From contig OMIX01000010.1 in assembly GCA_900299195.1 (NCBI GenBank), forward strand, positions 1 through 41,276: a stretch of DNA of 41,276 nt, written 5' to 3'. How positions within the stretch are numbered: position 1 is the first letter of the stretch; each line of letters begins with the position of its first letter. The DNA is from Deltaproteobacteria bacterium (lineage in GTDB: Bacteria; Bdellovibrionota; FAC87; UBA2466). The notes under the pieces are model-generated. The model saw nothing but the letters and a program-made list of their open reading frames with translations, did not search any database and was not told the DNA's origin. The translations under genes and the position numbers were made by a program. This document shows positions 1 to 41,276 of this stretch, piece after piece.

Positions 1-1
1 G

Positions 2-106
2 CCTCCACCGGCTCCCTCTCCTCCGCCTACACCTACCCCTAAAAGTGTCAGTCTCCCAACAAGCTTAAACGGTAGCGGTCACCCTTCAGAATCTTTTAAT
101 CTTTAG
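2..106 (+). CDS. C-terminal end of a truncated proline-rich protein
   Basis: The plus frame starting at base 2 is open to a TAG at 104-106 and reads a Pro/Thr/Ser-rich stretch (PPPAPSPPPTPTPK) followed by a short tail ending SFNL. Such Pro-rich linkers are common near the ends of exported or envelope proteins. It would be the 3' end of a gene entering from outside the window and convergent with nuoI. No domain is recognisable and the 35 visible codons are too few to exclude chance; the minus strand here has stops and no plausible start. Confidence 0.35.
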   Translation, partial: PPPAPSPPPTPTPKSVSLPTSLNGSGHPSESFNL

Positions 107-128
107 CCGGTATTTTTTATAGATAGTC

Positions 129-626
129 TTAATGGTGTTTGACTTGGCTCACGGTATGATTGCCGTGTTTCACCAATTCTTCTTTAGTAAAAATAAAATC
201 ACTTCGATCAAAGTTAGCAAGCTCGTAAGTCGGACCCATGCGAATCGCATCGACTGGACAAGCCTCTTCACACATTCCACAAAAAACACATCTCAACATA
301 TCAATATTAAACTCGGCAGGATATTTCTCAACTTTCGGATCTGGGTGCTCTGCAGCCGTGATATGAATACAAGTGGCAGGACATGCCGTCGCACACAACA
401 TACACGCCGTGCACCGGATGTCTCCATTTTCTTTCACTGTAAGAATTTGCAACCCACGAAAACGGGGTGAGTATTTTCTTTTAACTTCCGGATAATTGAT
501 AGTCGGCATCTGCCCAGGCCTAAGCACATTTCTAAGAAAATGACGAGCAGTCACTAGCATCCCTTTTAAAATCGCTATCAAATAAACTCTTTGCGAAATC
601 GGAAGCTGGTACTTACCTTTTTGCAT
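129..626 (-). CDS. nuoI: NADH-quinone oxidoreductase subunit I (8Fe ferredoxin subunit)
   Basis: A 165-residue protein of the TYKY/NuoI family. It carries electrons through two 4Fe-4S clusters from NuoG towards NuoB in the peripheral arm of complex I. Both ligand motifs are visible: CTACMLCATACP at about residues 72-83 and CVFCGMCEEACP at about 113-124, each CxxCxxCxxxCP. The N-terminal amphipathic segment fits docking to the membrane arm. The start overlaps the end of nuoG by 14 bp, so translation is probably coupled. This is the last gene of the cluster: nuoH, which often lies between nuoG and nuoI, is absent, as are nuoA and nuoJ-N. A second NuoI-like protein is encoded at 26468-26932. Confidence 0.95.
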   Translation of the reverse strand: MQKGKYQLPISQRVYLIAILKGMLVTARHFLRNVLRPGQMPTINYPEVKRKYSPRFRGLQILTVKENGDIRCTACMLCATACPATCIHITAAEHPDPKVEKYPAEFNIDMLRCVFCGMCEEACPVDAIRMGPTYELANFDRSDFIFTKEELVKHGNHTVSQVKHH

Positions 627-2292
627 ACTTAATCCCTTCTGCTCTTCCTACCACTCCAATATTCACACCGGAGGCCGGCATTTTTCTCCAGTCACTCCGT
701 GCACCCGGGAAAATAGCTTCATTAGAAAACCTTTTAAAGACAGTTTGATACCTAGCTGTGGGAGAAACAGTTCTGTCATTGCCCTGCTTGATTCCAAACA
801 CAAGAGCATGAACATCCCGTGAAATATGCTGCCATGGCATGGAGGCTTGCAATTTTTGCAGGATTCCTAAAGCATTAACTACCGTTCCAGACTTCTCAAA
901 ACTCGAAGTATTAGGTAGCACCCAAGAGGCTTTCTCGAACAGAGCGACTTGAGTGGTCGCATGAACTATCACTGCAGTTTCCTTAGGAGTTTTTACCAAC
1001 AGGTCTGCTACGCCTGGCATGGTGACACCTTCAAGTCCCAAAAGAATAAAATGATCATACTCCTTAGCCTGAAGCTTTTTGATAGCCTCTTCATGCTTCA
1101 TCCAGGGAGTCTTTGTTTTCTCCATAATCTGTAAAAATCCAGCCGCATTGGGAGTTTGATCGTGATGTTTTAAAATACCGTCGAAGGCCTGGCGGTCCTC
1201 CACTGTTTTTTCATCCAGCAACCAAGTAAATTGTGAAACGCCTAATTGAGATAAAGTCTCAAGGGCATCCATCATCTCTTCATTGGTCATGTAAGCTGAT
1301 AACCCAACTAACACTTTCTTAGGTTGAGCCAGAATGGCTTGACCGGCAGCCTTAAAAAAACTTTCCCAGGTCTCTTCAACCCATTGACCCTTCAATGAAA
1401 CAAGAGGGCTTTTAATCCTTGTTTGATCCCCGACATAGTGAACATTCCATCGGCCTGTGTCACACATCCAACTTTGATTGACATCAGGATTTCGACGGGG
1501 CTCGACTCGATAAAGCTTAGTGGTCTGAGGATTGACAGATACTGTAACATTGCAACCCCGAGCACATTGAGTGCAAACAGAATCTTTTCTATCTAAAAAC
1601 CAAACTCGTTGTTTAAATCGAAACTCTTTTGCCGTTAAAGCCCCTACTGGGCAAATATCAGCTAAATTTCCAGTGTATTCGTTTCGTAAAGCTTTTTCGT
1701 CGTACGTTCTTAAAACACTCCTATCGCCTCGATTAAATATTCCCAGTTCGTGAGTTTTGGTGACTTCAGCCGTAAATCTCACACAACGAGTGCACAAAAT
1801 ACATCTCTCATCATCGAGAACTATCGATCCGATATCCACAACTTTAGGCTTGTGATTTTTACTCTCGTACTCAATTCGGCTTTTATAAAGACCATAATCT
1901 TTATAATAGTCTTGGAGCTTACACTCGCCGGCTTTGTCACAAATAGGGCAATCTAAGGGGTGGTTGATCAAATGCAATTCTAACACCGACTGAACTGTTT
2001 CTGTCACTTTTGGACTATCAGTCCGAACTACCATTCCTTCGGTAGCTAAAGTATTGCAGGAGATCTGAAGTCTGGGATTTTTTTCGATCTCGCACATGCA
2101 CATTCGGCAAACCCCAGCAATCGAAAGATCGGGATGATAGCAATAATGAGGAATGAAAATTCCCGCTGTTTGTGCCGCCTGAAAAACGGTCATTCCTGGC
2201 TTTGCCGAAACTTCTTGGCCATTAATCGTTAACTTAATTTGATTGGGTGCTTCACTCAATGGCTTGACCCTCCACACTGATTTAACGGACAT
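613..2292 (-). CDS. nuoG: NADH-quinone oxidoreductase subunit G (short form)
   Basis: 559 residues. The N-terminal 2Fe-2S domain has ligands C51, C62, C65 and C79. It is followed by the His-Cys3 motif (H111, C115, C118, C124) and a CxxCxxC group (C164, C167, C170) completed by C214. A further set (C240, C243, C247, C277) resembles the optional N7 cluster near the start of the molybdopterin-oxidoreductase-like domain. NuoG passes electrons from NuoF along this chain of clusters. The C-terminal catalytic-like domain is reduced: E. coli NuoG is about 900 residues. Many non-enterobacterial NuoG proteins are shortened here, so this need not be damage. The start lies 37 bp inside nuoF; a start slightly further in is possible. 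Confidence 0.95.
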   Translation of the reverse strand: MSVKSVWRVKPLSEAPNQIKLTINGQEVSAKPGMTVFQAAQTAGIFIPHYCYHPDLSIAGVCRMCMCEIEKNPRLQISCNTLATEGMVVRTDSPKVTETVQSVLELHLINHPLDCPICDKAGECKLQDYYKDYGLYKSRIEYESKNHKPKVVDIGSIVLDDERCILCTRCVRFTAEVTKTHELGIFNRGDRSVLRTYDEKALRNEYTGNLADICPVGALTAKEFRFKQRVWFLDRKDSVCTQCARGCNVTVSVNPQTTKLYRVEPRRNPDVNQSWMCDTGRWNVHYVGDQTRIKSPLVSLKGQWVEETWESFFKAAGQAILAQPKKVLVGLSAYMTNEEMMDALETLSQLGVSQFTWLLDEKTVEDRQAFDGILKHHDQTPNAAGFLQIMEKTKTPWMKHEEAIKKLQAKEYDHFILLGLEGVTMPGVADLLVKTPKETAVIVHATTQVALFEKASWVLPNTSSFEKSGTVVNALGILQKLQASMPWQHISRDVHALVFGIKQGNDRTVSPTARYQTVFKRFSNEAIFPGARSDWRKMPASGVNIGVVGRAEGIKYAKR

Positions 2293-3575
2293 CCCTTGTG
2301 ATCTACATGAGCTTGGAAATCGGCGGGAAATTTCTTAATAAAACCTAAAACGGGCATCGCCGCAGCATCCGCAAGAGCACATATCGTAGTTCCCATCATA
2401 CTTTTCGCGGTTTTGTTTAATGAATCGATATCGGCTGGAGTCCCATGGCCGTGGGCAATCTTTTTCACCATTTTATAGAGCCAGCCAGTTCCTTCCCGAC
2501 AAGGAGTACACTGCCCGCAAGATTCATCCCAGTAAAACTCAGAAAGATGCTCAAGCAATTTTAAAATGCAATGATGTTCTGGAACCACAATGATAGCGCC
2601 CGAACCTAAAAAGGTTCCAAAAGTAGTCATCGACTCATAGTCTAAATTGGCCGTTTCAACTTCTTGGAGAGTCAGCGGAGGAGTCGAACTTCCCCCGGGG
2701 ATCACAGCCTTTAACTTAGCTCCGTCTCTCATTCCCCCAGCCAAATCTTGTATAAAGTCTTTAAGAGGAACGCCCATTTCTACTTCATAAGTCCCGGGCT
2801 TATTGACCCAACCGCTAATCGAAAAAAGCTTTGTCCCTTTACTCTGCCCTCTTCCATATTGGGTATAGGCCTCTCCACCTTTTTCAATAATCCAAGGAAC
2901 TGCGCACAAAGTCTCCACGTTATTCACTACGGTGGGGCATCCCAAAAATCCTGAAACCGCAGGAAAAGGGGGCTTCAATTTGGGATATCCTTTTTTCCCT
3001 TCTAATGAAGATATCAATCCCGTCTCCTCACCACAAATGTAAGCCCCAGCTCCACGGTGAAGAACGAGATCTAAATCGTGGCCACTACCCAAAATATTTT
3101 TGCCTAAATATCCCTTGGCATAAGCCTCTTCGATAGCCTTCTCTACCACTTTTGCAGCATGAGTATATTCACCTCGAATGTAGATATAGCTTTTGTGACA
3201 TCGAGTAGCAAAACTTGAAACAATGATCCCTTCGATAAGACTATGCGGATTTTTTTCGAGAATCACCCGGTCTTTAAAAGTTCCAGGTTCAGATTCGTCA
3301 GCATTACACAACAAATAGATCGGTTTGCCTAAATGGTAGGGGACAAAACCCCACTTATTTCCCGTCGGAAAACCAGCGCCCCCTCGCCCACGAAGTCCGC
3401 TTTTTTTAACTTCATCGATAATCTGATCGGGCTTCATCGAAAAAGCTTTCTTCAACGAAGAATATCCGCCCGTGCTCTCGTACACAGAAATCGAATGCAA
3501 ATTGTCTTTTGAAATATATTTAAACAAAATCTTTTGTTCATCGGTCAAAAAGACCGAGGTCGCATTTACTGACAT
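2256..3575 (-). CDS. nuoF: NADH-quinone oxidoreductase subunit F (NADH/FMN-binding)
   Basis: 439 residues, the usual NuoF length. The glycine-rich flavin/NADH loop is at 63-72 (GRGGAGFPTG), followed by NADESEPGTFKDR at 91-103 and the conserved GAGAYICGEETGL at 175-187. The 4Fe-4S (N3) ligands are C353, C356 and C359 in SCGQCTPCREG plus C399. It oxidises NADH with FMN and hands electrons to the 4Fe-4S cluster, acting at the cytoplasmic tip of complex I with NuoE and NuoG. It overlaps nuoE by 10 bp and nuoG by 37 bp, which argues for one polycistronic message. The second complex I cluster in this window has no counterpart of this gene. Confidence 0.96.
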   Translation of the reverse strand: MSVNATSVFLTDEQKILFKYISKDNLHSISVYESTGGYSSLKKAFSMKPDQIIDEVKKSGLRGRGGAGFPTGNKWGFVPYHLGKPIYLLCNADESEPGTFKDRVILEKNPHSLIEGIIVSSFATRCHKSYIYIRGEYTHAAKVVEKAIEEAYAKGYLGKNILGSGHDLDLVLHRGAGAYICGEETGLISSLEGKKGYPKLKPPFPAVSGFLGCPTVVNNVETLCAVPWIIEKGGEAYTQYGRGQSKGTKLFSISGWVNKPGTYEVEMGVPLKDFIQDLAGGMRDGAKLKAVIPGGSSTPPLTLQEVETANLDYESMTTFGTFLGSGAIIVVPEHHCILKLLEHLSEFYWDESCGQCTPCREGTGWLYKMVKKIAHGHGTPADIDSLNKTAKSMMGTTICALADAAAMPVLGFIKKFPADFQAHVDHKGCPLNQCGGSSH

Positions 3576-4078
3576 GAGAGACCTGGCCTTTCCTCTCGTT
3601 TGCCCGAACGAAGACGGTGAATGAGCTCTTTGAATTTTTCAGGAGTTAAATTTTCACAATACTCTTCATTGACCTGTACGACTGGAGCGGTATCGCAAGA
3701 ACCCAAACACTGAACTGGAACCAAACTGAATAGTTTGTCCTCAGTTACCTCATTAAAATTAATATGCAACTCTTCTTTCGCTACTTGAATGAGTTTGTCA
3801 GAACCCATCATAGAACACGTAATGTTATTACAAATCTGAAGACAGTATTTCCCCATGTCTTTACGTTTAAACATGACATAAAAAGTAACCGCTTCGTAAA
3901 CATGAGCAGGTGCCATGTCCAATAACTGCGCCACATAGTCCATGGCTTCGTTGGTTAAATATCCAAATTGCTCTTGAGCCAGCCAAAGAGTGGGCAAAAG
4001 AGCAGAAGCTTTGGTTTCATACTTCGAAATAATTTTTTCAAAGCGAACCTGGTTCTCGGGGGTAAAAGTGATATTCAT
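3566..4078 (-). CDS. nuoE: NADH-quinone oxidoreductase subunit E (2Fe-2S thioredoxin-like)
   Basis: 170 residues of the NuoE/24-kDa family. The thioredoxin-fold 2Fe-2S ligands are C83 and C88 (CNNITC, spacing x4) and C124 and C128 (CLGSC, spacing x3). The N-terminal helical part carries the family pattern LPTLWLAQEQFGYL. With NuoF it forms the NADH-oxidising module. The ATG overlaps the nuoD stop in an ATGA junction, a sign of translational coupling. Confidence 0.95.
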   Translation of the reverse strand: MNITFTPENQVRFEKIISKYETKASALLPTLWLAQEQFGYLTNEAMDYVAQLLDMAPAHVYEAVTFYVMFKRKDMGKYCLQICNNITCSMMGSDKLIQVAKEELHINFNEVTEDKLFSLVPVQCLGSCDTAPVVQVNEEYCENLTPEKFKELIHRLRSGKREERPGLSCQ

Positions 4079-5268
4079 CGATCCAATTCTCCAGCTACAA
4101 TATTCAAACTACCTAAAGTAGCTACTGCATCGCTCACGGTCTGCCCAATGCACATTTCAGGGAATGCCTGATAAATCGCAAAACAGGGAGGTCTCACCCG
4201 AACTCGATACGGCCTACCTTGATTATCTGAAGTCACATGAAAACCTAATTCTCCGTTAGCGGCTTCGGTGCACGCATAAACTTCCCCTGACGGAGGACGA
4301 ATCCCATGCATGATCAACTTAAAGTGGGCCATGAGCCCTTCAATACTGTTATACACTTGATCTTTAGGAGGAAGACAAATCGACCAATCGTCGACATTGA
4401 CAGGCCCCCCAGGAATATCATCCAACGCCTGTTGAATGATCTTTAGACTCTCTCTCATCTCACCCATGCGAACTAAATATCTGGCGTAGGTATCCCCTTC
4501 GCTCTCTGTGACGACATTCCAAGAAAATTTATCGTAATCATAATAAGGCATCGCTTTTCTAATATCGTAAGGAATGCCTGTGGCTCTTAGACAAGGGCCT
4601 GTGAATCCATATTCCAAAGCATTCTCTTTTGAAATAGGCCCAACCCCTTTTGTCCGATCAATCCAAATCCGATTAGCGGTAAGAAGAGTATCCACGTCAT
4701 CTAAAGTTCGAGGAAGATTGTTCACCACTCGACGACACCATTCCACCCAACCTTCGGGTAAATCTTTGTACATTCCTCCCACCCGAGTCACGCTGGTGGT
4801 GAGCCGCGCCCCACAAAGCGCTTCAAAGAGATCATAAACATTTTCTCTTTCACGGAAGAAATACCAAAAGCAGGTTAAGGCCCCGAGATCCACAGCGTTG
4901 GCGCCAATACACACCAAATGATCAATAATTCGAGAAAGCTCTGACAAAATCACTCGGATTCGCTGACAACGTTTAGTCACCTCAATGCCTAACAGCTTTT
5001 CAACCGCCATGACGTACCCCACATTATTCATCATGGCTGAAACATAATTCAGTCGATCGGTGAAGGGGATCACTTGATTCCAGGTATGAGTCTCGGCCAT
5101 TTTTTCAAAACAGCGATGCAAATAACCTATCTCAAGTTTCATGTCGCGAATCACTTCCCCTTCAAGAGCGACAAAAATACGCAAGGTTCCGTGGGTCGCA
5201 GGATGGGAAGGACCCAAATTCAAACGCATGTATTTCGACGATTCTGGTGGTGTTAGAGTCGTGTGCAT
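4075..5268 (-). CDS. nuoD: NADH-quinone oxidoreductase subunit D (49-kDa quinone-site subunit)
   Basis: 397 residues related to the large subunit of NiFe hydrogenases, without its metal-binding cysteines. Family landmarks are GPSHPATHGTLR at about 19-30, EIGYLHRCFEKMAE near 46-59, the GVGPISKENALEYG loop near 209-222, and the C-terminal GSLNIVAGELDR. The HPATHG loop lines the quinone pocket with NuoB. The start shares one base with the nuoC stop and the end overlaps nuoE by 4 bp. A clearly different NuoD is encoded at 25311-26471 (for example HPSTHGVLR), so the cell has at least two paralogues. Confidence 0.96.
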   Translation of the reverse strand: MHTTLTPPESSKYMRLNLGPSHPATHGTLRIFVALEGEVIRDMKLEIGYLHRCFEKMAETHTWNQVIPFTDRLNYVSAMMNNVGYVMAVEKLLGIEVTKRCQRIRVILSELSRIIDHLVCIGANAVDLGALTCFWYFFRERENVYDLFEALCGARLTTSVTRVGGMYKDLPEGWVEWCRRVVNNLPRTLDDVDTLLTANRIWIDRTKGVGPISKENALEYGFTGPCLRATGIPYDIRKAMPYYDYDKFSWNVVTESEGDTYARYLVRMGEMRESLKIIQQALDDIPGGPVNVDDWSICLPPKDQVYNSIEGLMAHFKLIMHGIRPPSGEVYACTEAANGELGFHVTSDNQGRPYRVRVRPPCFAIYQAFPEMCIGQTVSDAVATLGSLNIVAGELDR

Positions 5269-5798
5269 TACAAACCTTCCGAAGGGGCTGTCGTTTTAAG
5301 CCGTTGATATTTGTCCGAAGGATAGTCTTTTCGTAAGGGATGCCCTTCAAATTCTGAATGGCATAAAATACGTACTAAATTAGGATGCCCCTCAAACTGA
5401 ATTCCAAAAAGATCCCAGGCTTCTCGTTCAAACCAATTTGCGGCTTTATACAGATCATGAATCGAATCGACCCGAGGGTTCTCTTCGGAAAGAAACACTT
5501 TTAGTCTCAATCTCCGATTTTGAAGAAGCGACACTAAATAATAGACCAACGCAAACCGCTCTGGAGTTTCTTGATTGTAATTTTGATAATCCATTGCAAA
5601 CAGATCCATCATCACATCAAAACGACAATGAGGATCCTCTTTTAGAAAAGTAATCAACGAACGAAGCCCCTCTTTACGAACAGTAGCAGTGATTTCTCCT
5701 CGAAACTCTTCCACTGAAACCACATGGGTCTGTAAATCTTTGGGCAGAGGAGGCAACAGATTAGCGAGCAATTTTGTGTCGGTCTCTAGCACGAACAA
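5268..5798 (-). CDS. nuoC: NADH-quinone oxidoreductase subunit C (30-kDa)
   Basis: 176 residues. The NuoC signature is at about residues 118-135 ([18 protein letters not shown]), followed by [11 protein letters not shown] and GHPLRKDYP. NuoC bridges NuoB and NuoD in the Q-module and has no cofactor of its own. The predicted start overlaps nuoB by 38 bp; later starts are possible, but the N-terminal extension is compatible with the family. The stop overlaps the nuoD ATG (TAATG). Confidence 0.93.
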
Positions 5799-6285
5799 TG
5801 CCTCCCTTAGTGATTTTTTGCTGCAACTTTAACATTCCATAAATAATGCCTTCGGGGGTGGGTGGACACCCAGGAACATAAACATCCACAGGGATGATGT
5901 TATCTATCCCTTGCATGACATGATAAGCTCGATAGAAACCACCACTGGAAGCGCACACTCCCACTGCAATCACCCACTTGGGCTCTAGCATCTGATCATA
6001 AATTTGTTTTAAAATGGGCCCCATTTTCTCCACAACGGTACCAAGAACAAGCAAACAATCCGCTTGCCTTGGACTAAAACGCACGACTTCAGCTCCAAAT
6101 CGGGAAACATCGTAATGACTTCCCACAGTGGCCATGTATTCAATCGCACAACAAGCTGTACCGAATGGTAGAGGCCACAGAGAATTTTTTCGCCCCCAAT
6201 TGACGAAGTCTTCTAAACGGGTCGTGAAGGCTATATTTTTTAAATCATCTTCAGCATTAGAAACTGTAAGTAAGTGTTCTGACAT
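5761..6285 (-). CDS. nuoB: NADH-quinone oxidoreductase subunit B (N2 cluster subunit)
   Basis: 174 residues. The tandem-Cys motif is [11 protein letters not shown] (C45, C46), with the other N2 cluster ligands at C111 and C140 (PGCPP). NuoB holds the last iron-sulfur cluster before quinone. It is the first gene of this minus-strand cluster; nuoA, which usually precedes it, is missing. The 124-bp gap to the next gene upstream must hold the promoter. An AT-rich element TAAAAT and an upstream TTGACT are visible there, but their spacing is poor, so I do not call a promoter. The second nuoB (24302-24799) is closer to the pattern [14 protein letters not shown]. Confidence 0.95.
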
Positions 6286-6409
6286 AGAAAAAGTTCGCCC
6301 TTCTTCTTTTTAACGGCACCGTACTTTCGTCCCATATTTTAAGTCAGTCAACCTTAAGATGTGAAGTTTTTTGAAGGCTTGACGCGACGCTACTGTTTTT
6401 TGAACAGCT

Positions 6410-7150
6410 CTAGTTTTTTCGGGATTTTAAATTGGGCAGATAGGCTAACGGATCGGCAGGATAACTCTTATTTCTAACCTCAAAATGCAAATGGGGTCCG
6501 GTGGCTCGTCCGGTATCCCCCACGCGTCCTAGTCTTTGTCCCCGGGAAACAAAATCCCCCTTTTTCACAAGTATTTTAGAAAGATGGGCATACACCGTGG
6601 CGTAGGTATCGGGATGACGAACAATAACCATGTTGCCATAACCCGAAATCTTATTTCCGGCATAGATCACATGTCCGGACCGAGAGGAAAACACCAAAGC
6701 CCCTTTGGGAGCCGCGATGTCAATCCCATCATGATTTTCTCCTCTTCTCTTTCCAAAAGAGGAACTTAAAGCCCCTATCACCGGCCAATTAAATCGAGGA
6801 GCTAAACTCGAAGGGGATCTTCCCCCTCGTTTACCATTTTTGGCCATCATTAAAGAGGTATCAGAATCGGGGGATTCGTCTTCGGTTGTTTCCCCTTCAT
6901 CCCAACCCGCGATGGTTTCAAAGGGGATATAAATTTTATCTCCTATCTGAATTCCTTTCTCAATCCCTGCATTAAAGCGATGAAGTTCAGACAGTGCGAC
7001 TCCATATCGAACGGCAATTTTTTCTTTCGTGTCCCCTTTTCGAACTTGATGGTACCTAGGTTGAACCCCGGCACACCCCGAAATCAGAGCTAAGAGAATA
7101 ATCCATCTCCATAGCTTGTTCATCTTTTGCCAAGCCAAAGAAAATCCCAT
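6410..7150 (-). CDS. LysM/M23 peptidase lipoprotein, NlpD-like
   Basis: 246 residues. A hydrophobic N-terminus ends in a lipobox (LISGC, C26), so it is probably a lipoprotein. A LysM domain spans about 33-77 (YHQVRKGDTKEKIAVRYG...). After a charged low-complexity linker comes an M23 (LytM) domain from about 120 to 240. The zinc ligands of an active M23 enzyme appear intact: H140 and D144 in HDGID, H189 in YAHL, and H220/H222 in GPHLHFE. That differs from the E. coli amidase activators EnvC/NlpD, which lack them. Probable role: cleavage of peptide cross-links or amidase regulation at division. surE lies just upstream, matching the classical surE-nlpD neighbourhood. An alternative start is M10 (7123), which leaves a more compact signal peptide. 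Confidence 0.85.
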   Translation of the reverse strand: MGFSLAWQKMNKLWRWIILLALISGCAGVQPRYHQVRKGDTKEKIAVRYGVALSELHRFNAGIEKGIQIGDKIYIPFETIAGWDEGETTEDESPDSDTSLMMAKNGKRGGRSPSSLAPRFNWPVIGALSSSFGKRRGENHDGIDIAAPKGALVFSSRSGHVIYAGNKISGYGNMVIVRHPDTYATVYAHLSKILVKKGDFVSRGQRLGRVGDTGRATGPHLHFEVRNKSYPADPLAYLPNLKSRKN

Positions 7151-7283
7151 TCCCTATTAGCCCCCTTATCAAAGCACTACTTAAGGTAAATCTTTGTTTA
7201 CTGCTTGTTTGGGAAGTCCCGTAAGAAATACAAAACCCTAAGTGAGAGTTTCGTAGGTCAATAGTCTATCACAGCTCATGAGA

Positions 7284-8054
7284 TTATTTCTTCAGAGTTC
7301 TCTCTAGTGTCGTATAAAATTCATTATGGGTACAATCGATGTTGATAGGAACCACGGAGACAAAACCTTCTTCAATAATATGACAATCCGACAATGGAGC
7401 TTCTTCAAATCTCTCGTAAGCTCCACCAATCCAATAATAATCTCGTCCCCGGGGATCCACTCGTTTGGTCACTTCGTCTTTGTAATATCGAATCCCCTGT
7501 CGAGCGACCTTAATTCCCTTAACTTGAGAGGCCTCAAGGTTGGGCACATTCACGTTTAAGAGTGAATGGGCTGGAAACGAAGTATTCAAAGTAGATTCCA
7601 AAACTCTCTTGGCCATTTGAGCTGCCATTTCAAATCTTAAAGGCTCTTTAGGATGGTTTGGAAGAGTTGCGGCCATATCCACTAAAGAGAAAGCATAGCT
7701 TCGAATGTTCATGAGAGCCCCTTCTCTCGCCGCAGCTACTGTCCCTGAATAATAACGATCGGTTCCCAGATTAGCACCGCGATTGATCCCGGAAAGAATA
7801 ACATCAGGACGGCCTTTCACGATTTCACGAATTCCCAAGTACACACAATCAGCGGGCGTTCCGGAAGTAGAAAAATAATTATTACCCAAGGATTGAATCC
7901 TTAAGGGTTTGTGCAAAGTTAAACTGTGGCCGGCTGTGCTCCTTTCTCGATGTGGAGCTACCACATAAACCTCGCCGAAACTTTTCACCGCTTCAGCTAA
8001 AGCCCTTATTCCAGGAGATTCAATGCCATCATCATTTGAAATTAAAATTTTCAT
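7284..8054 (-). CDS. surE: 5'/3'-nucleotidase SurE
   Basis: 256 residues. The SurE metal-binding N-terminus MKILISNDDGIESPGI has the paired aspartates. It is followed by VVAPHRERSTAGHSLTL, the GTPADCVYLGI loop, and SGINRGANLGTDRYYSGTVAAAREG. All are diagnostic for this divalent-metal phosphatase acting on nucleoside monophosphates. The start overlaps the prfB stop as ATGA, with an AAGGTG ribosome site inside prfB, so the two are probably co-translated. It is not obviously modified relative to the family. Confidence 0.95.
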   Translation of the reverse strand: MKILISNDDGIESPGIRALAEAVKSFGEVYVVAPHRERSTAGHSLTLHKPLRIQSLGNNYFSTSGTPADCVYLGIREIVKGRPDVILSGINRGANLGTDRYYSGTVAAAREGALMNIRSYAFSLVDMAATLPNHPKEPLRFEMAAQMAKRVLESTLNTSFPAHSLLNVNVPNLEASQVKGIKVARQGIRYYKDEVTKRVDPRGRDYYWIGGAYERFEEAPLSDCHIIEEGFVSVVPINIDCTHNEFYTTLERTLKK

Positions 8055-9173
8055 TTCACACCTTTGTTGAGCAAATAATTTTCAATGAAGGGTTGAAGTT
8101 TACCATCTAGAACCGACAAAACATCTCCCACTTCAAATTCAGTTCGGTGGTCTTTACATAATCGGTAAGGAGCCAACACATAAGAACGAATTTGGCTTCC
8201 CCAAGCAATGTCCATTTTGGAATCTTCTACCACTTTCTTTTCCTGATTACGCCTTTCCATTTCCCGTTCAAAAAGCCGGGCCTTTAAGATCTTCATCGCC
8301 ATGGCTCGATTTTGGTGCTGGGATCTTTCATTTTGAGAAGAAACAACGATTCCGCTGGGAATATGGGTAAGTCTGACCGCAGAATCCGTTTTGTTCACAT
8401 GTTGTCCCCCGGCCCCGCCCGCTCGAAACGTATCTATCTTAAGGTCTTTGTCCAACACTTCGATCTCGATGTCTTTTTCGATATCGGGATACACAAAAAC
8501 TGAGGCAAAAGAAGTGTGCCTACGCTTATTAGCGTCAAAAGGAGAGATTCTCACCAGCCGATGGACTCCATTTTCAGCTCCTAACAAACCAAAAGCATAA
8601 GAGCCTTGAACCAAAAATGTACAAGATTTAATCCCGGCCTCTTCACCTTGCAGTTGATCGATCAAACTGACTTTAAAGCCCTGATCTTCGGAATACCGAA
8701 CGTACATTCTCATCAACATTTGAGCCCAATCTTGGGCTTCAGTGCCCCCCGCTCCCGCATTGATGCAAACGAAAGCGTCAGCCGAATCATTGGGCCCCGC
8801 AAGCATTTGCGCCAGTTCCATGGCCCGAATCTGTTTTTCGAGTGAGGAGACCTCTGCTGCAACTTCTTTGAGATTTTCCTGAGTGGGTTCAAGCTCTACC
8901 AGATCTATCAAAGCAGTCAGGTCCTCTAAATGGCGTTGCGCCATTGAAACTTTATCCACACTCGATTGGAGCAGTGCTTTTTCTTTTAAAATATTTTGAG
9001 CGTTTTTTTGATCCAGCCAAAAGGACTCTTGGGCTTCTTGGTTTTCTATCTCTGAAATTCGAAGTCGTTTGTGGTCGACGTCAAAGCCGCCCCCTAAGCA
9101 ACTCAAACCGATCCCGCAACGATTTGGTATTTCGCTTTAACTCTTCAAAATTGTAGGTTTGAAAATCGTTCAT
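8051..9173 (-). CDS. prfB: Peptide chain release factor 2, made by programmed +1 frameshift
   Basis: RF2 recognises UAA and UGA stops. A 30-codon first frame starts at the ATG at 9173-9171 and reaches CTT at 9086-9084, then an in-frame TGA at 9083-9081. Skipping base 9083 continues as GFDVDHKRL... down to 8051, giving about 373 residues in total. A one-frame call starting at 9106 would miss the real N-terminus. The body carries the RF2 codon-recognition tripeptide SPF (in VRISPFDANKRR), where RF1 has PxT, and the peptidyl-hydrolysis motif GGQHVNKTDSAVR. The stop overlaps surE. Expression is expected to be autoregulated through competition between termination at TGA and the shift. Confidence 0.95.
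9080..9095 (-). promoter_or_regulatory. prfB +1 frameshift signal
   Basis: On the minus strand AGGGGG (9095-9090) is followed by three bases and then CTT TGA C (9086-9080). An SD-like stimulator three bases before CUU-UGA-C is the classical RF2 autoregulatory slippery site. The P-site tRNA slips from CUU to UUU when RF2 is scarce. Both flanking frames are open, and the fused product matches RF2 across the junction. Confidence 0.95.
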
Positions 9174-9234
9174 AACTCTCCCTTAACGGAGACCACTTTA
9201 CCCTAGCTATCCCATTTCACAAAATCTGGGATAT

Positions 9235-9588
9235 TTAGAAACAACGCCTTCTAGCGACTCGACATCTAGAGACCGGTCGGCAACATCGCCGACAACCACG
9301 AGGGCCAAAGAATGGACGTCCGAAACCGCCAAAACCTCCGATACTGATACCGAAGCTGAAAGAATTATACCGGGGATATCCTCCATAATAAGGATAAGGG
9401 TAGGGATTCGGGTAGGGATAGGGATACGGATAAACCGGGGCTAAACCCGAACTATGAGTCCCAACTGGAATGGCAGTCGTGCGGGCCACTTGAGTGACTC
9501 GACTCACAGGAATCAACACTTCGGCTTTAGCAGTTTCAGCTGCTAAAAACAGAATTCCTAACAGTAATAACCATCCATGTGTTTTCAT
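9235..9588 (-). CDS. Small exported Tyr/Pro-rich, Cys-rich protein
   Basis: I do not recognise a family. From the chosen ATG (9588) the product is 117 residues with a clear signal peptide (MKTHGWLLLLGILFL, then AAETAKA with cleavage likely before EVLIPV). The mature part has a run of alternating Pro-Tyr (about residues 55-70), a Gly/Phe segment (FSFGISIGGFGGFGRPFF), and a C-terminus with six cysteines and many arginines. This looks like a surface or envelope structural peptide. An upstream in-frame extension would bury the signal peptide, so I reject it. A weak TTGAGG ribosome site precedes the start. Confidence 0.6.
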   Translation of the reverse strand: MKTHGWLLLLGILFLAAETAKAEVLIPVSRVTQVARTTAIPVGTHSSGLAPVYPYPYPYPNPYPYPYYGGYPRYNSFSFGISIGGFGGFGRPFFGPRGCRRCCRPVSRCRVARRRCF

Positions 9589-9787
9589 ACTCAACCTCAA
9601 CATACTCATCGCAACAACAACTGAAACACCAGCAATTGCCCACAGAGGAAATTGCCCAGAAGACCTAACAGCAACACCCATGCCACTGCATTTTCATTTA
9701 AAGATAACGCCTAGTTTTATTCGTAGACCAGTTTTACGCGCAAAAATAGTCACTACACATCGTGTGTATTCTAGACAAAATACACGT

Positions 9788-9847
9788 TCTCCACGGAATT
9801 TATGTAGATGGTTGATGGCGCATAGTACTGTAATGGAAACAGCACCC
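9788..9847. repeat. Diverged direct repeat, copy A
   Basis: This 60-bp stretch matches 12203-12262 in the same orientation at about 77% (46 of 60 bases). Shared blocks include GGAATTTA, TGGTTGAT, CGCATAG and TGTAATGGAAAC. Mismatches show no codon-position bias in either reading frame I compared, so it does not look like conserved coding sequence. The two copies flank the acyltransferase gene. Confidence 0.7.
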
Positions 9848-9886
9848 GTTGGACCAAAACGGGTATTATATTTCTGATTAGCGTCT

Positions 9887-10000
9887 CATAAATTTTCCGG
9901 AGATCCCAAAATACACCTTCGCCCTGATCAAATCCAAGCTATCAAGGTCAAAGCCTACTGCTTTTGCTCTCACTTTGGGAAAGACTTAAGAAACTTTCAT
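9887..10000 (+). pseudogene. Possible fragment of an MntA-like nucleotidyltransferase
   Basis: The rest of the 459-bp gap 9589-10047 holds no complete gene. One plus frame is open for about 65 codons without a start codon. It reads IHLRPDQIQAIK and, soon after, HFGKDLR. This resembles the extreme N-terminus of MntA/HEPN-partner nucleotidyltransferases (LTxxQIQAIK...FGxDxRV), but the GSRVD catalytic region is missing. If real, it is a leftover from the toxin-antitoxin gene class. Similarity covers only about 30 codons, so this is tentative. Confidence 0.25.
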
Positions 10001-10047
10001 GGTATTTCTATTATAACGGCAACCAAGTTCAGACTGAGACCTACATT

Positions 10048-12174
10048 TCAATTAGATGTGATCTCGTCAACAAGGAGCTGACGAGCTAAATATTTTGAGG
10101 CGGAAGGGGTCAGATGACCGTAGTCCCAGGTCGTTAGGGATTCGTAAATATCATCTCCGGTGTACATCAGGCATCCCTCTAAATTGCAAAGCAAATTAAT
10201 AATATCAATATATTTAGTGTTGGCTAAAGACGAAAGCTTGCTCGATAACTGTTTGTTGCTGCTAATTATATCACGATTGATTCCCAGTTGGGTTCGTTGC
10301 TCTTTTGTTTTCCATAGTCGGCGAGCAATGATTTTTGGCAAATCAGTGTTCCATTGGGGAGTTGGACCCACAAAAACAATTTTTTTAACTCCAAACGCAT
10401 TTAGTTTTTTGGAAAGATCCGACATAGTTTGAAATGAATGGTTATTGCTTTGAGCAATAACAACAACATCTGGGAGTTCTTTCTTAACTGTTTCAATAGC
10501 TAATAAATTAGAGCGGGCGCATCGGCTTTGAAACTTAGAACCTTCTGTTTCAAGTTTCGGAGCACAACCCGACGTGGCAATTTGTAACACCTGCCAATTT
10601 TTTGGAATGAACCGACTGATGCCTGGGCGTAGAGCTTGCGCGTGCGAATCTCCCCAGATTAAAACTGATTTATCAAATTTAGCATCTCTCTTGTAGCAGG
10701 AGGAGGAAATTTGCAGTCGGGGAGTGCTATCCATTATTCCATTTTTTAAATATTTTTCCACATTAAGAAAATCACAATCATATCGCCATTCGCGCATCAA
10801 GTTTGCTCTTTGAAAATAAGTCCAATTAGGAAATGAGTTTTCAAAGTTGTAAATAAACACTTCCTTATCGTTGGCTCTAAATCTAAATCCATCCTGCCTA
10901 AATGTGCAATATCCCACGAGGGCAATACTGGCCAAAAGTACAATGAGCGCTGTAACTTTGCTTTTCTCTTTCCCGCCAAAGCGCATGGGGCTTTCTATTA
11001 TCCAATAGGTCAACCAAGCTAGAATTATTGATATTACTACTACGCCAAATCGAACACCTCTGCTTGGGGATCCAATATTGATAATGTATGCAAACGAAAG
11101 TAAGGGCCAGTGCCACAGGTACAAGGGAAAGCTGATTAGGCCGAACCAAATAGCTAAACGATTTGATAAAATTAGTCTATTAACCCAAGCACTAGGGCCT
11201 GCAATAATAATTAGCATTGCGCCACAGACCGGGATTAAAGCCCAGTTTCCGGGAAAAAGCACCGTCTTATTTATTCTAGAAAATCCATAAATCAGAACTA
11301 AAAGTCCGATTAGGGAAATTGTATCAGTTAGCTTTTTATGAAAATCGGCTGAGTTTTTAAAGAAGGGGATTTTATTTAGCCAAAGATCAAACTTAGATTT
11401 ATTGCTCCCAAAATATCGTTTTTTGTACAAACTAAACCAAGCAAGCAAACTGCCACTTAAAAGTTCCCAAAATCGAGTTTGGGGTGAGTAAAACGTGGCC
11501 ACAGAATCCCTTCCAATCCCCTTTTCATTTAGCAAAAATGAGACAACAGTGAAAATAGCTGTAATTTTAAGTGGATTGAACTTTCTCTTCCAGCCGAGCC
11601 AAAGAATCATCGGCCACAGAATATAAAACTGCTCCTCAATACCCAAGCTCCATAAATGCAGAAGGGGCTTTGCTTCGGCTGAACTATCAAAATAACCCGA
11701 TTCACTCCAAAGAAGAAAATTAGAAAAAAATACTGAGCTCGCAGCTATGTGACTGCTTAGTTGCTTGTATTCATTATCAAAGAGAAGGAACCAACCAATG
11801 ATATACACCGTCAACAAAACGAACACTAGAGCGGGAAATATTCGCCTGATTCGTCGCGAGTAAAAACTAGCGAAGCTAAAGGTTCCCTTATCGAGCTCTT
11901 CAAAAATAATAGTAGAGATCAGAAAGCCAGAGATAACGAAAAAGATATCTACCCCGATAAATCCACCTTGCATCAATTTTGGAAATGCATGAAAGACAAC
12001 TACAGATAAAACAGCGATAGCTCTCAACCCGTCAATGTCAGGTCGATACTTTGGGTTTAAAAGATAGGCAGTTCGATACGTCATAGAATCAAATGCATGG
12101 GAGGAATTCCATGTTTCCCTATTAATTCTATCCTCGTATATGGTCTTTTTCACTTTAAAAAGACGACTGTTCAT
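10048..12174 (-). CDS. AT3-SGNH O-acyltransferase (OafA-like)
   Basis: About 708 residues from M at 12174. An acyltransferase-3 membrane domain begins at PDIDGLRAIAVLSVVVFHA, then GGFIGVDIFFVISGFLIS and the RRIRRIFPALV segment, with about ten membrane helices. The C-terminal half is an SGNH hydrolase-like domain with the block I serine in WGDSHAQALRP and a late DYGHLTPSA motif supplying Asp/His. Such fusions O-acetylate surface polysaccharides or peptidoglycan. The frame is open further up to 12294, but that part consists of the repeat at 12203-12262, so I exclude it. M at 12084 is equally plausible, because family members usually start just before YRPDIDGLR. The gene stands alone between direct repeats and looks more AT-rich than its neighbours, suggesting acquisition. 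Confidence 0.9.
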   Translation of the reverse strand: MNSRLFKVKKTIYEDRINRETWNSSHAFDSMTYRTAYLLNPKYRPDIDGLRAIAVLSVVVFHAFPKLMQGGFIGVDIFFVISGFLISTIIFEELDKGTFSFASFYSRRIRRIFPALVFVLLTVYIIGWFLLFDNEYKQLSSHIAASSVFFSNFLLWSESGYFDSSAEAKPLLHLWSLGIEEQFYILWPMILWLGWKRKFNPLKITAIFTVVSFLLNEKGIGRDSVATFYSPQTRFWELLSGSLLAWFSLYKKRYFGSNKSKFDLWLNKIPFFKNSADFHKKLTDTISLIGLLVLIYGFSRINKTVLFPGNWALIPVCGAMLIIIAGPSAWVNRLILSNRLAIWFGLISFPLYLWHWPLLSFAYIINIGSPSRGVRFGVVVISIILAWLTYWIIESPMRFGGKEKSKVTALIVLLASIALVGYCTFRQDGFRFRANDKEVFIYNFENSFPNWTYFQRANLMREWRYDCDFLNVEKYLKNGIMDSTPRLQISSSCYKRDAKFDKSVLIWGDSHAQALRPGISRFIPKNWQVLQIATSGCAPKLETEGSKFQSRCARSNLLAIETVKKELPDVVVIAQSNNHSFQTMSDLSKKLNAFGVKKIVFVGPTPQWNTDLPKIIARRLWKTKEQRTQLGINRDIISSNKQLSSKLSSLANTKYIDIINLLCNLEGCLMYTGDDIYESLTTWDYGHLTPSASKYLARQLLVDEITSN

Positions 12175-12202
12175 GCGTTTAGGCTTTAAATGGAAATAGA
12201 TC

Positions 12203-12262
12203 TCTCCATGGAATTTAATTAAGTGGTTGATTACGCATAGGGATGTAATGGAAACGGAACCT
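12203..12262. repeat. Diverged direct repeat, copy B
   Basis: Partner of 9788-9847 in the same orientation, on the upstream side of the acyltransferase gene. Weaker similarity may continue about 25 bp beyond it (GTTGxxCAAAA...). It may be a duplication scar of an insertion or a shared upstream element, since both copies also lie upstream of a minus-strand gene. Confidence 0.7.
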
Positions 12263-12295
12263 GGTTGACAAAAACCAATATTCATCTGAAACAAA

Positions 12296-12332
12296 GCGCC
12301 CGATTGAGGCGGAGGTTACTTCCTCCTGGCGC
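12296..12332. other. Nested inverted repeat upstream of the TPR gene
   Basis: The outer arms GCGCC (12296-12300) and GGCGC (12328-12332) enclose GGAGG (12311-12315) and CCTCC (12322-12326). It lies in the 328-bp gap 12175-12502, which otherwise holds repeat B and no gene. A TATAAT box is present at 12371-12376 without a good -35 element. Function unknown; it could be a transcript stem-loop or a terminator for neither neighbour, as no T-run follows. Confidence 0.35.
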
Positions 12333-12502
12333 AAAATTCGTTTGTGGGCTCTACACTTAAACCTAACTCGTATAATGGCGTTATCCAATTCGCCTCGTAA
12401 GCCTTCGCCCCACTCTAACTTCGTCGTTCCCATCCCATCCTTGGGTTCTTCTTGTTTGATCTTCTGCCTTTTGTTAGGATTTTTTTAGAGGCAGACAAAC
12501 GA

Positions 12503-13792
12503 ATGAAAAAATCATCTATTTTCAAAGGCTCATTTTTAATCGTAGCAATTCTTTCCTTTCTCACATTCTCATGGAGGAACCGCTCTCCCTTTCCCCCTTA
12601 CCGTTTTTTAACTCAGAACCGTTCTTCTCAACTGTCTGACAGCATTCAAGTTCTGGAAAAGCAAATCAATCAAAACACCCCCGATCCTTTCCAACTTGCC
12701 TCTCTGGCTTCTTTAAAACTAGCCCAAGCCCAATCCACGGGTAAAAAAAATGATTATGACCAGGCAGAAAATCTGGCTCGCAAATCTTTAACCATTCTCC
12801 CCCACCCAAATTTTCAATCCTTACTTGTTTTAGCGCGAATTGCAGAAGCGAATCATGATTTTGACAAAGCTATCGACTTAAGTAAAAAAACTCTCGGTAC
12901 CTCACATAAAAAAGAGGCCATTTCCATTTTGGTAACCTCTTACTTAGCCAAAGGCGAATTAACCGAAGCTTCTCACTGGGCCGACACCTTGGTTTTAGAG
13001 CGCCCCTCAGTCGATACCTATTCATTAAGAGCCCTAGTACTCAATGCACAAGGAAGAGAGTCTGAAGCCGAATATGACTTTCTTAGAGCTCTCAAAGTAG
13101 AAGATATCGACGAAAATATTTCTTCAGCTTGGGCGCGAGCTCAACTTGCCAAGTTCTATATCAAAAAAGGGAAGCTCTATTGGGCAGAAGAATTACTTAA
13201 AGAGTGCTCTAAAATAATTCCTAAATATCCTTTGGCTATTTCCTTACAAGGCGAATTAGAATCGGCTCGAGGACATTTTTCTAAGGCAGCTGAAAAGTTC
13301 TTAGAGGCTTTTACTTTGACCCGACAAGTAAACTACCTCAGACTCTATGCCCTTGCCCAAGAGAAAAATGGGCAGGAGGAAATCGCTAGGGAATCTCGAA
13401 ATGAAGCTGAACTTTTGATGAGAAAAGAACTGTCTCAGGGCAACCTTGGACACCGAATGGATTTGGCTTTAATTCTCTTAGATTCCAACCAACTCTCCAA
13501 AGCCCCAGAAGCCATTCAGCTAATGGAAGCCGAGGTCAAATTTAGAAAAAGTTCTCAAGTCTTTTACACTCTAGCCAAAAGTTACAGGCTCGCCCAGCGT
13601 TGGCGACAGGCTCAAGAGGCTATCCAAGCCAGTCTGAGAACGGGAATCCGAGATGAACATTTGTATCTTGAAGCTGCAATGATCGAGGAAAAACTGGGGA
13701 ATTTGTCCAAAAAGCATTTCTTTGAAAATCTCGCCCAACAGGTTAATGCCAATCATTCAAAGTCTCTCTTCCCTTCTCTTCTTAACAGTTAA
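12503..13792 (+). CDS. Membrane-anchored TPR protein
   Basis: 429 residues from the ATG at 12503, preceded by TAGAGGC. An upstream TTG at 12452 is possible but would put charged residues before the anchor. An N-terminal hydrophobic segment (about 9-23) probably anchors the protein, with most of it in the periplasm. The rest is helical repeats of TPR type: typical A-helix/B-helix patterns recur from about residue 75 to the end (for example KAIDLSKKTLG, EAEYDFLRALK, KAAEKFLEAFTL, EAIQASLRTGI). Its stop overlaps the stop of the convergent HupE-like gene. TPR proteins are often found with HupE/UreJ and DUF4331 genes, so it probably belongs functionally to that locus. Confidence 0.8.
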   Translation: MKKSSIFKGSFLIVAILSFLTFSWRNRSPFPPYRFLTQNRSSQLSDSIQVLEKQINQNTPDPFQLASLASLKLAQAQSTGKKNDYDQAENLARKSLTILPHPNFQSLLVLARIAEANHDFDKAIDLSKKTLGTSHKKEAISILVTSYLAKGELTEASHWADTLVLERPSVDTYSLRALVLNAQGRESEAEYDFLRALKVEDIDENISSAWARAQLAKFYIKKGKLYWAEELLKECSKIIPKYPLAISLQGELESARGHFSKAAEKFLEAFTLTRQVNYLRLYALAQEKNGQEEIARESRNEAELLMRKELSQGNLGHRMDLALILLDSNQLSKAPEAIQLMEAEVKFRKSSQVFYTLAKSYRLAQRWRQAQEAIQASLRTGIRDEHLYLEAAMIEEKLGNLSKKHFFENLAQQVNANHSKSLFPSLLNS

Positions 13793-13796
13793 GAAG
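13778..13796. terminator. Palindrome containing both convergent stop codons
   Basis: A perfect 8-bp inverted repeat, CTTCTTAA-CAG-TTAAGAAG, contains the TAA stops of the TPR gene (plus) and the HupE-like gene (minus), which overlap by 4 bp. It may act as a bidirectional transcription stop, but no T-run follows on either strand. Confidence 0.35.
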
Positions 13797-14904
13797 CAAA
13801 AGCGCGACGAATAAACCAGTAGGTTCCCATGAGAAAAATACTGCCCCCTCCCAGATTAAAAACTATCCTCTCAGTCACCCTGCTCTGTCTAAGAATGTAA
13901 AACACAGGAAACACCATAGCCACAATCACACATTGTCCTAGTTCGACTCCGAGGTTGAAACCTAAAAGAGCCTTCAACATCTGAGAAGATTTTAAATTGA
14001 GCTCGGTGAGGGCACTTGCAAATCCCATCCCGTGAATCAGACCAAATCCCAATGCTATTTTCCAATGGTCTCGTTTTTTTTGTATCACCATCGACTGAGC
14101 AGCCACATAAGCAATGGAAAAAGCAATGGCCGACTCTACCCAACGCGATGAAAATGGAACAAAGCCCAAAACTCCTAAAGCCAAAGTAATCGAATGGCCC
14201 ACCGTAAATCCAGTCACTACTTTCAACACCGAAACAATGCTGACTTCACACAACAAAAGAGCCACCACAAACAAAATGTGATCTAAACCGTCTGGCAGAC
14301 GAAATTGCTGTCCAGTCCACCACTGGCTAGGCGTTACTCCAATATGCTCAACGCCTAACCCAATAAAAGCCCCCGCTCCTGAAGCTGTCTTTTTTAACTC
14401 AAACTGCAATTGCGGCTTATGGGTATTCAAAGAACTAAAATGCTCCTCTTTCGAAGAATAAAAACGGACAATAAACTCATAGCTTTTGGGAAGTTTATCC
14501 CAAAAATAGGTCTCCATTTTTAGTGGCCCCTTTTGTTCCGCGCACTCCCAGTACTGCGAAATCCCTACACTTTGAGGCAAACTCAAAGAAATCTGGGCCT
14601 TCTCTTGAGGAACACATTTCTGTCCCCCCCGGATGAGAGCTATTTTATTTAATGTTTCTTGCTGCAAGCTCAGGAGGTTTTCTTGAAAATCTTGTTCAGT
14701 CGGAGTTTCAGAATTTATCCCCACCCAATTTTTGACGGCTATGGGGTTCATCTCAAAGCGAACCCGAATCCCCTGGTTTTCTTCATTCAATGTCACTAGT
14801 CCCATATCTAAAGGGTGAGCAACGATCATTTGGGCCAAACAACAGAAAAAGAAAAGAATTCCCCAGGATAGAGGGGAAAAAGAATTTATTTCACGAAACT
14901 TCAT
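13789..14904 (-). CDS. HupE/UreJ-like membrane protein with exported N-terminal domain
   Basis: 371 residues. A signal peptide (about 1-29, ending VAHPLD) is followed by a beta-rich extracytoplasmic domain to about 190. The C-terminal half has about six or seven membrane helices with HupE/UreJ_2 hallmarks: GLDHILFVVALLL, TGFTVGHSITLALG, and GFGLIHGMGFASAL with conserved His. HupE/UreJ homologues are linked to nickel or other metal uptake, but this two-domain type is mostly uncharacterised. It is the last gene of a four-gene minus-strand run with gaps of 39, 11 and 15 bp (DUF4331-N, DUF4331-C, LspA fusion, this gene). Confidence 0.85.
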   Translation of the reverse strand: MKFREINSFSPLSWGILFFFCCLAQMIVAHPLDMGLVTLNEENQGIRVRFEMNPIAVKNWVGINSETPTEQDFQENLLSLQQETLNKIALIRGGQKCVPQEKAQISLSLPQSVGISQYWECAEQKGPLKMETYFWDKLPKSYEFIVRFYSSKEEHFSSLNTHKPQLQFELKKTASGAGAFIGLGVEHIGVTPSQWWTGQQFRLPDGLDHILFVVALLLCEVSIVSVLKVVTGFTVGHSITLALGVLGFVPFSSRWVESAIAFSIAYVAAQSMVIQKKRDHWKIALGFGLIHGMGFASALTELNLKSSQMLKALLGFNLGVELGQCVIVAMVFPVFYILRQSRVTERIVFNLGGGSIFLMGTYWFIRRAFAS

Positions 14905-14919
14905 AGACTCATCATCATT

Positions 14920-16377
14920 CTAAATTTCCAAAAACTTTTCAATTCTCATTCGAGGGGGATGATCTGCGATAGTTGTTCCATAGTAACAATCCACCACTTT
15001 TCCTTCTTTTCCAAGAAAAAAGTGGGCAGGAAGTTGACTGAGTTCCCCATCAATCGAGCCTTGAAGATACCCTGATTTTTTAGCCCTAAGAAATGTAGTG
15101 ATCGCCTTAAAAGAAATTAATCCCAAGACACTTTTTTGGGTCCGATAAAGAAAATAAAGTTTCTTTTCGGGGTCTGCAATCAATGGGATTTGCATCTCTC
15201 CTAGAAGTCGCCCTATTTCGCCCGTTTCTTTTTGCGGCTTAATAAACTTATCTTTCGCATTTTCATAAACCACAGCAACAGCTATTCCCAGATTCTTCGC
15301 TCTGTCTATCAAAGGACGTATTTCGCTTAAATGCAAAGCGCACAAAGGACAAGAAGCATACCGGTAAAAAATAACCCAAGATTTTTTACCCTCGAAATAT
15401 TCCGGACCAATCCTTTCTCCTTTAAAAGTTGTCCCGGAAATAAAAGGAGCTTTCATCCCTGTTTCTAATTTGGGCTTTATCATCCCTAAGTTTTCATGAA
15501 AATGGGTCTGAAATCGCATGGCCAGTTCTTCAAAATGCATAAACTCATCTCGCTCACGCAATTTGAACTGGGAATTTTTTCCGTTAATCAAGTCATCCAA
15601 AAATCGTGAAAAGCTTTTTACAGGTCCAACGATTCGATGAGAAAGGCGAATCCCTATTAAAAATAGACTGACAAAAAAGAAAGCACAGATAAAAAGATAA
15701 CTCCAGGTAAAAGTATTTTGGATACCGATTGTCTGTTCAAAGGGTAAACTTGTTCTACTCAAGACGATTTGAAGAAAGGAATGGGAAAGAAAACCTGAAA
15801 TTAATCCAAAGCTGGCTCCGACAAAAATCAAGGTCAAACAATACTTCCCCTGAAAATAAGGATCGATCCAAAGCCTTCCTCTTCGATCTTCGGGGGGATA
15901 AAAGACATTTCGTTCTCGAATAAAAGAAAAGAAGAACAACCCTACCCCAAGCCACTGAAGCGAATCGGCTATATTAAAAACCCCCGTTTGAATCACTCCC
16001 AATTTCACAAAAATAAAATCAACGACAGAACCAAATCTAAATCGATCCACAACGTTGCTGATAAATGATGCGAAAAGAACAGAGAGACCTATCCTTAAGG
16101 TTTTTGAAGCGATCGGTAAAAAATACTGAAGTACGAAATGGGCGTAAACGAGAAATCCCCCCAGCGACACCGGGAGAATCACAGTCAGAAGTTGAGAGGC
16201 ATCTTTAAAACCACCTAGAAAAAAACCGGTATTATAGTGAAGCCCCAAAATAAAAGGGCCCCACGAAAGAGGATTGACCAAGTAACTTTGCGCTAAAGTT
16301 TTTGAGGCTTGATCAATCCCCAATACGAGAGCAAACGGAAGGAGCACATAACCTAACCATACTCGACCCTGGCTCAT
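14920..16377 (-). CDS. Signal peptidase II fused to HAMP-like and peroxiredoxin-like domains
   Basis: 485 residues, three parts. (1) Residues about 1-155: lipoprotein signal peptidase (LspA) with GIDQASK (D22), NVVDRFRFGSVVDFI (N108, D111, catalytic D120) and FNIADS (catalytic D138), so probably active. (2) About 175-300: two membrane helices (about 183-204 and 224-245) around a short outside loop, then a HAMP-like segment (HRIVGPVKSF...RDEFMHFEELA). (3) About 305-485: AhpC/TSA-type thioredoxin fold with a CxxC-like centre, ASCPLCALHLSE (C343, C346), probably cytoplasmic. LspA is normally a stand-alone enzyme of about 160 residues, so this architecture is unusual. It sits directly downstream of two exported DUF4331 proteins, one with a lipoprotein-like N-terminus. 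I do not give the symbol lspA because a housekeeping copy may exist elsewhere. Confidence 0.85.
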   Translation of the reverse strand: MSQGRVWLGYVLLPFALVLGIDQASKTLAQSYLVNPLSWGPFILGLHYNTGFFLGGFKDASQLLTVILPVSLGGFLVYAHFVLQYFLPIASKTLRIGLSVLFASFISNVVDRFRFGSVVDFIFVKLGVIQTGVFNIADSLQWLGVGLFFFSFIRERNVFYPPEDRRGRLWIDPYFQGKYCLTLIFVGASFGLISGFLSHSFLQIVLSRTSLPFEQTIGIQNTFTWSYLFICAFFFVSLFLIGIRLSHRIVGPVKSFSRFLDDLINGKNSQFKLRERDEFMHFEELAMRFQTHFHENLGMIKPKLETGMKAPFISGTTFKGERIGPEYFEGKKSWVIFYRYASCPLCALHLSEIRPLIDRAKNLGIAVAVVYENAKDKFIKPQKETGEIGRLLGEMQIPLIADPEKKLYFLYRTQKSVLGLISFKAITTFLRAKKSGYLQGSIDGELSQLPAHFFLGKEGKVVDCYYGTTIADHPPRMRIEKFLEI

Positions 16378-16388
16378 GCTCCCTCAAA

Positions 16389-17066
16389 TTAATATGCGGT
16401 GGCTAAAAATGGGAAAGTCGCACTTCCGCCATAATTGGCCTGACCATGTAGTTTTTTATGCCCTTGCGCAATATTTCCGCTCACGCCTTGGTAGGTAACA
16501 TTGTCTTTCACTGAATTCCCACTAGGATCGCCTGCCACCAAATAACTGAGAGTAATATCTACCACATCGTCTTCCGGCTTACGTCCTCCCGTCAAAATAG
16601 GGGCGGTCCCATTTACCAGTTCGAATGCTCCGTTATACGCCGCTGTCCCTGGAGGAATATTTTTAGTGGTATCGATTCTCATCACATCAGGAAGAAATCC
16701 GGCCACTACTTTGCTATTAAATCCAGCTTCAAAATGGGCGGTTCCATCTAGAGCATCCACTACCCCTAAAGCAGTCGCAGCTTCTTGAAGGACCGCTAAA
16801 ACTGCGGGATTGTCAGTTGCCAAATCTAACGTAGGCGGGATGCTATTGAAGGCTAGCAATTTATCATTTGAAATAATAAGGCCTTCATTCACTGCTGGCC
16901 TACCCAGTCTTTCAATTTGAACAAACCCATCATCGGCCCTTCGAGGCACCTGCCCTCCACCACTTTGGTCAAACGTTTTAACTCCGCAGTTTTGAAGAAC
17001 AAATAAAAGTCCCCCAACCACAACTACCAATGAACCCAACGCTGTGATAAATTTCTTGTTTTTCAT
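16389..17066 (-). CDS. DUF4331 protein, C-terminal half
   Basis: 225 residues. It matches the second half of DUF4331 proteins: ERLGRPAVNEGLI near residue 52, the long helix with NPAVLAVLQEAATALG, then PDVMRIDTTKNIPPG, ILTGGRKPEDDVVDITLSYL, and an end rich in aromatic residues. It has its own AAGGA ribosome site and a hydrophobic N-terminus with Cys27 (VLQNCGV), a lipoprotein-like but imperfect lipobox. It therefore looks like a real separate protein rather than the broken end of its upstream neighbour. The function of DUF4331 is unknown. Confidence 0.8.
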   Translation of the reverse strand: MKNKKFITALGSLVVVVGGLLFVLQNCGVKTFDQSGGGQVPRRADDGFVQIERLGRPAVNEGLIISNDKLLAFNSIPPTLDLATDNPAVLAVLQEAATALGVVDALDGTAHFEAGFNSKVVAGFLPDVMRIDTTKNIPPGTAAYNGAFELVNGTAPILTGGRKPEDDVVDITLSYLVAGDPSGNSVKDNVTYQGVSGNIAQGHKKLHGQANYGGSATFPFLATAY

Positions 17067-17105
17067 AGTTATTCCTTTTTATGAATGTTCCCTTTTTGGT
17101 GTGAT

Positions 17106-17879
17106 TTATCGAGGGACTGAAATGGTTGTCCAAACATCAAAACTTGTTTGATTTGAGTTTTGTTGAAGAAGTGCAAATGGGACTCTAACCACAATGGAGT
17201 TAACGTTGTAATTGTGAGTAAAGTCCTTAGCCTGGTTGGGCGGCAAAAACCCGATAAACTGTGGGTTTCTTCCCCCATTTGCAACAAACGTTTCTACGGC
17301 CTTAGCGCGAACTTTAAAAAACTGCTCTACGTCAAAAAAGAAAGGGTCTTCTCTAAGTCCTGCAAAGACCGTGAGCAACTTACCCCTCACAGAAACCACG
17401 TTATTGGCCAATCTTTCTGCCTTAGAATCACTAATATTGGTGGTAACAATTCCGCTTCCGCTAGTCGTTTGTGTCGCCGTAGTCGCAGAACCATCATCAT
17501 AGACCAATCTTATCGCTTGCTGCCCCGTAGCATTGGGTTCACTGAAAGATAAGGTCAATAAAATATCATCGGCTCCCGTGGGTTTTTTATTTTTATCAGC
17601 ATCCAAAACACGGGTTAAGTGAAAAGTATAACGAGCCTGAGTGCTAAAAAAGTATTGTTGTCCGGGTAACGAACGCGGATTGGTATTCATCACCAAAATG
17701 AGATTGGCAGCATCTGCAGGATTTCCCGTTTGATTATCTTCCCTGAAAGCATAGACATCGGTGATATTGAGAGAGCGCCCTTTGCGTTCTGTTTCCCCAT
17801 CATCATGATCCGATGCAACACTCATCAATGACAATAAACACACCACCACTCCAGTGAAAAAAAACAAACTGAATTTCAT
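17106..17879 (-). CDS. DUF4331 protein, N-terminal half
   Basis: 257 residues with a signal peptide (about 1-22, cleaved near SVASDHDDG). The mature start has the DUF4331 pattern DHDDG...LNITDVYAFRE, followed by VFAGLREDPFFFD near 170 and NSIVVRVPFALL near 230. It ends in the FDVWTTIS strand, exactly where full-length DUF4331 proteins continue into the RxGRPxVNE half. That second half is encoded by the next gene after 39 bp. It is first in the operon; the upstream gap (17880-18000) should hold the promoter, and beyond it lies the displaced coaX end. Confidence 0.8.
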   Translation of the reverse strand: MKFSLFFFTGVVVCLLSLMSVASDHDDGETERKGRSLNITDVYAFREDNQTGNPADAANLILVMNTNPRSLPGQQYFFSTQARYTFHLTRVLDADKNKKPTGADDILLTLSFSEPNATGQQAIRLVYDDGSATTATQTTSGSGIVTTNISDSKAERLANNVVSVRGKLLTVFAGLREDPFFFDVEQFFKVRAKAVETFVANGGRNPQFIGFLPPNQAKDFTHNYNVNSIVVRVPFALLQQNSNQTSFDVWTTISVPR

Positions 17880-18000
17880 GATTGAATCTCCCAGAAGATT
17901 AGTTGAAATAAAATTCTATCATATTGATATTTAAATGCTAAGAGAGAGTTTCGGGTGGGTTAGGTTTCATTTCAAGTAACCGTCGACTGGATCTGAAATA

Positions 18001-18203
18001 TTAAGAAAGATTCTCTTGATACAGAATCGCGATACCTTCTAAGGTTAGGTTGGGTAAAATCTGAGTCCGATTTTTTAAATGGGGATGAATTAAAGGAGCC
18101 ATTCCCCCAGTGAGAGCGATTTGACAACGTTTTCCCATCTCACTTTGTAGTCGCTCGAGTAACCCATCAATCGCATCACAATAACCAAACAAAATCCCGC
18201 TTT
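18001..18203 (-). pseudogene. Displaced 3' end of coaX (duplicate)
   Basis: 203 bp matching 19964-20166, the last part of coaX, with six mismatches (about 97%). Five of these lie close to the stop codon and one in the middle. It encodes about 63 C-terminal CoaX residues (MFGYCDAIDGLLER...) with no start context and abruptly loses similarity at 18204. With the intact coaX it brackets a ~1.76-kb segment carrying one membrane-protein gene. Weak similarity may extend some 20 bp past the stop on the DUF4331 side. Confidence 0.92.
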
Positions 18204-18234
18204 TTTAAAGTAATTTGATATCATGGGATAAGCC

Positions 18235-19812
18235 ATGTCCAATTCTCATCGTTCTAAGCGCTTCCTAGCGTCGGCTTTATTTACTTCTGTGCTATGCCTC
18301 TATTTGTGCTCGGAATTATCCCCTCGCTGGGAAACTAATGATGATGTTGGCTTATCGATGATAGCACATGGGTTTGGAATTATTAAAACCTCTTCCCCTC
18401 TTCTAATGTTTTCAAATGTCATTTGGGGATACTTTGTAAGAGCTATTCCTCCAATAAATGGTATATTGGGCTACTCAATTGCCCTAATTTTAGCAAACTG
18501 CTTATCTGTTGTAAGTATAGTTACTGCCTTTTTAATATTTGATTGGGGTATGCTTATCTCCTTCTCATTGGGAGCGATCATTTTGCTCCGCTTAATAATA
18601 TCACCTCAATTCACAGTAAGTGCCGGCGTGCTTGCTATTTCAGCTTTATGTTGGATCGAGGTTTATAAAAGAGACCACAGGTATGGTTCTCTTCTGTTTT
18701 CTTTCTTTCTTGTTTTTCTTTCTTTTGTAATTCGCTCGAATGAAACAGTATTGGTTTTTGTAACGGGCTTTAGTTTTTTTCTTTTAGTACCCACGAACCT
18801 AAAGAAAAAATTACTGATTGGGGGTATATTCCTTTTTTTTGTTTTATTAACTGCTGAACGATGGAACTCTCTTCAATACAACAATCCAGCTTGGCGTGAT
18901 TATAATGAAACTTTTGAAACTCGAAGAAAAATGATCGATTTTGGGTGGGGGAACAAACTTAAGGAACACAGAAATCTGCTTTTTGAGAAGGGCTTGTCGG
19001 AGAATGATGTTACTCTGTATGAAAACTGGTTTTTAGGCGATTTGGAATTAAAAGAATCAAAAATGATTGCTGAGCTACTAAAAGATCATCGAACTAACTT
19101 TAGATTATTTAACTTCAACTGGGCCAGAGGATTAGATTGGTTAATGCATTTCAAAAACATGGGTCCTTTATTTTTAACCTCATGCGTGTTTTTTTTTCTA
19201 GTTCCTTCCTTAAGACTATTTTTCCTTTGGATAGCTACCTTGCTTTCTTTATTTGTTATCGGGACTTCTGGAAAACCAGCAGTTTTTAGAGTTATGATCC
19301 CTTTACAGTATCTGTTGCTTTCAGCTCCCTTTTTATTATCCTCAAAAAAACCAAGACCTTCTCAGAAAGCTGTTAGCTTTCTCGTCTTATTCGTCTGTCT
19401 TATCTTCGAGGCTAGAACTTATATTAGGGGTACAACTGAGAGAACCAAAAGAGTTTTTGAAATATCTAAATCTCTCACAGAACTGGAAAACAGACGCATT
19501 GTTATCTGGGGTGGTTGGTTCCCTTTTGAAGAGGCATTTCCGGTATTAGGAAAGAATCTAGAAAACAAAAAATTGCAACTCATGAGCTTAGGATCGAGTA
19601 CCTTAAATCCCAATTCGTTTATGAATCACTCATTTAAAAATGGAGGCACCATTAAAAGTTTATTAACCTCAAGTGAGGGGCTTGAATTAATTTCATCTGA
19701 CTATGAATTAAACCTCCTCAAAGTTTTCTGTCAGGAACACTTAAGTTCTCAACTTAAAATCCTAAACCAGCAGTGGAATGGCTATTTTTTAATTACCAAG
19801 ATTCGCTGCTAA
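18235..19812 (+). CDS. Polytopic membrane protein, possibly GT-C-like
   Basis: 525 residues; I do not recognise a named family. An N-terminal helix is followed by WETNDDVGLSMIAHG with N35-D36-D37. About ten membrane helices follow to about residue 385, with a large hydrophilic loop (about 215-295), then a soluble C-terminal domain of about 130 residues. Acidic residues in the first outer loop and this topology recall GT-C glycosyltransferases that use lipid-linked sugars, but this is only a shape argument. It reads opposite to its neighbours, is clearly AT-rich, and is the only gene on a segment between two copies of the coaX 3' end, so it was probably acquired. No clear ribosome site precedes the ATG. 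Confidence 0.7.
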   Translation: MSNSHRSKRFLASALFTSVLCLYLCSELSPRWETNDDVGLSMIAHGFGIIKTSSPLLMFSNVIWGYFVRAIPPINGILGYSIALILANCLSVVSIVTAFLIFDWGMLISFSLGAIILLRLIISPQFTVSAGVLAISALCWIEVYKRDHRYGSLLFSFFLVFLSFVIRSNETVLVFVTGFSFFLLVPTNLKKKLLIGGIFLFFVLLTAERWNSLQYNNPAWRDYNETFETRRKMIDFGWGNKLKEHRNLLFEKGLSENDVTLYENWFLGDLELKESKMIAELLKDHRTNFRLFNFNWARGLDWLMHFKNMGPLFLTSCVFFFLVPSLRLFFLWIATLLSLFVIGTSGKPAVFRVMIPLQYLLLSAPFLLSSKKPRPSQKAVSFLVLFVCLIFEARTYIRGTTERTKRVFEISKSLTELENRRIVIWGGWFPFEEAFPVLGKNLENKKLQLMSLGSSTLNPNSFMNHSFKNGGTIKSLLTSSEGLELISSDYELNLLKVFCQEHLSSQLKILNQQWNGYFLITKIRC

Positions 19813-19963
19813 CCAATCTACTTTAAACTTAAGAAACCCGATTTTACATCTCTTTAAAACCTCATTGTGGATGCCGAAACACTTGTCTTAAGATTCAAGA
19901 CCACTGGCCCCACCGGTGTCTACAATGGAGTTTTCCTCCTCTGGGTGACCGCCGTCTAAAATA

Positions 19964-20166
19964 TTAAGAGCGATTCTCTTGATACAGAATCTCTATCCCT
20001 TCTAAGGTTAGGTTGGGTAAAATCTGAGTCCGATTTTTTAAATGGGGATGAATTAAAGGAGCCATTCCCCCAGTAAGAGCGATTTGACAACGTTTTCCCA
20101 TCTCACTTTGTAGTCGCTCGAGTAACCCATCAATCGCATCACAATAACCAAACAAAATCCCGCTTT
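19964..20166. repeat. coaX 3' end, in-gene copy of the duplication
   Basis: Same-orientation partner of 18001-18203. The repeat ends at the CGCTTT at 20161-20166, where coaX coding continues in this copy and unrelated sequence begins in the other. The boundary therefore marks a junction inside coaX about 67 codons before its stop. Confidence 0.92.
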
Positions 20167-20731
20167 GAATACAATTAACCGTATTTTTCCCAATCACTTT
20201 TTTAGGAAAATCAGTGGGAACTAACGGTAACAGCGATGTCTTTCGGCTCAGACTTTCTGCTCCCATCGCAATTCCAGGAAGGATAATCCCTCCTTCAAAA
20301 GCTTTCTTCTCACTAACGACATCAAAGGTAGTCGCAGTGCCAAGATCGACGACAATCGCAGGAAGTTCCAGGTTTTTAACCGCATATGCGGTATTAGCTA
20401 ACCTATCGGCCCCTACCTCAGTTGGATTATCTACGGAGATAGAAAATGAAGCTCGACTTAAATGGGTCACAAAAAAAGGCTCTTTTCCCAAATAAACTTC
20501 ACAGAATTTTTTTAAATTAAAATTGCATGAGGGGACCACTGAAGAAATAGCAATTCCCTCCACTTGCTCCGCTAAAATTTTAGAATAGCTCAATAGAGGG
20601 AACAAGAAACCCGCATACTCATCTACGGTCCTCACCGGTTTCGTTTCCCCACGCCAATGGTAAACCAACTTAGATTTTTCAAATACCCCATAGGAGGTTT
20701 GAGTATTCCCCACGTCCATTACCAACAACAT
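19964..20731 (-). CDS. coaX: Type III pantothenate kinase
   Basis: 255 residues, full length for CoaX. It catalyses the first step of coenzyme A synthesis, phosphorylation of pantothenate. Visible motifs are the N-terminal phosphate loop MDVGNTQTSYGVF, PTEVGADRLANTAYA, VVDLGTATTFDVV and GGIILPGIAMGAESL. Its 5' end overlaps the end of birA by 13 bp, a common pairing. The last ~67 codons are duplicated downstream, so the present 3' end may have come in with the inserted segment while keeping the reading frame intact. Confidence 0.95.
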   Translation of the reverse strand: MLLVMDVGNTQTSYGVFEKSKLVYHWRGETKPVRTVDEYAGFLFPLLSYSKILAEQVEGIAISSVVPSCNFNLKKFCEVYLGKEPFFVTHLSRASFSISVDNPTEVGADRLANTAYAVKNLELPAIVVDLGTATTFDVVSEKKAFEGGIILPGIAMGAESLSRKTSLLPLVPTDFPKKVIGKNTVNCIQSGILFGYCDAIDGLLERLQSEMGKRCQIALTGGMAPLIHPHLKNRTQILPNLTLEGIEILYQENRS

Positions 20732-21501
20732 ATAACTTCTCCAGTGACCAAAGAACGTCGATTTCCGTGGCTATCCGATAACACAAGAGCCCCCTGTTCA
20801 TCAATTCCTAGAAAAGTTCCCTCGATATAACCATGGCCCAGCTCCCTCTCCTCGGGCAAACCTGTATTTCTTATTTTTATTTTGCGCCCCATTAAAAGGC
20901 AGTGTTTTTCCCAAGAATTTTGCACAAAGCTGAACCCATAAGACAAATACTGTTCATGTTGATGAAAGAAAACTTGAAGAAAGTTCTCTAAAACACTTTC
21001 AAGCTCAAAAACTTTGCCTTGAGAGGCTTCCATAAATGAAGTGGCCTGAAAGGGACGGTCTGAAAAAGCTACCAGTTCTGAAGGCGGGATGTTGACGTTC
21101 AAGCCCACTCCTATAATGAGGGCCGCGGAGTGTCCAACTCCGATACTCTCACAAAGCACTCCACCCACTTTTTTATTTCCCAAGAGACAATCGTTGGGCC
21201 ACTTGACTCCCACAGCTATCGACTGAGGAAAAAATCGCTTTACTGTTTGGGCCATGGCAGCCCCGGTCAAAAGCGAAAAGTCGGTGATTCTACCATCGGT
21301 TTTCGGACGAAGAAGAATTGAAAAATACAGCCCTCCCAAAGGTGAATGCCAGTTGCGATTGACGCGACCTCGCCCTGAAGTTTGTTGCTGAGCCACAACT
21401 ACGGTAGCCTCAGCGGCTCCCGACTCAGCGAGTTTTTTTAGAGTGGAATTGGTCGACTCAAGCGACTCGTATCTAATTAGGTTGGGTACTACTTCAGGCA
21501 A
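20719..21501 (-). CDS. birA: Biotin--[acetyl-CoA-carboxylase] ligase (no DNA-binding domain)
   Basis: 260 residues. The catalytic domain has the biotinyl-AMP loop GRGRVNRNWHSP (about 48-59), then GGLYFSILLRP, KWPNDCLLGNKKVGGVLCE and GVGLNVNIP, and a C-terminal SH3-like cap (about 215-260). It attaches biotin to the carboxyl carrier protein. There is no N-terminal helix-turn-helix, so it is the monofunctional type and not a repressor. It overlaps coaX and lies 11 bp downstream of the receiver-domain gene. Confidence 0.93.
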   Translation of the reverse strand: MPEVVPNLIRYESLESTNSTLKKLAESGAAEATVVVAQQQTSGRGRVNRNWHSPLGGLYFSILLRPKTDGRITDFSLLTGAAMAQTVKRFFPQSIAVGVKWPNDCLLGNKKVGGVLCESIGVGHSAALIIGVGLNVNIPPSELVAFSDRPFQATSFMEASQGKVFELESVLENFLQVFFHQHEQYLSYGFSFVQNSWEKHCLLMGRKIKIRNTGLPEERELGHGYIEGTFLGIDEQGALVLSDSHGNRRSLVTGEVICCW

Positions 21502-21512
21502 ACAACACCATT

Positions 21513-22445
21513 TTAAGAAGCTAAACTTTCTTCATGATCTTTAAGCAGTTCGTCTAGCCGCTGTTGAACCAACTTCTCCACGATGGGAGGCATCAATTCA
21601 GTCAAAGCTTTCTTTACCATTTCCTCTAAGTCCCGCTCTTGGATTTTTGACTTCACCTCATTTTGAAGAAACGACTTATAAGCCATTGAATCTTCGGAAC
21701 TTAAAAGCGCATTATCTTGTTGCCTCATAGGAGATGCCTCCACGGAGTTAGAACTGAGTTGATTTTGAGTGCCCCAAAGATCTTCCGTATTTTCTTTGGG
21801 AGTGCCTGGAGCTTTTGAAACGATATTGGATTTTGAAGGTTCCGACTGCCATAGCTCAGAGGCAGTTTTGGGAGTGGCCTTATTTAAAGAAAGCTCAACG
21901 GCTTCCGGCTCTTGCCAATCAATCACTTCATGCACTTCATGATTAGAGCTCGACTTAGGCTCGTCCTCTTCAAAAGTCTGCCGCACCAATTCATGTTCAT
22001 CAGAAAACTTACGGTTAAATACGGACTGAAGAGGATCCTCGGAGATCATTCGTGTTCGATCCTTTTCATAGGTCTTCTCTATATTCTCTGGGTTACCAAG
22101 CAATGATTCTACAAGCTCCTGAAGCATCGGAGGGCTAAATGGCTTCTTTAGCACCGCAGCAAAGTGTTTAGCTTCGCGGATCTCTTGCCCGGAAATTAAC
22201 ACAATCGCAGGAAGCCCCTCCGTAGTGCCCAACCAAGATTCCAATTCTTTAGGAAAGCTTGGCCAATTGAGCCCACCGACATTTTCACTAAGCAAAATCA
22301 AATCGACCGGCTCATCCACCACAGCCTTAATCACCTCCTGGCGACTTCGAGCATAGAGGACTTGGTAGTTGTCCTTATCCAAAGTGAGAGCAACTACTTT
22401 TTGAACGGTAAGACTTTCATCTATAAGTAAAATTCTTTTTTTCAT
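21513..22445 (-). CDS. Degenerate receiver-domain protein with acidic linker and C-terminal helix
   Basis: 310 residues from M at 22445. A CheY-like fold spans about 1-115: RILLIDESLTVQKVV has the acidic pocket (D, E), and PVDLILLSENVG occupies the phosphorylation loop, where the usual Asp is Ser. The late LKKPFSP keeps the conserved Lys. It is therefore probably not phosphorylated in the normal way. A long acidic, Ser-rich, disordered region follows. The C-terminal amphipathic segment (about 280-305, EMVKKALTELMPPIVEKLV) resembles the helical end of PopZ/DUF2497-type proteins. A polar or cytoskeletal adaptor role is possible but inferred. Confidence 0.7.
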   Translation of the reverse strand: MKKRILLIDESLTVQKVVALTLDKDNYQVLYARSRQEVIKAVVDEPVDLILLSENVGGLNWPSFPKELESWLGTTEGLPAIVLISGQEIREAKHFAAVLKKPFSPPMLQELVESLLGNPENIEKTYEKDRTRMISEDPLQSVFNRKFSDEHELVRQTFEEDEPKSSSNHEVHEVIDWQEPEAVELSLNKATPKTASELWQSEPSKSNIVSKAPGTPKENTEDLWGTQNQLSSNSVEASPMRQQDNALLSSEDSMAYKSFLQNEVKSKIQERDLEEMVKKALTELMPPIVEKLVQQRLDELLKDHEESLAS

Positions 22446-22684
22446 TCTGTAAAAGTATATCAACTAAAATCTAAAACTAATAATGTGAAATTTTCTCTTT
22501 TTTTTAAAAAATCAGCACAAATAATTCACCCCAGTCACACAATCTATTTTCCTTTGTCTTTATAGTTAGTTAAGTTGTTTTTTAGCCTTTTTTCCAAGAG
22601 AACTTAACTCAATGCCTCCAAGAAAAAATCGCGTTTCTTCATTTTTTTCTTAATCTAATTTCACAATCTGACGAAATAAAGGGT

Positions 22685-22766
22685 GAGCACAAAAGATATT
22701 GTGCTCATGAAACCAGAAGGTTCATCCCCGGAACAGAATGTTCCCTTGCAGTAAGGAGACTGCAAG
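22685..22766 (+). promoter_or_regulatory. Flagellin leader with three consecutive stem-loops
   Basis: Within the 357-bp gap upstream of flagellin there are three perfect hairpins in 82 bp. They are GAGCACAA/TTGTGCTC (22685-22706), GGAACA/TGTTCC (22730-22744) and CTTGCAG/CTGCAAG (22745-22766). The loop of the third contains AAGGAGA, an SD-like motif with no start codon behind it. The real ribosome site GGGAGG lies at about 22793-22798. A possible sigma-28-like element, TTAA, 16 bases, GACGAAAT, lies just upstream at about 22650-22677, but the match is loose. The leader could control mRNA stability or translation. Confidence 0.55.
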
Positions 22767-22802
22767 AACGCTGGATGCGATAGGGAGTTCAAGGGAGGAT
22801 AT

Positions 22803-23633
22803 ATGGGTCTTCGAATTAACACCAACGTACAGTCGATCGCTTCACAGCATCGATTAGAAGAGTCGCAAGACGCTCTTAAAAATACTCAGAATCGATTAAG
22901 CTCTGGGTCTCGAATTGTTCGCCCCATGGATGATGCCGCGGGGTTGGCCATTTCGGAATCGTTAAGAGCTACGATGCGAGCCACAGCTCAGAACATTAAG
23001 AACGCCCACGATGGCTTCTACGTTCTGCAGACTGCGGATGGAGCTCTGAACGAAATCACGAACGTCGTGATTCGGATGAAAGAGCTAGCCACCCAGGCCT
23101 CTTCAGATACCAATGGCGACAGAGAAAGATTATATCTCGATAAAGAGTATCAACAGCTTAAATCTGAGTTGGATCGAATTTCTGAAACCACCCTATTCAA
23201 TGGAAGACCTCTCATCAACGGTGAAGGTGGAACCATCTCCATCCAAGTAGGACCGAACAATCAAGAGGAAAAAGATAGAATCTTAGTTTCCACTAACTTT
23301 GAAGTGAATCTGAACACTCTTGGACTGAGCGATTTCCAAATTGGGGATGCTGATGGAGCTCGAGGAACTCTGGAACAAACTCAACGAGCCCTAGACAAAA
23401 TTGCTGATGTACGGGGCGAAATTGGAGCCGCAGAATCTCGACTCAATTCAGGTATCTCAGCTTTGAAATACTATGAAGAGAATACTTCTGCAGCCTTCTC
23501 TCAAATCAGAGACGCTGATGTGGCTCACGAAACTTCCGAATTGACGAAACACAATATTTTAAGTCAGGCAGGAACGGCAGTGTTGGCTCAAGCTAATTCT
23601 GCACCGCAACTAGCTCTAAAATTGTTGGGTTAA
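22803..23633 (+). CDS. fliC: Flagellin
   Basis: 276 residues, the short flagellin size seen in Bdellovibrio. The N-terminal D0/D1 region is canonical (GLRINTNVQSIASQ...RLSSGSRIVRPMDDAAGLAISE...NIKNAHDGFYVLQTADGAL). The C-terminal region has AESRLNSGISAL and ends with AGTAVLAQANSAPQLALKLLG. The variable middle is minimal. Polymerised outside the cell, it forms the filament. It stands alone, without other flagellar genes nearby, has a strong GGGAGG ribosome site, and follows a structured leader. Confidence 0.96.
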   Translation: MGLRINTNVQSIASQHRLEESQDALKNTQNRLSSGSRIVRPMDDAAGLAISESLRATMRATAQNIKNAHDGFYVLQTADGALNEITNVVIRMKELATQASSDTNGDRERLYLDKEYQQLKSELDRISETTLFNGRPLINGEGGTISIQVGPNNQEEKDRILVSTNFEVNLNTLGLSDFQIGDADGARGTLEQTQRALDKIADVRGEIGAAESRLNSGISALKYYEENTSAAFSQIRDADVAHETSELTKHNILSQAGTAVLAQANSAPQLALKLLG

Positions 23634-23731
23634 TGAATGACTGCTTAATAGCACTATTCACTAACCCCCCAAACTAATTACATCTAAAAAAGCCTATAGT
23701 CATAAACGACTCTAGACTTCCCTATCACTCA

Positions 23732-23833
23732 CTATTTACGAGACTTCTTCTTAGCTTTACGCTTGGTAGTCTTTCTTTTAGTGGTTTTCTTCTTACCTTT
23801 TTTTACAGCCTTTTTTCTTTTCTTTGTAGCCAT
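23732..23833 (-). CDS. 33-residue Lys/Arg-rich histone-like small protein
   Basis: A short frame starts ATGGCTACAAAG and encodes MATKKRKKAVKKGKKK followed by further Thr, Lys and Arg residues to SRK. More than half the residues are Lys or Arg, with alternating KK/KR and T/A pairs as in histone H1 tails. AGGGG lies 8 bases before the ATG, a good ribosome site. It probably binds nucleic acid and may compact the nucleoid. Such tiny basic proteins are often missed by gene callers; the composition, start and SD support it. Flanked by flagellin and the second nuo cluster. Confidence 0.6.
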   Translation of the reverse strand: MATKKRKKAVKKGKKKTTKRKTTKRKAKKKSRK

Positions 23834-24301
23834 TGTGACATCCCCTGTTTTTAGGTTAATGGTTGTGATGTTACTAACGAGCTGCACTTGCCAAAGCTGC
23901 AAACTCTAAAAATAGTTTGACGCAAAAATAATTTTGAATCAAGGCATTAATTATTTTTTTATCTCCACGATCCAAAAACTTCTTTCCACAAAAGATCAGT
24001 GAACATTAAAAAAAATCACAGTTTTCAACATCAATCACTCATCTTTACGACGATAAAACAACTTTCAAGTAGCATAAAAAATATTTCGTCCCCAATTTAA
24101 ACACCCCAAAACTAATATTTTTTGCCCCCTCCATCTTTTTAGTTTTTTATCGTTTTGGGTCTCTCTTGGTCTCTGTAGGATAAAAACCCCGTATTTTTCT
24201 CTTCCTTGATAAACTCCCCGGAAATCATCGCTTTTATTTGCCATTTTCAAAGTCCGTTGCTAATCTCCTGGAGCTTAAATTTTGATGAAGGAGGGATCCT
24301 C
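23834..24301. other. Intergenic region without recognised gene
   Basis: 468 bp, AT-rich, between the basic small protein (minus) and the second nuo cluster (plus), so it must hold divergent promoters. I see no convincing -35/-10 pair, RNA gene or coding frame. A short imperfect repeat of GCTGCA occurs near 23880-23905. Confidence 0.5.
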
Positions 24302-24799
24302 GTGGGCCCAGGCGATAATGTAGTAATGACGACCATGGATGATGTCCTGAATTGGGGACGAAGCAACTCTCTTTGGCCTTTAACCTTCGGGTTAGCCTGT
24401 TGCGCGATTGAAATGATGGCTACAGGTGCCGCCGATTACGATTTAGAAAGGTTTGGATGCGGGGTCTTTAGAGCCACTCCGCGTCAAGCAGACCTGATGA
24501 TTGTGGCTGGAACTGTCACTTTAAAAATGGCCTCACGAATTCGAATGCTCTACGAACAGATGCCTGACCCTAAGTGGGTAATCTCCATGGGGAGCTGCTC
24601 AAACAAAGGAGGCCCCTATTGGCAGGAAGGCTACCATGTGCTCAAAGGGGTCGATCGAGTCATCCCAGTGGACATTTATGTTCCTGGATGCCCTCCCCGA
24701 CCCGAAACGTTGATTGAAGCGGTGATGATGCTTCAGAAAAAAATTAAAGTTCAAGAGGCGGCTTTAGGACCTCTCGGTTTCATGAGGAAGCAAGCATGA
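24302..24799 (+). CDS. nuoB: NADH-quinone oxidoreductase subunit B, second copy
   Basis: 165 residues from a GTG at 24302, chosen because GGAGG lies 7 bases upstream. In-frame sequence further upstream has no ribosome site and does not fit the family. Motifs: [10 protein letters not shown] with the tandem Cys, [39 protein letters not shown] and [14 protein letters not shown]. All N2-cluster ligands are present. It differs markedly from the NuoB at 5761-6285 and is closer to the general bacterial consensus. First gene of nuoB-C-D-I-rhodanese, with ATGA-type overlaps. Confidence 0.93.
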
Positions 24800-25311
24800 C
24801 ATTCGAAGATATTTTCAACCAACTATCCCAAAAGTTCCCTCAGGGTATTTTAGGCAAAGAGGAATCCAAACCGGATGCTAGTATTAAGGTCGCTCCCTCG
24901 GCCATCCATGAGGTCATTCAATTTTTAAGAGATGAACTCCAGTTTGAAACTCTTCATTTAGTGAGCGGGGTTGACTACCCGAACCTTCCCGCTTTGTGCG
25001 TGGTTTATCACCCTGGCTCTTACACCGATAAAATGATTGTTTCGCTCAAAGTTTATTTACCCAGAACTGAGCAAGCTAAAGTGGCCAGTATTACCGACCT
25101 CTATAAAGCAGCTAACTGGCACGAGCGCGAAACTTACGACATGTTTGGAATCCAGTTTGAAAACCATCCTGATCACCGCAGAATTTTATGCCCAGAGGAC
25201 TGGCAGGGATTCCCTTTAAGAAAAGATTATGTGACCCCGGATTACTACAATGGAATGCCTGTGCCTCTATTCTTTGAAGATTCAGCTCCCTCTGAAGGAG
25301 GAACCCACTAA
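24796..25311 (+). CDS. nuoC: NADH-quinone oxidoreductase subunit C, second copy
   Basis: 171 residues. The signature [18 protein letters not shown] is at about 101-118, followed by [14 protein letters not shown] and GFPLRKDY. It connects NuoB and NuoD in the Q-module. The N-terminal ~60 residues are less conserved. It overlaps nuoB by 4 bp, and its last base is the first of the next ATG. Confidence 0.93.
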
Positions 25312-26471
25312 TGTCATTAGAAACACAAAGTATGACTCCTCAAAGTGAGTTCAAAGAAACTCTTCGAACCGATGAACTTCTTTTAAACATGGGGCCTCAG
25401 CATCCTAGTACCCACGGAGTACTTCGAGTTGTGGTGACCACCGACGGCGAAATTGTTAAGGAAGCACGCCCTGAAATTGGGTACTTGCATCGATGCTTTG
25501 AAAAACATGCAGAAAACTCCGACTATATTGCAGTTTCTCCCTACGTCGACCGTCTAGATTATTTGGCCTCCATGAACAATTCCATGGGCTACGCCCTAGC
25601 AGTTGAAAGTCTTCTTGGAATTGAAGTGCCCAGAAGGGCTGAGTACATCCGGGTGATCATTTCAGAACTTCAACGGATAGCTAGCCACCTTATGTCTTAC
25701 GGAACCTACGGTCTTGATATGGGGGCTTTTACGGCTTTCATGTATGGGTTTCGAGACCGTGAGATGATCTTAGATATCTTCGAAAAACTCTCCGGGGCTA
25801 GACTGCTTTATAACTACATGTGGATTGGTGGAACTTACCGCGACATCACGCCCGAAATCGTTCAACAAATCAAAGACTTCCTCGTCTATTTTAAACCCAA
25901 AATTGACGAATATAATAATCTAGTCAGCTTTAATAAAATCTTTGTTGAAAGAACACGAAGCATCGGAGTCATCGACCTAAAAACTTGTCACACCTATGGA
26001 CTCACTGGAGTCATGTTGCGAGGTGCAGGTCTTAAATGGGATCTAAGAAAAGACCACCCCTACTCTATCTACAAAGAAGTGGATTTTGATGTCCCAGTTG
26101 GCACAGGACAGATGGGAACTTTGGGAGACTGTTGGGATCGACACATCGTTCGTATGAAAGAAATGGTTCAAAGTGTTCGAATCATCGAACAACTGATCGA
26201 CGGCATTCCCGAAGGACCTCACCGTGCGAAAGTAGGGAAAGTGATTAAACCTCCTGCCGGGGAAGCTTATTCCAGAACCGAGTGCCCGCGAGGTGAATTA
26301 GGCTTCTACATTATTTCTGACGGAACGGGAAAACCCTATCGAGTAAGATGTAAGAGCCCATGTTTTATGAACATCAGCACTCTGAATGAACTGAGTCAGG
26401 GAGTGATGGTGGCCGATTTGATCGCCACTATTGGAAGTTTAGACATCGTTTTAGGAGAGGTAGACCGATGA
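25311..26471 (+). CDS. nuoD: NADH-quinone oxidoreductase subunit D, second copy
   Basis: 386 residues. Landmarks are NMGPQHPSTHGVLR (about 26-39), EIGYLHRCFEKHAE, DRLDYLASMNNSMGYALAVE, the ERTRSIGVIDL loop and the C-terminal TIGSLDIVLGEVDR. The quinone-pocket HPSTHG loop is intact. It is clearly a diverged paralogue of the first-cluster NuoD (397 residues). The 3' end overlaps the next ATG by 4 bp. Confidence 0.95.
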   Translation: MSLETQSMTPQSEFKETLRTDELLLNMGPQHPSTHGVLRVVVTTDGEIVKEARPEIGYLHRCFEKHAENSDYIAVSPYVDRLDYLASMNNSMGYALAVESLLGIEVPRRAEYIRVIISELQRIASHLMSYGTYGLDMGAFTAFMYGFRDREMILDIFEKLSGARLLYNYMWIGGTYRDITPEIVQQIKDFLVYFKPKIDEYNNLVSFNKIFVERTRSIGVIDLKTCHTYGLTGVMLRGAGLKWDLRKDHPYSIYKEVDFDVPVGTGQMGTLGDCWDRHIVRMKEMVQSVRIIEQLIDGIPEGPHRAKVGKVIKPPAGEAYSRTECPRGELGFYIISDGTGKPYRVRCKSPCFMNISTLNELSQGVMVADLIATIGSLDIVLGEVDR

Positions 26472-26932
26472 CGTTTACAGAATATTTAGGGATGGTCAAA
26501 GATGCGACTTTGACCACTTTTAAGGGAATGGGGATTACCCTCAAGGTTTTCTGGAAAGTTCAATCTAAAGGGGACATCACCATCCAGTACCCAGAAACCC
26601 GCGATAAACTTCCTTTGGGTTCCCGTGGATTATTATTCAATGACGTAGATGATTGCATTTCTTGTAAACAATGTGCAGTCGTTTGCCCTGTCGATTGCAT
26701 TTACATCGAAGCGGATAAAAAAGAGGCCTCTTCCACTGCCGAATTCACTAAAGGTGGAGTTAAGAAAACCCTGGATCTCAAGCGGTTTGAGATCGATGTC
26801 AGTTTGTGTTGTTACTGCGGTCTTTGTAGTTCGGTGTGCCCAACAGAATGCCTTTATCATACCAAAGAATATGAGTATTCTGTTCTAGATAGAGACAAAC
26901 ACGTTATGGACTACATGAACTACAAAAGGTAG
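26468..26932 (+). CDS. nuoI: NuoI-like 8Fe ferredoxin subunit, second copy
   Basis: 154 residues. Two 4Fe-4S motifs, CISCKQCAVVCPVDC (about 61-75) and CCYCGLCSSVCPTEC (about 117-131), surround an insert. The N-terminus (EYLGMVKDATLTTFKGMGITLKVF) matches the membrane-facing helix of NuoI. In this cluster it follows nuoD directly, with no nuoE, F or G. The partner membrane subunits and electron-input module must be encoded elsewhere or shared with the first cluster. Confidence 0.92.
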   Translation: MTFTEYLGMVKDATLTTFKGMGITLKVFWKVQSKGDITIQYPETRDKLPLGSRGLLFNDVDDCISCKQCAVVCPVDCIYIEADKKEASSTAEFTKGGVKKTLDLKRFEIDVSLCCYCGLCSSVCPTECLYHTKEYEYSVLDRDKHVMDYMNYKR

Positions 26933-27520
26933 ATGACCAAAATCCTACTAGAAAAAATAAGCAGTTTATTTAAAAGGGACAGCTTACCCGTTATTACGGA
27001 GCAGTCGCTGATACACGAGATTGCAGACCTCTACCCTAACTTCTACGATTTTATTCAAAGGAAATACGGCCTGAAAATATTGGCTGAGGAAAGAAATGAA
27101 TCTTTAAAAACCCTAGTCGCTCGCCATCAACTACCACCGCCTCAGGTAGTTTTTATGGAAGTCCAAATGTCCAATCGTTCCGAGGGAGTCAAAGAACTTC
27201 CCGCCAGTGAAGCTTCGAAATTGATTGAAGAAGGAACCCGATTCTCAATTTTAGATGTTCGTGAAAATTGGGAACTGAACATGGGATCCTTGCCCAAATC
27301 GATTCCCCTCACCGCCGATTTGCTTGATGAAATTTTACAAAATTGGGAGAGAGAAAAACCGCTCTTACTTTATTGTCATTTCGGAATAAGAAGCCTCGAT
27401 GCCGCTTCTTTCTTAGCAGACCGAGGCTTTACCAATGTGTGTGTACTCAAAGGGGGAATCGATAGCTGGGCCTCTGAAGTGGATCCCACCCTACCCCGCT
27501 ATGAAGGCGCTTATTGTTAA
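26933..27520 (+). CDS. Rhodanese-like sulfurtransferase in the nuo cluster
   Basis: 195 residues. The N-terminal helical part (about 28-50, HEIADLYPNFYDFIQRKYGL) resembles DUF1858-type modules. A rhodanese domain spans about 85-190, with FSILDVRENWELNMG, the active-site loop CHFGIRS with nucleophile C148, and LKGGIDSWASEVDP. Single-domain rhodaneses move sulfane sulfur. The start follows the nuoI stop with no gap, so it is part of the operon. A role in assembly or repair of the Fe-S clusters of this complex is plausible but only inferred. The end overlaps convergent rpsT by 4 bp. Confidence 0.85.
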   Translation: MTKILLEKISSLFKRDSLPVITEQSLIHEIADLYPNFYDFIQRKYGLKILAEERNESLKTLVARHQLPPPQVVFMEVQMSNRSEGVKELPASEASKLIEEGTRFSILDVRENWELNMGSLPKSIPLTADLLDEILQNWEREKPLLLYCHFGIRSLDAASFLADRGFTNVCVLKGGIDSWASEVDPTLPRYEGAYC

Positions 27521-27798
27521 GCGTGAGTGACTTTGTGAACTGCTTGACTCAATCGAGCCACATACCGAGAAGCGGTTTTCTTCTTAATCAAATTTTTGTT
27601 GGCCGCTTTCATCAAAACCTTTTGGGCTTCGTTTAGAAGGGGTTGAAGCGTTTTTTCAGCTTCTTTGCCTAAATTACTCTTCATAGCTGTTCGAAGATTT
27701 TTAACAATCGTACGAAATCTAGCTCGGGCTTCCGAGTTCTTTTTGTTTCTTGCATTAGCTTGTCTTGCAGCTTTTACCGCTGACGCATGGGTTGCCAT
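27517..27798 (-). CDS. rpsT: 30S ribosomal protein S20
   Basis: 93 residues, basic and helical, with the S20 pattern MATHASAVKAARQANARNKKN and later KKTASRYVARLSQAVHK. S20 binds 16S rRNA near the base of the body. It stands alone, as is usual. The stop shares TTAA with the convergent rhodanese gene. Confidence 0.93.
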   Translation of the reverse strand: MATHASAVKAARQANARNKKNSEARARFRTIVKNLRTAMKSNLGKEAEKTLQPLLNEAQKVLMKAANKNLIKKKTASRYVARLSQAVHKVTHA

Positions 27799-27955
27799 AA
27801 ATCACCTCTTAAAGACTGCAGAAAGTATTCAATTTAGCTCAGAAAGTCAATCTTTCTAGAAATTGTATAAGAGACGCTCAACTGCCTAGAAGCTACACAA
27901 ACATTCAACTCTAAGTCACTGTATTCACTAGGAATTATGTGGCCCCCGCCTTGCA

Positions 27956-27979
27956 CCTCTATTTCTGTAAAGAAAGAGG
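27956..27979 (+). promoter_or_regulatory. Hairpin burying the ribosome site of the next gene
   Basis: CCTCTATTTCT (27956-27966), loop GTAA, then AGAAAGAGG (27971-27979) pair with a short bulge. The right arm contains the AGAGG ribosome site of the TTG-started gene at 27986. Translation of that gene could depend on this stem opening. Confidence 0.4.
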
Positions 27980-27985
27980 CTTATT

Positions 27986-29131
27986 TTGAAGCGTGACTTA
28001 AACCCATCCTTCTCAACCACTTTGATGGTGATTCTTAGCCTCTTATCGCCTTGTCTTAAGCCTTTGAAATCAGAACCGCCCCCCACAGACCAACAGCAGC
28101 AGGCTAGCAGCTCATCTGACAGTGGTGGCGACCGTTCTGGAAACTCGGGTGCAGCAGCAGCAGCAGCGGCGGCAGGAGCCGCCATGGCAGGCCTTGGTTG
28201 TATTATGGGATTAAAAGCGGCCGCGGAAGAACAAGACCCTAAAATGAAAGCCATGCTTCGTATGCAGGCTATGCAACAATGCGCTCAAGCCGCTCAAAAT
28301 GCTGCTTCAGCAGCTCAAAACGGAGATCAAAAGAAAAAATTAGACACCCCTCCTGGCCAAAATCAAATGACCCCATTTCAACCTCCCGAGCTAAAAGAGC
28401 CTGAAGACGGAGAAAAACCAGACTTATCAAAACTGGCTCAAGGACAACCCAGCTCAAGCTCGAATAAAGACACAGAAGACAAATTTAAACCTTTCGAGCC
28501 CCCGGCAGAACCCACAACAAAAGAAACCCAAGTAGCTGACATTAAAGCTCCCACAGGTCCTGTACTTCCTGCGACTTCGACCCCTCAAATGATTGATGCC
28601 AACACGATCACCGCTAAAAAAGACGAAAATGAGAATGCAACTGGAAACGAGGCTTCTAAAGTACTGGGTTCGGCTCTGGCTTCAGGAAAAGGGTCCGCTG
28701 ATGACTTATTAAAGAAAGCTCTTGCAGAAACTGGTGCCAATTTAAACCAAACACCCATCATCAAACCCGAAGGTTCCAAACGTAGAGACAGCGGAAGCGA
28801 AGGCGATGGAGGTGGCAGTGGAGGTGGCTTTTCAAACAGTGAAAGCAAAGGAAGCGATCCTTTTGATTCGTTATTAGCGCAAATGATGGGAGGAAACTCA
28901 AATGCGGCTTCCGGCGAAGGCGGATACGGAGGAGGAATGCAAGTAGTATCTCTCCCCTCCGACAAAAACGGAAAACCCAAATTAAATATTTTTCAATTTG
29001 CTTCAAGCGTCTATTCCGAACTAGCTCACACAGCCAATCGAGTAAAAATGAGACCTAATCCTAAAGCTCGCCCTTCTGAACGCACTTTAACCTCGGTGAC
29101 AAATACAGTCACTAAAGCGTCCATTCGATAA
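27986..29131 (+). CDS. Exported low-complexity protein of unknown function
   Basis: 381 residues from a TTG start with AGAGG 6 bases upstream; an ATG 12 codons later (28022) is possible but has no ribosome site. A hydrophobic N-terminus (about 11-28) suggests export. Next come a Gln/Ser stretch, a nine-residue alanine run inside GAAAAAAAAAGAAMAG, an Ala/Gln-rich helix, a long Pro/Glu/Lys-rich disordered region, a Gly/Ser-rich stretch and a short ordered C-terminus (NIFQFASSVYSELAHTANRV). No family recognised. The compositional pattern suggests a lineage-specific envelope or secreted protein. Confidence 0.65.
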   Translation: MKRDLNPSFSTTLMVILSLLSPCLKPLKSEPPPTDQQQQASSSSDSGGDRSGNSGAAAAAAAAGAAMAGLGCIMGLKAAAEEQDPKMKAMLRMQAMQQCAQAAQNAASAAQNGDQKKKLDTPPGQNQMTPFQPPELKEPEDGEKPDLSKLAQGQPSSSSNKDTEDKFKPFEPPAEPTTKETQVADIKAPTGPVLPATSTPQMIDANTITAKKDENENATGNEASKVLGSALASGKGSADDLLKKALAETGANLNQTPIIKPEGSKRRDSGSEGDGGGSGGGFSNSESKGSDPFDSLLAQMMGGNSNAASGEGGYGGGMQVVSLPSDKNGKPKLNIFQFASSVYSELAHTANRVKMRPNPKARPSERTLTSVTNTVTKASIR

Positions 29132-29239
29132 TGAGTTCGACAATCTAATTCCCTCTCTTAAGCACAAATTGCATTGGCCACGCATTTGCTATTTGGCCAA
29201 GAGCTTTCTTTCTTAGAAAGCGAATAAAACAGGTGGGAC

Positions 29240-29935
29240 GTGGGTAGGTTTTCGCATTTCAAGCTAATATTTTTATTGTACTGCCCATTTGTATTTTCTG
29301 AATCTTTCCCTTCACAAAACCAATATATTCTCCAACTCCGAATGGAGTCGGCTCAAAACCAGACTCGAGCACGGCAAACCGCAAAAGTTCAGGGAGAACA
29401 AATCGTAAGATCCAAACTGAATGAATGGGTCAAAGAAAACCTTCGAAAACCATTCACTTTTCAAAACCTAACCGCAAAATCTATCGAAAAAACCTTAGAC
29501 ACCTTAAATGACATCACTTTATTTTCCGAAAATTCTGAAAATCTCAGCCCCCCAACGCCATCAACCTATTCAACTTCTCAGGCAATCCCCAAACAATCGG
29601 GACGCCTTCTTTTGGGGTGGAATCTTAGAGAAAGCTCATCCAAGCTTGAATACCGAGAGAACCACTTTAACGTGGGGGTTTATCACTCAAGAACCTTGAG
29701 TGCTATCACGGGACAGGAGAGTTTTACAGAGGCTCTAGCTTTCCAGTTAAATACCCAATGGGACGATGAAAAGATGAGGGCTTCCATTCAATTACCATGG
29801 AATTTTCCCTACTATTCATTTTCGGTAACTAAAGAGTTCTCTGCCGATTTTAGTTCTTCACTGACTACTCAAGCAGCGGCCCAAGGAAGTCGATTAGCAC
29901 GAAAACTTGAACTTAAAGTGGTTTTATCTTTTTAG
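29240..29935 (+). CDS. Exported protein of unknown function
   Basis: 231 residues from a GTG start with AGGTGG just upstream. Signal peptide about 4-20 (FKLIFLLYCPFVFS). A helical segment (about 30-80) is followed by a Ser/Thr/Pro linker. The C-terminal half has alternating polar and hydrophobic residues, as in beta-sheets (RLLLGWNLRESSSKLEYREN, ASIQLPWNFPYYSFSVTKEF). No known domain. It follows the preceding low-complexity gene in the same direction after 108 bp, which contain two inverted repeats (TTGGCC/GGCCAA and GCTTTCT/AGAAAGC). The two may be functionally linked. Confidence 0.6.
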   Translation: MGRFSHFKLIFLLYCPFVFSESFPSQNQYILQLRMESAQNQTRARQTAKVQGEQIVRSKLNEWVKENLRKPFTFQNLTAKSIEKTLDTLNDITLFSENSENLSPPTPSTYSTSQAIPKQSGRLLLGWNLRESSSKLEYRENHFNVGVYHSRTLSAITGQESFTEALAFQLNTQWDDEKMRASIQLPWNFPYYSFSVTKEFSADFSSSLTTQAAAQGSRLARKLELKVVLSF

Positions 29936-29939
29936 AGTT

Positions 29940-29974
29940 CAGGCGTGCCAAACCAGTTATGTCTAGCACGCCTG
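29940..29974 (+). terminator. Stem-loop after the exported-protein gene
   Basis: A perfect 9-bp stem CAGGCGTGC/GCACGCCTG with a 17-base loop starts 4 bp after the stop codon. Only ATTTT follows, so intrinsic termination would be weak; it may protect the mRNA end. Confidence 0.4.
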
Positions 29975-30350
29975 CCATTTTGGATACTCACGCGGGAGAA
30001 AGCTTTTCTTCTAAACACCTCTGCAGTCTTAGCTTCACTTAACAAAATAAGGGGCCGCACCCTACAGTTTTTCTTAGAGGAACCTTCCCGAATGAACGGT
30101 ATTTTAGGTTCACACTTAAGTTTTTATGAGTGCCTAGCCTCCAAACGCCACCTTTCTTTCAACACGCCTGAGCGATGAATGTATACCGATACGGGCTGTG
30201 GAGATTGGCGTCCTTGGCGTAACGCCTGACTGGCCCAACTCGCTTGTCAGCCTCAAATTTCAACTCAATCGTCTTTACTCAAACGGTACGTTGCCGCTCT
30301 CCTTTTTGAAGTTAAACGGCTATCGCCCTCTTCTTGATTACCCCACAAGC
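29950..30350 (+). pseudogene. Decayed sequence, possibly an rlmJ remnant
   Basis: The 742 bp from 29936 to 30677 have no intact gene. Frame-broken plus-strand fragments read AILDTHAGES (about 29979-30010) and, about 40 codons later in another frame, GILGSHLSFYECLASKRHLSF. These resemble DTHAGxGxYDL and YPGSPLLAxxLLxPxDxL of RlmJ (23S rRNA A2030 methyltransferase) at about the right spacing. A later LLDYPTSPE may correspond to LIDPPYE. Multiple stops and frameshifts separate them and the N-terminal part is missing. Tentative. Confidence 0.3.
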
Positions 30351-30677
30351 CCAGAAACCACTTCCTAGGCTCGGTGTACCTACGAAGCTTTGAGGACAGT
30401 CGAAACTCCTTTCTCAAATCAATCGAAGACCAGGGTAACTACGAAGTGGCTGTTAATGACAAGATCATTAACCGAAGCGGAACTAACACTTGAATCGGGA
30501 ACTGATTCGCCACCTACGTTCTGCTCGCTCCCATAACTCAGTGTATCAATTTTCTTGGGAGTTTAGCAATACTCAAAGATTGGACATAAATCATAATCAC
30601 ATTTTTTAGTTAAGCTCTTGAAAGGCCGTTGAGGTCTTGGTACATCTTGACAGCCATTTTACTAGAAATGTCTCTGT

Positions 30678-30761
30678 GCCTGGATGGCGGAACTGGTAGA
30701 CGCGTTGGACTCAAAATCCAATTCTCGCAAGGGAGTGAGAGTTCGATTCTCTCTCCAGGCA
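30678..30761 (+). tRNA. tRNA-Leu (anticodon CAA)
   Basis: 84 nt with a type II long variable arm. Acceptor GCCTGGA pairs with TCCAGGC, discriminator A at 30761. The anticodon stem TTGGA/TCCAA holds loop CTCAAAA with anticodon CAA. The T-arm has the GTTCGATTC loop. CCA is not encoded. A TTGACA at 30647-30652 is a likely -35 element, but the -10 is not clear. Its 3' 18 bases are duplicated downstream. Confidence 0.95.
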
Positions 30762-30775
30762 AATTAGAAGGGAAT
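30744..30775. repeat. tRNA-Leu 3' end repeat, copy 1
   Basis: A 32-bp sequence covering the last 18 bases of tRNA-Leu and 14 bases beyond. It recurs without mismatch at 30954-30985, the arrangement of attL/attR from integration into a tRNA 3' end. Confidence 0.9.
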
Positions 30776-30809
30776 GGGTGCTTGTCACCCGTTCCCTTTT
30801 AATTTTTTT
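30768..30809 (+). terminator. Rho-independent terminator of tRNA-Leu
   Basis: A 13-bp stem AAGGGAATGGGTG/CACCCGTTCCCTT (one G-T pair), loop CTTGT, followed by TTAATTTTTTT. It starts 7 bp after the tRNA. Confidence 0.9.
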
Positions 30810-30865
30810 AAGTAGAGAATCGAAGCGCAACGGTGCTAAGTGCGACCTAGGGGGAGCACGAAGCA

Positions 30866-30954
30866 AAAAAAAGGGAGCGATGAGCGAACCTTTTTTTAGT
30901 GAAGGGGAGGCTACGCAGCAAACCTTCAGCGAAGCTGAAGTGCGCGTAGTAGCC
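30866..30954. other. Cluster of nested inverted repeats between the tRNA repeats
   Basis: The segment between the two tRNA-end repeats holds AAAAAAAGG (30866-30874) with CCTTTTTTT (30889-30897). It then holds a two-tier structure with outer arms GGCTAC (30909-30914)/GTAGCC (30949-30954) and an inner stem CTTCAGC-GAA-GCTGAAG (30924-30940). No intact gene is seen. The first hairpin could act as a bidirectional terminator; the second ends exactly at the repeat. Confidence 0.6.
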
Positions 30955-30985
30955 GATTCTCTCTCCAGGCAAATTAGAAGGGAAT
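30954..30985. repeat. tRNA-Leu 3' end repeat, copy 2
   Basis: Exact 32-bp copy of 30744-30775, 210 bp downstream and 20 bp before the end of the glycosyltransferase gene. It lacks the rest of the tRNA, so it is not functional as a tRNA. Confidence 0.9.
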
Positions 30986-31005
30986 AGTCTCAGAACACTT
31001 TAAAC

Positions 31006-31785
31006 TCAAGAGAACTTTTTCACAATTCTAAGCAGCACAGCATGCAACGTGGGAACGATTCGAAATTTAGAACAATACTTTCTACGAGCTCTCTTCATGA
31101 TTCCTGTTAGGTCCCGGTTATCGAAAGTTTTGGTACCCGGATATAATCGGAAATTTCCCCAGTTGTGATCAACATATTTAATTTTTATTTTTTTTGATAT
31201 GCAACACTCAAGATAAAACCATAGATCCATGGAAAAATGTTCATCTTCTGGAAAGCATCCAATAATGTCATGAACCGACTTATGATAGAAATACTGCGAA
31301 GAGTTTACAGGGTGGAATTGAACACCTAACAAGGGATACTCGATTCCAATGAGCGAGGGTTTCTGCAAGCTAACAGTTTTTGATTCCAGATTGTAACTAT
31401 AGCAATTTCCAATGAACAAGGACGGCTGTGTTGATAAAGAAAACAATTTCATTACCTCCTCAAAAATGTTTTTCGAGTAATAATCATCGTCGTTCAAAAA
31501 TCCGACTATCTCCCCGCGTGCAAGTTTAAGCCCTTTATTCATCGCTTGGGATTGACCGGAGTCCGCTTCACTGACAAGCGTGATAAATGGGTAACGCTCA
31601 ATAAAACCTTTGACTATGTCTACAGTCTTATCTGTTGAAGCACCGTCTACAACAATAACCTCCAGATTTGGATAGTTTTGGTCTATGACCGATTGAAGAG
31701 CATCTGAGATGAATTGTTCTCCATTTTTGGTGGGAATAATAATAGAAAGAATAGGAAAAGGTTTTTGTATTTTTTCCAGTCTCAT
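31006..31785 (-). CDS. Family 2 glycosyltransferase
   Basis: 259 residues from M at 31785. The frame is open to an ATG at 31854, but that would add 23 atypical residues overlapping the end of the barrel gene. GT-A fold: LSIIIPTKNGEQFI, VIVVDGASTDKTVD, SEADSGQSQAMNKGL, then GEIVGFLNDDDYY with the metal-binding DxD-like motif, and a downstream helix with FSMDLWFYLE. It transfers a nucleotide-activated sugar, probably to a surface glycan. It is alone, not in a polysaccharide cluster, and its 3' end abuts the duplicated tRNA-Leu end, which suggests acquisition. Confidence 0.88.
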   Translation of the reverse strand: MRLEKIQKPFPILSIIIPTKNGEQFISDALQSVIDQNYPNLEVIVVDGASTDKTVDIVKGFIERYPFITLVSEADSGQSQAMNKGLKLARGEIVGFLNDDDYYSKNIFEEVMKLFSLSTQPSLFIGNCYSYNLESKTVSLQKPSLIGIEYPLLGVQFHPVNSSQYFYHKSVHDIIGCFPEDEHFSMDLWFYLECCISKKIKIKYVDHNWGNFRLYPGTKTFDNRDLTGIMKRARRKYCSKFRIVPTLHAVLLRIVKKFS

Positions 31786-31828
31786 CTGAGAAAATGCGTC
31801 TTTTAATGAAAGATGGAATGGCCTTGAT

Positions 31829-32860
31829 TTAAAAAATAAGTATCGCCCCGACATAAGTGGTCGAGTTTTTAGCTGAAATATCGTCGAGGCTAAGATTTGT
31901 CAGACCTATTAGTTGGCGAACAACAATGCCTAATTCAGTGCTTTTTCCTAGGCGATACAATAAATTTCCGCCGACAACTCCCGAGGCTGAAAATACTTTC
32001 GAGAAAGTGTTGGGATTTAATCCTAAAGTCCCAGAACTCACTTTAGCCGAAACACGATAGCCCGGAGCCACGCCTCCTAAAAGAGCCAAATTCCAACGAC
32101 CATTTCTGTTGAAAAATTTTAACTTACCCAGAAACTGGGCCTCTGCCGCATCGTAATTCAACTTAACTGAACTGCCGCTCATCGTTCCCGAATATCCATA
32201 TTGGCTAAATCCCAATTCTGTTTGAAAAGACAACCGACCATAAACTGGGATCTCAGCCACAGCAGCTACGGAAAAACCGTTCACTGCAGTTGATTTCGAT
32301 GAATCGCTCATTTTAGCGTTGGCCGAATTCATTCCGGCTCGCACTCCCAAACGGAGAGTATCCCAAAAGCCATCTTTCTTTTTTGTTTTCTCCCGGTTCT
32401 CTCCTCCCACACTACTGAGTCCTCTTCCATTTGTTCCCATCGGACCCGATCCATTTTGAAGTCCTGGTTGCCCATAAGGCGTCATCGGGTAGGCACCCGC
32501 TTGAGGATAGCCCGGTTGCCCGTAAGGCATCATCGGATAAGCGCCTGCTTGAGGATACCCCGGTTGCGCATAGTAGGGATTGTAATTGGGTTGTCCCCAG
32601 GGATTCTGAGGGGCGTTTTCATACCCCTGAGCTGAGCCCATTACAGGATAGTTTTGCGAAGTCACATTTTGAATGTCTTTATTCAGAATTCGAAATTCCC
32701 CACCCTCTGGAAATTTAAAAACAAGAAAATCCTGAGAGGGATCCTGGGACAGGATCTGACCTTGAATGACTTCCCCGCTTTTTAAAATAACTACGTCTTG
32801 AGCATTAAGGTTCATTGCTAAAAAAACCGCCAATATCAAAAGCCGGCATTTAAAGTTCAT
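31829..32860 (-). CDS. Outer-membrane beta-barrel protein with Pro/Tyr/Gly repeats
   Basis: 343 residues. Signal peptide about 1-20 (LAVFLAMNLNAQD). An N-terminal strand-rich domain (VVILKSGEVIQGQILSQDP...FKFPEGGEFRIL, about 22-70) resembles SH3-like modules. A low-complexity region (about 78-145) holds two copies of PGYPQAGAYPMxPYGQ. From about 170 there is a beta-barrel of the PorT/OmpA-like kind (RLGVRAGMNSANAKM, GFSVAAVAEIPVYGRLSFQTELGFSQ, ending TYVGAILIF with a terminal Phe). Probably a small surface or porin-like protein; substrate unknown. Confidence 0.75.
   Translation of the reverse strand: MNFKCRLLILAVFLAMNLNAQDVVILKSGEVIQGQILSQDPSQDFLVFKFPEGGEFRILNKDIQNVTSQNYPVMGSAQGYENAPQNPWGQPNYNPYYAQPGYPQAGAYPMMPYGQPGYPQAGAYPMTPYGQPGLQNGSGPMGTNGRGLSSVGGENREKTKKKDGFWDTLRLGVRAGMNSANAKMSDSSKSTAVNGFSVAAVAEIPVYGRLSFQTELGFSQYGYSGTMSGSSVKLNYDAAEAQFLGKLKFFNRNGRWNLALLGGVAPGYRVSAKVSSGTLGLNPNTFSKVFSASGVVGGNLLYRLGKSTELGIVVRQLIGLTNLSLDDISAKNSTTYVGAILIF
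32466..32561 (-). repeat. Two tandem 48-bp in-frame repeats
   Basis: Units 32466-32513 and 32514-32561 differ at a few positions and encode the PGYPQAGAYPMxPYGQ repeats of the barrel protein. A third partial unit follows (CGGTTGCGCATAG). Copy number may vary between strains. Confidence 0.85.
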
Positions 32861-33075
32861 AGCTATTATCCTTTTCGCCTTTTCTCTCTCTATCGGCTCG
32901 GTGCCTTATTTTAATGAGCTCCTTCAAACGGTATCGAAAAGGCACCACTTACTTAATTGATTCCTTATACTTAGCGCTTCGACCCTTTCAGCTATTCTTC
33001 CGTTTACAAGGCTCTTAAGTTCGCGATACAAGAGTCCCGGTTTTGCCTGACTCAGGCAGTTACGGGGAGTTTTTC

Positions 33076-34578
33076 ATGGCCATTCTTCTGGTTTTGCTTA
33101 CTTTGTTTTTTGTAGTGGGATTGTACTTTCGCTACAACCCGCTCCAACACAGTCGACAATTCATGATACGAAGATTTGTGAATTGGTTCCCCATGGGAAT
33201 GAGCTACGCGTTTCTGTACATGGCTCGCTACAATCTCAATGTCACCAAAAATGCGCTAGGCACCATGATGAACAAAGAAAGCTTTGGAATTATTTTCGGA
33301 GCTGGAACTATCACCTACGGATTATCATTTTTGTTGAATGGGCCTTTAGTTGACAAAATTGGAGGAAAACGCGGAATTATTATTGCTACTTTGGGATCCT
33401 CCATCGCCAACATCACCATGGGTGTGGTCACCTATCTGCTTTTAAATCAAAGATGGCCTTTTGATTTGACTCTTACTTTTGCACTTCTCTACTCAATCAA
33501 CATGTTTTTCCAAAGCTATGGGGCGGTCTCCATTATCAAAGTCAAAGCTTATTGGTTCCATGTTCGAGAACGGGGTATTTTTGGAGCCATCTTCGGAACC
33601 TTGATCTCTTTCGGTGTTTATTTCGCTTTTGATTGGGGACAAGCGATTGCCGAAGCAGCCAAAAGCCAAGTTCAAAACCCAACCCCTTTTCAGATTTATT
33701 TCCGACAAATCTTTGCCTTAGAAGGCAAACCGACCGATGCCACTTGGTTAGTCTTCTTTATTCCCGCCACCATTCTTTTGGTGTGGACTTTGCTTGATGC
33801 CTGGTTGATCAAAGACACCCCTTCTCAAGCGAACTTTGAAGATTTTGACACCCACGACGCTTCTTCGGGCGAAATGGACAAAGAGTACACCATGACAGAA
33901 ACTCTCAAATTGGTTTTTAAAAATCCAGTTCTCATGATGATTGCAGTTGTGGAATTCACCACTGGAGTTATCCGTAATGGTGTCATGCAATGGTATTTTA
34001 TTTTCGCCAAAGAAGTAAAACAGCCCGGAGCGGAATTTTTTCTTCATCACTGGGGTTTGCTTCTTTGCATTTCAGGGATTATGGGTGGATTTGCGATTGG
34101 ATACGCATCCGATCATATTTTTCACTCAAGACGAAGTCCACCCGTAGCTATTTCAGGCGCTATCATTTTAGTTCTATCTCTAATTCTTTGCGGAGTGCTC
34201 TATACTTCGCCGGTGGTCGTAGGAACCTGTGCAGTCTTGATTTGCTTACTTTCCATCGCCATTCATTCTCTCATGTCGGGAACTGCAGCGGCAGATTTTG
34301 GGGGAAGAAAATTAACGGCTACTGCCTCAGGCATTACCGATGGCTTTGTCTACTTGGGCACAGGGCTTCAATCAGTATCTCTTGGGTATTTGACCGGATA
34401 TAGTTGGCTTTTCTGGCCAGCCTTTTTAGTGCCATTTGCAGTCTTAAGCATTTACATTGCGATTAAAATGTGGGGGCATCTTCCAGAGGCTACTAAGAAA
34501 TATTTGGTCACGGTCGAGAAAGTCACCGTTGAAAAAGTTACGGTGCAAGAGATCTCTATCGAAAATGCCAAATCTTGA
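33076..34578 (+). CDS. MFS transporter, organophosphate:phosphate antiporter-like
   Basis: 500 residues from the ATG at 33076, preceded by GGGGAG; an ATG at 33043 lacks a ribosome site. It has about twelve membrane helices. MSYAFLYMARYNLNVTKNAL and FGIIFGAGTITYGLSFLLNGPLVDKIGGKRG match the GlpT/UhpT/UhpC (OPA) family, including the Arg/Tyr of the first helix and the loop 2-3 signature. It probably exchanges a phosphorylated sugar or glycerol for phosphate; the substrate cannot be told. The C-terminus carries a threefold Val-Thr-Val-Glu-Lys-like repeat (VTVEKVTVEKVTVQE), an oddity. Confidence 0.85.
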   Translation: MAILLVLLTLFFVVGLYFRYNPLQHSRQFMIRRFVNWFPMGMSYAFLYMARYNLNVTKNALGTMMNKESFGIIFGAGTITYGLSFLLNGPLVDKIGGKRGIIIATLGSSIANITMGVVTYLLLNQRWPFDLTLTFALLYSINMFFQSYGAVSIIKVKAYWFHVRERGIFGAIFGTLISFGVYFAFDWGQAIAEAAKSQVQNPTPFQIYFRQIFALEGKPTDATWLVFFIPATILLVWTLLDAWLIKDTPSQANFEDFDTHDASSGEMDKEYTMTETLKLVFKNPVLMMIAVVEFTTGVIRNGVMQWYFIFAKEVKQPGAEFFLHHWGLLLCISGIMGGFAIGYASDHIFHSRRSPPVAISGAIILVLSLILCGVLYTSPVVVGTCAVLICLLSIAIHSLMSGTAAADFGGRKLTATASGITDGFVYLGTGLQSVSLGYLTGYSWLFWPAFLVPFAVLSIYIAIKMWGHLPEATKKYLVTVEKVTVEKVTVQEISIENAKS

Positions 34579-34583
34579 AGTCG

Positions 34584-34607
34584 TAAGAGTTTTACCGAGA
34601 ACTCTTA
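34584..34607. terminator. Inverted repeat between convergent genes
   Basis: TAAGAGTT (34584-34591) and AACTCTTA (34600-34607) form a perfect 8-bp stem just after the MFS stop. It overlaps the stop of the convergent C39-like gene. No T-run follows, so intrinsic termination is uncertain. Confidence 0.4.
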
Positions 34608-35389
34608 GATTCTAGCTGAGCTGAGAAAAGGGTATCTAAAGTGAATACCCACCCTAATCTATGAGGAACTCCATCGGCCCGCGAGACTCGAGTTAATGGC
34701 TTGCCCGTGGCAGGGTCAGTTTCCTCGGTCAATTGAAACTTAAGCTCTTTGTGGGGGTAGTTGGGATCGATCACTGTGATGATCTTGCCCGGTTCATAGT
34801 TTTTTAAAACCACAAAATGACGTCCCACCAGAAGTCCTTTTGCATCATGAACCTGATAGATCACCATTTTAATTTCGTTAGATTTAGGGACAAAAAGATT
34901 CTCATCCCACTTTTCAGAAACCTCTCCCGGAGCTTCTCCTGGAGCTGCCTGAGACTGACTCGTTCTCAGTGCCGAAATCTTGAGTTGATGTTTGGGAAAA
35001 TGTTTTTCAAAGTACTTTAATAATTGAGTCATTTGTGTGTTAGTGACTCTTCCATCTAACAACTCAGGGAGCGCACGAAAGGCTCTCGAAAGGTTGTGCT
35101 TGGGTTGAAGGGTTTTGAGGCCCGCCATGACCCGCAACCCTTGTAACAGATTGAATGCCGTGGCTGAAGCGCAAGCCCCACCTCCGCCTTCGCGTATCAA
35201 GTCATCAAAATCGCTTTGCAGCGCCAATTTTGTTTTTCCATTTTCGTCCTGCTTTTGCAACTCCGAGTAAATCTCGCCAACGTTTCGGCCTTGGGGAATC
35301 AGCTTTTGAACTGTTTTTAAACAGGAGCCCGAAAAACTGACACTGGAAAACAAGAAAATACCAAATAAAAAATTCAAATAGAACGACAT
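34592..35389 (-). CDS. Exported papain-fold (C39-like) protein
   Basis: 265 residues. Signal peptide about 1-20 (FLFGIFLFSSVSFSGSC). A Cys in GGACASATAFNLLQ (C73), preceded by glycines, fits the nucleophile helix of C39-type cysteine peptidases. VGRHFVVLKNYEPGKIITVIDPNYP (H191, D208) fits the His and Asp of the triad. The stretch 140-165 is low complexity. It may cleave a peptide or be an inactive binding fold. The ATG shares one base with the stop of the upstream exported acyl-CoA dehydrogenase-like gene, so the two are co-translated and probably work together. Confidence 0.65.
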   Translation of the reverse strand: MSFYLNFLFGIFLFSSVSFSGSCLKTVQKLIPQGRNVGEIYSELQKQDENGKTKLALQSDFDDLIREGGGGACASATAFNLLQGLRVMAGLKTLQPKHNLSRAFRALPELLDGRVTNTQMTQLLKYFEKHFPKHQLKISALRTSQSQAAPGEAPGEVSEKWDENLFVPKSNEIKMVIYQVHDAKGLLVGRHFVVLKNYEPGKIITVIDPNYPHKELKFQLTEETDPATGKPLTRVSRADGVPHRLGWVFTLDTLFSAQLESKSSR

Positions 35390-36696
35390 TAGGGTTGCCC
35401 CTTCTCTTTAGGCCTACCAAAGGGGATATCCCAGAAGGGCTTTCCAAATTTTTTTCTCACATAACTACTCATCAAAACATCAGAGGCTCCGTCAGCAATG
35501 GTTAATCCAAGCAGGTCTCTTACACGTTTCTCTAAATCAAGTTCGTCACTATACCCTTGGGCTCCATGGGTTTTGAGCGCATATTCAGCGGCTTGATGGG
35601 CAAATTCTACTCCTTCAGATTTAGCGGCAGTAGCTAACTCGTCAGCCTCTTCCCATTTTCCTTCGTCATAAAGTTGAGCCGCCCGCTCTAAATCTCGCAT
35701 CACCAAATGAAGTCGATATGTCCACTTTCCTAAAGGTTGAGTCAAATGGGTCATGGAGGCTAGCGGTTTGTCATAAACTTCACGCTCAAGAAGCCTTTGT
35801 GAAGTCATTTCTAGAGCGCGGTTCGCAGTTCCAATAGCCGCCGCTGTTTGCATGATTCTCCAATAAGTAAAATGCTTTCCAAGAATTTCTCTTCCTTGCC
35901 CGTCTTCTCCGATGAGATATTTTTCGGGAACAAAGAGATTATCAAACGAAACTCCTCCAAAAGAATTTCCTTTTAAACCACTTGCTTCTAGAGATTCAAT
36001 TTTTAAACCGGGGTAATTGAGCGGCAATAAGAAAGCATTAAGCTTTGGGTGATCCGCTGAACTTGACGGTGCCTGGGTGAAAATAACGACATGAGTCCCG
36101 TTTTCAAGTCGAGCGTTATACTTTTTCTTTCCGGTGATGAGGTATCCACCGTCGGCTTTTTTTGAAACGCTTTTCATCCCCGCGATATCAGACCCATGAG
36201 TGGGTTCAGTGATCGCAATAGCGACATAATTTTTACCTTCCGCGACACCCTTCATCACTTCTCTTTGTTCAGGTTTTGTGGAATCAAGAAGGGTTCGAGA
36301 GTGCCCTCCCCCAGAAACGTCTCGCAAATCTAGAGAGTGCCTTCCTGCAAACTCAAAAATATTAACCATTTTACGGGCAGAGTACCCCTTGCCTCCGACG
36401 TCTTCAGGCAAATCAAGTCCAGGCAATCCGGAAGAGGCAGTTCGTTGTCTCCATGCGGTAGGAGAATGAAACTTGTCGTTTCCCATAAATTCTTGGGCCA
36501 CTTGATCGATTAATTTAAAAATAGTTTCCTGTTCAGCGGTTCCCACAGGGCGAAGAGGATGGTCACTGAATTTGGCTAAAAGCGCTTTGCACTCAAGTTC
36601 TCCTGGAACAATAATCGCGAAGCTGTGGGATTCATTCAATAGAACAACCAGCAAAAAGCTAATCCACAACCTTGAAGCTGTTACGAAAAGAGGCAT
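35389..36696 (-). CDS. Exported acyl-CoA dehydrogenase homologue
   Basis: 435 residues. The first ~27 look like a signal peptide (LWISFLLVVLLNESHSFA), very unusual for this soluble FAD enzyme. The acyl-CoA dehydrogenase fold follows: GLPGLDLPEDVGGKGYSARK, AITEPTHGSDIAGM (FAD/substrate strand), NSFGGVSFDNLFVPEKYLIG, and THGAQGYSDELDLEKRVRDLLGLTIADGASDV. The normal catalytic Glu in the late (Y/A)EGT motif appears as Asp (ADGA, D402). If exported by the Sec route, FAD would have to be bound outside the cytoplasm, so the real substrate or function is open. Co-translated with the C39-like gene. Confidence 0.8.
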   Translation of the reverse strand: MPLFVTASRLWISFLLVVLLNESHSFAIIVPGELECKALLAKFSDHPLRPVGTAEQETIFKLIDQVAQEFMGNDKFHSPTAWRQRTASSGLPGLDLPEDVGGKGYSARKMVNIFEFAGRHSLDLRDVSGGGHSRTLLDSTKPEQREVMKGVAEGKNYVAIAITEPTHGSDIAGMKSVSKKADGGYLITGKKKYNARLENGTHVVIFTQAPSSSADHPKLNAFLLPLNYPGLKIESLEASGLKGNSFGGVSFDNLFVPEKYLIGEDGQGREILGKHFTYWRIMQTAAAIGTANRALEMTSQRLLEREVYDKPLASMTHLTQPLGKWTYRLHLVMRDLERAAQLYDEGKWEEADELATAAKSEGVEFAHQAAEYALKTHGAQGYSDELDLEKRVRDLLGLTIADGASDVLMSSYVRKKFGKPFWDIPFGRPKEKGQP

Positions 36697-36855
36697 ATCT
36701 GGATCATCGGCTTAAGAAAAAAGTTTCTAAAGCTACAACTCATTGTCCCATCAACGATTTAGCAAAGTCTTCTCAAGAAACAAACCCGAAGTCGTTTTAG
36801 CCAATTCCTAAATGTGTCGATAACTCCATAGTTATTCACTCAAACGGGAGGCCCG

Positions 36856-38745
36856 ATGATAAATGCGATAACTCTGATCGTACTTGCCCTCACAAGCTCT
36901 CATCTTTTTGGCTACGAAACTCCCGCCTCGGTTCGAGAAAAATACAAACTTTTATATCAAACTCCCGTAGTCAATCTTCCGGATGGCTCCCGCGTTTTTC
37001 ACAGAGCTAAATTATTCCGAAGACAAAATCTGTATGTTCTCTCACTGGAGGGAGATCCTTTTGAAATGGCTTTTCAACATGGCCGACTGTTAAAAAATGA
37101 AATTGCGCAAGGAGCCATGCCCCAACTTGCCAAAATGGTAGAAAATGCAGTTCGAAATGTTTTTCCGAATATCCCTCTTGTGACCGACCTTATCATCAAA
37201 TACCTCTATCGAAGCGACACCGAGGGCATCATGGAATATGGAATCCAGTCCCAAGGAGGCGACCGAGAAAAGTTCATGTTGGAGGCTTATGGCATCTCTG
37301 AAGGGTCTGAACTTCCCCTTGATGATGTGATTCACGCCGCTTTTGGACCTGAATCACTTCAAGTCATTTTGGGAAAACAAAAATCCTCCCCTACCCTTTT
37401 CGAAAGAGAAATTAACGGGGCCGTATTGAGACAAGCCTGTACCGACTTTGTCGCTCGCGGAGATTACACCGAAAGCGGCCATTTTATTATTGGAAGAAAC
37501 ACCGATTATCCGCTCAATGGGTATTTCGACAGATTTCCTACTGTCATTTATTACCACCCCTCTGAGGGCAACCAACGTTACATGGCACTAACCTCCGCTG
37601 GAGTTCATAATGCGGGTGTGGTGGGGACCAATGAATCGGGTTTATATCTGGGTGTCCATACGATCCCATCGTTGGAAGTCTCAGAAAAAGGAACTCCTAC
37701 TTTCGTTCTTGGGCAAGAAGTCCTTAAAACAGCGAGAAGTTTCGACGAGGCTATTCAAATTTTTCAAAAACATCGAACGGCAGCCGCCTGGACTTATACT
37801 TTGGCAAGTACTGAAGAAAATCGGGTGGGAATTGTAGAACTCTCCAATGATCGAGTAGTAGTCACTGAGAATCGAGAAGATCTGCTCGTTCAAACTAACC
37901 ACTTTGTTTCTCCTGAAATGCAGTCAGCTAATTTAGACTTAAACGCTACTGTGAATGAAGACACCCGAGCAAGGCAGCAACGAGTCAGAGAAATGGCCAA
38001 GGAACGTATAGGAACTTTAGACGCTCAAGAAGCGGTCAACATCCTTTCGGATAAATGGGATCGAATCCACCGTAAAATGAGCAGCATGGGAAACACCGTA
38101 GCAGTTCATACGACACTCTCAAGCCTGGTATTCGACTCGAAAGATCAAAAAATTTATGTAGCTAGCGGTCTTGCTCCAGTTTCTCTTTCTACTTATATTG
38201 AAGTCCCTTCGGTCAAAACTTTTAACCCTGCTACTTTTTCTTCCGAAGACTTTAGAACACTTGAAAACTCAACCTATTACACCGACTACCCTCAACTAGC
38301 CCAAGCAGAACAACTCTACATTGAAGCCAAAACGGCCTATGACTCCGACTTAAAACCCAAACGTGCTCTTGAAATTCTTAACGAGGTTACAGCGTTAGTT
38401 CCTGATCATCCTGCTTATCATTTTGTGAAGGGCATCATGGCTTTAAAATCCGATCAATTCGACCAAGCCGAAAAAGCCTTCTCTCAATGTGAGCGACTTC
38501 ACTATCCCCACTACCAATTGCTGGGGCATTTTTATTTAGGTCGTATTTTGGCAGCTGCTGGAGAAAAAGAAAAGGCTTTAGCCAAGTTTAATCTTGTTGT
38601 AGAGGAAGCCTCAGCTGAAGATGAAGTCCCGCTACTAAAGGCTACTTTCGACAACATTAAAAAACTTAATCAAAAATCCAAACTAAAACTTAACCCTGCG
38701 ACTTTGGCGATTTTTATGCCAGAAGCAGACATGCTAAAATACTGA
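36856..38745 (+). CDS. Exported C45-like Ntn hydrolase with C-terminal TPRs
   Basis: 629 residues. Signal peptide about 1-19. GDPFEMAFQHGRLLKNEI (about 66-83) is the C45/phospholipase-B-like entry motif. RQACTDFVARG offers Cys195 as the N-terminal-nucleophile residue, and HFIIGRNTDYPLNGY follows, as in acyl-CoA:6-aminopenicillanate acyltransferase relatives. After cleavage before Cys195 it would hydrolyse an amide. Other landmarks are ALTSAGVHNAGVVGTNESGLYLG and QTNHFVSPEM. From about 490 there are TPR-like helices (LEILNEVTALVPDHPAYHF, KAFSQCERL). Starts after GGGAGG. It is followed 6 bp later by the DUF547 gene in the same direction. Confidence 0.8.
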   Translation: MINAITLIVLALTSSHLFGYETPASVREKYKLLYQTPVVNLPDGSRVFHRAKLFRRQNLYVLSLEGDPFEMAFQHGRLLKNEIAQGAMPQLAKMVENAVRNVFPNIPLVTDLIIKYLYRSDTEGIMEYGIQSQGGDREKFMLEAYGISEGSELPLDDVIHAAFGPESLQVILGKQKSSPTLFEREINGAVLRQACTDFVARGDYTESGHFIIGRNTDYPLNGYFDRFPTVIYYHPSEGNQRYMALTSAGVHNAGVVGTNESGLYLGVHTIPSLEVSEKGTPTFVLGQEVLKTARSFDEAIQIFQKHRTAAAWTYTLASTEENRVGIVELSNDRVVVTENREDLLVQTNHFVSPEMQSANLDLNATVNEDTRARQQRVREMAKERIGTLDAQEAVNILSDKWDRIHRKMSSMGNTVAVHTTLSSLVFDSKDQKIYVASGLAPVSLSTYIEVPSVKTFNPATFSSEDFRTLENSTYYTDYPQLAQAEQLYIEAKTAYDSDLKPKRALEILNEVTALVPDHPAYHFVKGIMALKSDQFDQAEKAFSQCERLHYPHYQLLGHFYLGRILAAAGEKEKALAKFNLVVEEASAEDEVPLLKATFDNIKKLNQKSKLKLNPATLAIFMPEADMLKY

Positions 38746-38751
38746 GGTCAC

Positions 38752-39564
38752 ATGAAACTGATTATTTATTTAGGATTCTTTTTTTTCTGTTCATGGGGTT
38801 TACGTGCTGAAATCGACCACTCCCATCAACTTTTTAATTCAATTCTTAAAAACCATGTCCATTCTGGCGTAGTTAATTACGAGGGAATTCGAAAAGACAA
38901 TTCTCAACTAGAAGCCTATCTTTCTCAAATTAGTTCTGTCACTGCAGCACAATATGAATCTTTCTCCAAACCTGAACAGATGGCCTATTTAATCAATGCC
39001 TATAATGCTTTCACTTTGAAAATGATTAGCGACTTTTACCCCGTAAGCTCGATTCGAGATATTGGGTCGTTAGTCGGAGGGTCGCTTTTCAATCGAACTT
39101 CCAAACAGTGGAAAATTTCGGAATACGAAATCAAAGGGAAAAAAGTTTTTTTTAAGGCCATGGGCAAATCACTTTCTCTTGATGAAGTGGAACATGATAC
39201 CTTGCGCCCTATTTTCAAAGATGCTCGGGTCCATTTTGCCCTGGTATGTGGTGCAGTTAGCTGTCCATTCCTAAGATCAGAGGCCTACAATGGCACTGCC
39301 CTTTCGGTTCAGCTGGACAATCAAGGAGAACAGTTTCTTGCAGACCCTTTTAGAAATAAATACGACGAAAAGGAAAATCGGCTGTATCTTTCTAAAATAT
39401 TCGATTGGTTTTCAGGAGACTTCAAACGCGACAAAGGAACGGTCAAAGATTTTGTGAGGAAATATCTTCCTAAAACGGTCCAGTCTAAAATAAATGATGA
39501 CACTTCAATTTCGTATCTAGATTACGATTGGTCGCTTAATAACAAAGCGGGCTCTCAAAAGTAG
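38752..39564 (+). CDS. Exported DUF547 protein
   Basis: 270 residues with a signal peptide (about 1-19). DUF547 landmarks are VVNYEGIRKDNSQLEAYL, EQMAYLINAYNAFTLKMI, LDEVEHDTLRPIFKDARVHFALVCGAVSCPFL and FDWFSGDFKR. The conserved Cys, His and Asn residues suggest a transglutaminase-like fold, but no function is established. The 6-bp gap to the C45-like gene indicates one operon. Confidence 0.88.
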   Translation: MKLIIYLGFFFFCSWGLRAEIDHSHQLFNSILKNHVHSGVVNYEGIRKDNSQLEAYLSQISSVTAAQYESFSKPEQMAYLINAYNAFTLKMISDFYPVSSIRDIGSLVGGSLFNRTSKQWKISEYEIKGKKVFFKAMGKSLSLDEVEHDTLRPIFKDARVHFALVCGAVSCPFLRSEAYNGTALSVQLDNQGEQFLADPFRNKYDEKENRLYLSKIFDWFSGDFKRDKGTVKDFVRKYLPKTVQSKINDDTSISYLDYDWSLNNKAGSQK

Positions 39565-39571
39565 TCTCCGA

Positions 39572-39976
39572 TTAGGGATGAAGATTAACCAACATTCCGT
39601 TTTTTGATGGAGATTGAGTAATCTCCCAGCGATTTTCTTCCGCATCTATCACAAGAAAACTCTTTTCGCCCCAGGGGTGATCTTTGGGCTCCCCACTTAC
39701 TCTTAACTTCAGGGCTAAAGCCTTTTGATAGGTCGCCTCAATATTTAAGACAGTGACCCCATAGCTAACCTGAGACCGTTCTTTGGGATTAGAGAAAAAC
39801 TGAGCTGCCTTACCTACAGGTTTAAAAAAAGCCAATCGAAACTGATTAGGAAGAACAAACTCACAAAACTCAGAGTTAGAAAAATAAGGAGCCACTTCAA
39901 ATAATTGCTCAAAAAACATTTGCATGCACTCAACATCTTTTGCGGCAATCACTAAATGGGAACAAGCTTGAATCAT
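39572..39976 (-). CDS. VOC (glyoxalase/bleomycin-resistance fold) protein
   Basis: 134 residues with the two beta-alpha-beta-beta-beta modules of the VOC superfamily: CSHLVIAAKDVECMQMFFEQLF, FCEFVLPNQFRLAFFKP, VSYGVTVLNIEATYQKALAL and KSFLVIDAEENRWEI. Metal ligands are plausible at H7 and the late Glu of NRWEI, but the substrate is unknown. It is convergent with the DUF547 gene. Confidence 0.75.
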   Translation of the reverse strand: MIQACSHLVIAAKDVECMQMFFEQLFEVAPYFSNSEFCEFVLPNQFRLAFFKPVGKAAQFFSNPKERSQVSYGVTVLNIEATYQKALALKLRVSGEPKDHPWGEKSFLVIDAEENRWEITQSPSKNGMLVNLHP

Positions 39977-39995
39977 CGCTCTTATTTTGGGGGAC

Positions 39996-40199
39996 TTACA
40001 CTCTCTTTGTAAACTTTAAATTTCTGTGCGGCCAAACGGCTGATGCGTTGAGGGCTCTCCTTTTAAAAGACGGGTCAAGGCTCGTCAAATCTTTGATAAA
40101 GGTGTTGAGTCTATTTGGAATGAATTCGTGCGTTAAGACGTCGTAGACAGAAGAAGGATCCCCTAAGGGCTTCAAACCTGCTGATAAACCAGGGAAGTT
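39996..40199 (-). pseudogene. 68-codon open frame without a start codon
   Basis: Directly after the HNH gene, one minus frame is open for 68 codons and ends with TAA at 39996-39998. It reads ...GLKPLGDPSSVYDVLTHEFI..NRLNTFIKDL..., which looks protein-like, but has no ATG, GTG with ribosome site, or family I recognise. It may be the tail of a broken gene. The gap 39977-40197 holds nothing else. Confidence 0.25.
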
Positions 40200-41010
40200 A
40201 GCTTTTTAGAGTCTCAAACTGTCTAGATTTCGGAAAATAAAGCCTGGCCATGTAGAGATTATGAACTTTACAGAGAGTTCTTAAGTTTTCTATATCTTTA
40301 CTGCTGCCCCCGAAAGCATAAGGCCGAACGTGGTCCACTTCCAGATGAGCTGTCTGGGAACACCTGATGCCTTTAGCGGACACATACTCACATCGAAAAT
40401 TAGATTTCCTTTTAACCTCTCGCGCCGTGGGTGTTGGGACTCTCCGAGTGTGTTTGGATGAAACGTTTCGAGGTTTCCTTTCTCTGACAAAGGCTTTAAG
40501 AACTTTTTTGAGTAGCAGAGCATTATCTTTCTCACTGGCCACTTTTCTAGCCTCTTCCAGCAGAGCTTTCATCTCGTCATCGATTTCAACTTCGAAGAAC
40601 TCTTTCTTGATGGCTCTTTCTGGGAAATGTTCACGAATGATAGATTCCACTTTTCTAGAAGGTTGATTCACAACTTTGGGTAAAAGCTCATCAGCGTTTT
40701 CTGGAGTTAGAACTGGGGAGAGTAATGTTAAACTGGTCAGAGAAATCTCCCCCTGTTCCAATAAGGGCTTTACCGATTCGATTCTTTGGGAAAGCCTTGC
40801 TGCTTGAATTCTTCGGTTAGCTTCTCCTTCAGAATAGCCCAAGTAACGGATACAAAAATCATACATGGAAGCAAAACCCTCCTGAATCCAAAGTTTTCTT
40901 CTGTCTATCTCAGTTAAGTACTCAAGCACTTTAGCCGTGGCGGACTTTTCTAATAGAACTTGTCGTTTGCAGTCCCTTAATAATTCTTCATCTTGAATCG
41001 TTTCAAACAT
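40198..41010 (-). CDS. HNH endonuclease-domain protein
   Basis: 270 residues. The helical N-terminal part (about 1-130; WIQEGFASMYDFCIRYLGYSE, a DUF222-like region) is followed by a charged linker. The C-terminal HNH domain has zinc cysteines C207, C217 and C247, the HNH residues in LEVDHVRPYAFGGSSKDIENL (H227, N242) and H250. It should cut or nick DNA. Proteins of this type are numerous in Bdellovibrio genomes and their role is unknown. The 245 bp upstream (41011-41255) should hold its promoter; no gene is seen there. Confidence 0.88.
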   Translation of the reverse strand: MFETIQDEELLRDCKRQVLLEKSATAKVLEYLTEIDRRKLWIQEGFASMYDFCIRYLGYSEGEANRRIQAARLSQRIESVKPLLEQGEISLTSLTLLSPVLTPENADELLPKVVNQPSRKVESIIREHFPERAIKKEFFEVEIDDEMKALLEEARKVASEKDNALLLKKVLKAFVRERKPRNVSSKHTRRVPTPTAREVKRKSNFRCEYVSAKGIRCSQTAHLEVDHVRPYAFGGSSKDIENLRTLCKVHNLYMARLYFPKSRQFETLKS

Positions 41011-41255
41011 TTCCTTCTCCTTCTAAAAAAAACTACAAAAACCCTACACCTGGATTTTAAAACCCAACTAAAGAGAGAAAATTCTTCAATCATTTCAAGA
41101 AGAGGCAGAGAGAAAAAGACAATAAACTTTAAAAATCCCCAACAGGGTCGATAAACACTCGTTGTTTCAAGGATTTATAGAAGCGTTTTTTTTAGCTCCT
41201 TATTTTCTGTCAACTTTTCCAAAAATACTTAGGGGAGCGCGAGTTACTACTGAGT

Positions 41256-41276
41256 CTGTCTCTTATACACATCTCC
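41256..41276. other. Nextera transposase adapter at the contig end
   Basis: The final 21 bases are CTGTCTCTTATACACATCT plus CC, the Tn5 mosaic end as used in Nextera libraries, followed by the first adapter bases. This is untrimmed library sequence, not genome, and marks the assembly edge. Confidence 0.97.

Follow-up and report, generated by a model that had tools for sequence, protein, structure and literature searches.

Insertion of foreign DNA inside a partial duplication of a gene end has been described in Escherichia coli, where small, non-replicating, linearisable plasmids gave partial duplications of the target-gene end in 56 of 60 recombinants. The duplications measured 109-950 bp in the 14 recombinants sequenced and were attributed to trimming, re-circularisation and a single crossover (PMC3240628). 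The locus described here, at the 3' end of the pantothenate kinase gene coaX, resembles this lacZ-end system in that foreign DNA lies inside a gene-end duplication of variable length with no site-specific recombinase. The two differ in that the lacZ insertions were obtained with a laboratory plasmid under selection and disrupted lacZ, whereas here, in natural genomes, the core genes are intact and the repeats measure 54-212 nt. In homology-facilitated illegitimate recombination (HFIR; PMC3240628, PMC2884548), including that of the Vibrio T6SS immunity arrays (PMC5361080), one homologous anchor is combined with one illegitimate joint, an accessory gene is added and the old sequence is moved downstream, as is proposed for the present case. 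Classic HFIR, however, usually deletes resident DNA, as one-sided illegitimate recombination generally does (PMC2884548, PMC5361080), whereas resident DNA is duplicated here and the donor joint at which microhomology would be read is lacking.

Two further systems share part of the anatomy. At icd, e14 and phage 21 (PMC11148124, PMC10111431) also restore the gene 3' end in frame and displace the original end beyond the insert, but the insertions reported here have no integrase, a tiny cargo, several targets and scattered breakpoints. In the merodiploids of Streptococcus pneumoniae, transformation likewise gives direct duplications beside the inserted DNA, although these are mostly very large and guided by pre-existing repeats, e.g. 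IS copies (PMC3784515).

The window, that is the whole stretch of 41,276 nucleotides analysed, is contig 10 of a 2.83-Mb genome in 128 contigs (G000). The target gene coaX (19964..20731, minus strand) encodes a type III pantothenate kinase of 255 aa with a full-length Pan_kinase domain (PF03309, E=5e-62), 73-78% identical to its counterparts in congeners. The 3' end of this gene is present twice. Copy A (19955..20166, minus strand), delimited by repeat comparison, comprises the intact coaX end and 9 nt past the stop, while copy B (17992..18203, minus strand) is a displaced end, truncated at its start, which keeps the coaX frame from codon 189 through codon 255 to the stop with no internal stop and breaks off abruptly at 18203/18204. 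Together they form a direct repeat of 212 nt, 96.7% identical and spaced 1963 nt apart, in which the coaX-internal part accounts for 203 nt with 6 differences, and a 212-nt match of this kind is far beyond chance. Intact coaX is a single-copy gene in the genome, its sole further match being the displaced piece. The first-pass annotation had reported a coaX repeat of about 97% on both sides of a segment, an intact coaX reading frame and an insertion at the gene 3' end, and all of this was borne out: the duplicated coaX end around an inserted gene is confirmed as an observation, coaX is complete and in frame with a replacement end that keeps it functional as judged by its sequence, and the displaced in-frame tail lies on the far side of the cargo.

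The differences between the copies are unevenly placed, with five of the six in the 203-nt coaX part falling within its final 34 nt (binomial 0.0017 for a 41-nt window, the boundary of which was picked after the data were seen). In an alignment of gene ends the two coaX copies resembled each other far more than they did any congener sequence, which points to a donor from the same species or one very near to it and agrees with the earlier suggestion of a homology-driven insertion from another strain.

The inserted segment (18204..19954) measures 1751 nt and has a G+C content of 0.37 versus 0.43 for the window. As the annotation had stated, it carries only a membrane protein gene and no integrase: a single ORF of more than 70 codons was present (18235..19812, plus strand), encoding a polytopic membrane protein of 525 aa, and no recombinase or integrase gene was found in the segment by ORF and domain search. 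The spacer between the cargo stop and copy A (19813..19954) was unmatched in all relative loci examined.

No Pfam or NCBIfam model covers the 525-aa protein, and no sequence match to it was found in the PDB. Its relatives, which share 29-39% identity and an invariant WETNDDV motif, come from Nitrosomonadales, Polaromonas, Cupriavidus, Achromobacter, Pusillimonas, Xanthomonas, one cyanobacterium and the congener G005, a scatter that marks the family as widespread and patchy. A fold search with the AlphaFold model of the protein (mean pLDDT 72) ranked DPY19 C-mannosyltransferase and OST/STT3 first among PDB structures and ALG9 and PMT4 below them, all of them GT-C enzymes and all weak matches (E=3e-3, prob 0.99, TM ~0.37 for the top hits). 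On the predicted fold of its product, the cargo gene probably encodes a glycosyltransferase of GT-C type that acts on surface glycans. The gene had no match in the phage, plasmid and viral-contig collections searched, so a viral, phage or plasmid origin of the cargo was rejected, and no coaX relatives were found in viral contigs.

In Achromobacter sp. HZ34 (L051 9965-12720), too, coaX and a homologue of the cargo gene converge. This adjacency was set aside as coincidence, since coaX and birA are both missing from the surroundings of six other homologue loci; presumably a glycan locus adjoins coaX in the Achromobacter group, going by Bordetella.

The neighbourhood of coaX is conserved in outline. 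In six relatives of the family the order is birA-coaX-prfB with 0.2-1.6 kb between the last two, and in most of them flagellin, response regulator and birA genes lie upstream of coaX. In the window, birA (20719..21501, minus strand) and prfB (8051..9106, minus strand) keep their places as the upstream and the far neighbour, and the coaX-prfB gap has grown to 10.9 kb. The rest of this variable interval (9235..17879) holds a small gene and AT3 acyltransferase, TPR, HupE, lsp-TSA and DUF4331 genes, and at 14920-16377 one ORF fuses signal peptidase II and AhpC/TSA domains. The two DUF4331 genes (17106-17879 and 16389-17066, both on the minus strand) lie just past the displaced copy. The empty site that had been envisaged, with coaX followed directly by DUF4331, did not materialise: in none of the relatives examined do these genes adjoin coaX, and DUF4331 lies on separate contigs in G003, with HupE next to it, and in G007, where it adjoins TPR. 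At coaX it is the wider coaX-prfB order that can be demonstrated, with the native neighbour of the displaced tail unconfirmed. Comparison of these gene orders gives coaX-small gene-prfB as the ancestral arrangement, with G004 as the best candidate empty site, and the block from DUF4331 to the acyltransferase was probably acquired separately.

Direct repeats 0.4-12 kb apart were listed in 119 stretches that cover 1.65 Mb of the 2.83-Mb genome. Besides dispersed and MITE-like repeats, three loci were left, namely coaX, a 4Fe-4S membrane protein gene (FeS) and uvrC. On contig C18 (L080 12056-12137 and 15532-15613) the last 54 nt of the 4Fe-4S gene are repeated 3.5 kb downstream, and the cargo between the two tails consists of a GT87-family gene, a DUF4424 gene and an unknown gene. 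The FeS copies show 0 differences in these 54 nt and 9 in the next 28 nt (Fisher 2e-5, again with a boundary picked after the data were seen), a stretch past the identity that forms a terminator still recognisably related between the copies. On contig C37 (L101 1-81 and 4382-4526; L188, the end of C13) the last 145 nt of uvrC are repeated with 144 identical, around a cargo of a DUF4143 ATPase gene and a gene for a 574-aa membrane protein, for which the family signal is very weak. Intact uvrC sits at the C13 end and reads on in frame into C37:1-78, and we infer that the two contigs join here. A break at this point is expected, because a repeat of more than 121 nt should break this assembly.

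A polytopic membrane protein is encoded in all three cargos and glycosyltransferase signals are present in two, so glycan-enzyme-like membrane genes recur in them, although three cases do not suffice to give a rate. No end motif or words common to the three cargos, such as integron cassettes with an attC-like end might show, were found, and inverted matches between the opposite ends of a cargo reach at most 6-9 nt. Terminal inverted repeats and a short fixed target duplication, the marks of a transposon or insertion sequence, are absent.

Several other repeats were encountered. L176 and a 120-nt repeat in L101 were rejected as displaced gene ends, being dispersed non-coding MITE-like repeats. 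Copies of a MITE-like non-coding repeat with ends like ATTTACCTGG lie at L101 181-315, 1666-2066 and 4097-4216 and at L086 17954-18320; it has no Rfam match, and a truncated copy flanks the 574-aa gene. Near the contig ends of C8 and C98, a 127-nt repeat of 97% identity (L071 102-228 and L162 1-127) closely follows a PMT_2-like membrane gene at one site and a methyltransferase gene at the other and may represent another such insertion.

The congeners provide empty sites at the two parallel loci. uvrC and hmoX are directly convergent in G001, G002 and G004, and the 4Fe-4S gene and a papain-family gene are directly convergent in G001, G003, G004 and G005. In G000 the displaced tail is, at both loci, the part adjoining the native neighbour. 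The insertion is therefore the derived state, the displaced tail represents the original gene end, still in place, and the intact gene is the one that received new downstream DNA. Resident DNA was duplicated and none was deleted at either locus. A different polytopic membrane ORF lies beside hmoX in G003 (L191 2521-3888), where other congeners have uvrC, and in G002 (L201 2550-3140) a methyltransferase gene remnant lies between the 4Fe-4S gene and the papain gene without a displaced gene end; these extra inserts indicate that the uvrC-hmoX and FeS-papain junctions were struck more than once.

A second coaX case was found in the congener G005 (C233, L034 2881-3952), in which an unrelated 313-aa gene, on the coaX strand, separates coaX from a displaced fragment of itself that retains codons 156-177 at 85% and codons 216-235 at 98%, the stretch between being deleted. 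The arrangement is a probable parallel insertion, weaker than the other cases because the contig stops at the displaced piece. The first displaced codon is 189 in the window versus about 156 in G005, with no fixed crossover point. The G005 cargo is unrelated to that of the window and matches no transferase family, and no recombinase was found in it.

In each of the insertions in G000, the cargo lies within a direct repeat of part of the target, with one copy an intact gene and the other truncated, as in insertion-duplication. The arrangement probably arose when DNA bearing a gene end together with cargo integrated by a homologous single crossover or by one-sided illegitimate joining, a reading in which our confidence is moderate. 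At coaX, the 525-residue gene would have come on DNA that also bore a coaX end from the same or a very close species, and homologous pairing within this end would have joined the incoming DNA to the resident gene. The other end would have been joined without homology, the incoming piece having circularised so that one crossover duplicated the common gene end. Alternatively, one-sided illegitimate joining on the sister chromosome may have closed it, one-sided illegitimate recombination being a near alternative to the circular single crossover. Either course would yield intact coaX, the cargo, the displaced original tail and the old neighbours. Such insertions would survive only where the target gene stays whole and would consequently collect at gene 3' ends with no site-specific enzyme. 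The 3'-end position would then be a result of selection, and duplication past the stop would let DNA enter an intergenic gap of a few bases with neither gene broken.

The differing repeat lengths (54 nt at FeS, 145 nt at uvrC and 212 nt at coaX) and the differing coaX breakpoints in G000 and G005 argue against a fixed site. The clustering of differences towards the 3' end in coaX and FeS would fit the incoming tail of a diverged homologous gene, the upstream part having been homogenised by exchange, and is read as support rather than proof of integration by homology. ComEC is encoded in G000, which by itself is no demonstration of competence. No donor with coaX and the cargo in native order was found, and microhomology at the distal junction is unreadable without the donor sequence. 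What the sequences show is the architecture, the two parallel cases of this genome with their empty sites in congeners, and one probable parallel in a congener; the route of DNA entry, the circular or linear intermediate and the function of the cargo are our inferences.

Other origins were weighed against the same evidence. A local copying error, in which the fork switched to foreign DNA past the coaX stop and back about 200 nt upstream with no need of homology, would account for the variable repeat lengths and for repeats ending near a stop codon, and would make a circular intermediate unnecessary. It is nonetheless unlikely, as it predicts identical copies with later differences spread evenly, whereas the differences seen are clustered at the 3' ends of coaX and FeS; end joining with fill-in was rejected as unlikely too, since Ku was not found in G000 or in the family members searched. 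In the case of an integrase-type island or decayed prophage, a site-specific recombinase would have cut inside coaX and the element would have brought the replacement 3' end itself, with its integrase since lost or acting in trans. The anatomy observed is close to that of e14 at icd, where the displaced end of 165 bp has 12 substitutions and an intact frame (PMC11148124), and att identity blocks can reach ~250 bp (PMC10111431). This origin is decidedly unlikely in view of three different target genes, a coaX breakpoint that shifts between the two genomes, cargo ends with no common motif, the absence of a recombinase from the coaX cargo and from that of G005, and a cargo gene without counterpart in phages, plasmids or viral contigs; an integrase or transposon origin is accordingly disfavoured.

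The annotation had also raised a non-autonomous cargo cassette, and a family of these, each carrying a single membrane glycosyltransferase gene inserted at gene 3' ends by an enzyme acting in trans, would suit the polytopic membrane proteins in all three G000 cargos, two with glycosyltransferase signals and the third with a very weak one, as well as the further polytopic ORF at the uvrC-hmoX junction in G003. The proposal has no support in view of the lack of a shared end sequence, terminal inverted repeat or size, the variable duplication length, the two coaX breakpoints, the missing phage, plasmid and viral matches and the unrelated G005 cargo, and such a family is quite improbable. An assembly artefact joining two strains at coaX is more improbable by far. 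The assembly is fragmented and shows strain-level overlaps of 97-98% at some contig ends; the repeats at the C27/C68 and C96/C14 ends were rejected as insertions, being strain-level overlaps inside one gene. Against an artefact, the window contains no N, the longest exact run common to the coaX copies is 91 nt, no word of at least 93 nt is common to both, and further contig ends in the same assembly share exactly 121 nt of overlap, which means that the copies are separable in a k=121 graph. The 18203/18204 joint, moreover, has no overlap able to create it, and two further loci repeat the same anatomy at sites that are empty in congeners.

Integration of the kind proposed would bear on how such insertions are recognised. 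Catalogues of gene insertion mostly seek integrases, tRNA sites and transposons, whereas displaced core-gene tails reveal insertions made without them, allow an insertion to be dated from the divergence of the two copies, and show which genes are kept. The pattern at three core genes suggests a simple, recombinase-free way to add surface genes while leaving the old genes unbroken. More tentatively, and with considerable doubt, this lineage may possess a recurring route, independent of recombinases, by which surface-glycan transferase genes are added singly to core-gene 3' ends, the displaced tails being its scars, with coaX-prfB, uvrC-hmoX and FeS-papain as genus-wide hot spots that possibly serve cell-surface diversification. 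If general in the genus, such a route would explain how surface-modifying genes come to lodge one at a time among closely spaced core genes.
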